Below, one piece after another: positions 1 to 64,000 of a stretch of DNA of 64,000 nucleotides. The translations under genes and the position numbers were made by a program. The notes beneath the pieces were generated by a model. The model saw only the letters and a program-made list of their open reading frames with translations, was not told the origin of the DNA and did no database searches. Source of the DNA: an uncultured Eubacteriales bacterium (GTDB lineage: Bacteria > Bacillota > Clostridia > Christensenellales > Aristaeellaceae). The stretch lies in contig CADAQF010000011.1 in NCBI GenBank assembly GCA_902790015.1, forward strand, positions 1-64,000, in the 5' to 3' direction. Numbering within the stretch: the stretch's first letter is position 1; each line of letters opens with the position of its first letter.

Positions 1-1
1 T

Positions 2-591
2 ATGGTGCTGAAGCGGCACGGATGGCGGAAGGTGATGCCCCGGTCAAAGCATCCGAAGGCAGCGAACGAGGAGGCGTGCGATGCCTCAAAAAAATTAAAT
101 CTTATGTGCTGGAAACCAGAAAAAAGTGCGAGCCAAACTCAAGAGTCCGACTGATGTTCCAGGACGAGGCGGGGTTTGGACGGATCAACAAACCCAAGCG
201 CTGCTGGTGCAGCAGAAAGATACTTCCCTCTGTTCCGTGCCATCATATTCGGGAATATCGGTATGTCTATGGCGCGGTGGAGCCGATCACAGGAGACAAC
301 TTCTTTCTTGTAATGCCCTACTGCAACACAACCTGCATGAATTTGTTCCTGAGCGAATTATCGAAGGTTCCTGAAAACATAACGCTTCTGGGGATTCCGC
401 CGTACACACCGGAAATGAATCCCATAGAGCAGATTTGGAAACAGCTGCGCTCTATGGGATTCAGGAACGAAGTATTCAGCACGCTGAAGGATGTCGTTGT
501 GTGTTTGTGCGAAACCATTCGCAGATTGACTCCTGAAATGGTCAAAAACATCACTTGCAGGCAATGGATATATGATGCGTGTTTAATTTGA
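2..591 (+). pseudogene. IS630-family transposase relic, frameshifted and internally deleted
   Basis: DDE transposase of the IS630/Tc1 type, cut by the window edge. The N-terminal helix-turn-helix part is read from position 2 (MVLKRHGWRKVMPR...), while the catalytic part continues in the -1 frame and ends at 591. The two frames meet at an A7 run (88-94) that reads tcA AAA AAA in the first frame, the arrangement needed for -1 slippage. The first catalytic Asp lies in FQDEAGFG and the final Glu in PPYTPEMNPIEQIW. The usual block carrying the second Asp (family form VDGAGWH) is missing: FLSELSK (ending near 366) runs directly into VPENITLL. The copy should therefore be inactive whether or not frameshifting is programmed. 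Downstream lies only a hairpin and then the end of the opposite-strand gene. Confidence 0.85.
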
Positions 592-638
592 GATTAGTAT
601 GAGACAGCGCCGGGCTTCAAAGCAAGTGCATACGAATG

Positions 639-674
639 CCGGCGCTCCCATGCCTTCGGGAGCGCCGGTGTTTT
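639..674. terminator. terminator-like hairpin between convergent genes
   Basis: An 11-bp perfect stem (639-649 with 658-668) has an 8-nt loop and is followed on the plus strand by TGTTTT. It lies between the end of the transposase relic and the 3' end of the minus-strand glycosyltransferase. The minus side has no clear U-tract, so it better suits plus-strand transcripts. Confidence 0.55.
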
Positions 675-679
675 GATGG

Positions 680-3600
680 TCAGTAATACAGGTTCCCGAA
701 CCAGTTCATCGCGTCCAGCCAGGAGGTGCGGACCATGAGGCCGCTGGCGTAGGGGAAGAAGGCGATGAAAAGGGCGGCGGTCAGCAGGATATACAGGGCG
801 GTCAGCAGGAGCGCCCGGCGGTCGGCGCGTTGGGCGGCGGCCGGGACGGCGCTGCCCCGGGCGGCCGCTTTGGCGGAGGCCGCATAAACGCGCCAGTCCG
901 TCCAGTAATCCACGATCAGGCAGATGTCCAGGATGATGAAGGGGACAGAGGGGAAATAGTGGTAGATGTAGGTGCCGCGGGGCACCAGCATCCAGGGCAG
1001 GTACTGCGCGGCAAAGGCCAGGATCAGCACCAGGGGCCGGCTGTCCCGTCCGCCCTCGGGGCGGACGGGGCCGGGGGAAAGGGAAGGCCTTCCGGTCAGC
1101 AGCGGCAGCGCCTGCTGGGACAAAAGGGCGAACAGCGTAAGCAGCAGCGCCAGGAAGCCCACCCACCAGACGGCGGGGTTGCCGAAGGCCAGTATGGTGG
1201 AGGCGAAGCCCGCGGGCTCATAGCCGTCCGCCGCGTAATACATGGGAGTCGCGGAGAAGGGCCATTCATACCAGGGGGAATAGAAGGGATGATCCATCCC
1301 CAGGCCCGGCTGGGCGTGATAGCCCAGCATGCCGCCCATCTGCCCGTTGGTAAAATAGCTGCCCACGGCGGCCTCTATGACCTTTTTGACCGTCACGCCG
1401 CCGGAGGGAGCGAAATACGGGATATAGGAAAGATAGTAGATGAGCAGCGGCACGGCGACGAAGAAGACCAGGCAGGAAAGCAGCGTGGCCCACACGCGGG
1501 GCACGCCCCTTTCCGCCATCGCGGTCAGGCGCTCGGGCGAAACGTCCGGGGCGGGCTGCTGCGCGGCTTCGTCCGTCTCTTCTGAAGCCTGCGCCTTCAG
1601 CCGGGCCCTGGCGCGGGCGGACAGGCGCAGCCGGCGGAAGATCCCGACAAAGAAGATCACGGCCAGGCCGACGCCCGCGTAGCAGCCGGTCCACTTGCTG
1701 GCCACGGCCAGCCCCATGAACAGGCCCGACAGGAAAAGCGGCAGGAGCGTGCGGCGGAAGGAACGGTCAAAGAAGTCCGACCAGAACCAGCGGAACATGA
1801 AATAGTACGACCAGATGATGAACAGCACCACGAAGGAATCGATGGTGGCCAGGCGGGTCTGGGTGTAGTGCAGGGTGTCCAGCGCCATCAAAAGCAGGGC
1901 CAGCACGGCGAAGCGGCGCTTTTTGAAAAGCAGCCTGCCCAGCAGGTACATTCCCGGCAGCATCAATACGCCGCACAGCGCCCCGGCAAAACGCCAGCCG
2001 AACGGCGTCATCCCGAACAGGGCCACGCAGAAGCTCATCAGCACCTTGCCCAGGGGCGGGTGGGTGGTCTCGTAAGGATACAGGCCGGTCAGGTGCTCGT
2101 AGGCCGTGCGGGCGTGGTATATCTCGTCAAAATACATGGAATTGAACCAGCCCGGCTCGCCCTGGAGGGTATCCTGCTCATCGATCAGGGCGGAAACGTC
2201 CTCCCCCGCGGAGCTTTCGGCGGACAGGACGGGAAGGACGTTCCCCCCGGCGTCCCGGAAAAGCACCTCGTACAGGTTAAGCCCCGGCCGGCTCACGATG
2301 CGTACATAGCGGCCGGAGAGGGAATTGTTGTCCTTTCCCTTCCAGGAACGGACGTAATACCACTGGAAGAGGTTGCCGATGTCCATATTGCATTCAAGCG
2401 CGTCGGACCAGACGGCCCCGTCCTCGCTGGTCTGCACGGTGAACTCCCGGTCGTACTGGTGAACGCCGCCTATGTACAGCATCCGGAAATCGTCATGGTT
2501 TTCTCCCAGGTCGAAGGTGACGGTTTCGTCCACCGCGGTGAACATATAACCGGTCTGCGGGGAGGTGAAGGAGCCCAGATGCCAGAACGCCAGCACCGCG
2601 TAAGCCGCCGTCAGCGAAAGAAGGATGATCCAGTCCCTTCTGTCCATCCGGTGGGTGGAAAGCCAGTTCTCCTCCTCGCAGGCGAGGGAATCGTCCCCGG
2701 CGCGGGGAGCGCTGTCGGCCTCTGCGCCGGCCGTACGGGGCAGGCGCAGGCGCAGGGGGCGCGCGGCGCCGTCGGCCCGGCGCAAAAGCAGATACAGGCT
2801 TAAACCCGCTGCCAGCACGGCGGATACGGCGGCGGCGTACTCAAGCAGGGCCATATCGCTGGCGATGGCGAACTGAGGGGCGCTCAGATGGCCGGAGGCC
2901 CCGCCGATGCGCGCGTTGCGGGAAAGGACGCACCCGGCGTTGAGGAAGGAGGACAGGCTGGAAAGGCCCAGCGCGGCCAGCACGCGGTCGTCCTTTTCAA
3001 TGAACCAGGCCAGGATGAACAGCGGCAGGGCGGCGAACAGATAGCGCTCGTGCATCATCCCGCCCAGGCAGAACAAAAGGGTCAGCAGCCCCGCGCCGTA
3101 CAGGGGCAGATGCTTTAGCGCCCCGGAAAGGATAAAGGCGGCCAGGGTCAAAAGCACCAGGAAAACGATCAGTATCGTGGAATAGGCCGAATAGCTGAAG
3201 GGGAATAGGGCGGTGAGCATGAGCAGGGCGGCAAAGCCCGCCGTGATCAGGCACAGGATCGCCGCTTTGGGGCTGGTTTTGCGGCAGCGCAGCCACGCGG
3301 GCAGGGCCGGTATGGCCAGCAGCAGGCCCGCCAGCAGCGGGAACAGGAAGGAGGCGGTGCTGGCCGTGTCCACCCAGTTGTCGCCGATCAGGAAATAGAG
3401 GTTGCAGGCGTTCACGGTGGCGTAGGCGTAATAGCCCATCGTGCGCCGGTACAGCGCGATCAGCCAGCCGAAGGGCTGGGAGCCCTTGAACGGCCAGATG
3501 ATCAGCGCGGCCAGGACGAGAGATGCGGCGGCGCCGATCAGGAAGGAGCGCAGGCCTTTGGCCAAAAGCGCTTTATCCTTATGGGCGCGCAGGTACCAGA

Positions 3601-4933
3601 CCGCCAGCGCGGCCAGTCCCAGCGGGCCGAACATGAGCGCCTGGGGCTTGATCAGCACCGCCAGCACGTAAGAAGGAAGCGCGACAGCCCAGCGTGCCCT
3701 GATGCCGAAAAGCACCGTGACCAGCAGGAACAGCATCATCACCCCGTCCGACTGGCCCCAGCCTGCGCCGGTCAGCAGTACCATGGGGTTGAGCAGATAC
3801 AGGATCCCCGGCACCAGCGCGGCGAGCGGCCACCGGCGGCTTTTTATGGACGCCCCGGATCTGCGCACGCAGCAGGCAGTCAAAAGCCCGGCGCCCAGCA
3901 GGTCCGCCAGGATGGGCGGCAGCTTGATCAGCGTTTCGCTGGCCGAACCGCCGAACCAATGGGCGATCCGGGCGAACGCGCCCAGCAGCAGGATGTAGCC
4001 GGGCGGATAATCGCAAAAGCCCGCCTGGGTGTAAAAGCCGGAAGGACCGAAGGAAAGCAGGTTTTCGGCCCAGGCCTGGAAATCGCCCACGTCGACATCG
4101 TAGCCGTGTACGGAAACGGCCAGGATCAGCCTGAGTACCAGCGCGCCGATAAACAGCGGCAGGCAGAAGGCCCAGACGCTGACCTGCCGGCGGCTTTGGC
4201 CGTGAACGGCGGCGGCCGCGAGCAGCGCTGCATACAGCGCGCCGAACAGGACAAGCGCCAGGGAAGGCAGCAGCGCGCCCGCCGGCCGGGAGTCTCCCTC
4301 CGTGTCGGGCGCGGAGGCGGCCTCATCGTACCACCGGGCGGCGGAATACCCCTCGGGCACGGTTTCCACCCGGGTCAGGGAAAGCTGGTCAAACCAGGCG
4401 TCTCCCACGGCCTCCCCCGAATATCCGCCCAGGCGGGCGTACAGGGTCACCTCGGTCTGCTTGGGCCCGGTGCGGCCGTAAAAAAACATCTGTTCCCAGT
4501 CCCCGCGGGTGTCGTACAGCGGCTCGGAAAAGGCGTACACGCCGCTGACGGACAGGTTGGCCCCCAGGCCCTCTTTGCAGTCCGCCCGGATATAGCCGGA
4601 CAGGCAGTACAGGCTGTCCGGTTCCACGGATACGTCCATCGCGAAGCGGGCGTCGTTGCCGATCTTGTTGGAAATGTGGCCGCAGACGCCGCCGCTTCGG
4701 CCCTCCTCAAAGGAAAACGTGGTGTATTCCGGGCGGAACACGTAGGCGTCCTCGTACCAGCGGCCGTCCCCATCGGAAAGCAGGGTGAAGTCCGTCTCGC
4801 TCAGCAGGTTCACGCCGATGGGCGAGGAGCCCCTGGGAGCGGAGCGGCCGAAAATGAGCCACAGGGCAACGCCCAGGATAAGCAGAGCGGCCGCGATAAC
4901 GACGGCCAGGCGTTTGGTCTTGTTGTTAATCAT
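680..4933 (-). CDS. Two-module GT-C glycosyltransferase (GT39/PMT-like C-terminal half)
   Basis: This 1417-residue polytopic membrane protein probably transfers a sugar from a lipid-phosphate donor outside the membrane. In order it shows an N-terminal membrane anchor (about residues 8-30), an extracytoplasmic beta-rich domain (about 35-200), a first multi-spanning GT-C module with the luminal DVDVGDFQAW and DYPPGY motifs, a discoidin-like domain (DETVTFDLG...), and a second multi-spanning module typical of PMT/GT39 (YFDEIYHARTAYEHL, THPPLGK, then GTYIYHYFPSVPF). PMT-type enzymes alone are about 500-700 residues, so this is a fusion of two transferase modules. The start at MINNKTKR is chosen because GGAAGAAG precedes it and the membrane anchor follows; an upstream in-frame ATG lacks a good site. 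The acceptor (protein or cell-wall glycan) cannot be told from sequence. Confidence 0.85.
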   Translation of the reverse strand: MINNKTKRLAVVIAAALLILGVALWLIFGRSAPRGSSPIGVNLLSETDFTLLSDGDGRWYEDAYVFRPEYTTFSFEEGRSGGVCGHISNKIGNDARFAMDVSVEPDSLYCLSGYIRADCKEGLGANLSVSGVYAFSEPLYDTRGDWEQMFFYGRTGPKQTEVTLYARLGGYSGEAVGDAWFDQLSLTRVETVPEGYSAARWYDEAASAPDTEGDSRPAGALLPSLALVLFGALYAALLAAAAVHGQSRRQVSVWAFCLPLFIGALVLRLILAVSVHGYDVDVGDFQAWAENLLSFGPSGFYTQAGFCDYPPGYILLLGAFARIAHWFGGSASETLIKLPPILADLLGAGLLTACCVRRSGASIKSRRWPLAALVPGILYLLNPMVLLTGAGWGQSDGVMMLFLLVTVLFGIRARWAVALPSYVLAVLIKPQALMFGPLGLAALAVWYLRAHKDKALLAKGLRSFLIGAAASLVLAALIIWPFKGSQPFGWLIALYRRTMGYYAYATVNACNLYFLIGDNWVDTASTASFLFPLLAGLLLAIPALPAWLRCRKTSPKAAILCLITAGFAALLMLTALFPFSYSAYSTILIVFLVLLTLAAFILSGALKHLPLYGAGLLTLLFCLGGMMHERYLFAALPLFILAWFIEKDDRVLAALGLSSLSSFLNAGCVLSRNARIGGASGHLSAPQFAIASDMALLEYAAAVSAVLAAGLSLYLLLRRADGAARPLRLRLPRTAGAEADSAPRAGDDSLACEEENWLSTHRMDRRDWIILLSLTAAYAVLAFWHLGSFTSPQTGYMFTAVDETVTFDLGENHDDFRMLYIGGVHQYDREFTVQTSEDGAVWSDALECNMDIGNLFQWYYVRSWKGKDNNSLSGRYVRIVSRPGLNLYEVLFRDAGGNVLPVLSAESSAGEDVSALIDEQDTLQGEPGWFNSMYFDEIYHARTAYEHLTGLYPYETTHPPLGKVLMSFCVALFGMTPFGWRFAGALCGVLMLPGMYLLGRLLFKKRRFAVLALLLMALDTLHYTQTRLATIDSFVVLFIIWSYYFMFRWFWSDFFDRSFRRTLLPLFLSGLFMGLAVASKWTGCYAGVGLAVIFFVGIFRRLRLSARARARLKAQASEETDEAAQQPAPDVSPERLTAMAERGVPRVWATLLSCLVFFVAVPLLIYYLSYIPYFAPSGGVTVKKVIEAAVGSYFTNGQMGGMLGYHAQPGLGMDHPFYSPWYEWPFSATPMYYAADGYEPAGFASTILAFGNPAVWWVGFLALLLTLFALLSQQALPLLTGRPSLSPGPVRPEGGRDSRPLVLILAFAAQYLPWMLVPRGTYIYHYFPSVPFIILDICLIVDYWTDWRVYAASAKAAARGSAVPAAAQRADRRALLLTALYILLTAALFIAFFPYASGLMVRTSWLDAMNWFGNLYY

Positions 4934-4970
4934 GCTGCTTCTTCCAGATTTCGTAAGGTTGAAAAACGGA

Positions 4971-5291
4971 TCAGAAAGCGCCGCGGATATAGCGGAAGCC
5001 CGCGTCGCTGTGCTCCAGTATGTCAAAGCGGATCCGGGTATCGCCGGATTCCCGCATCCAGCTTTCGGCGGCCTTTTTAAGGCGGCTTCGCTTGACCTGG
5101 TTCACCCGCAGGGCGCCTTCGCCCAGGCGCGGGGCGTTTTTGACCTCGATCAGGGCGGTCACGTCCCCTTCCCGGGCGATCAGGTCGATCTCCCCGCCGG
5201 ACACGCGGTAGCGGGTGCGGATGACCCGCACGCCCTGGCGCTTTAAAAACCGGACGGCGGCCAGCTCCGCCCAGACGCCGGAAAGGTTCAT
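4971..5291 (-). CDS. YraN/UPF0102 family nuclease-like protein
   Basis: A 106-residue member of the YraN (UPF0102) family, which has a restriction-endonuclease-like fold and is commonly found beside rnhB. The motif GGEIDLIAREGDVTALIEVKN carries the E-x-D...E-x-K residues of that fold. It is slightly shorter than the usual 115-125 residues. The start ATG overlaps the rnhB stop codon (ATGA), so the two are translationally coupled. Its cellular role is not established in the family; links to DNA repair or recombination are only suggested. Confidence 0.88.
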   Translation of the reverse strand: MNLSGVWAELAAVRFLKRQGVRVIRTRYRVSGGEIDLIAREGDVTALIEVKNAPRLGEGALRVNQVKRSRLKKAAESWMRESGDTRIRFDILEHSDAGFRYIRGAF

Positions 5292-5911
5292 AGCGCCTCC
5301 GTGAAATGGGTGATAAAGCTGCGCCGGTGGGCGGGGCAGGGGCCGAGGCGGCGCAGGGCGTCGATATGCTCCCTGGTGCCGTAGCCCTTGTTGCGGGCAA
5401 AGCCGTAGGCGGGGTACAGCCGGTCCCATTCGGCCATCTGCCTGTCCCGCGTGACCTTGGCCACGATGCTGGCGGCGGCGATGGAATAGCACAGCGCGTC
5501 CCCGTGAACGATGCCGATCTCGCGGCCGTCAAGCCCCAGGCCTTCCAGCGCATCTATCAGGAACAGCTCCGCCGGCACCTGCGCGGCGGCGCGGCGCATG
5601 GCGTTCTTGGTGGCGTTGAGTATATTGATCTCGTCGATTTCCTGTGGAGAGGCTTCACCCACGCCGATATACAGGGCGGTGCGCTGAATCTGCTCAAAAA
5701 CTTCCTCGCGGCGCTTTTCGGAAAGCTTCTTGCTGTCGTCCACCCAGTAAAGCAGGGGTTCTTTGGGCATCACCACGCAGGCGGCGACCACGCTGCCCAT
5801 CAGCGGGCCGCGGCCGGCCTCGTCCATGCCGGCGAACACGATGCCCTTTTCCCAGTAGGGCAGGTCGGTCTGTATCAGTTCAAGCAGGCGGTCTTCACGG
5901 GTTTTTCGCAT
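5288..5911 (-). CDS. rnhB: Ribonuclease HII
   Basis: Cytoplasmic endonuclease that cuts the RNA strand of RNA-DNA hybrids and removes misincorporated ribonucleotides. The 207-residue length is normal. The N-terminal GMDEAGRGPLMGSVVAA (Asp30, Glu31) is the classic HII active-site signature, and the later LIDAL and HGDALCYSIAAASIVAKVTRD segments supply the remaining acidic residues. It sits 12 bp after rbgA and overlaps the yraN-like gene by 4 bp, forming the rbgA-rnhB-yraN order widespread in Bacillota. Confidence 0.96.
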   Translation of the reverse strand: MRKTREDRLLELIQTDLPYWEKGIVFAGMDEAGRGPLMGSVVAACVVMPKEPLLYWVDDSKKLSEKRREEVFEQIQRTALYIGVGEASPQEIDEINILNATKNAMRRAAAQVPAELFLIDALEGLGLDGREIGIVHGDALCYSIAAASIVAKVTRDRQMAEWDRLYPAYGFARNKGYGTREHIDALRRLGPCPAHRRSFITHFTEAL

Positions 5912-5923
5912 CGGACGCCTCCT

Positions 5924-6796
5924 TCAAGTTCGCTGGGGGAAGGGCACGGGGGCCTTTTCCAGGGTGATGCGGCCCAGCTTCCCGGCGCGGAATTCGTCCA
6001 GCACGACGCGGCAGCCGCGCTCCTCGTCTGCCTCGTTGCCCCGCAGAAGGAAGCCGCGGCCGCGGCATACAGCCTCCAGCAGTTCCGCGCCGCGTAAGCT
6101 GGCGTCGTTTACGCGGAAGCGCTCCATCACGGCGTCGGGCTTGGCTTCCATCATGTCGTCCAGCAGATGGAGCGCCAGGTCATAAACGTCCTGCACGTCG
6201 TCGCGGATGGCGGCGATGTAGCTCAGGCGCAGCGCAGCCTGCTGGTCGTCCAGCCGGGGCCATAAAAGGCCGGGGGAATCCATCAGCTCCAGATAGGGGT
6301 TTACCTTCACCCACTGATTGGAGCGGGTGACGCCGGGGCGGTCGCTGACGCGGGCCACGGCGCTGCCGTTCAGCCGGTTGATCAGGCTGGACTTGCCCAC
6401 ATTGGGCACGCCTACCACCATCACGCGGACGGTCTTGCTGATGCCGCGGCTCTGGGCCTGGCGCACCTTGGCCTCCGCCTTGTCGGTGATGAGGCGCATC
6501 ACCTGCTTGTACTGGCGGTTTACGTCGATGCCGGCGCAGGTGACGCCCAGGGAGCGGAAGTAGGCAAGCCACCGCTCGGTCTCTTTTTCGTCCGCCAGGT
6601 CGCTTTTCTGCAGGATCAGGATATGCTCCCGGTTCTGAATAAGACGGATCAGGTCCGGGTTGCGGCTGGCGCGGGGAAGCCGGGCGTCGCACAGCTCCAC
6701 CACGACGTCCGCCCGGGAGATCTGCTCGCTCAAAAGCCTCCTGGCCTTGGCCATGTGTCCCGGATACCAGTTGATTTTGTTTCTGCCTTCGCTCAT
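5924..6796 (-). CDS. rbgA: Ribosome biogenesis GTPase YlqF/RbgA
   Basis: A circularly permuted GTPase of 290 residues needed for late assembly of the 50S subunit. The permuted order is visible: WYPGHMAKA at the N-terminus, then G4 (LQKSDLAD), G1 (GVPNVGKSSLIN) and G3 (DSPGLLWPRL), followed by the helical C-terminal RNA-binding domain. First gene of the rbgA-rnhB-yraN group on the minus strand. A possible promoter lies just upstream (TATGAT -10 near 6850) but the -35 is weak. Confidence 0.95.
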   Translation of the reverse strand: MSEGRNKINWYPGHMAKARRLLSEQISRADVVVELCDARLPRASRNPDLIRLIQNREHILILQKSDLADEKETERWLAYFRSLGVTCAGIDVNRQYKQVMRLITDKAEAKVRQAQSRGISKTVRVMVVGVPNVGKSSLINRLNGSAVARVSDRPGVTRSNQWVKVNPYLELMDSPGLLWPRLDDQQAALRLSYIAAIRDDVQDVYDLALHLLDDMMEAKPDAVMERFRVNDASLRGAELLEAVCRGRGFLLRGNEADEERGCRVVLDEFRAGKLGRITLEKAPVPFPQRT

Positions 6797-6892
6797 GCCG
6801 CCCCTCCCGGTACATCCAGTCTTACAGGTATTATTTCAGAACTATCATATCATGAAACAAAGAAAATGAAAAGGAAAGCAAAGTAAAAAATC

Positions 6893-7010
6893 AGGGGCTC
6901 ACGCAGGAATGCGTGAGCCTGGGACGGGGACTTGCAGCCAGGCCTTCCGGCCCGTTCGGGTGCCTGCGGCATCCGCCGACTGAATCGGCGGACTTTGGGA
7001 TGCCGTGACG
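6893..7010. repeat. Modular palindromic intergenic repeat, copy 1
   Basis: Within the 311-bp gap between rbgA and the next minus-strand gene. It begins with an inverted repeat GCTCACGCA/TGCGTGAGC, then a stretch (GGGACGGGGACTTGCAGCCAGG) nearly identical to one at about 23070-23093. It ends with an outer stem GGCATCC...GGGATGCC enclosing a CCGCCGA/TCGGCGG hairpin and followed by GTGACGA. The same inner hairpin and GTGACGA flank recur at 16875-16952. The rest of the gap holds no gene. Confidence 0.7.
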
Positions 7011-7107
7011 AAAAGAACAGAGAGCCGCTTCACTTTTCAACTATTATCATAATTTTATGTTCTTTCACCGATGGTTCAATCGTTCGTATGCTCTGGTAAA
7101 AAACCTG

Positions 7108-7926
7108 TCAGAGTGCCTTCCTGGGGCAGTTTTTGACGCACTCCATGCACAGGATGCATTCGGTGCCGTTTTCCCTTTTTCGCGAATTATCGGTGACGTC
7201 CACGTCCATGGGGCAGACGCGCCTGCACTTGCCGCAGGAAACGCATTTTTCCCTGTCACAGGTGACGCGCATCAGGGAATAATAGCTCATGGGCTTTAAG
7301 AACACCGTGATGGGGCACAGGTATTTGCAGAAGGCCCGGTTGTCCCTGAAGGCGAAGGCCAGCGCGATGCCGGCGGCATAATAGAGGACGTTGCCGATGA
7401 TGAACGCCCAGAACATGATATCCTCAAGATGGGCGACGTGAAACACGAACAGCGCGCCCACGAACAAAAGCGAGCAGGCGAACGTGATATAGCGGATCCA
7501 GCCGAGCTTTTTGCGGGGGCCGGCCGGCGTTTTATAGGGCAGGAAGTCCAGCACCATGGCCGTCCAGCAGGCGTAGCCGCACCATCCCCGGCCGAAGATG
7601 AGGGGCCCGAATATCTTGGCCACGGCGTAATGGATGGTGGCGGCCTCGAACACGCCGGTAAACAGATAGTACCAGAAGCCCTCGATCTGCATGTTTTCCC
7701 GCCTGACCAGGCCCAGATACACCAGCATATACAGGCCTACCAGCAGCTGCACGACGCGCCGGGCATGCTTATAACGCCTGATGTACAGGAACATGCCCAG
7801 CGAGATGGACAGGCCGATGTAGCTGAAGTTGAACAGATAGAAAATGTTGTTTTTGCTCAGCCACAGCGAAGCGGCGACGGCTTCAAAAATGATCAGGATC
7901 AGCACAGGCGGCGCGTATTTCTTCAT
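7108..7926 (-). CDS. Membrane-bound 4Fe-4S protein, NapH/polyferredoxin type
   Basis: A 272-residue membrane protein with about five transmembrane segments and two C-terminal [4Fe-4S] ferredoxin motifs (CDREKCVSCGKCRRVCP and CILCMECVKNCP). It also has the paired cysteine motifs CGYAC and CKYLCP near membrane ends, typical of the NapH/MauN/RnfB-like electron carriers. It probably passes electrons between a membrane donor and cytosolic ferredoxin. It follows the PFOR gene on the same strand, but a strong hairpin lies between them, so co-transcription is uncertain. The physiological partner cannot be read from sequence. Confidence 0.85.
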   Translation of the reverse strand: MKKYAPPVLILIIFEAVAASLWLSKNNIFYLFNFSYIGLSISLGMFLYIRRYKHARRVVQLLVGLYMLVYLGLVRRENMQIEGFWYYLFTGVFEAATIHYAVAKIFGPLIFGRGWCGYACWTAMVLDFLPYKTPAGPRKKLGWIRYITFACSLLFVGALFVFHVAHLEDIMFWAFIIGNVLYYAAGIALAFAFRDNRAFCKYLCPITVFLKPMSYYSLMRVTCDREKCVSCGKCRRVCPMDVDVTDNSRKRENGTECILCMECVKNCPRKAL

Positions 7927-7961
7927 GGAGCGGGTTCCTCCCAGTTTCGTATATCAGTATT

Positions 7962-8014
7962 AAGGAAAATAACAGGCGCAGCGCCGAGGGATGAAGTATC
8001 CTCCGCGCTGCGCC
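7962..8014 (-). terminator. Rho-independent terminator after PFOR
   Basis: A 10-bp perfect stem (7975-7984 with 8005-8014) is extended inward by GGAGGA/TCCCTC pairing. On the minus strand it is followed by TGTTATTTTCC. It ends the PFOR transcript 12-60 bp beyond its stop. Confidence 0.8.
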
Positions 8015-8025
8015 GGAAAGGGCCG

Positions 8026-11000
8026 TTATTGCCGGCTCAGGGCCAGATAGTGGGCATAGCGTTCCCTGGCCAGGGCGGCCGCCTCGGCAAACAGCGCTTT
8101 GGCGTTGTCCGGGAAGGTGCGCCTGAGGGAACTGTAGCGCACCTCGCCGTCCAGGAAGGTCTCGTAATCGAGGGTGGGCTCTTTGGAGTCCAGATGGAAA
8201 TGAGGAACGGTGTCCGGGTGATAGCGGTAGAGGAACCAGTAGCCGGCGTCCACGGCGCGCTTCATTTCGTCCTGCACCCTGGCGGCGCCGCACTTTAAGC
8301 CGTGCTCCTGGCAGGGGGCGTAGGCGATGATGACGCTGGGGCCGTCGAAGGCCTGGGCTTCCCTGATGGCTTTGAGCAGCTGGGCGTTGTCCGCCCCCAT
8401 GGCGACCTGGGCGACGTACACGTTGCCGTAGGTCATCAGGATGCTGCCCAGGTCCTTTTTCGGGCGCTGTTTGCCCGCGGCGGCGAACTGGGCCACCGCG
8501 CCCAGGGGCGTGGCCTTGGAGGACTGGCCGCCGGTGTTGGAATAGACCTCGGTGTCCACGATGAGGACGTTGATGTTTTCGCCGCTGGCGACCACGTGAT
8601 CCAGGCCGCCAAAGCCGATGTCGTAGGCCCAGCCGTCGCCGCCGAACATCCAGAAGGTCTTTTTCGTCAGCTGATCCTTCCGGGCCAGGATGGCGCGGGC
8701 GTCATCGTCCGGATGGGCGGAGAGCGCGGCGATCAGCCGGGCGGAAGCGGGGACGGAAAGGTCAAAATCGTCGAAGGCGGCAAGCCACGCGTCCATGGCG
8801 GCGCGGGTCTCATCGTCCCGGGCGCGCGCGCGGGCTTCCTCCACCAGGTTTTTGACACCCTCGCGCTGCTGGCGGATGGACAAGGCCATGCCCAGGCTGA
8901 ACTCGGCGTTGTTTTCAAACAGGGAATTGGACCAGGCCGGGCCGTGCCCCTGCTGGTTGACCGTATAGGGGATGCCGGGCATGGCGGAGCCCCAGGCCTG
9001 GGAGCAGCCGGTGGCGTTGGCCCAGAAGACCCGGTCGCCGTACAATTGGGTCAGGAGCTTGGCGTAGGGCGTTTCGCCGCAGCCGGCGCAGGCGGCGGAG
9101 AACTCGAGCAGCGGGCGGCGGAACTGGCTGCCCTTGACGGTGTAAGGGTCAAACAGGTCGTCCTTCTGGGGAAGGTTCAGCGCATAATCCCAGTTATCGG
9201 CGGTATCGGGCGCTTGGGCGGCTGGCGTCATGCGCAGGGCCTTGCCCTGCATGGGACATACGTTCACGCAGCTGCCGCAGCCGGTGCAGTCCGCCGCGCT
9301 CACCTGCAGGGTGAAGGAAAGGCCGGCGGCCTGCTTGCCCTTGGCGGGGGCGGCCTGAAGGCCCTGCGGCGCGGCGGCTTTTTCGGCTTCCGTCATAAGG
9401 TAGGGCCGCACGACCGCGTGGGGGCAGACGTAGGCGCAGCGGTTGCACTGCAGGCAGGCGGTCCCGTCCCAGACGGGGATCTGCGTGGCGATGCCGCGCT
9501 TTTCATAGGCAGTCAGGCCCATGTCCATGGTGCCGTCCTTATATTTCATCAGTTGGCTTACCGGCAGGTCGTCGCCCTTCTGTTCGTTCAGGGGCTCCAG
9601 GATGCCGGTGACCACTTCGGGCACGCAGCGCTTTGCCGGGGCCGGGTCCGGGGCGGTGAGCCAGGCGTTCGGGATCTCCACCCGGCGCACGGCGCTGATT
9701 CCCTGGTCGATGGCGGCCAGGTTGCTTTTGACCACGTCCTCGCCCTTGGCAAAATAGGTCTTTTCGGCGGCCTGCTTCATGTAGCGGACGGCATCCTCCT
9801 GGGGGATGACGGGCATCAGCCGGAAGAAGGCGGCCTGGAGCACCAGGTTAAAGTGCCCGCCCAGCCCTAAATCCCGGGCGATGCGGGCGGCGTCGATCAC
9901 ATAAAAGCGGATATGCTTTTTAGCCAGCTCCCTTCTGGCCCTGGGAGGGATGTGCGCTTCCAGCTCATCGTCCGTCCACGGGCAGTTCAGAAGGAACACG
10001 CCGCCTTCCTTGAGCTCCTGCACGATGTCGTAGCGGGCCATGTAGGTGGGATTGTGGCAGGCGATGAAATCGGCCGATTTGACGTAATAGGACGACTGGA
10101 TGGGCCGGTCGGCAAAGCGCAGGTGGGACTTGGTGACGCCGTAGGATTTTTTGGCGTCGTACTCAAAGTAAGCCTGGGCGAAGCGGTCGGTATGGCTGTT
10201 GATGATCTCCACGGTGTTCTTGTTGGCGCCCACCGTGCCGTCCGACCCAAGGCCCCAGAACTTGCAGCTGATCTGCCCGGCGCTTTCGGGGTGGAGCTGC
10301 TCCTTTTCGGGCAGGGACAGGTGGGTCACATCGTCCGTGATGCCGATGGTGAAGCTGTTCAGCGGCTTTTCGGCCTTCAGGTTTTCAAACACCGCGGCGA
10401 TCTGGGAGGGCGTGGTGTCCTTGGAGGACAGGCCGTAGCGGCCGCCGACCACTTTAAGATCGTCCCTTCCGCGCAGGGCGCTGCAGACGTCCAGGTACAG
10501 TGGGTCGCCGGTGCTGCCCATTTCCTTGGTGCGGTCCAGCACGGCGACGGCGCGGCAGGATGTGGGCAGGGCGGACACAAAGCGGGTCATATCAAAGGGA
10601 CGGTACAGGTGCACCTGGATAAAGCCCACCTTTTCCCCGCGGGCGTTCAGAGCATCCACCGTCTCCCGGATGCAGCCCGAAACGGAGCCCATGGCGATCA
10701 CGACGCGGCCGGCGTCGGGCGCGCCGTAATAGTTGAACAGGTGGTACTCCCGTCCGGTCACGGCGGAGATCTTCGCCATATAGTCCTCCACCACGTCGGG
10801 GAGGGCGGCGTAATCACCGTTGTTGGCCTCGCGGATCTGGAAGAAAATGTCCGGGTTCTGCACGGTGGCGCGGATCATGGGGTGTTCCGGGTTGAGCGCC
10901 TGGGCGCGGAAGGCGGCCAGGGCATCCGTATCCAACAGGGAGCGGAGGGTCTCATAATCCATCTGCTCGATCTTGTTGAGCTCGTGCGAGGTGCGGAAGC

Positions 11001-11523
11001 CGTCGAAGAAATGGATGAAAGGGATCCGCGCCCGGATGGCGGTCAGATGGGCGATGCCCCCTAAGTCCATGACCTCCTGGACGCTGCCGGAGGATAACAG
11101 GGCGAAGCCTGTCTGCCGGCAGTTCATGACGTCCGAATGGTCGCCGAAGATGGATAAGGCGTGGGAGCCCACCGTGCGGCTGGCTACGTGCAAAACGCCC
11201 GGCAGCCGCTCGCCCGCGATGCGGTGCATGGTGGGGATCATCAGCATCAGGCCCTGGGAGGAGGTATAGCTCGTCGCCAGGGCGCCGGTCTCCAGCGCCC
11301 CGTGCACGGCGGCGATAGCGCCGGACTCGGCCTGCATTTCGACCAGGCGCACCGTCTGGCCGAAGAGGTTCTTTTTGCCCTTGGCGGCCCAAACGTCGGT
11401 CTTTCCCGCCATAGGAGAGGAGGGGGTGATGGGGTAGATGGCCGCGATCTCGGTCAGGGCGTAGGCGATATAGGCGGCGGCCTCGTTGCCGTCCATCGTG
11501 ACCCATTTCTTGGTTTCAGGCAT
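8026..11523 (-). CDS. nifJ: Pyruvate:ferredoxin (flavodoxin) oxidoreductase
   Basis: Single-chain 2-oxoacid oxidoreductase of 1165 residues, the normal length for NifJ/PFOR. It decarboxylates pyruvate to acetyl-CoA and reduces ferredoxin, and can run in reverse. Seen in order: the N-terminal domain with YPITPSSPMAG, the CoA/gamma region, two [4Fe-4S] motifs (CLQCNRCAYVCPHAVVRPY and CTGCGSCVNVCPMQGKAL), the proximal-cluster CAGCGE, and the TPP motif GGDGWAYDIGFGGLDH with NTGGQSSKATPLG. Its start overlaps the end of the amidohydrolase gene by 8 bp, so it is read from the T-box operon. The motifs match pyruvate-type enzymes. Substrate preference for another 2-oxoacid cannot be excluded by eye. 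Confidence 0.96.
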   Translation of the reverse strand: MPETKKWVTMDGNEAAAYIAYALTEIAAIYPITPSSPMAGKTDVWAAKGKKNLFGQTVRLVEMQAESGAIAAVHGALETGALATSYTSSQGLMLMIPTMHRIAGERLPGVLHVASRTVGSHALSIFGDHSDVMNCRQTGFALLSSGSVQEVMDLGGIAHLTAIRARIPFIHFFDGFRTSHELNKIEQMDYETLRSLLDTDALAAFRAQALNPEHPMIRATVQNPDIFFQIREANNGDYAALPDVVEDYMAKISAVTGREYHLFNYYGAPDAGRVVIAMGSVSGCIRETVDALNARGEKVGFIQVHLYRPFDMTRFVSALPTSCRAVAVLDRTKEMGSTGDPLYLDVCSALRGRDDLKVVGGRYGLSSKDTTPSQIAAVFENLKAEKPLNSFTIGITDDVTHLSLPEKEQLHPESAGQISCKFWGLGSDGTVGANKNTVEIINSHTDRFAQAYFEYDAKKSYGVTKSHLRFADRPIQSSYYVKSADFIACHNPTYMARYDIVQELKEGGVFLLNCPWTDDELEAHIPPRARRELAKKHIRFYVIDAARIARDLGLGGHFNLVLQAAFFRLMPVIPQEDAVRYMKQAAEKTYFAKGEDVVKSNLAAIDQGISAVRRVEIPNAWLTAPDPAPAKRCVPEVVTGILEPLNEQKGDDLPVSQLMKYKDGTMDMGLTAYEKRGIATQIPVWDGTACLQCNRCAYVCPHAVVRPYLMTEAEKAAAPQGLQAAPAKGKQAAGLSFTLQVSAADCTGCGSCVNVCPMQGKALRMTPAAQAPDTADNWDYALNLPQKDDLFDPYTVKGSQFRRPLLEFSAACAGCGETPYAKLLTQLYGDRVFWANATGCSQAWGSAMPGIPYTVNQQGHGPAWSNSLFENNAEFSLGMALSIRQQREGVKNLVEEARARARDDETRAAMDAWLAAFDDFDLSVPASARLIAALSAHPDDDARAILARKDQLTKKTFWMFGGDGWAYDIGFGGLDHVVASGENINVLIVDTEVYSNTGGQSSKATPLGAVAQFAAAGKQRPKKDLGSILMTYGNVYVAQVAMGADNAQLLKAIREAQAFDGPSVIIAYAPCQEHGLKCGAARVQDEMKRAVDAGYWFLYRYHPDTVPHFHLDSKEPTLDYETFLDGEVRYSSLRRTFPDNAKALFAEAAALARERYAHYLALSRQ

Positions 11524-12343
11524 CGGTGTTTATCTCCTTGTCGTCCGCGTCAAGCCCGTACAGCTCCGCGCAGTTTTTCCACAGGATCCTTTCCCTTTCC
11601 TCGTCGGTCAGGGGAAGGGCGTTCAGATAATCCAGCTCCGGCCGGGGGCTCCACATGGGGTAATCCGTCCCGAACATCACCCGTTCGGCCCCGAAGGCGC
11701 GTATGATGCGCAGCGCCCGATCCGGCTTCATCCAGAAAAAAGAGGAAGAGGTATCTACCAGGAGGCTGGGGAAGCGGGGCAGCAGGCGCTCCGCGTCGTC
11801 CCACACGCTCCAGCCGCCAAAGTGCGCTCCGATGATTTTAAGCCGGGGAAAGGCGCTCAGCGCCCGCGCCGTGCGTTCGGGGTTGGAAAAATCGTAGCGG
11901 TGGTCCCCGGTGTGGATCAGTACGGGCAGGCCGTATTCTTCGCACAGCTCGTACAGGGCGAAGGCCCTTTCGCTGTCGATCTCAAAGCGCTGAAAATCCG
12001 GGTGGATCTTGACGCCGTGAAGGCCGAGCGATTTAAGCTCCTCGATGTCCGCGCGCAGGTCTTCGGAGTCCGGATGAAGCGCGCCCAGGCCGATGAAGGC
12101 ACCGCGGGCGAGCGCCTGGGCATCCGAGATGAAATGATTGATGCTGTGCACCTGGGCGGACGTCGTAGCGACGGAATGCACGACAAAATGGGTGATCCCC
12201 GCGGCTTTCCCGATGGAAAGCAGGGTCCCCGTGGTGCCGTCCAGGTGGCCCATGGGCAGGCCGTCGTAAAACCGGTCCACCGACTGCACCGCCCGCGGGG
12301 CGATCTTTTCGGGGTAGATGTGGCAATGGCTGTCGATAATCAT
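11516..12343 (-). CDS. Amidohydrolase-2 family metal-dependent hydrolase
   Basis: A 275-residue TIM-barrel protein of the amidohydrolase-2 family, whose members hydrolyse or decarboxylate small carboxylic substrates. It starts with MIIDSHCHIYP (HxH metal ligands). HGVKIHPDFQ, VLIHTGDH and the late FGTDYPMW carry the later metal-binding His and Asp. It lies 57 bp after the fused synthetase gene and overlaps nifJ, so it belongs to the T-box operon. The substrate is unknown. A role such as decarboxylating or hydrolysing an acid that feeds the neighbouring CoA ligase is a guess from context. Confidence 0.85.
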   Translation of the reverse strand: MIIDSHCHIYPEKIAPRAVQSVDRFYDGLPMGHLDGTTGTLLSIGKAAGITHFVVHSVATTSAQVHSINHFISDAQALARGAFIGLGALHPDSEDLRADIEELKSLGLHGVKIHPDFQRFEIDSERAFALYELCEEYGLPVLIHTGDHRYDFSNPERTARALSAFPRLKIIGAHFGGWSVWDDAERLLPRFPSLLVDTSSSFFWMKPDRALRIIRAFGAERVMFGTDYPMWSPRPELDYLNALPLTDEERERILWKNCAELYGLDADDKEINTDA

Positions 12344-12400
12344 GGATAGGAAGCTCCCGGGAGTTTGCTGCCCGGCGTTTGAATGCCGGGATTCAGGCGG

Positions 12401-14899
12401 TTACGCCGTCTCGATGCCGGCGGCCTTTTCAAGCCCCAGCTTTTTGACGGCCTCTTCCCGCATCTTGAATTTCTGTATCTTGCCGGCGTCGTTCATGGGG
12501 AAGGAGGTGACGAACTCCACGTACTTGGGCACCTTGTGCTTGGCCATATGCTCCAGCACGAACTGTTTGACCTCCTGCTCGGTCATGGTCTGGCCTTCCT
12601 TGAGGATGATGCAGGCCATGATCTCTTCGCCCATCGCCTGGTCCGGCACGCCGATGACCTGCACGTCGCTGACCTTGGGATGGGTGTAGATGAATTCCTC
12701 GATCTCCTTGGGGTAAATGTTCTCGCCGCCGCGGATGATCATGTCCTTGAGCCGGCCGGTGATGCGGTAGTTGCCCTCGGGCGTGCGGCACGCCAGGTCG
12801 CCGGTGTGCAGCCAGCCGTCCTTGTCGATGGCGGCGGCGGTGGCGCGGGGCATCTTGTAGTAGCCCTTCATGATGTTGTAGCCCCGCGCGACAAATTCGC
12901 CGATGACCTCGTCGGGGCAGTCCTCGCCGGTCTCCGGGTCGACGATCTTGCATTCGACCTCCGGGAAGGCGCTGCCCACGGTGGTCACGCGGACCTCCAG
13001 GGGGTCGGAGGTGCGGCTCATCGTGCAGCCGGGGGACGCCTCCGTCTGGCCGTACACGATGACAATTTCAGGCATATGCATCCGCTCGACCACGTCCCGC
13101 ATGACGGCGATGGGGCAGGGGCTGCCGGCCATGATACCGGTGCGCATGTGGCTGAAGTCCGTCCTGGGGAAATCCGGGTGCTGGAGCATCGCGATGAACA
13201 TGGTGGGCACGCCGTGGAAGGCGGTGATATGCTCGTTGTGGATGCAGGCCAGGGAGGACTTGGGGGAAAAGTAGGGGATCGGCAAAATGGTGCCGCCGTG
13301 GGTCATGGTGGCCGTCATGGCCAGCACCATGCCGAAGCAGTGGAACATCGGCACCTGGATCATCATCCGGTCTTCGGTGGACAGGTCCATGCCGTCGCCG
13401 ATGCTCTTGCCGTCGTTGACGATGTTGTAGTGGGTCAGCATGACGCCCTTGGGGAAGCCCGTCGTGCCGGAGGTGTACTGCATATTGCACACGTCGTTGA
13501 CGTTGACCTGGGCGGCCAGGCGGCGGATCTCGCTTAACGGCGTGCGCGGCGCGCAGGCCAGCGCTTCCTCCCAGGTGAGCCCGCCGGGCATGCGGAAGCC
13601 GACGGTGATCACGTTGCGCAGGAAGGGCAGCCTCCGGCTGTGCAGCGGCTCATCGGGCTTTTTATCGGCCAGCTCCGGGCACAGCTCCTGCATGATCCCT
13701 TTGTAATCGGAATCCCGGTAGCCCTCGATCATGACCAGGGTATGGGTGTCCGACTGCCTGAGCAGGTATTCGGCCTCGTGGATCTTATAGGCCGTGTTCA
13801 TGGTGACCAGTACGGCGCCTATCTTGGTGGCGGCCCAGAAGGTCAGGAACCACTGCGGCACGTTGGTGGCCCAGATGGTCACCTTGGAGCCGGGCGTCAC
13901 GCCCAGGGACACCAGCGCCCGCGCGAACTCGTCCACGTCGTCGCGGAACTGGCTGTAGGTGCGGGTGTAGTCGAGGGTGGTGAACTTGATGGCCGTCTGG
14001 TCGGGGAATTCCTCCACCATGGTGTCCAGCACCTGGGGGAAGGTCTTGTCGATCAGCAGGCCCTTTTTCCACACATAGCGGCCCTTGTGGCGGTTGCTCC
14101 AGTACAGGTGGCGGCGGCCGCGCTTGGTGTTGAGGTAGCCGCGCAGGGCGTTCTCAAAATGGGTGAGGATGATCTCGATATCCTCAAGCCCCTCCATCCA
14201 CGCGGGGTTCCAGGTCAGTGACAGGAAGCCGTCGTAATTGACCGAGCGCAGGGCATCGGTAAGCTCCTTTAAGGGCAGCGCGCCCTCGCCGATCAGCTCG
14301 GGGCGGATGTGATCCCCCTCGGGCGCGCCGTCGTGCAGGCGCACGTGGCGGACGTAGGCGCCCAGGTTGGTGATGGTGGTCTCCGGGTCCTCGTGGGCGT
14401 GAAAGCAGGTCAGGTCCATGGCCCACAGGGCCGCCAGCCGGTCGTCCGAAAAGCGGTTCAGCAGGTCGCGCAGGCGGGCGGTGTCGGCGTAGGGCCCGGT
14501 GGTTTCCACCAGCAGCGTCGTAGGCCTCGAGCCGACCTGGGCGAGCAGCGCCCCAAGCACGGCGGCGTTCCTTTCGTCGTCGTCCAAAGAGGCATGCACG
14601 GCCACGTGGCGGACGCCCAGGTTGAGCGCCGTCTCCAGGCAGCCGGAAAACTCCCGGTCAAAAAGCGGGTCGGTCAGGCTGCGGGTGACGTCGATGCAGG
14701 GGATCTCCAGCCCCCGGGCGATCAGGTCCCGCCGGACGGACGCGGCGCGGTCGGGGTTGGAGGGGCTTTCCTTGCCCTGAAACACCGGGCCCGCCAGGTC
14801 GTACAGTTCGATGCCCTGTATGCGGGTGGCGACGGCGACGGCGCAGAGCTCCTGCCAGGTATGATGATGCCAGTTCCGGATCGAAAATGAAAGCTTCAC
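12401..14899 (-). CDS. Fusion: sugar-phosphate-isomerase-like TIM barrel + AMP-forming acyl-CoA synthetase
   Basis: An 832-residue protein with two domains. Residues 1-260 form a xylose-isomerase-like TIM barrel with candidate metal ligands Glu31, Glu132, Asp162/His167, His185/His189 and Glu205. Residues 280-832 are a full AMP-binding acyl-CoA ligase: YTSGTTGFPKG (475-485), YGQTEAS (616-622), DGWLHTGDL (694-702), GRLKDMIIRGGENIYP and the C-terminal catalytic lysine in NDAGKIQKF (Lys807). The ligase half resembles medium/short-chain fatty acyl-CoA synthetases (FadK/AcsF type). It lies 19 bp after the LeuA-like gene. The reading frame is continuous with both halves intact, so a sequencing-error fusion is unlikely. 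The acid substrate is unknown. Confidence 0.88.
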   Translation of the reverse strand: MKLSFSIRNWHHHTWQELCAVAVATRIQGIELYDLAGPVFQGKESPSNPDRAASVRRDLIARGLEIPCIDVTRSLTDPLFDREFSGCLETALNLGVRHVAVHASLDDDERNAAVLGALLAQVGSRPTTLLVETTGPYADTARLRDLLNRFSDDRLAALWAMDLTCFHAHEDPETTITNLGAYVRHVRLHDGAPEGDHIRPELIGEGALPLKELTDALRSVNYDGFLSLTWNPAWMEGLEDIEIILTHFENALRGYLNTKRGRRHLYWSNRHKGRYVWKKGLLIDKTFPQVLDTMVEEFPDQTAIKFTTLDYTRTYSQFRDDVDEFARALVSLGVTPGSKVTIWATNVPQWFLTFWAATKIGAVLVTMNTAYKIHEAEYLLRQSDTHTLVMIEGYRDSDYKGIMQELCPELADKKPDEPLHSRRLPFLRNVITVGFRMPGGLTWEEALACAPRTPLSEIRRLAAQVNVNDVCNMQYTSGTTGFPKGVMLTHYNIVNDGKSIGDGMDLSTEDRMMIQVPMFHCFGMVLAMTATMTHGGTILPIPYFSPKSSLACIHNEHITAFHGVPTMFIAMLQHPDFPRTDFSHMRTGIMAGSPCPIAVMRDVVERMHMPEIVIVYGQTEASPGCTMSRTSDPLEVRVTTVGSAFPEVECKIVDPETGEDCPDEVIGEFVARGYNIMKGYYKMPRATAAAIDKDGWLHTGDLACRTPEGNYRITGRLKDMIIRGGENIYPKEIEEFIYTHPKVSDVQVIGVPDQAMGEEIMACIILKEGQTMTEQEVKQFVLEHMAKHKVPKYVEFVTSFPMNDAGKIQKFKMREEAVKKLGLEKAAGIETA

Positions 14900-14918
14900 G
14901 TGTTATCCCTCCCCGGCT

Positions 14919-16328
14919 TTACGCTTCCTCGTAGGCGATTTTGTTAAGCGCGCTCACATACGCGCGGATGGACGCGCCGATGATGTCGGTGGAAATGCCG
15001 TTGCCGGAATATACCTTTCCGCCGGAGCGCAGCTTGACCAGGGCGCTGCCCATGGCGTCACGGCCCTCGGTGACGGTCTGGATCTGGAAGTCGTCCAGCT
15101 CGTAGTGATGACCGATGATCTGCTCGATGGCCTGGAAAGCCGCGTCGATGGGGCCGTCGCCTATGCCCACGCCGCGCATCTGGGAGCCGTCCTTTTCCAA
15201 AAGGATATTGGCGGTGGCGGTGATGATGTTGCCGCTGTTGGTCACGTAATTGAGCAGTTTGTACGTGGGAGGCACCTGCATGGCGGCGCTGGCGATGATG
15301 GCGTCCAGTTCCTTGGTGCCGACAAACTGCTTCTTGACGGCCACCCGCTGGAAGGCCTCGTACACCCTGAGGCCGTCTTCCTCGCTCAGGTCATAGCCCA
15401 GCTTGGCGGCCACCTGCGTGACTTCGGCGATGGTGTCGTTGACGTCCAGGCAGATGCCCGATACGTCCTCCAGCGCCACGTTGGTGAAGCGGGACAGTTC
15501 CTCCTTGGGCTCCTGTATCTTTTCGATCTGGGCCACGACGCGGTGGATCTCTGTGGCGCGCAGGGAGGAGGTGAGTTCCAGGTCGCTGCCTTTTACGTCG
15601 ATGAAGGCGGCCAGCGCCTCCAGCGTGGGATAGCCGTGCCCCACGGCCGCGCACTTGACGCCCGCGGCCCCTTCCCTAACGGCGGCGGCGGCGCAGGCCA
15701 GCGCCATGCCGATGGCGTCGCTCAGCTGCACGTACATTTCGGCGTCCCTGAGCGCCGGCACCTGCCGGCGGATATCGGCTATGAAGGCGCCGAACTCGTC
15801 CGGAAGCATGACCCCTGCCGTATCGCAGACGGTCACGCGGTCGGCCCCGGCTTCCAGGGCGGCGCTCAGGGCGGCGCAGAGGAATTCAGGCTCGGCGCGG
15901 GTGGCGTCCACGGCGGAAAACTCGACGTGCTCGGTAAAGAAGCGGGCGCGACGGACCTCCTCCGTGATCAGCTCCAGCATGGCGGGCGCCTTTTTATGGC
16001 AGCTGTATTCCATCAGCACCGTGGAAACCGGCGTCAGCAGGTTCAGCGAAGCGGACCTGGCGGTACGGACGCTTTCCCAGGTCTCCTCGGTATGGGGGGC
16101 CGAAATATCCACCCCGGCGGAGATGCGGGCGGATACCATGGAGGCGATGGTGCGGTTGGTGAGCAGGTCCGCCTTGCTGCCGGAAATGGGGGCCAGCTCT
16201 ATGGCGTCCACGCGCAGCCGGTCCAGGCTGCGGGCGATTTCCAGCTTTTCCTTGAAGGTCAGTTCCCGGGCGCCTTCGGCCTGGGTCCTGCGAAGCGTCA
16301 TGTCGATCAGCTGCAGTTTTTTCATCAT
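14919..16328 (-). CDS. LeuA-like (2-isopropylmalate/homocitrate synthase family) protein lacking metal-site residues
   Basis: A 469-residue homologue of 2-isopropylmalate synthase. The C-terminal LeuA allosteric/dimerisation domain is clear (about 350-469, with GDGPIDAAFQAIE and SGNGISTDIIGASIRAYVSALNKI), and the barrel keeps FSAVDATRAEPEFL and VCDTAGVMLPDEFG. The catalytic signature FDTTLRDGEQ is instead IDMTLRRTQ (residues 8-16), and the metal-binding HCHND is replaced by QLSDA (201-205). The usual divalent-metal ligands are thus absent, so it may be a pseudoenzyme or have a changed reaction. The start ATG at 16328 has AAGGA 9 nt upstream; the next ATG follows directly. It is the first gene behind the T-box leader. 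Confidence 0.85.
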   Translation of the reverse strand: MMKKLQLIDMTLRRTQAEGARELTFKEKLEIARSLDRLRVDAIELAPISGSKADLLTNRTIASMVSARISAGVDISAPHTEETWESVRTARSASLNLLTPVSTVLMEYSCHKKAPAMLELITEEVRRARFFTEHVEFSAVDATRAEPEFLCAALSAALEAGADRVTVCDTAGVMLPDEFGAFIADIRRQVPALRDAEMYVQLSDAIGMALACAAAAVREGAAGVKCAAVGHGYPTLEALAAFIDVKGSDLELTSSLRATEIHRVVAQIEKIQEPKEELSRFTNVALEDVSGICLDVNDTIAEVTQVAAKLGYDLSEEDGLRVYEAFQRVAVKKQFVGTKELDAIIASAAMQVPPTYKLLNYVTNSGNIITATANILLEKDGSQMRGVGIGDGPIDAAFQAIEQIIGHHYELDDFQIQTVTEGRDAMGSALVKLRSGGKVYSGNGISTDIIGASIRAYVSALNKIAYEEA

Positions 16329-16735
16329 AACAGATATTCCTTCCCTTCCGCGGCGCCCTTTTTTCCTTGTTTTCCGGCCGGCGGGCCGGAACGGGCGCTC
16401 TTTTTGATTGATTCCTGCTTTTTTGTTTCCCAACAAAAACCCGAAGGTTCACGGGAAACATGAACCTCCGGGACGATAAGACAATTACTTCTGACCGCGG
16501 TACCACCCGGGTTGCCGCTTGGCGCGGCCTCTCAGCGGCGCTCCAAACAGGCGCCGGACCACGGTCACGGGGTCAGCCGGAACCCCATACGCGGCAGGCC
16601 GAAGGACCTGTTTTCCGGGGTTCTGCTCGGGCAGGAGACTGCAGACTGCGCGCACGCCGGCTTCCACCAGCCGCCGGCTCTCTGAAAGTGGAGGGACAGA
16701 ATGCATAATGCCGTCGAAGCATTGCTATGAAATTA
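16329..16735 (-). promoter_or_regulatory. T-box leader riboswitch with terminator
   Basis: On the minus strand the leader contains the invariant T-box GGGTGGTACCGCGG (16495-16508), followed by the usual CGTCCC and a terminator stem (16461-16469 with 16443-16451) and a U-rich run (16440-16432). Upstream, AGAGAGCCGG...CTGGTGGAAG (about 16655-16685) matches the distal part of Stem I. T-boxes read uncharged tRNA and then allow read-through into the operon. I could not place the specifier codon with confidence; a leucine or valine codon would be expected from the LeuA-like gene behind it. Confidence 0.92.
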
Positions 16736-16741
16736 AACAAC

Positions 16742-16770
16742 ATTTTACCCGATGCAGGTCGATTTGTCAA
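16742..16770 (-). promoter_or_regulatory. Promoter of the T-box operon
   Basis: TTGACA (16770-16765) and TAAAAT (16747-16742) on the minus strand are separated by exactly 17 bp. The predicted start near 16735 fits the T-box leader. Confidence 0.8.
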
Positions 16771-16847
16771 GCGGTTTTTCGTCTTTGCGATGTTCTGCTT
16801 TCGTATTTTTGGTTACAATTCACGTATGATCATTGAGGCCCCAGGCT

Positions 16848-17142
16848 GGTATTCTGTTCCCGCAAACCCCTGAGTCCGCCGATTCATTCGGCGGATTCGC
16901 CGCAGGCGAACCCGTAGGGCGACGGGGTTTCGGGAACAGAATACCGTGACGAGGGGGTGAGGAGGGCCCGGAAAACGGTCCGGTGGACCGTTTTCACCGA
17001 CGAACGGGCCGGTAGGCCCTGGAGAGGGGGGAACACCCTCGTAGATGATCCGCACCGGCGGCATGTACGCCGGGAGGACGAAATCGCGCCAGCGATTTTT
17101 TCCTTGCGGTTTTGCCTGTAGTGCCGGGCACTACAGGCAAAA
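16848..17142. repeat. Modular palindromic intergenic repeat, copy 2 (multibranched)
   Basis: A 22-bp stem with a single bulge (16848-16870 with 16924-16945) encloses three small hairpins: TCCGCCGA/TCGGCGGA (16875-16895), TTCGCC/GGCGAA (16896-16910) and CCCGT/ACGGG (16911-16926, sharing its last three bases with the outer stem). After a GTGACGA flank comes an A-tract hairpin (16972-16994, 10-bp stem, 3-nt loop). At 17110-17142 there is a long palindrome with TTTTGCCTGTAGTG arms. No gene is supported here. Confidence 0.7.
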
Positions 17143-17168
17143 GATGAAATCCCCGTCCCAGTTACTGT

Positions 17169-18014
17169 TCAGCCCTTGGCGGACCTGACGTTATAGTACA
17201 ATACCGCGCACAGAACGATGGCCGCGGCGAAAAGGGACAGCGGGGTCAGCAGCTCATGGTAGAATACGGCTACCAGCAGGGGGTTCAGGATAGGCTCGAT
17301 GCCCGAGATCAGGCTGGCGTTGACGGGCGGGGTGCGCTTGATCCCCACGGCGAACAGCCCGTGGCCCAGCGCCTGCTGCAAAAGCCCCAGCGCCAGTACG
17401 GCAAGCAGCGTCGGCGGAGCGGAGGCGGCCATGTCCGTGTTCAGCAGCGAGGGAAGCCCTATCAGCGCGGCGGCCAGGTAGGACAGAAGGATGGAGGTGA
17501 AGGGCTCTGAATCCTCCCGGCTGTTCCAGACAAAAAACACGGCGTAGCACAGCCCGGAAAGCAGCGCGAGCAGGTTGCCCGCCAGATTCCCGGCGGAAAG
17601 CCCGTCCACAAAGAAAAGCACGATGCCCAGGAACGTGACGGAGCAGACGGCGATCTCCAGCCGGGTGGGACGCTGGCGGAAAAACACCAGCATGATCAGG
17701 ATCACGAACACCGGCATCGTGAACTGCAGGACGATGGTGTTTCCGGCGGTGGTCATTTTGTTGGCCAGGGCGTACAGCGTGTTGGTGGCGGTGATGGCCG
17801 CCGCCGTGATGAGCACGGTGCGGTTTACGCGGAATCGGTGCTTTTTGATCAGCAGTATCACGAAAATCGCCGTACCGGCCAGCATCGAACGGGCGCTGCT
17901 GATGGCCAGCGCGTCCCACGGGATCACCTTGAAAAAAAGTCCCCCGGTGGAAAAAAGCACGGCGGACAGTAAGACGTACAGCTGCGGCAGGGCGGAGCGG
18001 TCTTTGGAGCTCAA
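17169..18014 (-). CDS. EamA/DMT-superfamily transporter
   Basis: A 281-residue inner-membrane protein with about ten transmembrane helices in two EamA repeats (for example the conserved start of the first repeat SALPQLYVLLSAVLFSTGGLFFK and the second-repeat stretch LISGIEPILNPLLVAVFYHE). Such proteins usually export amino acids or other metabolites. The substrate is not predictable here. A hairpin separates it from the exporter cassette upstream, so it is probably its own transcription unit, ending against the repeat region. Confidence 0.87.
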   Translation of the reverse strand: MSSKDRSALPQLYVLLSAVLFSTGGLFFKVIPWDALAISSARSMLAGTAIFVILLIKKHRFRVNRTVLITAAAITATNTLYALANKMTTAGNTIVLQFTMPVFVILIMLVFFRQRPTRLEIAVCSVTFLGIVLFFVDGLSAGNLAGNLLALLSGLCYAVFFVWNSREDSEPFTSILLSYLAAALIGLPSLLNTDMAASAPPTLLAVLALGLLQQALGHGLFAVGIKRTPPVNASLISGIEPILNPLLVAVFYHELLTPLSLFAAAIVLCAVLYYNVRSAKG

Positions 18015-18042
18015 GGGGCGTCCTCCTTAAATCATATCATCA

Positions 18043-18075
18043 TTTAAAGGGGCAGGGCGCGGGCGGCGCCCTGCC
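18043..18075 (-). terminator. Terminator after the NHLP exporter cassette
   Basis: A 10-bp perfect stem (18051-18060 with 18066-18075) has a 5-nt loop and is followed on the minus strand by CCTTTAAATGATGA. The U-tract is modest. Confidence 0.55.
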
Positions 18076-18089
18076 TCCTCATGGATAAG

Positions 18090-20282
18090 TCAGTCCTCCG
18101 ACGACAGGCGCTGGCGTTCCACCAGGGCGGCGAAAAGGCCGTCTTTGGCGATCAGTTCCTCATACGTGCCGTCCTCGGCGATCTTTCCGCCGTCGATGAC
18201 CAGGATGCGGTCGCAGTGGCGGATGGTGGACAGGCGGTGGGCGATGACGATGCGGGTGCACTTCATCTGGTCCAGGGCTTCGGACACGCGCCGCTGGGTG
18301 ATGTTGTCCAGAGCGGAGGTGGCCTCGTCGAAGATGAGGATCCTGGGCTTGGGGGCAATCGCGCGGGCGATCATCAGGCGCTGGCGCTGGCCGCCCGAAA
18401 TGGTGCCGCCGCCGTCCTGCAAAACGGTGTTCATGCCCATGGGCATATCCCGTATGTCGTCGGCGATGCCGGCGATCTCCGCGGCGTCCCACGCTTCCTT
18501 CAGGGTGAGGGTCGGGGCGGATATCACGATATTGTCGAATATGCTGCCGGAAAAAAGCCTTCCGTCCTGCATCACGGTGCCTATCTGCCGGCGGACGGAG
18601 CGGACGTCCAGCTGATTGAGGTCCTTGCGGTCATAGTAGATGGCGCCGCGGGAGGGCTTTTCAAACCCCAGCAGCAGCCGCACCAGGGTGGATTTGCCGC
18701 AGCCGCTCTTGCCCACGATGGCCACGTACTGCCGGGCCGGGATGGTCAGGCTGAAGTCCTCAAAGAGGGGCTTGCTGTCCGGGTCGTAGCCGAAGGTGAC
18801 ATGGGAAAGCTCCACGCTGCCCGAAAGGCGGGCCAGGGTCTCGCTTGCGCCCGTGGTCTCGGGGCTGGCGGAAAGAAGGGGCTGTATAAGCCCAAGGACG
18901 GGCTTGATGGAGGCGGCGGAAAGGGCCACCGCGGCCAGAGAGGAAAACGCGGAGGATATATAGGCGTACGCCGCGTTGAAGGCGTAATAGTCCGCCACGC
19001 TGACCTGGCTTCTGACGGCCACGAAATACATGACGCCCGTGCCGATCATGGAAATGGCGGTGGTGAAAACGGAGGCCAGGCGGATGACGGCGGGGGGGCT
19101 GAAGGTCAGCTGGGCGGACTGCACAAAGACCTGGCTCCACTTGTAAAACGCGCGGTTTTCCGCCCCGCTCAGGCGGATCTTCTGTATGCCGTTGATCAGG
19201 GAATAGACCAGGCCTCTTTCCTTGGCGGTGTACACCATCTTTTCCTTGTCGATGCGCATCTGCACCAGGGCGGACACGAGGCTCACGGCAAGCGTCAGCA
19301 GCGTGACGATCAGGCTGGGCCCCACGAGGCTTGGGGCGAAGGAGAATATCTGCCCCAGGTAAACCAGGGAAAACACGCCGGTGACGGCGGTGGAGAAAAG
19401 GGAATCCACGATCGTCGTGCACAGGGAATCCATGTAGCTTAAATACTGGTTGAGCTCGCCGGCGGAATAGTCCTTGAAAAAGCCGGCGGGCAGGGACAGG
19501 ATGCGCATCATGGTGGCCGCGCTCACGTTCACGCTGAGCTTATAGCGGATGCGGTAAAGCAGCGTGGAGCGGATGACGGATAAAAGCAGCGTCCCGACGG
19601 TTGCAAAAAACAGGAACGACATGACCGCCGCCAGCAGCCGCATGCTGCCGGAGGAAACCACCGTGCCCATCAGCAGCTGGTTAAGCTTGGGGATAAGCAT
19701 CCCCACCAGCGTGATGGCCAGGGCGGACAGGCCGAAGCTGACCAGGTCCCGCGTGGTCAGGCAGCTGGTCATATAGCGCAGAAGGTCCTTGAGCGTAAGC
19801 TCCCGCATCGGCAGGGGGCGGTAAAAGCACAGGGCCTCCCGGCTGATGTTTTTTTCCTCCCCGGCGGTCACGCGCACGCGCTTTCCGGTTTCCGGGTCCA
19901 TGTATTCATACCCGCCCATAGCGGAGGGCAGCATGGAGACGACCGTGCCCTCATCCCTGAGGGAGGTGATCATGGGGCCCATCGCGTCTGAGTGCCAGCC
20001 CTTGGTGAGGATGACCTCCCGGTAATGTACGCCGGTGGAAGAAAGCAGGAAATCCAGCCGGTCGCGCAGGCCCTTGATATTGGCCGGCACCTCCCGCTCT
20101 TTGATGCCCAGGTGCTTGAGCAGCCCCGACACCGCGTCGCTCACGTCGGTCCGGTCGTTCAGGCTGCTGCGCGTCTTGCGCCCGGTGACGGAACGGGCGA
20201 TGTTTTCGAAGGAATCGCTGAGCAGTTCCCTTTCGTGTTTTTTCCTGAATTCGATCTGATCGTCAAACCAACCCACAGCCAT
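18090..20282 (-). CDS. NHLP-family peptide export ABC transporter, permease/ATPase subunit
   Basis: A 730-residue half-transporter of the type that accompanies NHLP (NHLM) bacteriocin systems. A non-catalytic N-terminal region of about 160 residues, with no peptidase motif, is followed by a six-helix permease and an ATPase with Walker A GKSGCGKST, signature ISGGQRQRL and Walker B ILIFDEATSALD. It starts 8 bp after the peptidase-bearing partner, so the two are probably made together as a heterodimer that exports leader peptides. No precursor gene or modification enzyme lies beside it. Confidence 0.88.
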   Translation of the reverse strand: MAVGWFDDQIEFRKKHERELLSDSFENIARSVTGRKTRSSLNDRTDVSDAVSGLLKHLGIKEREVPANIKGLRDRLDFLLSSTGVHYREVILTKGWHSDAMGPMITSLRDEGTVVSMLPSAMGGYEYMDPETGKRVRVTAGEEKNISREALCFYRPLPMRELTLKDLLRYMTSCLTTRDLVSFGLSALAITLVGMLIPKLNQLLMGTVVSSGSMRLLAAVMSFLFFATVGTLLLSVIRSTLLYRIRYKLSVNVSAATMMRILSLPAGFFKDYSAGELNQYLSYMDSLCTTIVDSLFSTAVTGVFSLVYLGQIFSFAPSLVGPSLIVTLLTLAVSLVSALVQMRIDKEKMVYTAKERGLVYSLINGIQKIRLSGAENRAFYKWSQVFVQSAQLTFSPPAVIRLASVFTTAISMIGTGVMYFVAVRSQVSVADYYAFNAAYAYISSAFSSLAAVALSAASIKPVLGLIQPLLSASPETTGASETLARLSGSVELSHVTFGYDPDSKPLFEDFSLTIPARQYVAIVGKSGCGKSTLVRLLLGFEKPSRGAIYYDRKDLNQLDVRSVRRQIGTVMQDGRLFSGSIFDNIVISAPTLTLKEAWDAAEIAGIADDIRDMPMGMNTVLQDGGGTISGGQRQRLMIARAIAPKPRILIFDEATSALDNITQRRVSEALDQMKCTRIVIAHRLSTIRHCDRILVIDGGKIAEDGTYEELIAKDGLFAALVERQRLSSED

Positions 20283-20290
20283 TCACCTCC

Positions 20291-22468
20291 TTATTCGCTT
20301 CTCACCAGGTCAGCGTACATGCCGCCCCGGGCGAAAAGCTCGTCATGGGTGCCGCGCTCCACGATGTGTCCCTTGTCCAGGACGATGATCTCGTCGCAGT
20401 CCCTGATGGTGGACAGCCGGTGGGCGATGATGATGCAGGTGATGCCGCGGTCGTTGATGGACTGGATGACATCATGCTCGGTGCGGGCGTCCAGGGCGGA
20501 GGTGGCCTCGTCCATGATGCAGATGGTGGGATCCTGGGAAAGCGCCCTGGCGATCTCCAGCCTCTGGCGCTGGCCGCCGGAAAGATCCCGCCCGCCGTCC
20601 AGCAGCCGGTGGGAGAAGCCGCCGTCCCTGGTCATGATGTCGTCGTAAATGCCGGCGTCCTTGGCGGCCAGGATGGCCTCGAAGTCCTCAATGGAATCGT
20701 CCCACATCTTGATGTTCTGGGAAACGGTATCCTCAAACAGGGTGATGTCCTGGTCGATGACGCTGACGGAGCCGGTGAAGACGTTGCGGTCGATCTCCTC
20801 CAGCGGCACGCCGTCAAAGGTGACGGAGCCGCTCCAGGGACGGTACAGGCCCGAAATGAGCTTGGCCAGGGTGGACTTTCCGCACCCGGTGCGCCCCACG
20901 AAGGCGATCTTCTGCCCGGGCTTCACGGTCATGGAAAAATCGGTGATCAGGGGCTTTCCCAGGCGGGAATAGCCGAAGGTGATATCCTTGAGCTCGATGG
21001 CGCCGGAGAGCTTCTGGTAGGTATCCTTCTTTTCCCTGGGGTCAAAGGACGGGTCCTCCCGGTAGCTCATCACGTCGTCCACGCGCTCCATCTGGGTGGT
21101 CATTTCCTGCAGGGACTGGCCCGCAGCGATCAGCGAGGATGCGGGGGACATAAAGGACGACAGGAAGCTCTGGAAGGCCATGACCATGCCGGGGGTGAAA
21201 TGCCCCTGGATGACCAGCATCACGCCGATGCCCAGCACAGCCAGGTTGGCGACGGCCGTGATGGCGCTGGGCAGCGTGCCCAGGAAGAGGTTTAGCCGGG
21301 TGTAGGACACAGACTGGGTGTTCACGCTGGCCTGATAGCCCGCCCAGCGGCTGAAGAAGCCGTTTTCAGCCCCGCTGGACTTGATGGTCTCTATCATGCT
21401 GATGCCCGACATCGTGGCGGAGGAAAGCTTGGCGGCGTCGCGCTGCTGCACGCGGGTGATGTTGACGCGTTTGGCGGTGATGAGGGAGGATACCGCCAGG
21501 TTAAGCGCGATGGCACCGACCCCGATCAGCGAAAGCAGGGGGCTGTAGCGGATCATGACCACCAGGTAAAACACCATCATCAGCGCCTGCAGGGCCAGGG
21601 GCGCGAAGGTCTTGACCAGGGCGGAGGCGATGGACGCGTTGGTGGCCTGCCGGTCGGCGATATCGGCGGAGAGGCGCTGCTGAAAAAACTGCATCGGGAG
21701 CCTCAGCACCTTCCACAGGTAGGAGGCGCTGCCGTAGGAGGTCATTTTTCCCTGTATGCGCAGCGAATACACCGCCGATATCCAGCTGACCGTCACACTG
21801 ATCAGGATGAGCAGGCCGAACAAAAGCATGAACGGCGTCAGCCATTCCGGGTTTTCCCGGGTCAGCAGCCGGTCCAGGAAGGTGCGGGAGAAGGCGGGGG
21901 AGATGATGCCCAGCAGGGAAGAGATGGTGGTGGTGAGCACTACGAACGCTACCGCGGCGCCGGAGCCCTTCAGTCTTTCCCGGGCGTAGGACCATACGGA
22001 CTTGGGCTTGCCGGAGGGCACGAAGCCATCAGCCGGCGAGAAGGTGAGGCAGACGCCGGTGAACTCCCGGTCAAACTCTTCCCAGTCCACGGTCACGCGG
22101 CCGCGGGCGGGGTCGTTCAAAACGGCCTGTTTGCCCTTAAAGCCGCACAGCACCACGAAGTGGTTGAAGCCCCAGTGGATGATGCAGGGAAACGGGCCCT
22201 CGTTCAGCAGATCCTCCGGCTCCAGCCGCCAGGCGCTGGCCTCCATGCCGTAGCTGCGGGCGGCCAGCAGGATGTTCTTGGCGCTGGCGCCGTCCATGGA
22301 AACGCCGCAGTCCACCCGGGCCTGCTCCAGGGGGATCCACTTGCGGTAATAATGCATGATCATGGTCAGCGACGCCGCGCCGCATTCCAGCGCCTCCATC
22401 TGCATGACCACCGGGACCCTGACCACCCCTTTTTCAATCGGGGCGGGAACTTTTTTCCTGTTGAACAC
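20291..22468 (-). CDS. NHLP-family peptidase/permease/ATPase (C39 peptidase ABC exporter)
   Basis: A 725-residue exporter that cleaves double-glycine leaders while exporting the peptide. The N-terminal C39 peptidase has Cys29 (MEALECGAASLTM), His103 (HWGFNHFVVL) and Asp119 (LNDPARG). A six-helix permease and an ATPase follow (GRTGCGKST, LSGGQRQRL, ICIMDEATSALD). It is the middle gene of the cassette, 12 bp after the short membrane-fusion protein and 8 bp before the second ABC gene. All catalytic residues appear intact, so it should be active. Its only visible candidate substrates in the window are the GG-leader peptides at 46.2-46.9 kb. Confidence 0.93.
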   Translation of the reverse strand: MFNRKKVPAPIEKGVVRVPVVMQMEALECGAASLTMIMHYYRKWIPLEQARVDCGVSMDGASAKNILLAARSYGMEASAWRLEPEDLLNEGPFPCIIHWGFNHFVVLCGFKGKQAVLNDPARGRVTVDWEEFDREFTGVCLTFSPADGFVPSGKPKSVWSYARERLKGSGAAVAFVVLTTTISSLLGIISPAFSRTFLDRLLTRENPEWLTPFMLLFGLLILISVTVSWISAVYSLRIQGKMTSYGSASYLWKVLRLPMQFFQQRLSADIADRQATNASIASALVKTFAPLALQALMMVFYLVVMIRYSPLLSLIGVGAIALNLAVSSLITAKRVNITRVQQRDAAKLSSATMSGISMIETIKSSGAENGFFSRWAGYQASVNTQSVSYTRLNLFLGTLPSAITAVANLAVLGIGVMLVIQGHFTPGMVMAFQSFLSSFMSPASSLIAAGQSLQEMTTQMERVDDVMSYREDPSFDPREKKDTYQKLSGAIELKDITFGYSRLGKPLITDFSMTVKPGQKIAFVGRTGCGKSTLAKLISGLYRPWSGSVTFDGVPLEEIDRNVFTGSVSVIDQDITLFEDTVSQNIKMWDDSIEDFEAILAAKDAGIYDDIMTRDGGFSHRLLDGGRDLSGGQRQRLEIARALSQDPTICIMDEATSALDARTEHDVIQSINDRGITCIIIAHRLSTIRDCDEIIVLDKGHIVERGTHDELFARGGMYADLVRSE

Positions 22469-22480
22469 GCTTTTTCCCCC

Positions 22481-22969
22481 TTACCTGAACAGCAGGGAAA
22501 TGGGAGCCAGGTCCTCCGTCACGACCTCGCCGGTATAAAACCCTTCGGGCAGGTCGGTCAGCACGGGCACCTCTATGACCAGGTCACCCACCCTGAGCGG
22601 CCCCGCCAGCAAAAGCCCCGGCGCGGTTTTCGCGGTGATCAGGGAGGTCTCGGGCGCGCTGTCGGTCAGCAGCGGGTAATCCTTGCCCTTCACACTGACG
22701 ACGCCGCTGGCCAGCACTTTTTCGGCGGCAGCGTAGGGTACGTAGCACACGCTTTTTTCTCCGGTGATGCCGACGGCGAATTCGCCCGTGGTGCGGATAT
22801 GGCCGAAAATGCCCCACAGGATCCCCCCTATGAGCAGGGCGATCACCGCTGCCATCACCAGCCACACCCCGGGGGAGGTGACGCGCAGGTAATCGTTCAG
22901 GGCCTCCGGGGATTCCACTGCCTCCAGGCTTTTTTCACGGAATAATCTGACCTTGGGCTGCTCCGACAT
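22481..22969 (-). CDS. Very short NHLP/HlyD-type secretion accessory protein
   Basis: A 162-residue protein with an N-terminal cytoplasmic segment, one transmembrane helix (about 33-55) and a short beta-rich extracytoplasmic part with two half-lipoyl-like strands (TGEFAVGITG..., LAGPLRVGDLVIEVPV). Position and N-terminus (VRLFREKSLEAVESPEALNDYLRVTSPGVW) match NHLM-system HlyD proteins, which are normally about 400 residues with a long coiled coil. Here the coiled-coil hairpin is missing. It is the first gene of the cassette behind a strong promoter. The frame is clean, so this looks like a real short form, as might suit a single-membrane cell. Confidence 0.8.
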   Translation of the reverse strand: MSEQPKVRLFREKSLEAVESPEALNDYLRVTSPGVWLVMAAVIALLIGGILWGIFGHIRTTGEFAVGITGEKSVCYVPYAAAEKVLASGVVSVKGKDYPLLTDSAPETSLITAKTAPGLLLAGPLRVGDLVIEVPVLTDLPEGFYTGEVVTEDLAPISLLFR

Positions 22970-23003
22970 GTTGGGCGCCCCCTTCCTTTTTTTACGTCAT
23001 TTC

Positions 23004-23032
23004 ATTATAACAGGGGAAAGGGGAGAATGCAA
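23004..23032 (-). promoter_or_regulatory. Promoter of the NHLP export operon
   Basis: Minus-strand TTGCAT (23032-23027) and TATAAT (23009-23004) are separated by 17 bp. This lies 35-63 bp before the first cassette gene, with GGAAGGGGG as ribosome binding site. Confidence 0.82.
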
Positions 23033-23042
23033 GGAATAACGA

Positions 23043-23465
23043 TGGGCTCACGCAGAATGCGTGAGCAACTGGGAAGGGGACTTCCAGCCAGGGCGTGCCG
23101 GCCAGTTCGTCGGTGAAAAAGGGCCACAGGCCTGTTCTCCGAGACGTGCCTCACCCCAAAAGGCTTCCCCTTGGAGGGGAAGCTGTCAGGCGCGGAAAAT
23201 GCCTGAAATTATAATACGTTTGCTTCGCGCCTGACTGATGAGGTGGTCTCCGTTCCCATAGCACTTTTATGCCTAGATGTTTTTCGGGTGCTTACCCAAG
23301 TAACCCAGGGCCTGCCGGCCCGTTCGGCGCTGAAAAAGGTCCACCGGACCTTTTTCCGGGCGCGCCTCACCCCAGTGCCTGCCGGCCCGTTCGGTACTGA
23401 AAATGATCCACCGGATCATTTTCCGGGCGTACCTCACCCACCGGACCGATTTCCGGGCCCTCCTC
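23043..23465. repeat. Modular palindromic intergenic repeat, copy 3 (tandem hairpin units)
   Basis: Fills most of the 596-bp gap between the divergent exporter and topB promoters. It opens with the GCTCACGCA/TGCGTGAGC module shared with 6893-6944. At least two tandem 67-bp units follow (GCCGGCCCGTTCGG...CTCACC), each with an A-tract hairpin: 23333-23355 and 23400-23422. A decayed unit lies at about 23115-23136 and a half unit ends at 23465. Short open frames here are not supported as genes. Confidence 0.72.
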
Positions 23466-23472
23466 ACCCTGT

Positions 23473-23501
23473 TTGCATTTCCCTTTGCCCTGTGCTATAA
23501 T
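23473..23501 (+). promoter_or_regulatory. Promoter of topB
   Basis: TTGCAT (23473-23478) and TATAAT (23496-23501) with a 17-bp spacer. These are the same hexamers as the divergent exporter promoter at 23004-23032. Confidence 0.85.
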
Positions 23502-23565
23502 CGGCGCAGCGGCCGGGCGATATATTCCGCCGGCTTTCTTTGATATGTTTTTGAAAGGACCGCCC

Positions 23566-25743
23566 ATGAAACTGATCATTGCCGAAAAGCCCTCCGTCGC
23601 GCGGGACATTGCGCGGGTGCTCAACGTGCGCAAAAAGGAAGAAGGATATCTGCGGGGAAGCGATTATCTGGTCTCCTGGGCGCTGGGGCATCTGGTGACG
23701 CTGAAAGAGCCGGACGAGCTGGACGAAAAATATAAAAAATGGCGGATGGAGGATCTGCCGATCCTGCCTGAGGAGATCCCCACCAAGGTGATCCCTAAAA
23801 CCCGCAGCCAGTTTGCCGTGCTCAAAAAGCTGATGGCCTCCCCGGAGGTGGACAGCCTGATCTGCGCCACCGACGCCGGGCGGGAAGGAGAACTGATCTT
23901 CCGTCTGATCTATCAGGAGGCCAAATGCCGCAAGCCCGTGGAGAGGCTGTGGATATCCTCCATGACGGACGAGGCCATCCGGGAGGGCTTTGGGGCCCTC
24001 AGGCCCGCGTCTGACTACGACGGCCTGTACAAAAGCGCCCGCTGCCGCAGCCAGGCGGACTGGCTGGTGGGCATGAACGCCAGCCGGGCCTTCACCCTGC
24101 GCTACAACGTGCTGTTGTCTGTCGGCCGGGTACAGACGCCCACCCTGGCCATCCTGGTCAGGCGGCGCAGGGAGATCGAAAGCTTCGTCCCCACCGAGTA
24201 TTATACGGTCACGGCTGATTTCGGAGATTACCAGGGCGTCTGGTTCGACGAAAAGAATCCCGACGAAAAAACCAACGCCCGTCTGCCCGATCAGGCCGCT
24301 GCCCAGGCGGTCGTCAAACGGGCCAAGGGGAAAAAGGCGCGCGTCCAATCCGTCAGCCGGGAGGAAAAGCGGGAGCCGGCCCCCCAACTGTACGACCTGA
24401 CCAGCCTCCAGCGGGACGCCAACCGCCTGCTGGGCTTCACGGCGGACAAGACCCTCAGGATCGCTCAGTCCCTGTATGAAAAATGGAAGGCGCTGACCTA
24501 CCCGCGGACGGACAGCCGCTACCTCCCGCTGGATATGCTGCCCCGTGCCCGCCAGACCCTGATGAACCTGCCGGATGAATATCAGCCGCTGGTAAAGGGC
24601 ATCCCGTGGACGGCGGAGGGCAAGCTGCCCTTTTCCAAGCGGGTGTTCGACAACGCCAAGGTGTCCGACCATCACGCCCTGCTGCCCACCCCGCAGACCG
24701 CGCCGCTGGATAAGCTTCCGCCCGACGAGAAGGCCCTGTTCGACCTGGTGGCGAAAAGGGCGATCGCCGCGTTTTATCCGGCCTATGTGTACGACCAGGT
24801 GAAGATCGTCACCAGAACGGAGGAGGACGCCTTCCGCACCCTGGGCCGCGTCGAAAAGGACGCCGGATGGAAGCAGGTCGTCCGCGCCCAGGAGGAAGCG
24901 GGCAAAAAGAAGCCCGGGGAGGCCGAGCGCCCCGTGCCCGACGTCCGGGAGGGGGACGCAAGGGAGGTCCTCAAGGCGGCGTCCAAGCGGGACCAGACCC
25001 GCCCGCCCCTGCCCCATACCGACGCCAGCCTCCTGTACAGCATGGAAAACGCCGGGCGGGACCTTCAGGACGAGGCCCTGCGCGAGCAGATGAAGGGCAG
25101 CGGCCTGGGCACCCCGGCCACCCGCGCCGCCATCATCGAGCGGCTGATCCAGGTGGGCTACGCGCAGCGCCGCGGCAAGACCCTGAACGCCACCGACAAG
25201 GGCGTGCAGCTGATCGACATCGCCCCGGAGGAAATATCCTCCCCGGAAACCACCGGCCAGTGGGAGCTCGCGCTGAGCGAGATCGCCGAAAACAAGCACA
25301 CGCCGGAACGGTTTGACGAGGGCATCCGCCGCCTGGCCGCCTTCCTGGTCACCTACGCGCAAACCACGGACAACGAGGGGTCCTTCCCGCCGGAGGAAAA
25401 AAAGCGCGGAAAAGGTGCCCGGAAAAAGGCTGCGGCGCAGCTTTTGCCGGACGCCAGATGCCCGCTGTGCGGCAAGCCCGTGCAGATATCGGACAAGGCC
25501 TACGGCTGCTCCGACTGGCGGCAGGGCTGCCGGTTTACCCTCTGGAAGGACTGTCTGGCCCGCGGCGGCGGTCCGGTCCTCAATGACAGACTGGTGGGGA
25601 TGCTGCTCAGGGACGGTTCCGTCCGGGGCTCCACCGGCACCGTCCGCCTGGAAGACGGGCACATCCGTTTTTTCCCCAACGATCCCGCCGGCAAGGTCGT
25701 CTCCTTCCCCATCGTGTATGAAAAGAAGGGGAGCGGGAACTGA
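23566..25743 (+). CDS. topB: DNA topoisomerase III
   Basis: A type IA topoisomerase of 725 residues that cuts and passes single DNA strands. The Toprim domain is at the N-terminus (MKLIIAEKPSVARDIARVL, then ATDAGREGELIFR). The active-site tyrosine lies in ALTYPRTDSRYLP (about residue 312), and SVGRVQTPTLA and GLGTPATRAAIIE are also present. The C-terminus has a short Cys motif (CPLCGKPVQISDKAYGC). The start at 23566 has GAAAGGAC before it and begins the conserved fold; an earlier in-frame ATG overlaps the promoter. TopB copies are frequent on mobile elements, but here the neighbours look chromosomal. Confidence 0.95.
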   Translation: MKLIIAEKPSVARDIARVLNVRKKEEGYLRGSDYLVSWALGHLVTLKEPDELDEKYKKWRMEDLPILPEEIPTKVIPKTRSQFAVLKKLMASPEVDSLICATDAGREGELIFRLIYQEAKCRKPVERLWISSMTDEAIREGFGALRPASDYDGLYKSARCRSQADWLVGMNASRAFTLRYNVLLSVGRVQTPTLAILVRRRREIESFVPTEYYTVTADFGDYQGVWFDEKNPDEKTNARLPDQAAAQAVVKRAKGKKARVQSVSREEKREPAPQLYDLTSLQRDANRLLGFTADKTLRIAQSLYEKWKALTYPRTDSRYLPLDMLPRARQTLMNLPDEYQPLVKGIPWTAEGKLPFSKRVFDNAKVSDHHALLPTPQTAPLDKLPPDEKALFDLVAKRAIAAFYPAYVYDQVKIVTRTEEDAFRTLGRVEKDAGWKQVVRAQEEAGKKKPGEAERPVPDVREGDAREVLKAASKRDQTRPPLPHTDASLLYSMENAGRDLQDEALREQMKGSGLGTPATRAAIIERLIQVGYAQRRGKTLNATDKGVQLIDIAPEEISSPETTGQWELALSEIAENKHTPERFDEGIRRLAAFLVTYAQTTDNEGSFPPEEKKRGKGARKKAAAQLLPDARCPLCGKPVQISDKAYGCSDWRQGCRFTLWKDCLARGGGPVLNDRLVGMLLRDGSVRGSTGTVRLEDGHIRFFPNDPAGKVVSFPIVYEKKGSGN

Positions 25744-25886
25744 CCGCGCCGTTTCCTCACTTTATTTTTCCCTCCATGCAACAAAACCGCTCGCCGCGTC
25801 GTTTTATAGGTGAAACGGATCGTTCCTGTTTTTCCGCAGAAAACGGAACCATGTATCCGCACCGATCCTGAAAGGAAGTTCTGACG

Positions 25887-27038
25887 ATGCGTTTACGGAA
25901 AGCGTGCTGCCTGGCTTTGCTGCTGGCCCTTCTTGCATCCCCGGCGGCCCGGGCGGGCTATTACGACGAGACGGGCCGGGAATTCGCCGTGGTGGACAAC
26001 ACCACGTCGCTTAACCTGCGGGACGGCCCGGGCTACGACGCCAAGGTCATCGCCAGCTACAAGCAGGGCGAATGGGTGGAGATCCAGGCCTGGTACGGCA
26101 CGTGGGACCTTGTCCGCGTCGTGCGCACCGGCCGCACCGGCTACATGGTGGACAGCTACCTGACCGCCCCGGGCACAGGCGGCGAAGGCAGCGGGGACAT
26201 CGGCGTCGTGACCAACCAGAGCGCGAGGGCTTTTCTCAACCTCCGGGAATATCCCAGCTATGACGCCAGGGTGCTTGGCATTTATTACAACGGCGCCCAA
26301 TGCCGGATAATCAGCGCAGAAAACGGCTGGTACATGGTGGAAATAGACGGGATGCTGGGCTATTTCAAGGAGGAATTCGTGAAACGGGCCTCCTCTTCCG
26401 GCGCGGGCCAGGTTTCCTACGCCTACGCCGCGGCCTCCAGCGGCAAGACGGTCAACCTGCGCAGCGCTCCCTCCATGAGCGCCCAGGTGCTGACCCGCGT
26501 GCCGCTGGGCCAGCAGGTGGAGGTGCTTTTGAAGGGCACCCAGTTCTGGTACGTTTCCTGGCAGGGACAATGGGGCTTCATGGCCAGCGCCTACCTGAAG
26601 GAATCGGGCAGCGTCCAGCCCGTGACCCCGTCCGAGCCGCAGACGCAGGGCTACGCCACGGTAGATTATCCGGGCGGCCTCAACCTGCGCCAGCAGCCCT
26701 CGGCGTCCTCCCGGGTGCTGACGGTCTGCCCCATGGGCGCCCGGGCCGAGATCCTCAAGCCCGGCCTTCAGTGGTGCCAGGTGCGCTATGCCGGCACGGT
26801 GGGCTATATGATGACCCGGTATCTTACCGTGTACGGCGTCCCCGGCACCCCGATCAGGACCGTTTCCAACGGCTCGGCCTTCGTCAACCTCCGCGCAGCG
26901 CCCAACACCCAGACCGGCTACGTGATATCCCAGGTGCCCTCCGGCGACGAGGTCACCGTCCAGATCCCCGGGGACGAGTGGACGCTGGTCTCCTGGGAGG
27001 ATCAGACCGGGTATATGATGACATATTTCCTCAAATAG
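25887..27038 (+). CDS. Secreted protein of five bacterial SH3 repeats
   Basis: A 383-residue exported protein: a signal peptide (about residues 1-24, ending PAARA-GYY) followed by five SH3b repeats of about 60-70 residues. Each has the pattern LNLR...P....V(L/I)...G..V.......W..V...G..GY(M/F)....L. The repeats begin near residues 33, 108, 180, 253 and 320. Bacterial SH3 domains bind peptidoglycan or other wall polymers. No catalytic domain is attached, so it may act as a wall-binding adaptor or anchor. The ribosome binding site GAAAGGAAG precedes the start. Confidence 0.9.
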   Translation: MRLRKACCLALLLALLASPAARAGYYDETGREFAVVDNTTSLNLRDGPGYDAKVIASYKQGEWVEIQAWYGTWDLVRVVRTGRTGYMVDSYLTAPGTGGEGSGDIGVVTNQSARAFLNLREYPSYDARVLGIYYNGAQCRIISAENGWYMVEIDGMLGYFKEEFVKRASSSGAGQVSYAYAAASSGKTVNLRSAPSMSAQVLTRVPLGQQVEVLLKGTQFWYVSWQGQWGFMASAYLKESGSVQPVTPSEPQTQGYATVDYPGGLNLRQQPSASSRVLTVCPMGARAEILKPGLQWCQVRYAGTVGYMMTRYLTVYGVPGTPIRTVSNGSAFVNLRAAPNTQTGYVISQVPSGDEVTVQIPGDEWTLVSWEDQTGYMMTYFLK

Positions 27039-27063
27039 TTCCGCCCCGCCGCATACTTTTCTG

Positions 27064-27092
27064 TTGAAAAAGGGCGGAAATAGTAGTATTAT
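27064..27092 (+). promoter_or_regulatory. Promoter of the ATPase-like/STAS pair
   Basis: TTGAAA (27064-27069) and TATTAT (27087-27092) with a 17-bp spacer, about 117 bp ahead of the first gene. Confidence 0.75.
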
Positions 27093-27208
27093 GTACGAAA
27101 GCGTTCCCACATTCCACCGCTCCCCGACCGCTGGATCATGGACAGGCATTGGGTATGCGGGGTAATGGGGCATACCGGCCAGCATACTATGAAAAGGAGA
27201 GAGGTTCC

Positions 27209-27739
27209 ATGAAATCCGACGTTATCAGTCTCAGCACTGCGGGGGAAGGCTTCAGGGCCGCCGAGGAAGAAACGCAGAAGGTCGTCGAATATGAGCGGCT
27301 CGACGCCCGGCAGGCGCTCCATCTGCAGCTGATCACACAGGAAATGCTCACCCTGGTCAACAGCGTGACCCATCAGACGCAGGTTTCCTTCTGGATCGAA
27401 AACGAAGGGCCGGATTATGAGATCCATGTGGCGACAAAGGCCGCGCTGAACAAGGAAGAGCGCGCTCAGCTCATTTCCGCTGCCTCCTCCAGGAAAAACG
27501 AGGCGGCGGGCACCTTCCTGGGCTATCTGCGCGACTGCTTTGAGGAAGCCGTCGCCGCCGAACCCGACCATTCCGACGGCATTCCGCAGGATGTTTGGGA
27601 CGATCTGTCCAACCGCGTCATCATGCCCCCCGACTGGGACGGCTTTGAGCGCTCGGTCCTTAAAACGGTGGCGGACAAGGTGAAGGTCAGCATCCGCGGC
27701 GGTCTGGTCGACATAACCGTCTGCAAGCATTTTGCATAA
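27209..27739 (+). CDS. Probable histidine-kinase-like ATPase (anti-sigma-factor type)
   Basis: A 176-residue cytoplasmic protein. The segment LQLITQEMLTLVNSVTHQT resembles the N-box helix (E...N) of GHKL ATPases, and the C-terminal ILK-less VKVSIRGGLVDITVCK looks like the last strands of that fold. Clear glycine boxes are not visible. The strongest support is context: a STAS protein follows after 17 bp, the usual pairing of anti-sigma kinase and antagonist. It could instead be an inactive partner-switching protein. The start at 27209 is chosen for the GAAAAGGAGAGAGG site. Confidence 0.5.
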   Translation: MKSDVISLSTAGEGFRAAEEETQKVVEYERLDARQALHLQLITQEMLTLVNSVTHQTQVSFWIENEGPDYEIHVATKAALNKEERAQLISAASSRKNEAAGTFLGYLRDCFEEAVAAEPDHSDGIPQDVWDDLSNRVIMPPDWDGFERSVLKTVADKVKVSIRGGLVDITVCKHFA

Positions 27740-27756
27740 AAAAAGGAGTTATGCGT

Positions 27757-28053
27757 ATGAAAATCACGAAGAAATGCAGCGGAAAGACCCTGGAAATCGC
27801 GCTGGAGGGCCGGCTGGATCCCATTTCCGCCCCGGATCTGGAGCAGCAGCTGAATGAGAGCCTGAACGGCATCGATGATCTGATCCTGGACTTTTCCGGC
27901 CTGGATTATATTTCCTCCGCCGGTCTGCGCGTGATGTTGTATGCCAGGCAGGTGCTGCTGGGAAGAGGCAGCGTAAAGATCGTTCACGCCAACGAGCTGG
28001 TGAGGGAAGTTTTCACCGTGACCGGCATGGACGGTATCATAAAATTGGAATGA
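27757..28053 (+). CDS. STAS-domain anti-anti-sigma factor
   Basis: A 98-residue single STAS domain, similar to SpoIIAA/RsbV. The core LILDFSGLDYISSAGLRVML carries the conserved serine that is phosphorylated by a partner kinase. Such proteins relieve an anti-sigma factor in partner-switching regulation. The ATG at 27757 is preferred over the one at 27751, because AAGGAG lies 8 nt before the former and only 2 nt before the latter. It is co-transcribed with the preceding ATPase-like gene and followed by a terminator. Confidence 0.93.
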   Translation: MKITKKCSGKTLEIALEGRLDPISAPDLEQQLNESLNGIDDLILDFSGLDYISSAGLRVMLYARQVLLGRGSVKIVHANELVREVFTVTGMDGIIKLE

Positions 28054-28099
28054 ACCCTCCCGCCTCCCGGCGGATCTGTCCTGCGGGCCGATAATGAAG

Positions 28100-28126
28100 A
28101 TGCAGCTCAAGGGCTGCATTTTTCTT
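28100..28126 (+). terminator. Rho-independent terminator after STAS gene
   Basis: Stem ATGCAGC (28100-28106) with GCTGCAT (28113-28119), 6-nt loop, followed by TTTTTCTT. Confidence 0.85.
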
Positions 28127-28326
28127 ATGTGCAAAATCCCCTTTCCTGCGGCCGCTGCCGGTCTTTCCCCCGATGCGTATAAATGAGTGGGCGGAAAAAC
28201 GGTACGGGCAGTACCGCCCGAAAGCCTTACGGGCGCGCGCCCGCCGCAGGCGCAAGCACCTCGGCGCATATCCGGACACTCCGGCCATACCAGACAACAA
28301 GAAAAAGAAATGAAGGAGAAAACGAA

Positions 28327-29343
28327 ATGAAAAAAACACTGTCCTGTATTTTGGCAGCGGCGCTCGCGCTTTGCGCGGCGGGCGCCCTTGCGGAAGCGGA
28401 AACAACGGTCTTTGAACAGATGGCTCCCCTTTCCTGGAGCTTCAGCAGCGGCGTAGGCGCCTGGTCCACAGAGCTTAAGGTACTGCCGGACGGCTCCTTT
28501 ACCGGGGAATATCACGACAGCGAGATGGGCGAAGCCGGGGATGCCTATCCGAACGGAACGGTTTACATGTGCTCCTTTTCAGGCCATATGACCCAGGGAC
28601 AGCAGCGGGACGAATTCACCCGGGAGATCCTGGTGGACAGCCTGACCGTGAGTCAGGCCCCCGGCGAGGAAACCATTGAGGACGGCATCCGCTATGTCAC
28701 CGCGGCGCCCTATGGGCTGAGCGGGGGGGACACCATGCGCCTGTACCTGCCGGGAGCGCCTGTAAAGGACTTTACGGAGGACATGGCCTTCTGGGCCCAT
28801 GTGGCTGACGCGGAGGACGTCCCCGCGGAGCTTCCGTATTGGTTCCTCTTCAGCGAAGCGAACAACAGCGGCTTTGTGGGCGAAAAGGCCGCGCAGGCCG
28901 CTTCCCTGGCCAACCCCTGGACGGACATGACGGCCCAGGAGCTGGACCGCGTCTGCGGCCTGCCCTATAAACTGCCCGAAGGCGCCAGGGACGCGGAATA
29001 CCGCTGGATGGCGTCCGAAAGCCTGGCAGAGATCAGGTTCACCCTGGAAGGGGACGAATATACCCTGCGCATGCAGCCCTATGATCTGAAGGCGGGGGAA
29101 CTGGCAAACATTTCCGGCATGTATTTCATGTGGGAGAACGAGGAACCCGCCAAGGTCGGGCACTGCGACGGCATGCTGGCCCAGGCCCATACCGGAAGCT
29201 CGGAATGGGTGGAGGTATGCCTGTGGTACGATGTGGCGCCCGGCGTGATGTACTCCCTGTCCGTGTATACGGCGGATCCCGACGGACTGGACCTGGAAGC
29301 GGTAGCCAACACGGTCTTTGTCCCTTCGCAGGGAGAAGCCTGA
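28327..29343 (+). CDS. Secreted protein of unknown function
   Basis: A 338-residue exported protein with a clear signal peptide (MKKTLSCILAAALALCAAGALA, cleavage probably after ALA). The mature part is acidic and mixed alpha/beta, with several aromatic-rich strands and a repeated theme (MYSLSVYTADPDGLDLEAVANTVF at the end, a form common in uncharacterised Clostridia exoproteins). I do not recognise a catalytic motif. The ribosome binding site AAGGAG lies 9 nt before the ATG, and a terminator follows at 29410. Confidence 0.85.
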   Translation: MKKTLSCILAAALALCAAGALAEAETTVFEQMAPLSWSFSSGVGAWSTELKVLPDGSFTGEYHDSEMGEAGDAYPNGTVYMCSFSGHMTQGQQRDEFTREILVDSLTVSQAPGEETIEDGIRYVTAAPYGLSGGDTMRLYLPGAPVKDFTEDMAFWAHVADAEDVPAELPYWFLFSEANNSGFVGEKAAQAASLANPWTDMTAQELDRVCGLPYKLPEGARDAEYRWMASESLAEIRFTLEGDEYTLRMQPYDLKAGELANISGMYFMWENEEPAKVGHCDGMLAQAHTGSSEWVEVCLWYDVAPGVMYSLSVYTADPDGLDLEAVANTVFVPSQGEA

Positions 29344-29409
29344 TCGCTTACGCATAAACGCGTGAGCATAATCGGGCCATTCACACTTGTCCCATCCCTT
29401 TTCATACGG

Positions 29410-29440
29410 AAGGGCGGCTTCGACAGCCGCCCTTCTTTTC
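29410..29440. terminator. Terminator between convergent genes
   Basis: A 10-bp stem (29410-29419 with 29425-29434) with a 5-nt loop, followed on the plus strand by CTTTTCTT. It sits between the convergent ends at 29343 and 29455. Confidence 0.85.
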
Positions 29441-29454
29441 TTATTCTCTTCTGT

Positions 29455-30021
29455 TCAGCCGATATGTTCCTTCTGCCGGATAAGCTGCTCCAGCAGGAAG
29501 CCGAAGGCGTCCGCTACCTGTATGGAAGGCGCCGGCTTTTCGGCCGGGCTTCCCGACAGCGCTGCCGTAAAGGCCGCAACGCTTTCGCACAGCTGCGCCA
29601 GTTCCTTATTTCCCGACGTTTCTAGCAAACCCTTCCGCGCAAAGCGCTGCACTGTCTGAAGGCTTTCGATCAGCTCGTCCAGCGCCTGTCCGTCGAGCTT
29701 CCCTTCCATCGCGTTCAGCAGATATTCGCGCAGCATTTCCGCGTTCGCCACGCAGGTCTGGTTGATGGCGGCCGCTTCCTTTTCCGCGGCCAGGTCTTCC
29801 GCCGTCTTTTTCCTGTTTTTGAAGGCTTTCCTGAAAAACTGGGAAACAGCGGAAACGACGCCCAGCGCAGTGCAGTAGGCGGCGACGTCCATCACGGCGT
29901 CGGCGTTGATCCGGTTATCCGAACCGTCGCCGTGCGCCGCGCGCCAGAGCGTCGCCTTATCCGAGCCCAGCGCGCTCACGATCTGAGGATCGATCGTAAG
30001 CCTTGCCTGAAATTGTTTCAT
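29455..30021 (-). CDS. Hypothetical cytoplasmic protein
   Basis: A 188-residue protein without a signal peptide. It has a short hydrophobic stretch (about residues 44-62, AVMDVAAYCTALGVVSAVS), a basic cluster (FRKAFKNRKK), and then a mostly helical, charged region (about 75-185) that may form coiled coils. No known family is recognised. It starts 38 bp after the S41-like lipoprotein gene and is probably co-transcribed with it. Its good codon use and AAAGGAGC site support a real gene. Confidence 0.65.
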   Translation of the reverse strand: MKQFQARLTIDPQIVSALGSDKATLWRAAHGDGSDNRINADAVMDVAAYCTALGVVSAVSQFFRKAFKNRKKTAEDLAAEKEAAAINQTCVANAEMLREYLLNAMEGKLDGQALDELIESLQTVQRFARKGLLETSGNKELAQLCESVAAFTAALSGSPAEKPAPSIQVADAFGFLLEQLIRQKEHIG

Positions 30022-30059
30022 GCAGCGCTCCTTTCGTCCCGGTTCCGGTTCAGGCAGGC

Positions 30060-31796
30060 TCAGGGCAGGCTGTTGATCAGGTCTGTCAGCTTCTGACGGT
30101 CATACAGGGTCTCCAGCCTGCTGATATACACGTCCGGCGCGATGCCTTCGTCGATATCATAGAAGGAGCCGTTTTTGCGGAAGGAAAGGCGGCTGTTGCC
30201 GGAGATGTTAAAGGTGGAGCCCCAGGCGGTGGACACGGGCTGCACTACGCAGGCTCCGCCGCCGGAGGTACGGCCGATCAGCGTGACGGCCTGGTTGGCC
30301 TTGCACACGGCCGGCACCAGGTTGCCGCAGGAGAAGCTGACCGGGGAGATCAGGCAGTAGACGCGCTTGTTTTTAAGGGCATCCATTTCATTGAACACAC
30401 GATCCATGTTCACGTCCGCGCGGTATACCATGGTGGACTGAGCGCCGGTGAAGGAATCCTCCACGCTGACTTCCGCCTCGCCCAATATCCAGGATATCAC
30501 GAACAGCGCCGCATCCGCGTCGCCGCCGGTGTTGCAGCTCAGGTCGATGACCACGTTTTCAACAGGGCTGTTTTCACGGGTGACCTGCTGATGGGCATAG
30601 ATCATCAGTCCGATCGTATCGTCCAGCCTGTCGCCGTTGGCCTTGGCTTGATAATAGGAGGCAGCACTGTAGTTGGATTCGAAGTGGTCGAAGGTGATGT
30701 AGGCCGTGTTGCCCACCTCCAGATAGCCCTCCGCATTTTCGCCCAGCATGCTCTTGCGAAGGTCCTTGTACTGTTCCTCCTGGTTATCGGACAGCCTGCT
30801 GGACGGGCCGTAGCCGCCCTCAAGCTTCGTGTCCCTGCCGGCCATCCAGGAAAGCAATCCGAAGCCGGAATGCAGGTCATCCAGATAGTACCCGATAAAG
30901 GAATAAAGCGCCCGGTCCGCATCCGCCGCGGAAACGGAAGACAGCGGCTCGTCAAAGCCGATCTCCCAGAACGTATGAACAAAGGTATCGAAATTATGCT
31001 TTTTCTTGAGGCCGTACTGGCAGTCCAGCATCAGAGCAAGCTCAGCCGCGCCGAAATCGGCGAACAGCTGGCTGCGCTCAGCAGGCGCTGCCGCGTAGTA
31101 AAGGTCTCCCAAGGGCGTATACTTGTTCTCGTTATTATTGAACAGGTCGTTGGTTCCGGCAAAAAAGACAGCCTGGGAATTGAACAGGAACGAACGGGCC
31201 GTCAGCCCGGAAACCACAAAATCGTTGGCGGTCTGCAGCGGGATATAGCCCCTGTCCTGATCCATCATATAGGGGATGCCGTATTCCTCAAGGTCCACCA
31301 GCATGGAGTCCCCATAGCGGTCATAGGACGCCCGCGCGTCCCGCTGGAAAAGCTCCGCCTCGCCGGATTCGTTGTACCCCGAAAAGGAAAGCATATCCAG
31401 CAGACTTTGGTGATCAGGCTTCTGCACAAAAGCGTTGTAGTCGTTGAAGGTGATGGTGCCGTTGCTGAAGTCCACCTTCATCCAGAACCCGTTTTCGCGG
31501 GTCAGGGTGAAGACGGAGCCTTCGTGCGCGTAGGTCAGCTTAAAATCCGGCTTGTTGTATACCTGGTTTTCCATTACGTTCACCAGATCCGCCAGCTCCT
31601 CCAGGTCGATGAAGGGCATATCATCCGCGTCAGCGGTAAAAAACAGCGGCCAGTCCTTCGTCGTCTTGACGTCTACTTCGCAGGCATACACAGGATAATT
31701 CCGCATATATATCTCCGACCCGCCTTCAGCCGCCGCGAAGGACACGCAGCCCGCCAGCAGGCTCAGCGCCAGGCACAGGGACAACAGCTTTTTCAT
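30060..31796 (-). CDS. S41-family peptidase-like lipoprotein
   Basis: A 578-residue exported lipoprotein: signal sequence with lipobox LLAGC (Cys16). The C-terminal half resembles C-terminal-processing (S41) peptidases: VVIDLSCNTGGDADAALFV, then the nucleophile region YCLISPVSFSCGNLVPAV and GRTSGGGACVVQP. The N-terminal half (about 20-300) is not recognised. A catalytic lysine in the usual spacing is not obvious, so activity is uncertain. It is transcribed from the promoter at 31816-31845 and followed by the hypothetical gene at 29455. Confidence 0.8.
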   Translation of the reverse strand: MKKLLSLCLALSLLAGCVSFAAAEGGSEIYMRNYPVYACEVDVKTTKDWPLFFTADADDMPFIDLEELADLVNVMENQVYNKPDFKLTYAHEGSVFTLTRENGFWMKVDFSNGTITFNDYNAFVQKPDHQSLLDMLSFSGYNESGEAELFQRDARASYDRYGDSMLVDLEEYGIPYMMDQDRGYIPLQTANDFVVSGLTARSFLFNSQAVFFAGTNDLFNNNENKYTPLGDLYYAAAPAERSQLFADFGAAELALMLDCQYGLKKKHNFDTFVHTFWEIGFDEPLSSVSAADADRALYSFIGYYLDDLHSGFGLLSWMAGRDTKLEGGYGPSSRLSDNQEEQYKDLRKSMLGENAEGYLEVGNTAYITFDHFESNYSAASYYQAKANGDRLDDTIGLMIYAHQQVTRENSPVENVVIDLSCNTGGDADAALFVISWILGEAEVSVEDSFTGAQSTMVYRADVNMDRVFNEMDALKNKRVYCLISPVSFSCGNLVPAVCKANQAVTLIGRTSGGGACVVQPVSTAWGSTFNISGNSRLSFRKNGSFYDIDEGIAPDVYISRLETLYDRQKLTDLINSLP

Positions 31797-31815
31797 TGAT
31801 CATTCTCCTCCTGTT

Positions 31816-31845
31816 ACTATATTCTTTGCCCCATGTTTGTGGCAA
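31816..31845 (-). promoter_or_regulatory. Promoter of the S41-like gene
   Basis: Minus-strand TTGCCA (31845-31840) and TATAGT (31821-31816) with an 18-bp spacer, close to the AGGAGGAG ribosome binding site of the lipoprotein gene. Confidence 0.55.
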
Positions 31846-32141
31846 CCAGCCACAGGCGAGGGACATCTCATTGCCTAAGCTGTACAATGGAAAGGCAATG
31901 GCCTGACGGTTTCCTCCAAGAGCATCACGCTCGTATTGAAGTCAGTCAGCCGGCCCTCCCGTTGTGCAGCGTTCGATTTGTGCAGGTAGAGCGCCCGTCA
32001 GGGTCACTCGGGTCAGCGAACAGATAGAATCGGCGATGGGTAAAGGCGGTTAGCCATTGTAGTAACACATCGGGAGGATTCAGCATGTTCGCAGTAGGAG
32101 TCGATGTTTCAAACGGCAGGAGTACAGTGGCTGTCCTCAGG
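31846..32141 (+). mobile_element. IS110-family left-end relic with probable bridge-RNA region
   Basis: A non-coding stretch of about 240 bp leads into the first codons of an IS110-type transposase at 32085, then the homology stops at about 32141. In IS110 elements of this arrangement, the non-coding end upstream of the transposase encodes the structured bridge RNA. Visible here are a small hairpin at 31838-31854 that overlaps the left boundary and a stem at 31869-31875/31894-31900 with an 18-nt loop. The exact left end cannot be set by eye. Its right side was lost, apparently by deletion into the esterase gene's 3' flank. Confidence 0.6.
32085..32141 (+). pseudogene. IS110-family transposase, N-terminal fragment
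   Basis: The 19 codons MFAVGVDVSNGRSTVAVLR match the conserved start of IS110/IS116 transposases (family form GIDVSK.KSTVA), including the first catalytic Asp of the RuvC-like DEDD domain. GGGAGGATT is a good ribosome binding site. The matching sequence then ends abruptly, and the frame continues only as antisense of the esterase gene. Confidence 0.8.
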
Positions 32142-32165
32142 GGGGTGACTTTTTATTTGCAGGCT

Positions 32166-33656
32166 TCAATTGGACGAAAGCATGCTGTACGGGATCTCAG
32201 CCACCCAGACCATCGTCGGATCGCCGGTTTCCAGAATGGATTCATACACAGTGTCCCGGGACGGGTTCACCGACACCTCGTATTCGCCCTCCGGCGTGAT
32301 AATATGGATGGGCCGGGAAACATCCAGCAGTCTGGGGCTGACCAGGATGGAAAAGTCCCCGTTCACGTTCTCCGGCTCGACGGTGATGGTATTGTCCCCG
32401 CTCACATAAGCGGTAATGACGCCCTCCGTCACGGAAGCGTCGGCCATGAGCCAGTAGAAGCTGGTCACCGTCCGTTTTTCCGCGCGGGTGCCCAGATCCC
32501 ACACCACAGTCCTGGGGGCAGGATCGCGCTTAAAGGCGGATACATAATCAACAGCGCTGGAATTGACGAACATGGTCTCCAGCCCGAAACGATCCCGGAC
32601 GATACTCCTGACGGCCTCGTCGAAGGGCGCGTTAAAACCCGCGGAATAATAGGACAGGCCGCCGTCGCCGTCCGGCCCGACGATGGTATAGAACGCTTCT
32701 TCAAAGGCGTACAGCATATCCTCCACTATCGCGGGATCCGCAAACGCGGAGGGATCGGCCAGCACCTCCGCTTCATGGCCGGAGGAATAATCGTCATAAT
32801 TGTGGCCTTCCGGCACATGCACCAGCACCTGATGCTCGTAGCCCTCGCCCAGCGCGTCGCGGTAGGCGTTCAGCACAGCCTCAAATTCCGCCGCTTTCAC
32901 GCAGCGCATGGCGCTTTCGCTGTAATAATCCCTCACGCCCACCTGGATGCTGAAGGGGCAGTTGGCCAGGTTGCGCAGGGATACCCCGTTTGGATGGCCG
33001 GACGACATATTGGCGGCGGCAAACCGGTCGGTCATGCGCGCGGCGATCTGGTAAACGCCGTCCCCGCCGGCCGAAAAGCCCAGCAGATACACCCTGTTGG
33101 GGTCAGCGTCGTACAGGTGCACCATCGTGCGGATTAGCTGGTCATACAGCGGATAGGATTCCGGCCTGAAATGCAGGTCCCATGTATCGGTGATGCCCCG
33201 GCAGGCAACATAGATACCGTTGGACACCGCTTCCTGGTAGTAATCGTACATCATGAACCACTGGCTGTCGTTGCCCTCAGGCGCGTCCTCGCCGCCGCCG
33301 TGCAGCGTAATATACAGCGGATACCCGCCGTCTTCATCCGGCTCCCCGATGACGTTCATCAGGAACCGCATCGTATTGCCCTCATACTCCATCGTGCACA
33401 GGTTGAACGTGCCCAGTTCTTCCGTTATATCGGAATCCCCGATCTCCTGCACGGTAAGCCTGGACTGCAGCGACGAAATGACATCCTGATCCCGGTAATA
33501 GGCCTCCGCCACCTCGGAAACCATCTGCTGGGTCTCCTCCTGCGTCATGGCGGGCAGATCTCCGTTGATCACGACCATCCCTTCCGCGCACGCGGCTGAA
33601 ACGGCAAAAACCGACAGTGCCAGCAGGCAGATGAAGCGTTTCCATGTTTTTTTCAT
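32166..33656 (-). CDS. Secreted alpha/beta-hydrolase (esterase/PHB-depolymerase-like)
   Basis: A 496-residue exported protein: signal peptide (MKKTWKRFICLLALSVFAVSAACA). The alpha/beta-hydrolase domain (about 100-320) has the oxyanion region YITLHGGGED, the nucleophile elbow LLGFSAGGDG and a late His in VPEGHNYDDYSSGH. The C-terminal 140 residues are beta-rich and may bind substrate. The fold is shared with feruloyl and acetyl-xylan esterases and PHB depolymerases; the substrate is not clear. The carbohydrate locus nearby (35-44 kb) makes a plant-polymer esterase plausible. It has its own promoter at 33738-33766. Confidence 0.82.
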   Translation of the reverse strand: MKKTWKRFICLLALSVFAVSAACAEGMVVINGDLPAMTQEETQQMVSEVAEAYYRDQDVISSLQSRLTVQEIGDSDITEELGTFNLCTMEYEGNTMRFLMNVIGEPDEDGGYPLYITLHGGGEDAPEGNDSQWFMMYDYYQEAVSNGIYVACRGITDTWDLHFRPESYPLYDQLIRTMVHLYDADPNRVYLLGFSAGGDGVYQIAARMTDRFAAANMSSGHPNGVSLRNLANCPFSIQVGVRDYYSESAMRCVKAAEFEAVLNAYRDALGEGYEHQVLVHVPEGHNYDDYSSGHEAEVLADPSAFADPAIVEDMLYAFEEAFYTIVGPDGDGGLSYYSAGFNAPFDEAVRSIVRDRFGLETMFVNSSAVDYVSAFKRDPAPRTVVWDLGTRAEKRTVTSFYWLMADASVTEGVITAYVSGDNTITVEPENVNGDFSILVSPRLLDVSRPIHIITPEGEYEVSVNPSRDTVYESILETGDPTMVWVAEIPYSMLSSN

Positions 33657-33737
33657 CTTATCACACTCTCTTTCCTAATTGGAAATTCGGCGCCGTGCAG
33701 ATGAGCCGGGCCGATGAGCCGGAATTACCTGTAAAGC

Positions 33738-33766
33738 ATTATATCATACAAAAAAACAACTCGCAA
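33738..33766 (-). promoter_or_regulatory. Promoter of the secreted esterase
   Basis: Minus-strand TTGCGA (33766-33761) and TATAAT (33743-33738) with a 17-bp spacer, about 80 bp before the start codon. Confidence 0.8.
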
Positions 33767-33831
33767 TAATGGCCTTTCTTCCTCTCCGGACACAGGCAGG
33801 ACATTCCGGCAGCCCGCCTCCGTCCGAACAG

Positions 33832-33864
33832 AAAAGACGCGGGAGAACACCCCCCGCGTCTTTT
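33832..33864. terminator. Bidirectional terminator after ilvE
   Basis: A 12-bp perfect stem (33832-33843 with 33853-33864) with AAAA/TTTT ends reads as a terminator on both strands, 11 bp past the ilvE stop. Confidence 0.9.
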
Positions 33865-33874
33865 GCTGATCAAA

Positions 33875-34936
33875 TCAGACGATCATCGTCCAGCCGTAGG
33901 GATCCTCCGCCTTGCCCCACTGGATGGCGGTCAGCGTATCGTACAGCCACTGGGTGAGCTTGCCGATCTTCCCGCCGGCGACGGTGTACTTTTCCCCGGC
34001 GTAGGCCAGCTCGCCGATGGGGGAGACCACGGCGGCCGTGCCGGTGCCCCAGGCTTCCTTAAGGGTGCCCTGGCGCATGGCCTCGGTCAGCTCTTCCACG
34101 GAGAGCAGCCGCTCCTCCACCTTGTAGCCGTGGGCCTTCAAAAGCTCCACGCAGCTCATGCGGGTGATGCCGGGCAGGACGGAGCCGGTCAGCTTCGGGG
34201 TCACGATGGTGTCCCCGATCTGGAACATGACGTTCATCGCGCCGACTTCCTCGATATATTTGCGCTCCACGCCGTCCAGCCACAGCACCTGGGAATAGCC
34301 CTTGAGCTCGGCCCGGTGGGCGGCGCGGTTGCTGGCGGCGTAGTTGCCGCCGCACTTGGCGTAGCCGGTGCCGCCGCGCACGGCGCGGACGTCGTCGGTC
34401 TCGATCATGATCTTGACCGGGTTCAGCCCTTCCTTGTAATAGCTGCCCACCGGGGACAGGATCACGCAGTAGATGGCTTTCTGCAGGGTGTGCAGGCCCA
34501 GGAACGGGTCGGCCCCGAAGAGGAAGGGACGGATGTACAGGGAGGTGCCGGGCAGGGAGGGTACCCAGTCCCGGTCGATGTCAAGCAGGGTTTTCAGCGC
34601 TTTCAGCACAAAATCAGGGTCCACCTCAGGCAGGGTGATGCGTTCGGCGGAGTTGTTGAGGCGCTTGAAGTTTTCCATGGGGCGGAACAGCTGGATCTGC
34701 CCGTCGGGCCGGCGGTAGGCCTTCATGCCCTCGAAGATCTCCGCGCCGTAATGGAAAACGGCGGCGGCGGGGCTCAGGGTCAGCGGCCCGTAAGGAACGA
34801 TGCGGGCGTCATGCCAGCCCTGCTCGGGGTCATAGTCCATCAGGAACATGTGATCCGTAAAATAACGGCCAAAGCCCAGCGAGCTCTGATCCGGCTTCTG
34901 CTTCAGGGTTTCCGCGCGGGTGATCTTGATTTCCAT
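33875..34936 (-). CDS. ilvE: Branched-chain amino acid aminotransferase
   Basis: A PLP enzyme of fold type IV, 353 residues, that interconverts branched-chain 2-oxoacids and Leu/Ile/Val. The class-IV signature is clear: Lys in GGTGYAKCGGNYAASN, the region EVGAMNVMFQIGDTIVTPKL, and the end GTGTAAVVSPIGEL. The length and the N-terminal FGRYFTDHMFLMDYD match the eukaryotic-like BCAT2 group. The start at 34936 has a perfect AAGGAGG 8 nt upstream; an upstream in-frame ATG is poorer. It is monocistronic, between its promoter and a terminator. It could supply the last step for the T-box operon's proposed product. Confidence 0.95.
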   Translation of the reverse strand: MEIKITRAETLKQKPDQSSLGFGRYFTDHMFLMDYDPEQGWHDARIVPYGPLTLSPAAAVFHYGAEIFEGMKAYRRPDGQIQLFRPMENFKRLNNSAERITLPEVDPDFVLKALKTLLDIDRDWVPSLPGTSLYIRPFLFGADPFLGLHTLQKAIYCVILSPVGSYYKEGLNPVKIMIETDDVRAVRGGTGYAKCGGNYAASNRAAHRAELKGYSQVLWLDGVERKYIEEVGAMNVMFQIGDTIVTPKLTGSVLPGITRMSCVELLKAHGYKVEERLLSVEELTEAMRQGTLKEAWGTGTAAVVSPIGELAYAGEKYTVAGGKIGKLTQWLYDTLTAIQWGKAEDPYGWTMIV

Positions 34937-34998
34937 AGCGACAGCCTCCTTCGTTGCAGCCTGCACGGGGGAACCTCCCCCGTCCGATAGTCTGTCTA

Positions 34999-35027
34999 AC
35001 TATACACCCGCCCGTCCAAAACCGCAA
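34999..35027 (-). promoter_or_regulatory. Promoter of ilvE
   Basis: Minus-strand TTGCGG (35027-35022) and TATAGT (35004-34999) with a 17-bp spacer, about 65 bp before the start codon. Confidence 0.75.
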
Positions 35028-35098
35028 GCGGCGGGATGGCTTTCTGATGTATTTTTAAGCCAGGGCTCAAACGCGGCTTTCGCCGGGTTCCGTTCGTT

Positions 35099-38074
<2,976 letters not shown>

Positions 38075-38160
38075 TCACCTCTTTGATCTTTCTGTTGCCT
38101 TCCCGCGTCCGGTATCCGGCCGGGAGTTTTTTCGGTATCAGGCTGTTTAAAGTACGGCGG

Positions 38161-41100
38161 TCACCGCTCAAGACGGATCGTTTTTACCTCAAAATTGCGG
38201 AAGTGGAGAGGCAAAGCGCCGTCAAGGACCATCAGCTCCTCCCGCCTGTTTTCCATAAGATCCGTTTCCCACGCCTTATTAATAAATGGAATGTTTACAG
38301 ACAGCCGGCAGTCCGTATCCGCGTTTTTGGCTTCATACAGGCGCAGGATCAGGTCTTTGCTGCCGTCCTCGGCAGGCTTTACGGTATCTATATACACATT
38401 CCGGACGTTCAGGGAGAAGAGGCTCAGCGGCCCGCAAGCCCCGGCGCAGGTTAAGGGAGGCACGTTCAGGTCGTATGCCTCGTCTGTCACGGGGCTGTGC
38501 AGGAACCCGCCGTCCCAGGCCAGCAGGGAATAGGTAAAAACGTGCCGGCCGTTATCCGCCCGCATTTCCGGGGAAGCCGGCGCGCGCAAAAGCGTCAGCT
38601 GCAGTTCGTTGTCCTTTATGCTGATCCCGTATTTGCAGTCGTTCAGCACGGCAAACCCGTGGGATTCATCCGCGAGCGCGCTGTAGCGCTGGTTGCATAC
38701 CTCATACCGGTCCTGATCATACTGCCGGGAGCGGTGGGCGGGGCGCTTCATGAAGCCGAACTGGATCTCGTTGATCCCCTCAGAAGCCTGCACCGCCCCG
38801 GCAAAGGAAACCTTGAGCAGCCGGTGCAGCTCCCGCCAGTCCACGTCCGTGACGAAATCCAGCCGTTCCCTGTCCGCCCCGAGCACGATATCCTGGCTGA
38901 ACCGGGAATGCATCACCCGGCGCTCCACATGCACAGAGGCTTCCAGCCCGTTATCCTTCTTCACCGTCAGGGTGACCGGTTCATCCAGCGGGACGGGCTG
39001 GTCCTGATAGTTGGAATCGATGTCCCAGGCGTCGAAGGCGCGGGGGACGTCCTTAAAGGCAAGCAGCCGGTTCATGGGTCCGGCGGCAAACTCCCGGCCC
39101 GTTTCCTTCCGTACGAAGGAAACCACTTCGCCCCGGCCGTTGATCAGGACGCGTATCCTGTCATTTTCGATCACCGCGCCTTCCGCCGTCAAATGCGCCC
39201 TCGCGGGCCCGGGCCTTTCCGGGGCCTTATTTTCAGCAGGGTACACCGTTTCTGCGCCGCAGGCGGGCACATGGACCAAAGCCCTGACCCCGGCTTCGGT
39301 GATCTCGCAGGGTACGGGCGTCCCGTCCCGCAGCGCGGCGCCCGGCCGGAAAGCGTCCGGCAGGTCCACCAGGCAGTCCCGCCCGAAGCTCAGGGAATTG
39401 AAAACAGTAAAGCCCTCGCCGGAAGTCAGGGCTTCAACGGCCCCGGATCTTACATCGCCGGCTTCCCGGATGATCCGCTGGTGCTCCGCCCGCGCCCTTT
39501 CGTATACCTTCCCGATGGAGGAACCCGGCAGGATGTCGTGGAACTGGTTGAAAAGCAGCAGCTTCCACGCGGCGTCCATTCTGTCCAGCGGGTATGTATA
39601 ATCCTTTTTAAGCCAGGAGGCGGCGGCGCCCCACATCTCCGCTTCCCGCAGCGCAATTTCCGCCTTGCGGTTGCCCCGCTTGATGGCGGCCTGCGAGGTG
39701 AATACGCCCCGGTGTGCCGAAAAATACAGCTCTCCTGAGTAGGTGTGGGCCGGTCCGCCTTTCTTTTCCATGTCCTCAAAGAACCGTACCGGCCCCTCCA
39801 GGCGCATCCTGGGCATGCCCTGCAGATCCTTTTCCCTCAGCGCGTATTCAATATGGTCCCGCGTGGGGCCCCCGCCGCCGTCCCCGTAGCCGAAGGGGAC
39901 CAGGAACGCGTCCAGCTGGTCCTTCTGCACCCTGTTTTTCCAGGTAGAGCAGATCTCCTCAGGATCCGTGCGGTAGGTATAGCTGGTGGGAAGGAAGGTG
40001 TCGATGCAGCTGCCGTCCAGACCCTTCCAGGAAAAATAATGATAGGGGAAACGGTCGCTGTCATTGTAGGACCAGAAGATCTTCTGGGTCACCAGATATT
40101 TGACGCCGCTGGCCTTCAAAAGCTGCGGCAGCGCGGCGGAATAGCCGAAGCTGTCCGGCAGCCACAGCACCACGGAGTCCACGCCCAGCTCATCCCGGAA
40201 GAATCTTTTCCCGTGGATCAGCTGTCTGGCCAGGGATTCTCCGGAGGTCATATTGGTATCCGGCTCCACCCACATGGCCCCTTCGGCGATCCACTGCCCG
40301 CCCCGGATCGCTTTTTTGATCCGGTCATAAAGCTCCGGATAATGCTGCCTGCACATCACATAGGCCGCAGGCTGGCTCTGCAGGTATTTATATTCCGGAT
40401 ATCTTTCGATCAGGCGCAGCTGGGCGGCGAACGTCCGGGAGGTTTTTCTTTGAGTCTCCTCCGTGGGCCAGAGCCAGGCCAGGTCCAGATGCGCATTGCC
40501 GACGGCGTAAAAGTCCGGCGCGACCGTTCCGTTTACCGCTTCCCGGGCCGGCCGCAGCGCTTCCCGGGCCGCCCGGTAGCTCTCAGTCCGCGAAGGAGTA
40601 TCCTGCTCAAAGTCCGTGATCAGGGTGGCTTTTTCAAGCGCCTGTGCGATCAGCGCGGCCCGCAGGCTTTCCTGAGGCACCTGATCGCCCAGCCGGATCA
40701 GTGTTTCCATATCCAGGTAAAGCTGATAGGCGTCCTCGTTCCAGATGCCGTAGGTGAGAGCCCCAAGCTCAGCCCGCCCGCCTTCTGCGGCGCGGTCCTC
40801 GTACAGCCCGGGCAGGACCGGCCCCGTGGCGCAGCCGCCCAGCGGGCTTTCCGGGTAATAATGCCCGGCGTAGGCTTCCAGCATGATCCGGTAGGTTTTT
40901 CCCGGTTCCCCGGATTCCGTCAGATAGTTGTCCACGATGTAATGATGGGGGACCTGCACCCACCCGGCCCGGTAGGTGCCAAAGGACAAACCGTCCACAA
41001 ACACCGTGGTTTCCCCGCCGGTCTTAAGATCCATCGCGATCTGTTTGCCCCTGGCCTTTTCCGGAAGCGTCACTTCCCCTTTTAGCCAGCAGTATTCGAA

Positions 41101-41316
41101 GCTTTTTCCCCAGCGGGTGCCCGGCTTCATCGGCGTGAACGTCCGGGCGGACGCTTCCCCGAGGGAAAGCTCCTCCATGGTGAGAAAGCCTTCCGCACGG
41201 ATCTCCCCCAGCGGCTGATACAGGTCCTGCTGCAGGGTGTGCATCCAGTGCTTCAGCCGGCCTGCCCATTCAGCGCTCATATACTTCACGGCATCCGCTT
41301 CCTTTCTGTGCGTCAT
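38161..41316 (-). CDS. Alpha-mannosidase, GH38
   Basis: A 1051-residue class II alpha-mannosidase of the bacterial/cytosolic type. Zinc and active-site residues are seen in GNAHLDLAWLWP (His, Asp). The nucleophile Asp is in MWVEPDTNMTSGES, and WLPDSFGYSAALPQLL and FNQFHDILPGSSI are family signatures. The GH38 middle and C-terminal beta domains follow. No signal peptide is present. The ATG at 41316 has GGAGG 11 nt upstream; another at 41280 is possible. Together with GH2 and GH43 it suggests import and breakdown of mannose- and galactose-containing glycans, perhaps host N-glycans. Confidence 0.95.
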   Translation of the reverse strand: MTHRKEADAVKYMSAEWAGRLKHWMHTLQQDLYQPLGEIRAEGFLTMEELSLGEASARTFTPMKPGTRWGKSFEYCWLKGEVTLPEKARGKQIAMDLKTGGETTVFVDGLSFGTYRAGWVQVPHHYIVDNYLTESGEPGKTYRIMLEAYAGHYYPESPLGGCATGPVLPGLYEDRAAEGGRAELGALTYGIWNEDAYQLYLDMETLIRLGDQVPQESLRAALIAQALEKATLITDFEQDTPSRTESYRAAREALRPAREAVNGTVAPDFYAVGNAHLDLAWLWPTEETQRKTSRTFAAQLRLIERYPEYKYLQSQPAAYVMCRQHYPELYDRIKKAIRGGQWIAEGAMWVEPDTNMTSGESLARQLIHGKRFFRDELGVDSVVLWLPDSFGYSAALPQLLKASGVKYLVTQKIFWSYNDSDRFPYHYFSWKGLDGSCIDTFLPTSYTYRTDPEEICSTWKNRVQKDQLDAFLVPFGYGDGGGGPTRDHIEYALREKDLQGMPRMRLEGPVRFFEDMEKKGGPAHTYSGELYFSAHRGVFTSQAAIKRGNRKAEIALREAEMWGAAASWLKKDYTYPLDRMDAAWKLLLFNQFHDILPGSSIGKVYERARAEHQRIIREAGDVRSGAVEALTSGEGFTVFNSLSFGRDCLVDLPDAFRPGAALRDGTPVPCEITEAGVRALVHVPACGAETVYPAENKAPERPGPARAHLTAEGAVIENDRIRVLINGRGEVVSFVRKETGREFAAGPMNRLLAFKDVPRAFDAWDIDSNYQDQPVPLDEPVTLTVKKDNGLEASVHVERRVMHSRFSQDIVLGADRERLDFVTDVDWRELHRLLKVSFAGAVQASEGINEIQFGFMKRPAHRSRQYDQDRYEVCNQRYSALADESHGFAVLNDCKYGISIKDNELQLTLLRAPASPEMRADNGRHVFTYSLLAWDGGFLHSPVTDEAYDLNVPPLTCAGACGPLSLFSLNVRNVYIDTVKPAEDGSKDLILRLYEAKNADTDCRLSVNIPFINKAWETDLMENRREELMVLDGALPLHFRNFEVKTIRLER

Positions 41317-41349
41317 CCATTGTTCTTCCTCCGCCCCTGCGGGTTTGGG

Positions 41350-42876
41350 TCATCTGTGCCAGAAGCCGTTGAGGAACCCGATCCGCCTTTCAAGCCAGTG
41401 CGCGAGCTGTTCGGCGGATTCTGCCTCCGTCCGGCAGGCAAAGGCATCCCGGTTCAGCTCGTAATCCAGCGGCGACTTATCCGCCATATTGCTCCAGCGC
41501 TGGTAGTTGCGGGTGAAAGCCGCTTCATACGTTTTGCTGTCCGCGCGGATCATGTCCACGGTGTTAAGGAGCGCGCCGCTGTCGTACAGCGACGTCCACC
41601 TGTCCCGGATGATGTCCCTGAACCAGTCTTCCTGCATCAGCACCGCGAGCCAGGGGTTGATCGCCTTGTAGTGGTGGTCCACGTCGTCCACCACGTTCGC
41701 CGCGTGAAAGCCCTTTGCGTCCACGCAGACGTAGCGGTTCCCCATGGCCGAGTCAAAGTCCCAGGGAGCTTCGAAGCGGAGCCTTCCTGCGCCGTTTTCG
41801 CTGAGATCCACGCTTATAAAAAAGCTGGAAAAGTAGATGTCCGGGTCGCAGGTGATCTCGCTGAGGATGTACATCCGGGCCAGGGAATCCACGTCCGCCA
41901 CCGCTTCCACTGCCTGTCGGGGCGTCATGTCCGAAGGGACCGTGCCGTGCCGGTCGGAGGTCATTTCCAGCGCTCTGTTCTGGTAGGCGGCGGCATACAT
42001 GATCCGGTAGACGTTAGCCACAAAATCTCGCAAGGCGATGCGCTGGTTTTCAGAGCGGATGCTGCTCTTGATCGTATAACCCACATCGTTTTTGCCGTTG
42101 GGACCGGTGGAGAGCGGGGTGAACGGTCTCGCGCCGCCGTCGCCGTTAAAGGGGATCAGAGGCGCGAAGCCTGCGTAGTTGATGGTGAAGGTTTGCAGTC
42201 GATCCTCCAGGAAATAGTATCCGTCAAACTCCAGGAAGTACCCCACGTCCGTATTGGTCTCTTCCTTTTTGGGCTCCGGTACGTCCACCCGCCCTTCGGC
42301 GCATTCCTGCTGTTCGGCCAGGAGATATACGCCCCAGTACTCACCGTTAAGCTCCACCTCGACCAGCGCGCAGTCGGAACAGTACAGCTCTTCCCCCAGG
42401 ATCTTGTGTCCCAGGTCAAATGCCGCCTTGTTCCGCAGCATGGACAGATCCTTGTATTCCGCCAGCAGTACCCAGTTTTTGAAGGCCCTGCCCCCGTTGA
42501 GGCCGCACAGGGGCTGCTTGTTTTTGAATTTGATCCGCAGCGGCTTTTTTTTATAGCTGGTGGTCCAGTTGCCCCGGACCTTGACCTGCGCCTGAGCGCC
42601 GTCCGGTTCGGGACTTCCGTCCGCGCCGGTGCAGGAGACGGTGCAGTCGACGTAGTACGGCTCCGGCGGGATCACGTAGCCGGGCGTCCACGAGGCGATG
42701 CGTTCGGCAACATAGCGATTCACGGGCTCGGTCGCAAAGGCGGTGCCCTCCCCGGGGTCGGCCGTGCGGACAGAGATCAGCGGGAGCACCCGCGAAGCGC
42801 CCCCGTCCTCCGCCAGCGCCGAAGAAAAGAGCGCAGCCAGCAGTACCGCCAGCGTCAGCAGCAGTATTCTCTTCAT
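41350..42876 (-). CDS. Secreted CotH-family kinase-like protein
   Basis: A 508-residue exported protein with a signal peptide (MKRILLLTLAVLLAALFSSALA). The CotH domain (about 90-500) is recognised from QVKVRGNWTTSYKKKPLRIKFKNK, WVLLAEYKDLSMLRNKAAFDL, VEVELNGEYWGVYLLAEQ and RFEAPWDFDSAMGNR. CotH proteins are atypical protein kinases that act outside or on spore coats; here the extracellular role is unknown. It is embedded between GH43 (24 bp) and GH38 (33 bp), an unusual setting, so it may modify a surface or cellulosome-like component used in glycan breakdown. Confidence 0.9.
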   Translation of the reverse strand: MKRILLLTLAVLLAALFSSALAEDGGASRVLPLISVRTADPGEGTAFATEPVNRYVAERIASWTPGYVIPPEPYYVDCTVSCTGADGSPEPDGAQAQVKVRGNWTTSYKKKPLRIKFKNKQPLCGLNGGRAFKNWVLLAEYKDLSMLRNKAAFDLGHKILGEELYCSDCALVEVELNGEYWGVYLLAEQQECAEGRVDVPEPKKEETNTDVGYFLEFDGYYFLEDRLQTFTINYAGFAPLIPFNGDGGARPFTPLSTGPNGKNDVGYTIKSSIRSENQRIALRDFVANVYRIMYAAAYQNRALEMTSDRHGTVPSDMTPRQAVEAVADVDSLARMYILSEITCDPDIYFSSFFISVDLSENGAGRLRFEAPWDFDSAMGNRYVCVDAKGFHAANVVDDVDHHYKAINPWLAVLMQEDWFRDIIRDRWTSLYDSGALLNTVDMIRADSKTYEAAFTRNYQRWSNMADKSPLDYELNRDAFACRTEAESAEQLAHWLERRIGFLNGFWHR

Positions 42877-42900
42877 CCTAACACCTCCGGCGATTGATCC

Positions 42901-43878
42901 TTACGCGGGGGAGGGGCCCTTCCACCTGCCGTCCGGGACCTGAGACCAGTCGTGCGCCTTCATGCGCTCATATTCCTCAGGCGTGATGGGCAGGATGGTG
43001 CCGTGCTTGAACCCGAAGGGGAAGGAAAAGCGCCGGTCGCTGCGCACGAAGGTGCCGCTTTCCAGGCTGTCGGCCACGAAGGGCACATAGCCCTGTCCCG
43101 CGCCCTGCACGCCGTAATAATCCAGGAACAGGCACCACTGCCCGTCGTCCGTGTGCACAGCCGTGGGCGCTTCATAGACGCCATCGGCCACGCCCGCCAT
43201 CGCGTCGTCAAAGGCGGGCACCCTTGTGAAGGGGCCGGTCGCGTGCGGGGCTTTGAGCAGGATCACCCGGCTGGGGTCCCGGTCGCTCTTGACAAAGAGA
43301 TAATAGCTCCCGTTTTCAACATACATCGCCGAGTCGATCACTCCCGCGCCTTCCTTGCGGTACAGGAGCGCCGGCTCGGTCCATGTTACAAAATCCTTTG
43401 TGCGCCTGTACCAGATGGCCATGGACTGATATCCGTCCCCGCGGTGCGAGGAGGACCAGTGCAGGATGTAATCGTCCCGTTCCGGGTCATACAGTACGTC
43501 CGGCGCCCAGACGCAGCCGAAGTCTTCCGACCCCACGGGCACCATTTCCTCTTCCGTCCAGTGGATCAGGTCGTCCGACTGCCAGTGGGCCAGGTCCTTG
43601 CTGCCGCCCCGGACGATGTTTGCCCAGGAATGGTCATACTTGCCCCGCATGCCGTACGACAGGCTGAGGTCGGTGGCGAAGATGTGCGTCCGGCCCGTTG
43701 CCCGGTCCCGGACCATCGTCATGTCCCGCACGCCGTGATCCCCGTAATACGCCCACAGCACCGGCCTCCCGCCGTTCAGCGCCTCCCAGGAAAAGGCATC
43801 CCGGCTCAGGGAAAAATACACCTGCTCTCCGTCAGGCGTGGTGGTTTCCCGAAAATGCACAAACAGATAATGCTGCAT
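42901..43878 (-). CDS. GH43-type glycosidase (five-bladed propeller)
   Basis: A 325-residue protein without a signal peptide. It has a five-bladed beta-propeller pattern with the three expected acids: Asp in HGVRDMTMVRD, Asp in GAGVIDSAMYVENG and Glu in DGVYEAPTAVH. GH43 enzymes remove arabinose, xylose or galactose from side chains. The start at 43878 is chosen because GGAGG lies 9 nt upstream; an upstream in-frame ATG overlaps the heptamer repeat and gives a Cys-rich non-conserved tail. First gene of the GH43-CotH-GH38-GH2 run. Confidence 0.85.
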   Translation of the reverse strand: MQHYLFVHFRETTTPDGEQVYFSLSRDAFSWEALNGGRPVLWAYYGDHGVRDMTMVRDRATGRTHIFATDLSLSYGMRGKYDHSWANIVRGGSKDLAHWQSDDLIHWTEEEMVPVGSEDFGCVWAPDVLYDPERDDYILHWSSSHRGDGYQSMAIWYRRTKDFVTWTEPALLYRKEGAGVIDSAMYVENGSYYLFVKSDRDPSRVILLKAPHATGPFTRVPAFDDAMAGVADGVYEAPTAVHTDDGQWCLFLDYYGVQGAGQGYVPFVADSLESGTFVRSDRRFSFPFGFKHGTILPITPEEYERMKAHDWSQVPDGRWKGPSPA

Positions 43879-43970
43879 CGTCTTTTCCTCCGTTCTTTTT
43901 TGGCAGCAGTCACCGCAACGGTGTGTTTCGCCGCGGGGTGAACAGACTTCCTCCCGGCCTTGAGCGTGCA

Positions 43971-44019
43971 TAGCTAATAGCTTATAGCTAACAGCTAACA
44001 GCTTACAGCTGACAGCTGT
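43971..44019. repeat. Seven tandem 7-bp repeats
   Basis: Seven heptamers of the form (T/C)AGCT(A/T/G)(A/T) stand head to tail (TAGCTAA, TAGCTTA, TAGCTAA, CAGCTAA, CAGCTTA, CAGCTGA, CAGCTGT). They lie between the GH43 gene and the 5'-nucleotidase gene. The AGCT core makes each unit partly palindromic. The rest of the 183-bp gap shows nothing else. Confidence 0.9.
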
Positions 44020-44061
44020 TTTTCCCGGGCCCTTCGCTAAAAGTCTTCCTGCCCGGCCGTG

Positions 44062-45825
44062 TCAGCGGACGTCGTCCTCGGTGATGGGCTCCTCGTTCGG
44101 GGTCCTCCCGTCCTCGGAGGAGGGGATCGTCAAGTCGCCTGCGGCCAGCATTCTGACCGCCCGGCTGTGCAGCTCCTCGTCCCAATTATAGCCGATGAGC
44201 CTCCAGTTTTCGTCGCACATGGGGGAGATGACGCCGCCCCTGACGTGGATGATATAGTCGCGGATCAGTTCGCGCACGCCGCCGATGTCCCCGCGTACGT
44301 CCATCTCAAGCAGTTCGGGCATATCGTCCTCCCCGTAAATCTCGCCGGGAACCAGCAGATGGGAGTTGGCGCGGTAGCTGTTTACGGCGATGTCGAACTG
44401 GTCGTCATCCTTCACGGGGGTGCCGTCGGGCCAGGTCAGATGCACGACGCGGCTGCCGGGCTCGCTGGCGATGTTCACCTCGTAGTTCACGCCCGCGAAC
44501 ATATCGTAGTCGTAGGCGCGGATATCGCTGTTGAACGAGATGGTCAGGTCGCCGGGCTTAAAGGTGTTATAGTAGCTCACGGACCACTCCATGTACTTTT
44601 TCAGCTGCGCGCCCGTCATGCGGAGCTTATAGAGCGTGTTGGGGTACTTGTAGATCAGGGATATGTCACACTTGCGGATGTCGCCCGGGAACATGTTTGC
44701 GTCCACGCTGAACAGCGCCGCGGCAGACACGGCGGCGCCTGTATAGTACCGCTGGGCGTCGTTGATCAGGTCTATCATCGCCGTGTCCTGGATCTGGGCG
44801 GCGGGAATCTGGGCGATCTCATTGCCGGGGGCCAGGGCGCCGCCCTCCAGCCTGCCTATGACCTCCTCGGCGTCCGCGCGCGCCTGCGCGTCGTACCTGC
44901 CCAGCAGGTCCGCGATGGCGGCGTCCGGCGCGTATCCGGCGATGTCGACGCTCTGGCTGGTCCTGTCAGAAACCTTCCAGCCGCCGCCGTCCCGCTCAAG
45001 GGTCAGGTCGATCACAGCCATGGTCTGCGCCATGTTCCTGTTCTGCACCACCAGCACGCCGTTGATCTCCAGGCCGGGGATCTGCGCGTGCTCATGGGAG
45101 GAGACCATCACGTCAAACTCTGGGCAGGCGTTCAGGATGTCCGTGACACCGGAGTTCGCCACGCCGTAATCGTTGTGGATGCCCATGTGGAAGACGCCCA
45201 CCAGTACGTCGTACTGCCCCTGGATGGCGTCGATTATTTTACGGGTCTCCATCAGCGGGTCGGTGACGGTGCAGTCCGCCAGGTTCACAGCGTCCCACCG
45301 GGTGATGTTCGGCGTAACCATGCCGATGACGGCGATGCGTATGCCGTCCTTTTCCAGCATGGCATAGCCGTCGGCGATGGGCTCGCCCTTCTCATCATAC
45401 ACGTTGCCGACGAGCACCTTGCAGTTCATGTCGGCGATGGTCCTGCGGACGGTGTCCATGCCGTAGTTGTACTCGTGGTTGCCCGTCACCCATACGTCGC
45501 AGTTGAGGGCGTTCAGGGCCTGGACCATGGGGTGGACGTCCTCCCCGCCCACAAAGATGTCCGCGGAGTTGTCCTGGATGGTGTCGCCCGCGTCCACCAG
45601 CAGCGTATGCCCGTCGCGGAACTGTGCGACGGCGGTGGCCAGCTGCGCGACGCTGCCGGATGTGCTTTCGGCGTTCAGCGCGTAATCCCACGGCAGGAAC
45701 TTCCCGTGCAGATCGCTGGTGGCAATGATCCGGAGCGTCCGCGTATGCCCGTCCCCGGCCAGGGCCGGCGCGAACAGCGCGGCGGACAATGTGACGATCA
45801 GGGCGATGGCGGCGAGCTTTTTCAT
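44062..45825 (-). CDS. Secreted 5'-nucleotidase/metallophosphoesterase
   Basis: A 587-residue exported enzyme: signal peptide (MKKLAAIALIVTLSAALFAPALA). The calcineurin-like domain has the metal motifs IIATSDLHGKFL, VDAGDTIQDN, WVTGNHEYNYG, GVFHMGIHND and VMVSSHEHAQ. The C-terminal 5'-nucleotidase domain follows (about 320-550, with YKLRMTGAQLKKYMEWSVSYYN and FDIAVNSYRANSH). It would release nucleosides and phosphate from nucleotides outside the cell (or act as a 2',3'-cyclic phosphodiesterase). It has its own promoter at 45890-45918. Confidence 0.93.
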   Translation of the reverse strand: MKKLAAIALIVTLSAALFAPALAGDGHTRTLRIIATSDLHGKFLPWDYALNAESTSGSVAQLATAVAQFRDGHTLLVDAGDTIQDNSADIFVGGEDVHPMVQALNALNCDVWVTGNHEYNYGMDTVRRTIADMNCKVLVGNVYDEKGEPIADGYAMLEKDGIRIAVIGMVTPNITRWDAVNLADCTVTDPLMETRKIIDAIQGQYDVLVGVFHMGIHNDYGVANSGVTDILNACPEFDVMVSSHEHAQIPGLEINGVLVVQNRNMAQTMAVIDLTLERDGGGWKVSDRTSQSVDIAGYAPDAAIADLLGRYDAQARADAEEVIGRLEGGALAPGNEIAQIPAAQIQDTAMIDLINDAQRYYTGAAVSAAALFSVDANMFPGDIRKCDISLIYKYPNTLYKLRMTGAQLKKYMEWSVSYYNTFKPGDLTISFNSDIRAYDYDMFAGVNYEVNIASEPGSRVVHLTWPDGTPVKDDDQFDIAVNSYRANSHLLVPGEIYGEDDMPELLEMDVRGDIGGVRELIRDYIIHVRGGVISPMCDENWRLIGYNWDEELHSRAVRMLAAGDLTIPSSEDGRTPNEEPITEDDVR

Positions 45826-45889
45826 CTGCGGTTCCTCCTTGTGTCACACGCGGTCGGCCGCGGGCGTTTATTCGGGTTTCTCCCGATAA

Positions 45890-45918
45890 ATGATAACAGG
45901 TTTTAAGCGCTCTGGCAA
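45890..45918 (-). promoter_or_regulatory. Promoter of the 5'-nucleotidase gene
   Basis: Minus-strand TTGCCA (45918-45913) and TATCAT (45895-45890) with a 17-bp spacer. Confidence 0.7.
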
Positions 45919-46234
45919 CCATGAACGTCCTTTTTCATTGGGCCGGGGACAGGGAAAAGCGCGTATCAGCAGGCGGGCAGAAGGACAATTAATCCGACAC
46001 GGCGGGGTCAATCCTTAAGGTCCATGAGGAAGGCGCGGAAGAGATGATTGTCCGCAGCATCATCATTTGGGGGATGAAGCTCATTGTCAGGCTGCCGTCT
46101 CACGATGAATTTAATCTGCTGCGGAAAGCAAGGCGCCGCTGCCATTAACGGCCTTTCATGCGTATCAAGAACTGTCGGGCAGCGTGAAGCCGCCCGGCAG
46201 ATTCCCAGAATATGAAAAACAAAGGAGAAAAACC
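45919..46234. other. Intergenic region ahead of the peptide genes
   Basis: This 316-bp stretch separates the 5'-nucleotidase promoter from the first GG-leader peptide gene. I see no convincing gene; an 85-codon minus-strand frame has no ribosome binding site or recognisable product. It must hold the promoter for the peptide genes, but no hexamer pair with good spacing stands out. The AAAGGAG site lies at 46221-46227. Confidence 0.4.
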
Positions 46235-46441
46235 ATGCAGAACGATAAAATGTCCGAGCTGTCAAACGAAGATATCATCAAAGCCGACGGCGGTACGCTG
46301 AACGCCATGGAAGAGCGTTCAATGGATCTTATGATAAAACTGTTCAAAAAGCAGGGAAGAAAGATGGAAGAGATTTATCAGATCAGTGGCCTGCCTGACG
46401 AGCAAAGAGAGTATATCCGCCAGAATTGGTACAAGAACTGA
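46235..46441 (+). CDS. Double-glycine leader peptide 1 (bacteriocin-like precursor)
   Basis: A 68-residue peptide. The first 20 residues fit a C39-type leader: SELSNEDIIKADGG, with Glu8-Leu9 and hydrophobic residues at the usual spacing before Gly19-Gly20. The rest (21-68) is a charged, helical segment (MDLMIKLFKKQGRKMEEIYQ, ending REYIRQNWYKN) and lacks the Cys/Ser/Thr richness of modified peptides. It could be an unmodified secreted peptide or signal. AAAGGAG lies 7 nt before the start. A terminator follows. The nearest exporter with a C39 peptidase is at 20291-22468. No immunity gene is apparent. Confidence 0.7.
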   Translation: MQNDKMSELSNEDIIKADGGTLNAMEERSMDLMIKLFKKQGRKMEEIYQISGLPDEQREYIRQNWYKN

Positions 46442-46455
46442 ACCTTCCTTTCGGG

Positions 46456-46496
46456 GCCGCTGCATAAAGCGAGAAAAGCTGCAGCGGCTCCTTTTT
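46456..46496 (+). terminator. Terminator after peptide gene 1
   Basis: A 9-bp perfect stem (46456-46464 with 46480-46488) followed by TCCTTTTTC. The remaining gap to 46742 shows only AT-rich sequence near the next start and no other gene. Confidence 0.85.
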
Positions 46497-46742
46497 CGCT
46501 TCATCGGGTGGATGTTCAGCCAGGGGCGTTCGGGGGATCACGGCATTCGCATTCACTTGCCGATCGCGGCCTCCCGTGCATGGGGGACGTTACCGGAATC
46601 TGATAATCCAGTTTTTTTCATTACCTCCTGCCATACCCCTCCTGTCCGCTGTATCAACAGGTGCAAGGGGCAATAAAGCTCCTGCAGAAAACAAAGATAA
46701 TCAAAGAGAATCGATAAAAGAAAAAAACAGGATGAAAATAAA

Positions 46743-46916
46743 ATGAAGACTATCGTGAATGAACTGAATCTGAAGGACCTGGAAAAAGCAAACGGAGGCG
46801 TCGACATCATCCCCGTTGAACCCATTTGCCCCTTCGTGTCCGTCCCCGTTCCCTTCCCCTTCCCCAAGCCCGAACCCACGAAGCCCATCATCTTTGACCC
46901 GCAGAATCAGATGTAA
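46743..46916 (+). CDS. Double-glycine leader peptide 2 with proline-rich tail
   Basis: A 57-residue peptide. The leader MKTIVNELNLKDLEKANGG is a textbook C39 leader: Glu7-Leu8, Leu10, Leu13 and Gly18-Gly19. The predicted mature part (20-57) has 38 residues, 11 of them proline. It includes an alternating X-Pro run at 34-45 (VPVPFPFPKPEP), one Cys (29), and no Ser/Thr cluster. The AGGAT site lies 10 nt before the ATG. It is followed by two strong hairpins, so it is a stand-alone transcript end. The tail resembles proline-rich antimicrobial or extended surface peptides more than known lantibiotics. The function is not known. Confidence 0.78.
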   Translation: MKTIVNELNLKDLEKANGGVDIIPVEPICPFVSVPVPFPFPKPEPTKPIIFDPQNQM

Positions 46917-46985
46917 AGACACATCACGGCGCATGCACACTCAGGCCGCAGCGCCTGATCAGTGAAAGCAGCTGTAAACCAAGAT

Positions 46986-47074
46986 CCGTTTCCTTAAGGG
47001 CCGCAAGGCCCGCGGAAACGGAAGAAGGGGAGGTCCCGGACGAATACGTCCCGGAGGCCTCCCCTCCTTTTTTT
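46986..47074 (+). terminator. Tandem hairpins after peptide gene 2
   Basis: First hairpin: CCGTTTCC/GGAAACGG (46986-47021) with an inner GGGCC/GGCCC stem. Second: GGGGAGG/CCTCCCC (47027-47064) with an inner GGACG/CGTCC stem, followed by a run of seven T. The second is a strong terminator. Confidence 0.88.
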
Positions 47075-47132
47075 ATACGTCAAAAGGACTGTCTCTAAGT
47101 GAGTCAGCCCCTTTTGTTTGAACGCGGTCGGA

Positions 47133-48089
47133 TCAGATGCTTCTTGCGGCTTGCGCGACCCAGCGGATCTTCTCCACCGGCAGCTCATCGTGGATCGAGC
47201 AGTCGGAGCCGAGGATGTAGCCCTGTTTGCCGCCCTGGGCGATCAGGTTTTCCACTTCCTTTTCGATCTCCGCCCTTTTGGCGGTGTACAGGAAGGTGCC
47301 GGGCCTGTTGTCAAAGCCGCCCCACACCGTGCAGCCGAAATGCTTCTTCGCCTCCTGGATGTCCATGATGTCAAAGTACCGGCTCCAGCTGACGACGGGG
47401 GCCTTGTAGTCCTCCCAGACGCTCAGGCGGTTGGGCTCCTCCTCCCAGGCGCAGAAGTGGATGGCGTTCATGGAGCTCAGGCTGTTGGCGTAGTCCAGCA
47501 CGATCCTGTCGCTGGGCATGACCCAGCCGCGGTATTCATCGTAGGTGAAGCGGCTCATTTCGCCGTTCTGCACGCTGTAAAAGACGCCGTCCGCCCCGGC
47601 TTCCTGGATGATGCCCTGCACCAGGTGCTTTACATCCTCCGCCACCACCCGGCAGGCCTGCTTCATGGCGTCAGGATTTTCGCGGATCAGCTTCATCATC
47701 GCAGGATAGCCGATGGTGAGCCGGATATAGGACAGGGGGGCAAAGATCAGGTAGATAGCGGGGCAGGCGCCGCCCAGCGCGGCTACGACCTTCTTTGTGC
47801 GGTCGATCTGTCCGCGGATGTAGGGGTGATCGGGGCCCAGCGGACACAGGCGGTAGAGCTCCTCAGCCTTTTTGATGCCCTTCAGCTCGGGAGCGGGCCA
47901 GCCGAAATACTTGTCGCCGGACAGCTTCATGAAGTCCACGTCGCTGTCCTCCAGGAACCTGGCCTGTACCTCGGCGAATTTGTCGTCGTTTCCCCAGTAC
48001 GCAGGCGGCACATGCTGCCACATGCAGACCGGCACGTGATCCGTTTCCTGTCCCTTGAAGGCCGCGGTGACACGCGCTCTCTTGTTCAT
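47133..48089 (-). CDS. Uroporphyrinogen-decarboxylase-family protein (methyltransferase-like)
   Basis: A 318-residue TIM-barrel protein of the UroD/MtaA superfamily. Typical stretches are DHVPVCMWQHVPPAYWG, VDFMKLSGDKY, the middle EAGADGVFYSVQNGE and the C-terminal WGGFDNR and GGKQGYILGSDCSIHDELPVEKI. No heme genes are nearby, and the sequence lacks the usual HemE start motif (PVWMMRQAGRY). A corrinoid/thiol methyltransferase-like or other role is therefore more likely than heme synthesis. The start at 48089 follows AAGGAAGGG; the longer frame has no site. It lies 56 bp after the cysteine-desulfidase gene. Confidence 0.85.
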   Translation of the reverse strand: MNKRARVTAAFKGQETDHVPVCMWQHVPPAYWGNDDKFAEVQARFLEDSDVDFMKLSGDKYFGWPAPELKGIKKAEELYRLCPLGPDHPYIRGQIDRTKKVVAALGGACPAIYLIFAPLSYIRLTIGYPAMMKLIRENPDAMKQACRVVAEDVKHLVQGIIQEAGADGVFYSVQNGEMSRFTYDEYRGWVMPSDRIVLDYANSLSSMNAIHFCAWEEEPNRLSVWEDYKAPVVSWSRYFDIMDIQEAKKHFGCTVWGGFDNRPGTFLYTAKRAEIEKEVENLIAQGGKQGYILGSDCSIHDELPVEKIRWVAQAARSI

Positions 48090-48145
48090 GGCTGTTTCCC
48101 TTCCTTTCGTTGTTTCTGTTTTGCCTGCCTGGCGGGCAGCCTGAT

Positions 48146-49459
48146 TCACTGCCGGGCCGCCGGGCTTTCACTTGATCGGACGGCTTTTTCCGCCTGGATC
48201 TCCACAATGGTCCGCTCGGTTTCCGTCATGCCCGGGGAGGCGATCCGGCCGATGTTCTGCATGGTTTCCTCGGGCGTAAAGCCGTTGATGCCGTGCACGC
48301 TGTCCACGCACACGCCGTCCAGCGCCAGTTCCGCCGCCGCAAAGGCCGCGTCGCAGGCCGCGATGCCCTTCATCACGCAGCCCTGGTTTCCGCCGTCGCA
48401 GATCATGCCGGTCAGGCAGGAGGCCATGTTGCTGATGACCCGGCCGATGGCGGCCTCGTCGCCGCCGCCCATCAGGCAAAGCCCGCACGCGGCGCCGGTG
48501 CCGCCCGCCAGCGCACAGCCGCACAGGGCGGACAGACGGCCGGAATAAGCTTTGATGTACATGCAGATAAGAAAGCTTAACGCCGTGGCGCGCAGCAGGG
48601 CTTCCTTGGGCAGGTTACGGATCTTCCACACCGCGTAAAGCGGCAAGGTGGCCATGATGCCGTGAGCCCCGGAGCCGGTGATGCTCATGGCGGGCTTGTT
48701 CAGCCCGGTCACCCGCGCCTCGATGGCGCCGTTGCACAAAAGGGAAGCTGTTTTCCGCTTGTCGCGTGAAAAGAGGACGCCGCCGTTTTGCTTCAGCAGA
48801 TGCCGGATAAAAGGCGTGCGTTCGCTCTTCAGCCCTTCCTCAAACAGCTCCAGGTTCACCCGGAAGGCATCGCGGATGAAGCCGATCTCCTCCGCGGGCA
48901 CCGTTCGGACGTAGGACAGGATGCCGCCGAGGGTCATTTGGCGGATCAGCTGCCCTTCCTCCTCGTCCTCCGCTTTGACGCTCTGCCCGGCAGTATCCGG
49001 GCGCTGCTCCCTGCCGTTCACGGCTATGCTTACGATGCGGGTGTGGCGGTCGCGGATCTCCACCTCGGCGGTGTCCTGATCCGTTTCCAGCCGCGCCTTC
49101 AGGGCGATGCGGCTGCTGATGCCGGTCATCTCCGCGGTCACCAGGCCGGCGGCCACGAGGCGCCGGGCTGTTTCCAGGTCCTGCTTCGTGATGCCGCTTA
49201 AAGTCTCCAGCTCCTTGGCCGGGTCGCCCGCTATATAGCCCAGGGCGGCGGCATATACAGCGCCCACCTCGTCGGCCCCGGGAATCCCGCAGGAGTACGC
49301 GTTTTTGTACAGGCCGCTGTTCATCGACACCGTGAGATGCCGCAGCGCTCCGCGGGCCAGCGACCGGGCTTTGGCAGCGGCGAAGGCGATGGCGCCGGGC
49401 TCGGTGACACCCAGGGCAGGCACCATATCCTCCCGGATAAGGGTCGTCAGTCGGTGCAT
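48146..49459 (-). CDS. UPF0597/L-cysteine desulfidase family protein
   Basis: A 437-residue member of the CyuA/YhaM (UPF0597) family, some of which split L-cysteine to pyruvate, ammonia and sulfide with an oxygen-sensitive [4Fe-4S] cluster. Family marks are GVTEPGAIAFAAAKA, SMNSGLYKNAYSCGIPG, ITGSGAHGIMATLPL and the Cys region GCALAGGTGAACGLC...MICDGGNQGC, which probably holds the cluster. It belongs to the serine-dehydratase-like fold. It is transcribed with the UroD-like gene. Serine or another amino acid is an alternative substrate. Confidence 0.88.
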   Translation of the reverse strand: MHRLTTLIREDMVPALGVTEPGAIAFAAAKARSLARGALRHLTVSMNSGLYKNAYSCGIPGADEVGAVYAAALGYIAGDPAKELETLSGITKQDLETARRLVAAGLVTAEMTGISSRIALKARLETDQDTAEVEIRDRHTRIVSIAVNGREQRPDTAGQSVKAEDEEEGQLIRQMTLGGILSYVRTVPAEEIGFIRDAFRVNLELFEEGLKSERTPFIRHLLKQNGGVLFSRDKRKTASLLCNGAIEARVTGLNKPAMSITGSGAHGIMATLPLYAVWKIRNLPKEALLRATALSFLICMYIKAYSGRLSALCGCALAGGTGAACGLCLMGGGDEAAIGRVISNMASCLTGMICDGGNQGCVMKGIAACDAAFAAAELALDGVCVDSVHGINGFTPEETMQNIGRIASPGMTETERTIVEIQAEKAVRSSESPAARQ

Positions 49460-49803
49460 TTAAGGCCTCCCGTCATGGAAATGCTTTTGTCCTTACAGAC
49501 CGGACATGGGGATGCTCTTCGTCACATATTTCCGCTTAATGCAGAAAGAGGACCGCCGCCAGTTAACGGCTGGCTTTTTGTTCCGCGTATTTTGTCTTTA
49601 TATCCGGTTCAATATGGCTTTGAGGGATAACCTCATCCCTGCCGCAGGGTCCGCAGGCTGCGCTGTCCGTTTCGTTTATGATACCACGGTCTGCTCCCAA
49701 AATCCAGAAAAAACAGGCGCCCCGCCCGAAGGTGAGGCGCCGTGATCCTGACCTGCCTTTATCTCATCTCACATCCCTGTCTCTTCCGGGCGATATGCCC
49801 TCG
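49460..49803. other. Intergenic region with LRR-gene terminator
   Basis: A 344-bp gap without a supported gene. The minus-strand terminator of the LRR gene is at 49708-49741: a GGCGCC/GGCGCC stem (49736-49741 with 49716-49721) followed by six T. The promoter of the cysteine-desulfidase gene must lie around 49500-49650, but the hexamers are not clear. Confidence 0.55.
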
Positions 49804-52800
49804 TCAGTCCAGCGCGGCAAAGGTGAAGCCGCGGGCTTTGGCGAAGGCTTCCGCGGTGCTGCCCGTAAAGCCCCAGACGGTCAGCGTGGCCGGAGCGCCG
49901 GAAAGGGCGGTCGGATCGATCTCCGTATTCCGGCCGGCGATGTACAGCGTTTCCAGCCGCGCGCAGTTGGCGAACGCCCGGGGGCCTATGGTCTTTACCG
50001 ACGCGGGGACTTTGACCGAGCGGACGTTCGAACCGGCAAAGGCTTCCTCCCCCAGGGCCAGCAGGCCTTCAGGCAGCGCGAGCTCGACTTCAGGAGGCGT
50101 CCTGGTAAGCCAGCGGGCGAACAGGGTCATCCCGCCGTAGGGCACCACCACCGGGCCGGCCGCCACCTCGCCTCCTTCCTCCAGGCTCCAGCCCAGGAAG
50201 GTGCCGTCGTCCTTAAGCTTCCTCGTGGGCGGAAGCTCCGTGCCGGCCTTGACCGCGCCAACTGCCACGCAATGCCCCTCGGAAATAAAGTAGACCGGGA
50301 ATATATTGTAGTTGAGCCCCGCCTCCTCGGCGGCGGCGGCCACGGGCCCGTCCACCGGGCCGTAGATAGGACAGTTCAGAATGCCTGTATACCAGCCATC
50401 CTCCAGGGCCGTAACGCTGTCCGGAATGAATACGTTGACCAGGCCGTTCCGGCCTTCTCCGTAAAACGCGTTTTCCCCGATCGTCTTCGTGCCCGCGGCG
50501 ATCACGAACTCATCCGCCGTCAGGGCGGCCGGCACACAGACCAGCTTGCCGCCTTTCGTGTACAGGGCGCCGTCCTCAGAGCGGAACCATTTATTCTTCG
50601 GGTCCACCTCGATGGCCTGGAGATTGACGGCGCTGTCAAAGGCGTGGCTGTCGACTGTGCTGACAAGCCGGCTTATATACACCGTGGTTTCCTTTTCACC
50701 CACGCAGCCTGCCGCCAGGCCGGTCACCCCGTCCGGAACGGTCAGTAGCGTTGAACCGTCATTGGCATAGCGTTCATAGCCATAGAGCACCCCGTCTCTT
50801 ATGTCGGCGGAGTAGAGCCGCTGATCATAAATGGCGTACAGGGTGCTTTCCTTCGCGGGGACGGTGATGGTATCCCCGGCCTGCTTAAGCTGCGCGGTAT
50901 CCCCGTTCAGGGCCCAGCCGCGGAACACCCGCCAGTAAGACCCGTTTCCGTAGGCCCTTTGAGGCGCGAAAAGGGTGAACTCGCTGCCCGGCACCAGCCA
51001 CATGTCCTCGTTTTCCCTTCCGAACTGGCCGTCAAAATGCATCAGGGTAGTGGCGTTTCCGGTGCTGACGGCGCTTGCTCTTCTTGAAACTTCCGCATAC
51101 GGGCAGTTGGAGACGTTCACCTTGTCCATCGGCGTTTCCATAGGCACCGTCACGTCCGTCAGGCTCGGGCAGGAGCTGATCGAGAGAATATAGCTGCTGT
51201 TCGTCGCCGCCGCCGAGCCGTCCGCCAGGTCGAAGCGGGTCAGACTGTCCAGTTGCCCTATAACGCAGACCGGCGATTCGCCCAGAGCGACCGGCCCCAG
51301 CTCCAGGGTTTGAAGCCGGGGGCAGCGGACTATGGAGACATACCCCAGCATTCCGCTCACCTTCAGGGTCTCAAGCGACCCGCATTCTTCCACGTAAAGC
51401 TCCTCCAGCTGCGCAAGCTCCTCCAGCGTGATCCAGGTCAGCTGCGCGCAGTTTGAGACATGAAGGGATCTCAGCTGCGCAAGCCCGCTCACATTCACCG
51501 TCGTCAGGCTGTCGCAGTCAGTGATATACATATCATATTCCATGTTCGACGCCCGCAGCTCCAGGGCAGTTAAAGACGGGCATTCCGAAACGGTGACGCC
51601 GCTGAGTCCGCCGCTCACGTCGATCGTCACGGTTTTCAGGTTCGGGAGCCTCTCTAAGGAGATGTAGCTGCCGCTCTGCGCGCGGATGGTCAGCGTTTCC
51701 AATTGGTCCAGGTTGTCGGCGTTAAAATAGATACTGCCCAGTTGGTTGGCCTCAATGGTCAGTTCCCTCACGCCGGAATGGTCAAACCGTTCCTCGGGTT
51801 CTACCTTATCTCCGGTCCAGTACACGGTCTCAAGGGCCTTGCAGTCGGCAAAGGCCCCTTTCCCGACAGTTTCAACGGAAGCGGGGATCGTTGCGGACGT
51901 GATGCCGCTGGCTTTGAATGCCGCCTCACCGATGCTTTTAAGGCCCTCCGGCAGGTCGATCCGGGTAAGCGCCCAGCAGTTCAGGAACGCGTTATTCCCG
52001 ATGGTCCGGACGGTCTGCGGCAGGGAAAACGCCGGCAGGGCAAAGCAGTGCGCGAAAGCGAAATCATCTACGGTGACGATCCCCTCCATGCCGGTCACGG
52101 ACCGGAGCTTAAAGCACTTGGCAAAAACGCCGCTGTTCACCAGATGGCCGTTGCCTTTGACGGTTTCCAGATTGGGGCAGTTTACATATTCTCCGATTCT
52201 GTACACGCGCTGATTGAATGCCAGGTTCACCAGATTTGCTGAACCGACACCGTTGACCATAGCGCGATAGTTTTTGTATTCCGGCAGTTTAAACGGTTTA
52301 TCATAATACGGGTCCGTATTCACCAGACAGGTATGGCCATAATAATCACCGTACTTTTTGATCAGATCCTCCGCGCTCATGGTATCAAAATCATGATCGA
52401 TATAGGAAACGGGGTCCGCTATATTCTGACTGCCGTAGATGTAATATGTTCTTGTTACACCGTCCGGATCGTCATAGCTATATATGGATATACCCGCATA
52501 GACCTGATCGGTGGCGGTATGATATCTGGAGTCATACCAGTAGGGGCTGCCTTCGTAATAACCGTCGTCCGTCCAGCGCGCCGTCAGGGTCTTGGTGCCG
52601 TCCCAGGTGTCCGGGTGATACTTGGTGGCCACCTGATCGAAGAACTTATCTCCTTCTTCGGTATACCAGCCGTTGAAGGTCTTCCCGGGCGCCGTCAGCT
52701 GCCTGTCCTCATCGCGCCAGTCGTAAACATTTTCGATCCGGGAGCAGTCCACGTCAAAGGGCTCCATGCCCTCCAGCGCCGGGTCAAAATGCAGCGCGTG

Positions 52801-54435
52801 CCGTTTGGTGCACTTTTCCACCTTCTTAAAGCCTCCGTACCCGTCCGGCTCAAAATGGGCGGTTTCCCCGGATTCCAGCACGTATTCCGTTCCCCCCAGG
52901 GGTTTGATCGTCCTGGGCCAGTCGAGCTGGGTAACGCCGATCTCCTTGGTGATATACAGGGAGGTGATGCTGCCCAGGGTCGCGCCGATATACAGGTTAT
53001 CCGCATCCTCCACCTCATATTCCCACTGGGCGTAGGCGTTCAGCTTGAGGTGATTGGTCTTCCAGCGCTTCAGATCGATGCCCGGGTTAAAGGTCAGCTG
53101 CGTGGCGGCCTTTGCGTCCCAGGTGACGTCCATACAGGATCTCGTGGCTGCATAGCCGACTTCAAAGGCGTTTTCGGTTTTGCTTTCAAAGCTCAGGTTC
53201 TGTACGATCTCCGCGACCTGAATGAGCTTCCCGAAGTCCAGCGCGACGCCGGCGTTTACCGAAAAGCTGATATCATTCACCCCGGGGGTGCGGAAAAAGG
53301 GCGTTCCCACGGAGAAGCCGCCGTTGAGCGACTTTTGCAGATGGCGGTTGTCAAAGTCGATGGTAAACTGGGTATGCTCATAGCCGAATTCAGCGGCTAT
53401 GGCGGTCTTCTGGGCATACTGCAAAAAGATCATGGGGCTCAGCGTAAACCCGGTGGAGCCCAGCGGCACCCGCGGGCCCATGAACTCCAGCTCGCCCACC
53501 AGCTGATTGGGCGGGGTGCTGAAGGCTATGCCCTGGTCCCATTCGCCGTGGATATAGCATCTTTCAATGAACATGCTGGTGTCGATCATCCTGTCCGGCC
53601 TTTTGGCCAGCACAGCCGCCAGGTTCCATGCCATGATATAGTAGCCGCCCGTCTGCATCATGGATACGGCGGCCGTGTCTATCTGAATATCCACCTCCAC
53701 GTTGCGCAGCGTGACGAAGGCGGTGAGGCCGCCGCTGAGCTTGTATGTGGGGTTCAGGTTGACGCGGACTTCGTTGTCCATATTGAAGGTGAATACGGCG
53801 ACGCCGTCGTCCCGCACGTGCAGGCCGTTGACAGGGCCGTTGTTGGAGAGCAGCACCTTCTGATAGGTCAGATACATATCCGCCTCTTCCACCAGGGCGA
53901 GGTAGCGGTCTTTCTCCTCAGTCAGGCTGTTGACGCCCCAGGCTTTGCCGGTGTCCGGTATATACAGCGCCACGCCGGGCCTGAGGGCTTTGCCCAAGGC
54001 CTTTCCCAGGCTGTAGCCGTCCGCCGTGCGCCGGTAGTCGCTGCCGGTCAGGTCCACCACGAGAGAGGTGAAGCCGGGCTGGGAAATGTTTTCGGCGTCC
54101 CGTCCGTTTTCCTTCGCCCATTCAAGGGCGTACGCCCCGTGGCGGGCCCGGATCAGGGCACCCCGGGGAATGGCGCCGCCGCCAATGTCCCCCACGGACA
54201 CGGGCACGGTGACCTGCAGGACGCTGTCCGGCAGGGCGCCGTCTTCCAGGCCGTACACCGGAACGCCGTCCACCGTCTGGGGCAGGGTCACCGAAGAGGC
54301 GGAACCGGAATAGCCCGTAAGCCAGGCCACCCCGTCCTTCACCCGGTAGGTCCATTCCGCGTCCGCCGACGCCGAAGCTGTGAGCAGCCCCATAAGCAGC
54401 GCCAGAGCAATACCCCAGATCACGCGTTTTTTCAT
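49804..54435 (-). CDS. Giant secreted BspA-type leucine-rich-repeat protein
   Basis: A 1543-residue exported surface protein. It has a signal peptide (KKRVIWGIALALLMGLLTASASA), a first LRR-like stretch, a large beta-rich domain (about 190-580), and an InlB/Listeria-Bacteroides-type repeat (FNGWYTEEGDKFF...LTARW). Tandem BspA LRRs follow (for example FALPAFSLPQTVRTIGNNAFLNC and TRIDLPEGLKSIGEAAF), then a second wall-type repeat (TVPAKESTLYAIYDQ) and a last LRR block ending NVRSVKVPASVKTIGPRAFANC. No LPXTG anchor is visible at the end (SFAALD-like terminus). The start at 54435 has a perfect AGGAGGT 7 nt upstream. Likely roles are adhesion or host contact. Divergent from the HTH-kinase operon. 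Confidence 0.92.
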   Translation of the reverse strand: MKKRVIWGIALALLMGLLTASASADAEWTYRVKDGVAWLTGYSGSASSVTLPQTVDGVPVYGLEDGALPDSVLQVTVPVSVGDIGGGAIPRGALIRARHGAYALEWAKENGRDAENISQPGFTSLVVDLTGSDYRRTADGYSLGKALGKALRPGVALYIPDTGKAWGVNSLTEEKDRYLALVEEADMYLTYQKVLLSNNGPVNGLHVRDDGVAVFTFNMDNEVRVNLNPTYKLSGGLTAFVTLRNVEVDIQIDTAAVSMMQTGGYYIMAWNLAAVLAKRPDRMIDTSMFIERCYIHGEWDQGIAFSTPPNQLVGELEFMGPRVPLGSTGFTLSPMIFLQYAQKTAIAAEFGYEHTQFTIDFDNRHLQKSLNGGFSVGTPFFRTPGVNDISFSVNAGVALDFGKLIQVAEIVQNLSFESKTENAFEVGYAATRSCMDVTWDAKAATQLTFNPGIDLKRWKTNHLKLNAYAQWEYEVEDADNLYIGATLGSITSLYITKEIGVTQLDWPRTIKPLGGTEYVLESGETAHFEPDGYGGFKKVEKCTKRHALHFDPALEGMEPFDVDCSRIENVYDWRDEDRQLTAPGKTFNGWYTEEGDKFFDQVATKYHPDTWDGTKTLTARWTDDGYYEGSPYWYDSRYHTATDQVYAGISIYSYDDPDGVTRTYYIYGSQNIADPVSYIDHDFDTMSAEDLIKKYGDYYGHTCLVNTDPYYDKPFKLPEYKNYRAMVNGVGSANLVNLAFNQRVYRIGEYVNCPNLETVKGNGHLVNSGVFAKCFKLRSVTGMEGIVTVDDFAFAHCFALPAFSLPQTVRTIGNNAFLNCWALTRIDLPEGLKSIGEAAFKASGITSATIPASVETVGKGAFADCKALETVYWTGDKVEPEERFDHSGVRELTIEANQLGSIYFNADNLDQLETLTIRAQSGSYISLERLPNLKTVTIDVSGGLSGVTVSECPSLTALELRASNMEYDMYITDCDSLTTVNVSGLAQLRSLHVSNCAQLTWITLEELAQLEELYVEECGSLETLKVSGMLGYVSIVRCPRLQTLELGPVALGESPVCVIGQLDSLTRFDLADGSAAATNSSYILSISSCPSLTDVTVPMETPMDKVNVSNCPYAEVSRRASAVSTGNATTLMHFDGQFGRENEDMWLVPGSEFTLFAPQRAYGNGSYWRVFRGWALNGDTAQLKQAGDTITVPAKESTLYAIYDQRLYSADIRDGVLYGYERYANDGSTLLTVPDGVTGLAAGCVGEKETTVYISRLVSTVDSHAFDSAVNLQAIEVDPKNKWFRSEDGALYTKGGKLVCVPAALTADEFVIAAGTKTIGENAFYGEGRNGLVNVFIPDSVTALEDGWYTGILNCPIYGPVDGPVAAAAEEAGLNYNIFPVYFISEGHCVAVGAVKAGTELPPTRKLKDDGTFLGWSLEEGGEVAAGPVVVPYGGMTLFARWLTRTPPEVELALPEGLLALGEEAFAGSNVRSVKVPASVKTIGPRAFANCARLETLYIAGRNTEIDPTALSGAPATLTVWGFTGSTAEAFAKARGFTFAALD

Positions 54436-54594
54436 ACCGGTTGACCTCCTGATCTCCATGCCGTGCGTTATATCTGCCGCCGGTCGGGCCCGGCGGAATT
54501 GGATCATCCGCTTCATTCTACCATAGCCGGAAGGCTTTGCGGTCTTCTGCCGGAAGACTTTTGACCGCGGGCGGGCTTTCCCGGCCCGGGGGCG

Positions 54595-54623
54595 TTGAAA
54601 CCCTCCTTAAATTGTGGTATAAA
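54595..54623 (+). promoter_or_regulatory. Promoter of the HTH-kinase operon
   Basis: TTGAAA (54595-54600) and TATAAA (54618-54623) with a 17-bp spacer. Confidence 0.82.
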
Positions 54624-54703
54624 TAGCTCAGTCTTGCGGCAAAGGAATGCTTTTGCCCCGGCGCGCCGGCAATATGATTCAACGGAAGAAGGGCTCAAGC
54701 CAC

Positions 54704-55138
54704 GTGAAATCCGAAAAGAAAAAAACCACTTCTCAGCGCCTGCTGCAGATCAGGCGCAGCGGCACCTTCCGCGAGATGCTGGATACGCACGACCCGACGG
54801 AGGAGCCCTCCCTGTGCCAGTACCTGTATCAGCTGATGGAGGAAAAGCATCTTTCCGCCCGGGAAATGATCACGGATACGGGCGTGCATAAATCCTATTT
54901 CTACGCCGTCCTGGCCGGGCAGAAGACGCCGGGGAAAAATATCATCCTGCGCTTCAGCCTGGCGCTTCACTGCACCCTGAACGAGACCAACCGGCTGCTG
55001 CGCCTGGCGGGGCTGAGCGACCTGTATCCCCTTTTGCGAAGGGACGCGGTGCTGATCTACGCGGTGGAGCAGAAATCCGGCGTTCAAAAAGCCAACGAGC
55101 TGCTGGAAGAGGCGGGAGAAGAGCTGTTGTACCGATAG
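54704..55138 (+). CDS. XRE-like helix-turn-helix protein paired with a kinase
   Basis: A 144-residue cytoplasmic protein. The HTH region is LYQLMEEKHLSAREMITDTGVHKSYFYAVLAGQKTPG. It is followed by a helical tail (LNETNRLLRLAGLSDLYPLLRRDAVLIYAVEQ) that is typical of HTH proteins encoded next to Ser/Thr kinases in Clostridia. The start is uncertain: a GTG at 54704 has AAGGG upstream and gives the conserved N-terminus. ATGs at 54674 and 54647 are in frame but lack a usable site. It ends 12 bp before the kinase. It may act as its DNA-binding output or substrate. Confidence 0.85.
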   Translation: MKSEKKKTTSQRLLQIRRSGTFREMLDTHDPTEEPSLCQYLYQLMEEKHLSAREMITDTGVHKSYFYAVLAGQKTPGKNIILRFSLALHCTLNETNRLLRLAGLSDLYPLLRRDAVLIYAVEQKSGVQKANELLEEAGEELLYR

Positions 55139-55150
55139 GAGAGCGGCCAT

Positions 55151-57088
55151 ATGGAATACGAGAAAGGAACACTTCCCGCGGGGCTTGAGGCGCGTTTTGA
55201 ATACCTTGACACCGTCCGGCGCGATCCCGACCTGGTTTTATTCCGGGTGCGCGACCGCGGCACCCGGCAGAAGCTGCTGCTTAAATACGCTCTGAGCGAA
55301 AGCGGGAAGGCGCAGCTCAAAAACGAATACAGGATGCTCAGGACGGTCCACCGCCATGACGGCGCTTCCGCCGCCGCGGCGAGCTTTCCGGCGCTCAGCT
55401 GCGAGGGCGAAGGGGAAGGGTTTGAACAGAAAGGCTTCTGGTTCGCCCGGGAATGGATCGAGGGCCGGACGCTGGAGGAGCTTACGGAGGCGGGCCGAAG
55501 CGGGCCGGGCATCCCCCGCGCCGCCGCGCTGGACTGCCTGATCTCCGTAATGGAGAAGCTGATCTTTTTGCACGGGCTTACGCCGCCCGTCATTCACCGG
55601 GATATCAAGCCCCAGAACGTCGTATTGGATATTTACGGGCAGTACCGCCTGATCGACCTGGGCATCTCCCGCGAGTTTCATCCGGGCGGGCAGGTGGATA
55701 CCGTGATCTCCGGCACCCAGGCGACCGCGCCGCCGGAGCAGTTCGGCTATAAGCAGACGGACGAGCGCAGCGACGTGTATTCCTGCGGGGTCCTCCTGCG
55801 ATACGCTTTGACAGGTGAGTATCACGAAAAGGCGGACGCCGAGCTGGATGAAAAAACGCGGAAGATCGTTCAGCGGGCGACCGCCTTCGACCCCGGGCAG
55901 CGATATCAGTCAGCCGAAGCGATGCGCGCCGACCTGCTGGAAGCCAGGTTCGGGATCAAAGCGCGGCCCCCAATGTCCGCCCGGCGCAAACGCGGGCTGA
56001 TCACGGCTGCTTTGTCCGCGCTGGCGCTGTTTCTCCTCGTCTGGGCCGTTTCGGCGGGGCTTCCGGGGAAGCTTTTCAGTCCGGGCGGTCAGCCGTACAC
56101 GTTCCGGGAGCCTCTGATCGAGCAGGCCGTCCGGGAAGCGCTCGGCATACGGGAGGGAACCGTCACCCGGGACGACCTGAGCCGGGTCACGGCGCTTCGC
56201 ATATACGGAAAACAGGTGTTCCAATATGAAGAGCAGTTCTGGCTGAGGGGCACGTATGATTACTGCTACATCCCGGAATACCGGGAAAGCGGCCTCTGGG
56301 AACAAAACGGCGGCATCTCCTCGCTGGAGGACATCCGGCATATGCCGAACCTGCGGGACCTGTCGCTGTACAACCAGCAGATCGCCGATATCAGCATCTT
56401 GCGCGGGACGAAGATAGCGCGCCTCGGCCTTGCGCATAACCCGATCACTTCCCTTGAGCCCCTTTCCGGGAATGAAAACATCCTTTACCTGAACATCGCC
56501 TGCCTGCCGCTTTCGCATTTGGGAGATCTGAGCGCCCTGGCCAATCTCAGGGAACTGAACATAAGTGATCTTGGGGTCAGCAGCATAGAGCTGCTCACGT
56601 CCCTGCCGCTGCGAAGGCTTCAGATGTACGGGGTGACGCTTAATAACGTGTGGGAGCTGCAGCGGCTGAGCGGCCTGGAGACGCTTGAACTGCAAACCCT
56701 GGACCGGGAGGGCGTTCAGTGCCTGGCCCAGCTGCACCAGCTCAAAAACCTGACGGTGACCCATCCTTCGGGCCTGCCGCTCAAAACCCTGGAAGCGCTG
56801 AACGCGCTGGAGCAATTGTATTTTTACGGCGGAGAGACCTCCGTGCCGGCGGATGATATCGTTAATCTGCCCGGCCTGCGTTCACTGGACATGGCCGACG
56901 GCCGGTTTCCTGATTTCAGCTGGCTTAAGGGGATGCCGGCGCTGCGGCAGCTTTTTATCCTGAACGCCCAATGGGATTCTCTCGACGGCCTGGATTCCGC
57001 GCCGCTGCTTAAAGATATCACCTGCGGCGAGCCCATGGCAGGCGCCATCAGGCAAGCCTATCCGGACGCCGCGTGGAAGCTTCAATAA
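55151..57088 (+). CDS. Transmembrane Ser/Thr protein kinase with LRR sensor domain
   Basis: A 645-residue membrane kinase. The cytosolic kinase domain (about 15-265) has Lys45 in KLLLKYAL, catalytic loop VIHRDIKPQN (Asp151), DLG instead of DFG (169-171) and an APPEQFGY P+1 segment (about 193-200). The glycine-rich loop is poorly conserved. A transmembrane helix lies at 283-303. The outside domain (about 320-645) is an LRR fold with repeats such as LRDLSLYNQQIADISIL and IARLGLAHNPITSLEPLSG. Bacterial LRR-kinases of this layout are uncommon compared with PASTA kinases. It is co-transcribed with the HTH gene and followed by a terminator. Confidence 0.93.
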   Translation: MEYEKGTLPAGLEARFEYLDTVRRDPDLVLFRVRDRGTRQKLLLKYALSESGKAQLKNEYRMLRTVHRHDGASAAAASFPALSCEGEGEGFEQKGFWFAREWIEGRTLEELTEAGRSGPGIPRAAALDCLISVMEKLIFLHGLTPPVIHRDIKPQNVVLDIYGQYRLIDLGISREFHPGGQVDTVISGTQATAPPEQFGYKQTDERSDVYSCGVLLRYALTGEYHEKADAELDEKTRKIVQRATAFDPGQRYQSAEAMRADLLEARFGIKARPPMSARRKRGLITAALSALALFLLVWAVSAGLPGKLFSPGGQPYTFREPLIEQAVREALGIREGTVTRDDLSRVTALRIYGKQVFQYEEQFWLRGTYDYCYIPEYRESGLWEQNGGISSLEDIRHMPNLRDLSLYNQQIADISILRGTKIARLGLAHNPITSLEPLSGNENILYLNIACLPLSHLGDLSALANLRELNISDLGVSSIELLTSLPLRRLQMYGVTLNNVWELQRLSGLETLELQTLDREGVQCLAQLHQLKNLTVTHPSGLPLKTLEALNALEQLYFYGGETSVPADDIVNLPGLRSLDMADGRFPDFSWLKGMPALRQLFILNAQWDSLDGLDSAPLLKDITCGEPMAGAIRQAYPDAAWKLQ

Positions 57089-57099
57089 TAACAAAGTCA

Positions 57100-57135
57100 G
57101 CCGCACAGATCGCTGTGCGGCCGCCTTTCTTTTTG
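57100..57135 (+). terminator. Terminator after the LRR-kinase gene
   Basis: A 9-bp perfect stem (57100-57108 with 57113-57121) with a 4-nt loop, followed by CGCCTTTCTTTTT. Confidence 0.85.
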
Positions 57136-57202
57136 GGTCGTGAAAAGGGCTTTCCAGGTTTCCTGCCGTCAGCGGCAGCATGCCCGTGAAAGGGGGAAAT
57201 CC

Positions 57203-57238
57203 ATGAAAAACCATCTGACGGGGGAGACGCCTCCTTGA
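57203..57238 (+). other. 11-codon mini open frame with strong ribosome binding site
   Basis: ATG AAA AAC CAT ... encodes MKNHLTGETPP and then stops. AAAGGGGGAAATCC lies just upstream. It sits in the 183-bp gap between the kinase terminator and the convergent GH16 gene. It may be a chance match or the remaining 5' end of a deleted gene. No function is claimed. Confidence 0.25.
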
Positions 57239-57271
57239 TTCTGCGGAGCATTTGCTTTTATCGTCAGGCAT

Positions 57272-58057
57272 TCATTTCGGCCTGGACGAGTAAACCCGGA
57301 CATAGTCCACCTCCATTTCAGCGGGCAGCGCCTGCCTGCAGGCGGCCGTTCCGCCGCCCGCCCACGCGGCGGATTCCAGGGTCAGTTTCATATAGCCGTT
57401 TTCAGGGCACGGGTCGCAGCGGCCGTCCAAGACCTGCCATGCCGGCACGCCGTCCACGTAAAAACTGTATCCTTCGCCGGTCCGCTCCAGCCCGAAGGTG
57501 TGGAATCGGCCGTCGTAAATGTCAAAGCCGTATTCCCCCGAGTTCAGGGACTGATGGGCGCCGGCGTACCCGTCCCAGTGAAGGGCGGAGTTGCTTATGC
57601 CTCTTTCATTGCCGATCGTTTCAATGATATCGATTTCCACCCCGTCGCGGGCGCCGTTTCCCTCGCGGGAAACATCCCCGCACATCATCCAGAAGGCGCC
57701 CCAGATGCCCGGCGCCGCAGGAAAGCGGATCGAAGCCTCATAATATCCGTACCCGGCGGAAAAAAGGCCCATCGTCCGGACCGCCCCCGCTCTGACGCGG
57801 CCGGCGGTCTCATCCCACTCCGCGCGCAGGATGAGCTGCCCTTCGCCGTTTACGCGGACCAGCCTGCTGTCCCATACCGACAGTCCGTCCTGGCGTACCC
57901 AGTCCGGGCAGGGGGCCCATTTGGCGCTGTTCAGCGCCGTCCCGTCAAACGTATCCTCGAAAAGAAGCGCCGGCGCAGCGCCGGAAGCGGCGGCCGGCGC
58001 TGCCAGCGTCATGCCGATGAGCAGCACGATGCACGCGGTTCTCAAAGCAATTTTCAT
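57272..58057 (-). CDS. Secreted GH16 glycoside hydrolase
   Basis: A 261-residue exported enzyme: signal peptide (MKIALRTACIVLLIGMTLAAPAAASG). A GH16 jelly roll follows. The catalytic signature is E-x-D-x-x-E in GVEIDIIETIG (Glu nucleophile and Glu acid/base). FEDTFDGTALNSAKW at the start and the last strand MEVDYVRVY are typical of laminarinase/kappa-carrageenase-like GH16. Likely substrates are beta-1,3 or mixed-linked glucans, but subfamily assignment would need comparison. Transcribed alone, convergent to the kinase operon. Confidence 0.93.
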   Translation of the reverse strand: MKIALRTACIVLLIGMTLAAPAAASGAAPALLFEDTFDGTALNSAKWAPCPDWVRQDGLSVWDSRLVRVNGEGQLILRAEWDETAGRVRAGAVRTMGLFSAGYGYYEASIRFPAAPGIWGAFWMMCGDVSREGNGARDGVEIDIIETIGNERGISNSALHWDGYAGAHQSLNSGEYGFDIYDGRFHTFGLERTGEGYSFYVDGVPAWQVLDGRCDPCPENGYMKLTLESAAWAGGGTAACRQALPAEMEVDYVRVYSSRPK

Positions 58058-58418
58058 AGGGCTTCACGCTTTCTCCTCTATGGTTTTGGTAAGGTTTTTG
58101 GCTTGGAGGCCTTCATCTGATGCCAGTCACATACGGTTCGGGTCCCGCCGGCGCGGCCGGCTGCCAGTATGCCCGGCTGAATTGGACCGGCACATAACGC
58201 GGAACGTTATTTTTCATGATCACCGCCGCTCCTTTTTCGTCAGCCATGCGCGCAGCGCGCGAAAAATCCCGGCTGGCTTAGGAGATGCTGACCATTGCGT
58301 TTGCGTTTATCATCAAGGATACCACCACTGTCAAAAGTATACATAAATCCAGGAATAAAATCAACCCAAGGTCAGCATGTCAAAAAACTTAGGCCCCGGC
58401 TGAAGGTCCTCCAGGCGC
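58058..58418. other. Intergenic region between GH16 and the MccF operon
   Basis: No gene is supported. Short open frames lack ribosome binding sites and recognisable products. It should contain the GH16 promoter on the minus strand, which I could not place with confidence. Confidence 0.4.
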
Positions 58419-58447
58419 TTGACATAACCGCGCGCATACTGTACATT
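58419..58447 (+). promoter_or_regulatory. Promoter of the MccF-like operon
   Basis: TTGACA (58419-58424) and TACATT (58442-58447) with a 17-bp spacer. The operon's first ATG is 60 bp further on. Confidence 0.82.
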
Positions 58448-58506
58448 AACCGTACGCGAAGCGGGAAAGCCGCTGAGGGAAATTGGGATCGACGGAGGAT
58501 ACATAT

Positions 58507-59535
58507 ATGATCAGGAATATCGGGATCGTAAGCCTTTCAAGCGGCATCATCGGGGAGGAATTCGTTCGGTTCGAGGTGGATATCGGCCTGCGCCGGCTGG
58601 AGGAACTGGGGCTTCATGTGCGGTTCATGCCCAACGCGAAAAAAGGGCTTGACTGGCTCAGGGATCACCCGGAGGACAGGGCGGCGGACCTGCTTGAGGC
58701 CTTCCGCGACCCTGACATCGACATGATCCTCTGCGCCATCGGCGGGGACGACACCTACCGGCTGCTTCCGTACCTGTTTGAACACGATGAGCTGGCCCAA
58801 GCGGTCACCGACAAGGTGTTCCTGGGTTTTTCGGACACCACCATCAACCATCTGATGCTGCACAAGGTAGGGCTTCCTACGTTTTACGGCCAGGCGTTTC
58901 TGCCCGATCTGTGCGAGCTCGGCCCGGATATGCATCCGTACACCAGAAAGTATTTTACGGAGCTGATCACCACCGGCCGCATCAGGGAAATCACGCCAAG
59001 CCCCGTCTGGTATGAGGAAAGGCGCGTGTTTGCGCCGGATCAGATCGGTGTAAGCACGCCGTCCCACCCCAATCAGGGGTTTGAGCTGCTGCAGGGCAGC
59101 CCGGTCTTTTCGGGCAGGATCCTCGGCGGCTGCATCGAATCCCTTTCCGATATGTTCGACGGGACCCGCTATGCGGATATGCCGGTCATGTGCGAAAAAT
59201 ACCGTCTCTTCCCGGACACGGCGGACTGGAAAGGGCGGATCCTCCTGCTGGAATCCAGCGAAGAAAAGCCCGCCCCCGAAGTGTACCGGCAGGCGCTGGA
59301 GCGCCTGAAGCGGACCGGCGTATTCGATCAGGTGTCCGGCGTACTGGCCGGAAAACCGATGGACGAAACCTATGCGGAGGAATACAAACAGCTGCTGCCG
59401 GAAGTCATCGGCAACCCCGATCTGCCCATCGTATTCAACCTGAACATAGGCCATGCCATGCCGCGCTGCATCATGCCCTTCGGCGTAAACGCCACGGTCG
59501 ACGCGCAAAGGCAGGTCATCCGGTTTGAGTACTGA
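58507..59535 (+). CDS. S66 LD-carboxypeptidase/MccF-type microcin C immunity peptidase
   Basis: A 342-residue cytosolic serine peptidase of family S66. The Ser-Glu-His triad is visible: Ser109 in FLGFSDTT, Glu249 in ILLLESSEEKP and His316 in NLNIGHAMPR. ILCAIGGDDTYRLLPYL is the family motif ahead of the nucleophile. MccF-clade members cut the acyl-adenylate toxin of microcin C; LD-carboxypeptidases trim peptidoglycan peptides. The LESSEEKP loop and overall length favour the MccF-like group. It leads an operon with a GNAT, a nitroreductase and a methyltransferase, which suits detoxification. Start by GGAGG 8 nt upstream. Confidence 0.9.
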   Translation: MIRNIGIVSLSSGIIGEEFVRFEVDIGLRRLEELGLHVRFMPNAKKGLDWLRDHPEDRAADLLEAFRDPDIDMILCAIGGDDTYRLLPYLFEHDELAQAVTDKVFLGFSDTTINHLMLHKVGLPTFYGQAFLPDLCELGPDMHPYTRKYFTELITTGRIREITPSPVWYEERRVFAPDQIGVSTPSHPNQGFELLQGSPVFSGRILGGCIESLSDMFDGTRYADMPVMCEKYRLFPDTADWKGRILLLESSEEKPAPEVYRQALERLKRTGVFDQVSGVLAGKPMDETYAEEYKQLLPEVIGNPDLPIVFNLNIGHAMPRCIMPFGVNATVDAQRQVIRFEY

Positions 59536-59600
59536 TTGGCAGTTCGGCCCGGGCGGGACGGAAAACCCGCAAAGTCTTATATTTGCAGGAGGAAATGACG

Positions 59601-60149
59601 ATGAAAACGGCTGCAGAATCGTTGGGCTTAAAAAACGGGCAGTCCTGCGTGCTGCGCTCCGCGGAACCTGAGGACGCTCAGCGGATGATCGCCTATATGA
59701 AGAAGATGCTGGGGGAAACGCCGTATCTCCTCCGCGCGCCGGAGGAATTCGACTATTCCGCGCAAGCGGAAGCGGAGGTGCTGAAACGGCGGCGGGATGA
59801 TCCCCGGGCGCTGATGATCCTGGCGGAAACCGGCGGGGAAATCATCGCCGTCAGCGATGTGACGCCGATCAGCGATAAGAGCCGCATACGGCACCGCGCC
59901 GTATTGGGCATGTCCGTACGGAAGGATTTCTGGCGGCAGGGCATCGGTTCCGCCATGATGGAACGGCTGATCGCCCACGCCCGGCAGGCCGGCTTTGAGC
60001 AGATCGAGCTGGAGGTGGTCAGCGCCAACCGCCGGGCGATCAGCCTGTATGTCAAATACGGCTTTCAGGTTTACGGCACGAGGCATCATGGCATCAAATA
60101 CCCGGACGGAAGCTATGCCGATGATTATATGATGTGCAAAGAGCTTTGA
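59601..60149 (+). CDS. GNAT-family N-acetyltransferase
   Basis: A 182-residue acetyltransferase that would move acetyl from acetyl-CoA to an amine or hydroxyl. The acetyl-CoA loop is LGMSVRKDFWRQGIGSAMMERLI (Q-x-x-G-x-G/A form), followed by EVVSANRRAISLYVKYGFQVYGTR. The start at 59601 is chosen because AGGAGG lies 8 nt before it; the ATG at 59595 is too close. Second gene of the MccF operon. MccE/RimJ-like acetyltransferases inactivate microcin C in known systems, which makes this neighbour interesting, but the sequence is closer to general GNATs. Confidence 0.9.
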   Translation: MKTAAESLGLKNGQSCVLRSAEPEDAQRMIAYMKKMLGETPYLLRAPEEFDYSAQAEAEVLKRRRDDPRALMILAETGGEIIAVSDVTPISDKSRIRHRAVLGMSVRKDFWRQGIGSAMMERLIAHARQAGFEQIELEVVSANRRAISLYVKYGFQVYGTRHHGIKYPDGSYADDYMMCKEL

Positions 60150-60172
60150 ATTGAAAAGGAGGCGCAGGCCAA

Positions 60173-60706
60173 ATGGATGTATTGAACGCCGTATTCAGCA
60201 AGCACAGCTACAGGGGCCGCTATAAGGACATTCCCGTGCCGAGGGAAGATCTCAGGGAAATCATGGCCGCCGGGCTGGCCGCGCCGTCGGGCTGCAACAA
60301 GCAGACCACCAGCCTGATCGCGGTGGATGATCCGGAGATCCTCGGAAGACTCCGCGCCGTGATCGAACCCCCTGTCGGGGAAACCGCCCCGGCGGCCATC
60401 TGTGTCCTGACGCAGCGCGTCGTCGCTTACCGGGACAGGTGTTTTGCCGTGCAGGATTACGCGGCGGCGATCCAGAACATGCTCCTGGCCATCGTCGCAT
60501 TGGGCTACCAGAGCTGCTGGTATGAAGGGCACATCACGGACGACGACAGGATCAACGAGAAAATGGCGGCGATACTGAACGTTCCGGATGATTATGAACT
60601 GGTCTGTTTTCTGCCGGTCGGAGTGGCGGAAAACGAGCCCGTTCCCCCGAAAAAGAAGCCCTTTGAGGAGAGGGCGCGGTTCAATTCGTTTTTTGCGGCG
60701 GAGTGA
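60173..60706 (+). CDS. Nitroreductase-family protein
   Basis: A 177-residue flavin (FMN)-binding oxidoreductase. The N-terminal VFSKHSYRGRYKDIPVPREDLREIMAAGLAAPSGCNKQ is the usual nitroreductase start (R-S-x-R phosphate-binding site, here HSYRGRY). LQ-like QDYAAAIQNMLLAIVALGYQSCW forms the dimer helix, and the C-terminal FLPVGVAE follows. It reduces nitro or quinone compounds in related proteins. Third gene of the operon, 23 bp after the GNAT gene. The start overlaps nothing; AAAGGAGG lies 9 nt upstream. Confidence 0.9.
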   Translation: MDVLNAVFSKHSYRGRYKDIPVPREDLREIMAAGLAAPSGCNKQTTSLIAVDDPEILGRLRAVIEPPVGETAPAAICVLTQRVVAYRDRCFAVQDYAAAIQNMLLAIVALGYQSCWYEGHITDDDRINEKMAAILNVPDDYELVCFLPVGVAENEPVPPKKKPFEERARFNSFFAAE

Positions 60707-60729
60707 TGCCGGGCTCCCGGGAGGACACC

Positions 60730-61512
60730 ATGAATTATCTTGAAGATTATTACAGCCATTATGATGAAGAAGGACGCCTTCTTTCCCGTCACGGCCAGGT
60801 CGAATACCTGACCACGATGAAATACATCCGCGAATGCCTTTCCCGGGTTTCAGATCCGGACATTCTGGAGATCGGCGCGGGAACGGGGAGATACAGCGTC
60901 ACGCTGGCCAAACAGGGTTACCGGGTCACAGCGGTGGAGCTGATCGCCCACAATCTTGAACTGCTTAAAAGGAAGCTGGACGGCTCCGAGCGGATCACGG
61001 CGATACAGGGCAACGCCCTGGACCTGTCGATGCTGCCGGACGCCAAATTTTCCCTGACCATGGTGCTGGGGCCGATGTATCACCTGTACACCAGGGAAGA
61101 AAAGCTTCGCGCGCTGTCAGAGGCGGTGCGCGTCACAAAGCCCGGCGGCTATATCCTGGTGGCCTACTGCATGAACGAGCCCACCGTCATACAGTATGTG
61201 TTCGGTTTGAACAAGCTGCGCGAGGTGACCGAGCATAACATGCTGACCCCCGACTGGCACTGCAAAAGCGAACCCAAGGACCTGTTTGAGATGGTGCGCA
61301 CCGAAGAGATCGCCAAACTGGACGCGGAAGTTCCCGTCAAAAGGATCAAACTGGTTGCAGCGGACGGCGCCACCAATTACAGGCGCGATCTCATAGACGC
61401 CATGGACGACGAGACTTTCGCCAGATGGATGGACTACCACTTCACCATCTGTGAACGGCAGGACCTGATCGGCGCTTCCCATCATACCCTGGATATCCTT
61501 AAAAAGGAGTGA
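60730..61512 (+). CDS. SAM-dependent methyltransferase
   Basis: A 260-residue class I methyltransferase. Motif I is ILEIGAGTGRYSVTLAKQGYRVTAVE; LDLSMLPDAKFSLTMVLGPMYHLYTREEKLRALSEAVRVTKPGGYILVAY gives motifs II-III. The C-terminal 80 residues form a cap typical of small-molecule methylases. The ATG at 60730 has GGGAGG 6 nt upstream; an ATG at 60703 overlaps the previous stop and lacks a site. Last gene of the MccF operon. The substrate is unknown. Methylation of an antibiotic is one possibility. Confidence 0.9.
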   Translation: MNYLEDYYSHYDEEGRLLSRHGQVEYLTTMKYIRECLSRVSDPDILEIGAGTGRYSVTLAKQGYRVTAVELIAHNLELLKRKLDGSERITAIQGNALDLSMLPDAKFSLTMVLGPMYHLYTREEKLRALSEAVRVTKPGGYILVAYCMNEPTVIQYVFGLNKLREVTEHNMLTPDWHCKSEPKDLFEMVRTEEIAKLDAEVPVKRIKLVAADGATNYRRDLIDAMDDETFARWMDYHFTICERQDLIGASHHTLDILKKE

Positions 61513-61618
61513 CCGTCAGCCGGGCCTTTCCCCGCCGCGGGGGAAGAGCCCGGGCGCGCGGCGGCCGGCAGGATGACTGCCCGTGAAGCCGCAGTCTGTC
61601 CCGGAAAGGAATACAAGG

Positions 61619-61661
61619 AAGGCATCCTGAAAGCCCGCGAAGGCTTAAGGATGCCTTTTTC
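61619..61661 (+). terminator. Terminator of the MccF operon
   Basis: Stem AAGGCATCCT (61619-61628) with AGGATGCCTT (61648-61657), an inner AAGCC/GGCTT stem, and then TTTCAG. It lies about 105 bp after the last gene. Confidence 0.85.
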
Positions 61662-61795
61662 AGTTCACTGATTTTTTAACGTCAGGGGCGCAACAGCCGT
61701 CAGCGGCGCGTCCGGAACTCCCTGATGCCGGGCTGATTCATTCCTTCCCAAGCTGCCTTTGTTCCGGTATTGCAGGCGCATCAGCCGATCCGTGT

Positions 61796-62542
61796 TCACT
61801 CTGCGATCAGCTTGAGGAACCTGGCTGCGTTCATCTGTTCGTTCGTCAGATACCTTCCGTCATGGAACAGCGCGTACGTTGTGATGGGCGTGGGGGCGTT
61901 CCTGGCTTCATCCCTGCTTTCGATATGGATGGCGGTGAACGGTATCCCATGCTCTTTGGCTGTCTGTTCGATGACCGGAACATATTTTGCGTTGAAGGGG
62001 CACTGGCTGGTGTAATACAGAACGTAGCCGGCCGCGTCAATATGAGGATGCCTGGCACACGCAAGGAACCTTGGCGGCTGTGCGTCCGTGGAGAATGGCA
62101 GATTCCACAACTGAATGCCGTTATCCGCTTCGTCGCTGACGGAAAAGCCCTTATATTTGAGATACTTCGGATCGGCCAGGAAGGGCTTCTTCTTCGACGC
62201 GCTCAGGATGCACAGCCCCTTTTTCTTTTTCTCCCGGCTGTCCGTAACGCAGGCCTCCAGCAGGTCGTTGGAATATCCATGGCCCTTGAAAGAGCCGGAA
62301 ACCCACAGGCAGTCGATGTACATATAGCCTTCCGCATCGATGGGGTTCCACGCGTTCTCCGCCGGGATATACTCGATAAAGCATTTTCCGCGTTCGGCGC
62401 TTTTCAGAAACACCAGCCCGTCCTCAAACCGGTCGAGCAGCCACGCTTTCTTGGACGCCACCTGCACATCCTTATTGTTGGAAATGGCGCAGCAGATATG
62501 CTCCTGGCCGATATTCTCCTTTGTCACGCGTATGTATTCCAT
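61796..62542 (-). CDS. YoaP-type GNAT acetyltransferase with C-terminal YoaP domain
   Basis: A 248-residue protein. The GNAT core (about 1-130) has the acetyl-CoA loop WVSGSFKGHGYSNDLLEACVTDS. The C-terminal part (about 150-248) carries the YoaP-like domain, a thioredoxin-like unit (VLYYTSQCPFNAKYVPVIEQTAKEHGIPFTAIHIESRDEA) with a single Cys in the CPF position. Members of this family are linked to small-molecule resistance. It lies 59 bp after the MerR gene on the same strand and is probably its regulated partner. Confidence 0.88.
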   Translation of the reverse strand: MEYIRVTKENIGQEHICCAISNNKDVQVASKKAWLLDRFEDGLVFLKSAERGKCFIEYIPAENAWNPIDAEGYMYIDCLWVSGSFKGHGYSNDLLEACVTDSREKKKKGLCILSASKKKPFLADPKYLKYKGFSVSDEADNGIQLWNLPFSTDAQPPRFLACARHPHIDAAGYVLYYTSQCPFNAKYVPVIEQTAKEHGIPFTAIHIESRDEARNAPTPITTYALFHDGRYLTNEQMNAARFLKLIAE

Positions 62543-62601
62543 TCAGCATCCTCCTTAAAAACTGAGGCCGGGAAGCATCACGCTTCCTGACTGGCCTTAC
62601 G

Positions 62602-63405
62602 TTATTCGATCGGGAAGCAAAGCTCCGTCACATATTCATCCGGGTTTGTAGTTTCGTTGGGACTGACGTGGTAAATGTTGAACATGGGGCCGTTCGCCTG
62701 ATAACCGTTTTCATTGATCCAGGAGGCCACGGCGGCAGTCGCTTCCCCCATTTGGGCATAGCTTCCCCTGATCACGCAGCTGGCCGCCCTGACCGCCGGA
62801 AGCGTTTTGAACTTTACGTGTTCGGTATCCTCGTAGGTTCCTTTGACGGTCATGGAGACCATGATCTCCACATTTTCCTCCTTGTACTCCCTGTCCAGAA
62901 ACGTGGCCGTCGCCAGGCAGGGGTCTGCGGGGATCAGCGGCTTCTTGCTCTCGGCCATCATGCCCCAGAGCATGCCCTCATCCTCGTAGCGCGGGACGAC
63001 CATCTGCACGGTAGCCGCATACCTTTCAGGGATCGTTCTGACTGTAACATCGTACTTCATGTTCTGCTCCTTTCTCAGCCGTTTTCTGGCTGTTTGAAGA
63101 AGCGTCAGCCTGTACTCCGTTTCCTTTGACAGTCTGGTCAGTTCATCTTCTCTGGCCGACAGAAATGCATCCAGCTTTTCCCGGTCGTCGTATATTTCCA
63201 GGATCCGGACGATATCCGCCAGGGCAAACCCCATGTCTTTCAGGGCGGTGATCCGTCCCATGACGGGCAGCTGATCCTCCCGGTAATACCGATAGCCGGT
63301 AAAGGCATCGGTCTCGGCGGGCTTCAGCAGTCCTATGTCATCGTAATGGCGAAGCATTCTGACGCTTACTCTGGAAAGCTTTGAAAAATCTCCGATTTTC
63401 AGCAT
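62602..63405 (-). CDS. MerR-family regulator with GyrI-like effector domain
   Basis: A 267-residue transcription factor. The N-terminal winged HTH is LKIGDFSKLSRVSVRMLRHYDDIGLLKP, with RYYREDQL after it. A coiled-coil linker (about 75-115) connects to a C-terminal AraC/GyrI-type effector-binding domain (about 118-267) of the kind that binds drug-like ligands (as in BmrR/TipA relatives). Its own promoter has the long spacer and dyad typical of MerR control, so it probably represses and activates its own operon. GGAGGG lies 7 nt upstream. Confidence 0.93.
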   Translation of the reverse strand: MLKIGDFSKLSRVSVRMLRHYDDIGLLKPAETDAFTGYRYYREDQLPVMGRITALKDMGFALADIVRILEIYDDREKLDAFLSAREDELTRLSKETEYRLTLLQTARKRLRKEQNMKYDVTVRTIPERYAATVQMVVPRYEDEGMLWGMMAESKKPLIPADPCLATATFLDREYKEENVEIMVSMTVKGTYEDTEHVKFKTLPAVRAASCVIRGSYAQMGEATAAVASWINENGYQANGPMFNIYHVSPNETTNPDEYVTELCFPIE

Positions 63406-63446
63406 TCGCTGTTCCCTCCATGGATGGTGTTTCTGAGCTCGCCATT

Positions 63447-63477
63447 ACTGTAATCCCTGCCACAGTGTCAGAGTCAA
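63447..63477 (-). promoter_or_regulatory. MerR-type promoter/operator with 19-bp spacer
   Basis: Minus-strand TTGACT (63477-63472) and TACAGT (63452-63447) stand 19 bp apart, the over-long spacer of MerR-controlled promoters. Inside it lies a 15-bp near-palindrome, CTGCCAC-A-GTGTCAG (63457-63471), the expected regulator site. Between this and 63698 I see no supported gene. Confidence 0.85.
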
Positions 63478-63698
63478 TACCTGATTTGAAACTTTTTCAT
63501 CCTTCCCTTTTCCCCGGACCAGCCGGGAGCACACAAACAACAGCAGACTGACTGCCGATATCACGATGATCCCCGCGGTCACAGCTGTTCGAACTTCTTG
63601 CGGAAGCTGCCGCACGGAAACGCCGGTTCAACGGGCAAATAAGACCTTCGCACCGCATCCGTCCCGGCGAAAACGGTTGAATTCGCTGATGTTACTGA

Positions 63699-64000
63699 TC
63701 ATTCCCGCCCTGAACCGGATGAACCGGACAGTTCTTTTTTCAGCATGATGAACTTATCCGTTCTGTATTCTTCGGTAAAGCCCGCTTTGAAAAACATATG
63801 GACCGCCGGGTTGTCAAGGGCGATATCATCCCTGAGTACATCCACACCGTTTTTTGCGGCCGCCCGGCACATCAGCCGGAGGCCTTCCGTTCCGCAGCCG
63901 CGGCCCCTGAATTCATCAGCCACAATGACGTCCGCCAGCCATATGCCGCGCCGGTCATCAAAGTGGTATGCCGTTTCTCCTACAAACACGTTATCTTCGG
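63699..64000 (-). CDS. GNAT-family acetyltransferase, 5' end beyond window
   Basis: The C-terminal 100 or so residues of a GNAT: IWLADVIVADEFRGRGCGTEGLRLMCRAAAKNG (acetyl-CoA loop R-G-x-G-x-G/A), then LDNPAVHMFFKAGFTEEYRTDKFIMLKKEL. A GTG at 63989 is in frame, but the reading frame stays open to the window edge with family-like sequence, so the true start lies outside. The substrate is unknown. Confidence 0.88.
   Translation of the reverse strand, partial: EDNVFVGETAYHFDDRRGIWLADVIVADEFRGRGCGTEGLRLMCRAAAKNGVDVLRDDIALDNPAVHMFFKAGFTEEYRTDKFIMLKKELSGSSGSGRE

What the first reader, a model, noticed from the sequence alone, without database searches (positions are those of the whole stretch)
46235..46916. 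Two double-glycine-leader peptides, one with a proline-rich mature part
Both small genes have C39-type leaders ending in GG with the expected E-L and hydrophobic spacing. The second gives a predicted 38-residue product with 11 prolines, an alternating X-Pro run and one cysteine. This does not resemble lantibiotics, Nif11 or NHLP precursors and may be an undescribed secreted peptide class.
Basis: partly seen in the sequence, partly recalled or inferred. Interest (0 to 1): 0.85.

Follow-up and report, generated by a model that had tools for sequence, protein, structure and literature searches.

The report
Exported small proteins sharing one promoter
Two small genes encode proteins carrying the tag read by one class of peptide exporters; they belong to a scattered set of such genes that share one promoter-like DNA signal, apparently read by a sigma factor encoded beside such an exporter, which suggests these gut bacteria switch on a varied batch of exported small proteins together.

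Summary
P1 (46235-46441, 68 aa) and P2 (46743-46916, 57 aa; 38-aa core with 11 Pro and 1 Cys) have leaders in the exact peptidase-C39 register. A C39/PCAT exporter of the NHLM type lies in the same window (18090-22969, minus strand); a second lies on another contig. The interpretation needs changing. P2 has no homologue in the relatives searched, so no "proline-rich class" is shown. P1 is a conserved family (helical core, purifying selection, several genera). What unites them is upstream: CTGCCA-N15/16-CGTATCA, a bipartite ECF-sigma-like promoter, before P1, P2 and many other small genes. In four genomes 21 of 54 strict sites precede a GG-leader ORF (controls 3 and 0); cores include LysM and SH3. 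The motif is enriched in genomes that carry a ~62-aa protein paired with an ECF sigma, and it precedes that pair in relatives (autoregulation); in near relatives the pair often sits beside the exporter. The ~62-aa protein matches no Pfam or NCBIfam family and carries the C39 recognition motif, with Ala-Ala for Gly-Gly in 56 of 57 aligned members. A FlgM-like export-coupled switch is possible but untested. Best reading: P1 and P2 belong to an ECF-sigma/PCAT small-protein export regulon.

The parts
46139..46167 (+). promoter-like motif of P1: CTGCCA-N16-CGTATCA (-35/-10 of ECF type)
   Evidence: two hits in the window, 0 of 100 shuffles reach two; same motif upstream of many GG-leader genes
46172..46200 (+). 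hairpin at predicted 5' end of P1 mRNA
   Evidence: -21.2 kcal/mol, z -4.65
46235..46441 (+). P1, GG-leader small protein, 68 aa (leader 46235-46294, core 46295-46438)
   Evidence: AF2 core of three helices, block means 85-92
46453..46497 (+). intrinsic terminator of P1
   Evidence: z -3.3
46628..46656 (+). promoter-like motif of P2: CTGCCA-N16-TGTATCA
46662..46686 (+). hairpin at predicted 5' end of P2 mRNA
   Evidence: -12.6 kcal/mol, z -3.54
46743..46916 (+). P2, GG-leader peptide, 57 aa (leader 46743-46799, proline-rich core 46800-46913)
   Evidence: no homologue
47026..47074 (+). intrinsic terminator of P2
   Evidence: z -3.1
20291..22468 (-). PCAT ABC1 with N-terminal peptidase C39 (candidate exporter of P1/P2)
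   Evidence: TIGR03796 902.7 bits over cut-off 853.3; PF03412 113.8 bits; PCAT1 and 6mpz relatives
18090..20282 (-). PCAT ABC2, partner transporter without a peptidase C39 hit
   Evidence: TIGR03797 701.2 bits, just under cut-off 709.4; no PF03412
22481..22969 (-). short HlyD-like accessory protein, 162 aa
   Evidence: TIGR03794 N-terminal match, E 3.8e-9, below cut-off

Best explanation
P1 and P2 are precursors of small secreted proteins. A peptidase-C39 exporter of the NHLM/PCAT type (one copy in this window, one on contig C15) removes the leader after Gly-Gly and secretes the core; no modifying enzyme was recognised beside them, so the products are probably unmodified. Each gene is transcribed alone from an ECF-sigma-type promoter (CTGCCA-N15/16-CGTATCA) into a short mRNA that starts with a hairpin and ends at a terminator. 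The sigma is most likely the ECF factor encoded with the C15 exporter; with it the cell switches on a dispersed regulon of GG-leader proteins (LysM, SH3, P1, P2 and others) plus several proteins with Sec-type signals. Shown by sequence: leaders, exporters, shared motif and its enrichment, motif at the sigma's own promoter in relatives. Inferred: cleavage and export, sigma-promoter pairing, products acting at or outside the cell surface.
For: Leader register. Exporters. Leader pattern 25 sites in the genus, reversed control 0. Motif: 65 distinct strict sites, spacer 15 or 16 in 63 of 65, with positions that were not in the pattern also conserved (A 62/65, then T 54/65 and G 60/65 at the expected start of transcription), and the first 42 nt fold better than shuffles (mean z -1.6 against +0.2 for the next 42 nt). 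21 of 54 strict sites in four genomes precede a GG-leader ORF, controls 3 and 0. Genomes with the small protein that pairs with the sigma have mean 6.2 motif hits, those without 0.6, p 5e-7; within the genus G003, G005 and G006 lack this protein and NHLM ABC1 over cut-off and have few motif hits. The motif lies directly upstream of the small-protein/ECF-sigma pair in G001, G002, G007 and G032, and in further loci of the wider scan. P1 orthologues carry the GG leader and a motif-like site.
Against: No transcription, binding or secretion data. 33 of 54 strict sites had no GG-leader ORF by the test used; some of these precede proteins with Sec-like signals, zinc-ribbon or small membrane proteins, the small regulator itself, or GG-like ORFs that the test missed, and some may be chance. 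The sigma of this genome (C15) has no clear motif upstream. G005 has one GG-leader gene with a perfect motif but no NHLM ABC1 or small protein found (88% complete). Which of two exporters serves P1/P2 is unknown. P2 has no orthologue, so its tail cannot be tested for constraint. Motif counts compare related genomes, so the p-value overstates independence.
Confidence: 0.72

Rival explanations
1. Ordinary class II bacteriocins or bacteriocin-like peptides: P1 and P2 kill competitors and are made from orphan genes; the shared motif is merely a common promoter.
For: GG leader plus C39 exporter is the classic bacteriocin route; another GG-leader gene of the same genome matches Bacteriocin_IIc (own contig C18, E 1.2e-7).
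Against: P1/P2 match no bacteriocin family; no immunity-type gene recognised beside them; P1 core is conserved between genera with purifying selection, unlike typical fast-changing bacteriocins; regulon neighbours include LysM and SH3 proteins.
Confidence: 0.25
2. P1/P2 are peptide signals (pheromones) of a quorum-type circuit.
For: GG-leader exporters also export signalling peptides (PMC6363468).
Against: No histidine kinase or receptor gene was recognised beside P1/P2 (by eye, not searched); P1 core is a 48-aa helical domain, large for a pheromone; P2 is not conserved.
Confidence: 0.08
3. Precursors of modified natural products (RiPPs) of the NHLP/Nif11 kind, with modification enzymes elsewhere in the genome.
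For: The exporter is the type associated with NHLP/Nif11 precursors, which may lie far from export genes (PMC2887384).
Against: Leaders are 19-20 aa, not the 70-83 aa average of those families, with no NHLP/Nif11 match; no modification enzyme recognised beside the genes; cores are poor in Cys/Ser/Thr.
Confidence: 0.07
4. The upstream element is a structured RNA (riboswitch-like) rather than a promoter.
For: A hairpin follows the boxes at many sites.
Against: Two fixed boxes at fixed spacing, hairpin sequence variable; no Rfam match near a gathering score; geometry is that of an ECF promoter.
Confidence: 0.08

Closest known systems
GG-leader substrates of AMS/PCAT transporters (class II bacteriocins, ComC-type peptides)
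   Same: leader register Leu(-12), acidic -8, hydrophobic -7, small -4, GG; C39 exporter in the genome
   Different: P1/P2 cores unlike any listed family; genes are dispersed and share an ECF-type promoter; sister products include LysM and SH3 domain proteins
NHLP/Nif11 (N11P) natural-product precursors and their TIGR03794/03796/03797 export system
   Same: same transporter families, over cut-off for ABC1
   Different: short leaders without NHLP or Nif11 domain; HlyD-like protein is short and below cut-off; no tailoring enzymes recognised beside the genes
ECF sigma factor regulons
   Same: bipartite promoter with a CGTAT -10, apparent autoregulation in relatives, small gene overlapping or abutting the sigma gene
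   Different: small partner is not a membrane anti-sigma but a short protein with a C39-leader-like motif; targets include exporter substrates
FlgM (exported anti-sigma of the flagellar system, from my own knowledge)
   Same: proposed logic: a small sigma partner that looks like a substrate of the exporter whose cargo genes the sigma controls
   Different: no sequence or fold relation shown; anti-sigma function and export are untested; Ala-Ala instead of Gly-Gly in nearly all members

Membership tests
GG-leader PCAT substrate | N-terminal leader with L-12, acidic -8, hydrophobic -7, GG at -2/-1 | tested here: met
   against the consensus in PMC6363468
GG-leader PCAT substrate | C39 exporter encoded in the genome | tested here: met
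   two loci
GG-leader PCAT substrate | leader is cleaved and core secreted | not testable with these tools
   needs biochemistry or mass spectrometry
NHLP or Nif11 precursor | long NHase-like or Nif11 leader domain | tested here: not met
   no match; leaders 19-20 aa
Class II bacteriocin | match to a bacteriocin family | tested here: not met
   for P1 and P2; another gene of the genome does match
Class II bacteriocin | adjacent immunity gene | tested here: inconclusive
   ORF list and hand-read neighbours only: none recognised; small immunity proteins are easily missed
Lanthipeptide or other RiPP | modification enzyme near the precursor | tested here: inconclusive
   none recognised among the neighbouring ORFs by eye; neighbours were not scanned, nor was the rest of the genome
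NHLM-type exporter (window copy) | ABC1 over the curated cut-off of TIGR03796 | tested here: met
   902.7 against 853.3 bits
NHLM-type exporter (window copy) | ABC2 over the curated cut-off of TIGR03797 | tested here: not met
   701.2 against 709.4 bits (C15 copy 712.6, met)
NHLM-type exporter (window copy) | full-length HlyD fusion protein TIGR03794 | tested here: not met
   only positions 3-45 of 421 match
ECF sigma regulon | bipartite promoter at the sigma's own gene and its targets | tested here: met
   in relatives; not clear for the C15 sigma of this genome
ECF sigma regulon | sigma needed for transcription of the targets | not testable with these tools
   needs a deletion or in vitro transcription
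FlgM-like exported anti-sigma | small partner inhibits the sigma and is exported | not testable with these tools
   only leader register and gene order known
FlgM-like exported anti-sigma | cleavable double-glycine site in the small partner | tested here: not met
   Ala-Ala in 56 of 57 aligned members; a true GG is formed in three (L225, L242, L243)

The most novel reading that the evidence does not exclude
The ~62-aa protein encoded with the ECF sigma is an export-coupled regulator: its N-terminal half (invariant Phe and Gln) holds the sigma, its leader-like motif docks on the exporter's C39 domain, and the state of the exporter releases the sigma, so that GG-leader cargo (P1, P2, LysM and others) is made only when export capacity is free. 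This would be a type I/PCAT counterpart of the flagellar FlgM switch, present in diverse gut Clostridia and, judged by relatives of the small protein and sigma, in Treponema.
Probability: 0.25. Interest if true: 0.9.

Novelty: new variant of a known kind. Interest (0 to 1): 0.7.

Why it matters
C39/PCAT exporters are usually seen as dedicated to one bacteriocin, pheromone or natural product. Here one exporter type appears to serve a sigma-controlled set of small proteins of varied kinds, including LysM proteins that could bind the cell wall, in uncultured gut and rumen Clostridia. The motif gives a direct way to list the set in related genomes, and the leader-like sigma partner makes a concrete, testable proposal for how export capacity and cargo expression could be coupled.

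Tried and rejected
Proline-rich peptide family around P2: protein search in 150 relatives and an EPTKP[IV][IV] search in 150 genomes gave no GG-leader relative; the link to L122 is weak. A first pattern for GG leader plus P-x-P-x-P found five further hits, none of them a proline-rich peptide on reading. Riboswitch reading of the upstream element: no Rfam match of weight. Phage origin of P1: no relative in viral contigs. Fold comparison of P1 and of the small sigma partner: no meaningful match; the partner's model is of modest confidence (pTM 0.34). Papers: searches of the open-access library for GG leaders with ECF sigma, LysM or NHLM, and for FlgM-like systems, returned no title on such a system; hits were judged by title and abstract, and subscription journals are not held. 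The whole genome was not available as a file, so the regulon of this genome was read from stretches only.

Full report
Observation. Both leaders match the published C39 recognition consensus (PMC6363468). Neither matches a Pfam or NCBIfam family above cut-off. Each gene stands alone between its own promoter-like motif and a terminator. Neighbours, named from the ORF list by eye and not scanned against a library, look like glycosidase, CotH-like, 5'-nucleotidase and uroporphyrinogen decarboxylase genes.

Exporter. The genome has two C39 exporters of the NHLM type: one in the window (HlyD-like, ABC1, ABC2, 18090-22969 minus) and one on contig C15 (L004), where the order is ~62-aa protein, ECF sigma, DUF218 protein, HlyD-like, ABC1, ABC2. 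The curated cut-offs are met for ABC1 in both, for ABC2 only on C15, and for HlyD in neither. The closest solved relatives that include the C39 domain are PCAT1 (4ry2) and the protease domain 6mpz.

P1 family. Relatives occur in 11 of 300 genomes of the family, in five genera. Eight are full length and keep the GG leader. In seven of these eight a CTGCC[AG]...[C]GTAT site lies upstream, some with a changed base; in G004 the -10 box is kept and the -35 box has diverged. Core pN/pS is 0.18-0.48 in six pairwise comparisons. The predicted core is three helices with confidence block means of 85-92; no solved structure resembles it.

P2. No homologue was found. A sister species has a proline-rich GG-leader gene with the same motif upstream (L122), but the similarity of the cores is weak (1.5% of shuffles). 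P2's function cannot be told from sequence.

Regulon. The upstream regions of many GG-leader genes of the genus share CTGCCA-N15/16-CGTATCA. The pattern was then scanned in genomes and the downstream genes read. Sixty-five distinct strict sites show conserved positions that were not part of the pattern and a 5' hairpin tendency. With a fixed rule, 21 of 54 strict sites in G000, G001, G002 and G004 precede a GG-leader ORF, against 3 and 0 in two controls. Some of these 21 genes were among those from which the motif was noticed; others, such as L087, L089, L097, L098, L106, L108, L116, L118, L120, L122, L126, L132, L139 and L141, were found only through the motif. Pfam was run on ten GG-leader proteins (nine with the motif upstream, and own C18, where it was not seen): two are LysM, one SH3_3, and own C18 Bacteriocin_IIc. 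Several other cores read as LysM by eye, which is a lead and not a test. Not all targets have GG leaders: some have Sec-like signals, zinc-ribbon or membrane segments by eye.

Sigma. The ~62-aa protein was found in 61 loci of the GTDB genome set. In 52 of the 61, by my count of the printed list, a relative of the C15 ECF sigma is recognised in the same few kilobases, usually just downstream and in some just upstream. ABC1, ABC2 or GG-leader ORFs lie in the same stretch in many but by no means all of them; flanks of about 3 kb, contig ends and a BLAST comparison with only this genome's exporter limit that count, and short or low-identity ABC matches there may be unrelated transporters. In near relatives the motif lies directly before this pair, which is the main reason for assigning the motif to this sigma. 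Presence of the protein goes with motif enrichment over 60 genomes. Within the genus it also goes with NHLM ABC1 over cut-off; outside it the match is loose: G016, G022 and G098 have ABC1 over cut-off without the protein, and G011 has the protein without such an ABC1.

Leader-like partner. In 57 aligned members the C39 register is kept: Leu-12 in 56, acidic -8 in 54, Val/Ile/Leu -4 in 53, then Ala-Ala in 56 and Gly at +1 in 56. Three (L225, L242, L243) read AAGG, which puts a true GG at the cleavage site. The N-terminal half holds the invariant Phe and Gln. No Pfam, NCBIfam or PDB relative of weight was found. Its role as anti-sigma, co-activator or exported peptide is open; the FlgM comparison is a proposal.

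Taxonomy. The window's source is not named.

Verdict. They are not shown to be a new proline-rich class. They are two members of an apparent ECF-sigma-controlled export regulon, which is the more interesting finding.

Noticed in passing
L091 / G000:C18:38566-38603: A GG-leader ORF of the same genome matches Bacteriocin_IIc over the cut-off.
   Followed up: partly
L090 / G000:C36:15667: A second copy of the ~62-aa sigma partner, with the motif upstream but no sigma recognised in the stretch read, followed by a GG-leader LysM-like ORF.
   Followed up: partly
L119 and L126 (G002): Two motif-linked small ORFs with unlike middles share the C-terminal end GGATGGW; L126 has a GG leader and L119 a leader-like motif ending in AG.
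   Followed up: no
L048 (G075:C171): Tandem array of GG-leader ORFs with CxxC pairs that look like zinc ribbons.
   Followed up: no
L213, L224, L238 (Clostridia): GG-leader ORFs with CxxC pairs near the sigma partner and ABC transporters.
   Followed up: no
window 23000-23470: Intergenic repeats around the text GGCCCGTTCGG...GAAAA, with hairpin-like units.
   Followed up: no
window 22481-22969 and L004 6274-6936: HlyD-like proteins match only the first ~45 positions of TIGR03794: short accessory proteins.
   Followed up: no
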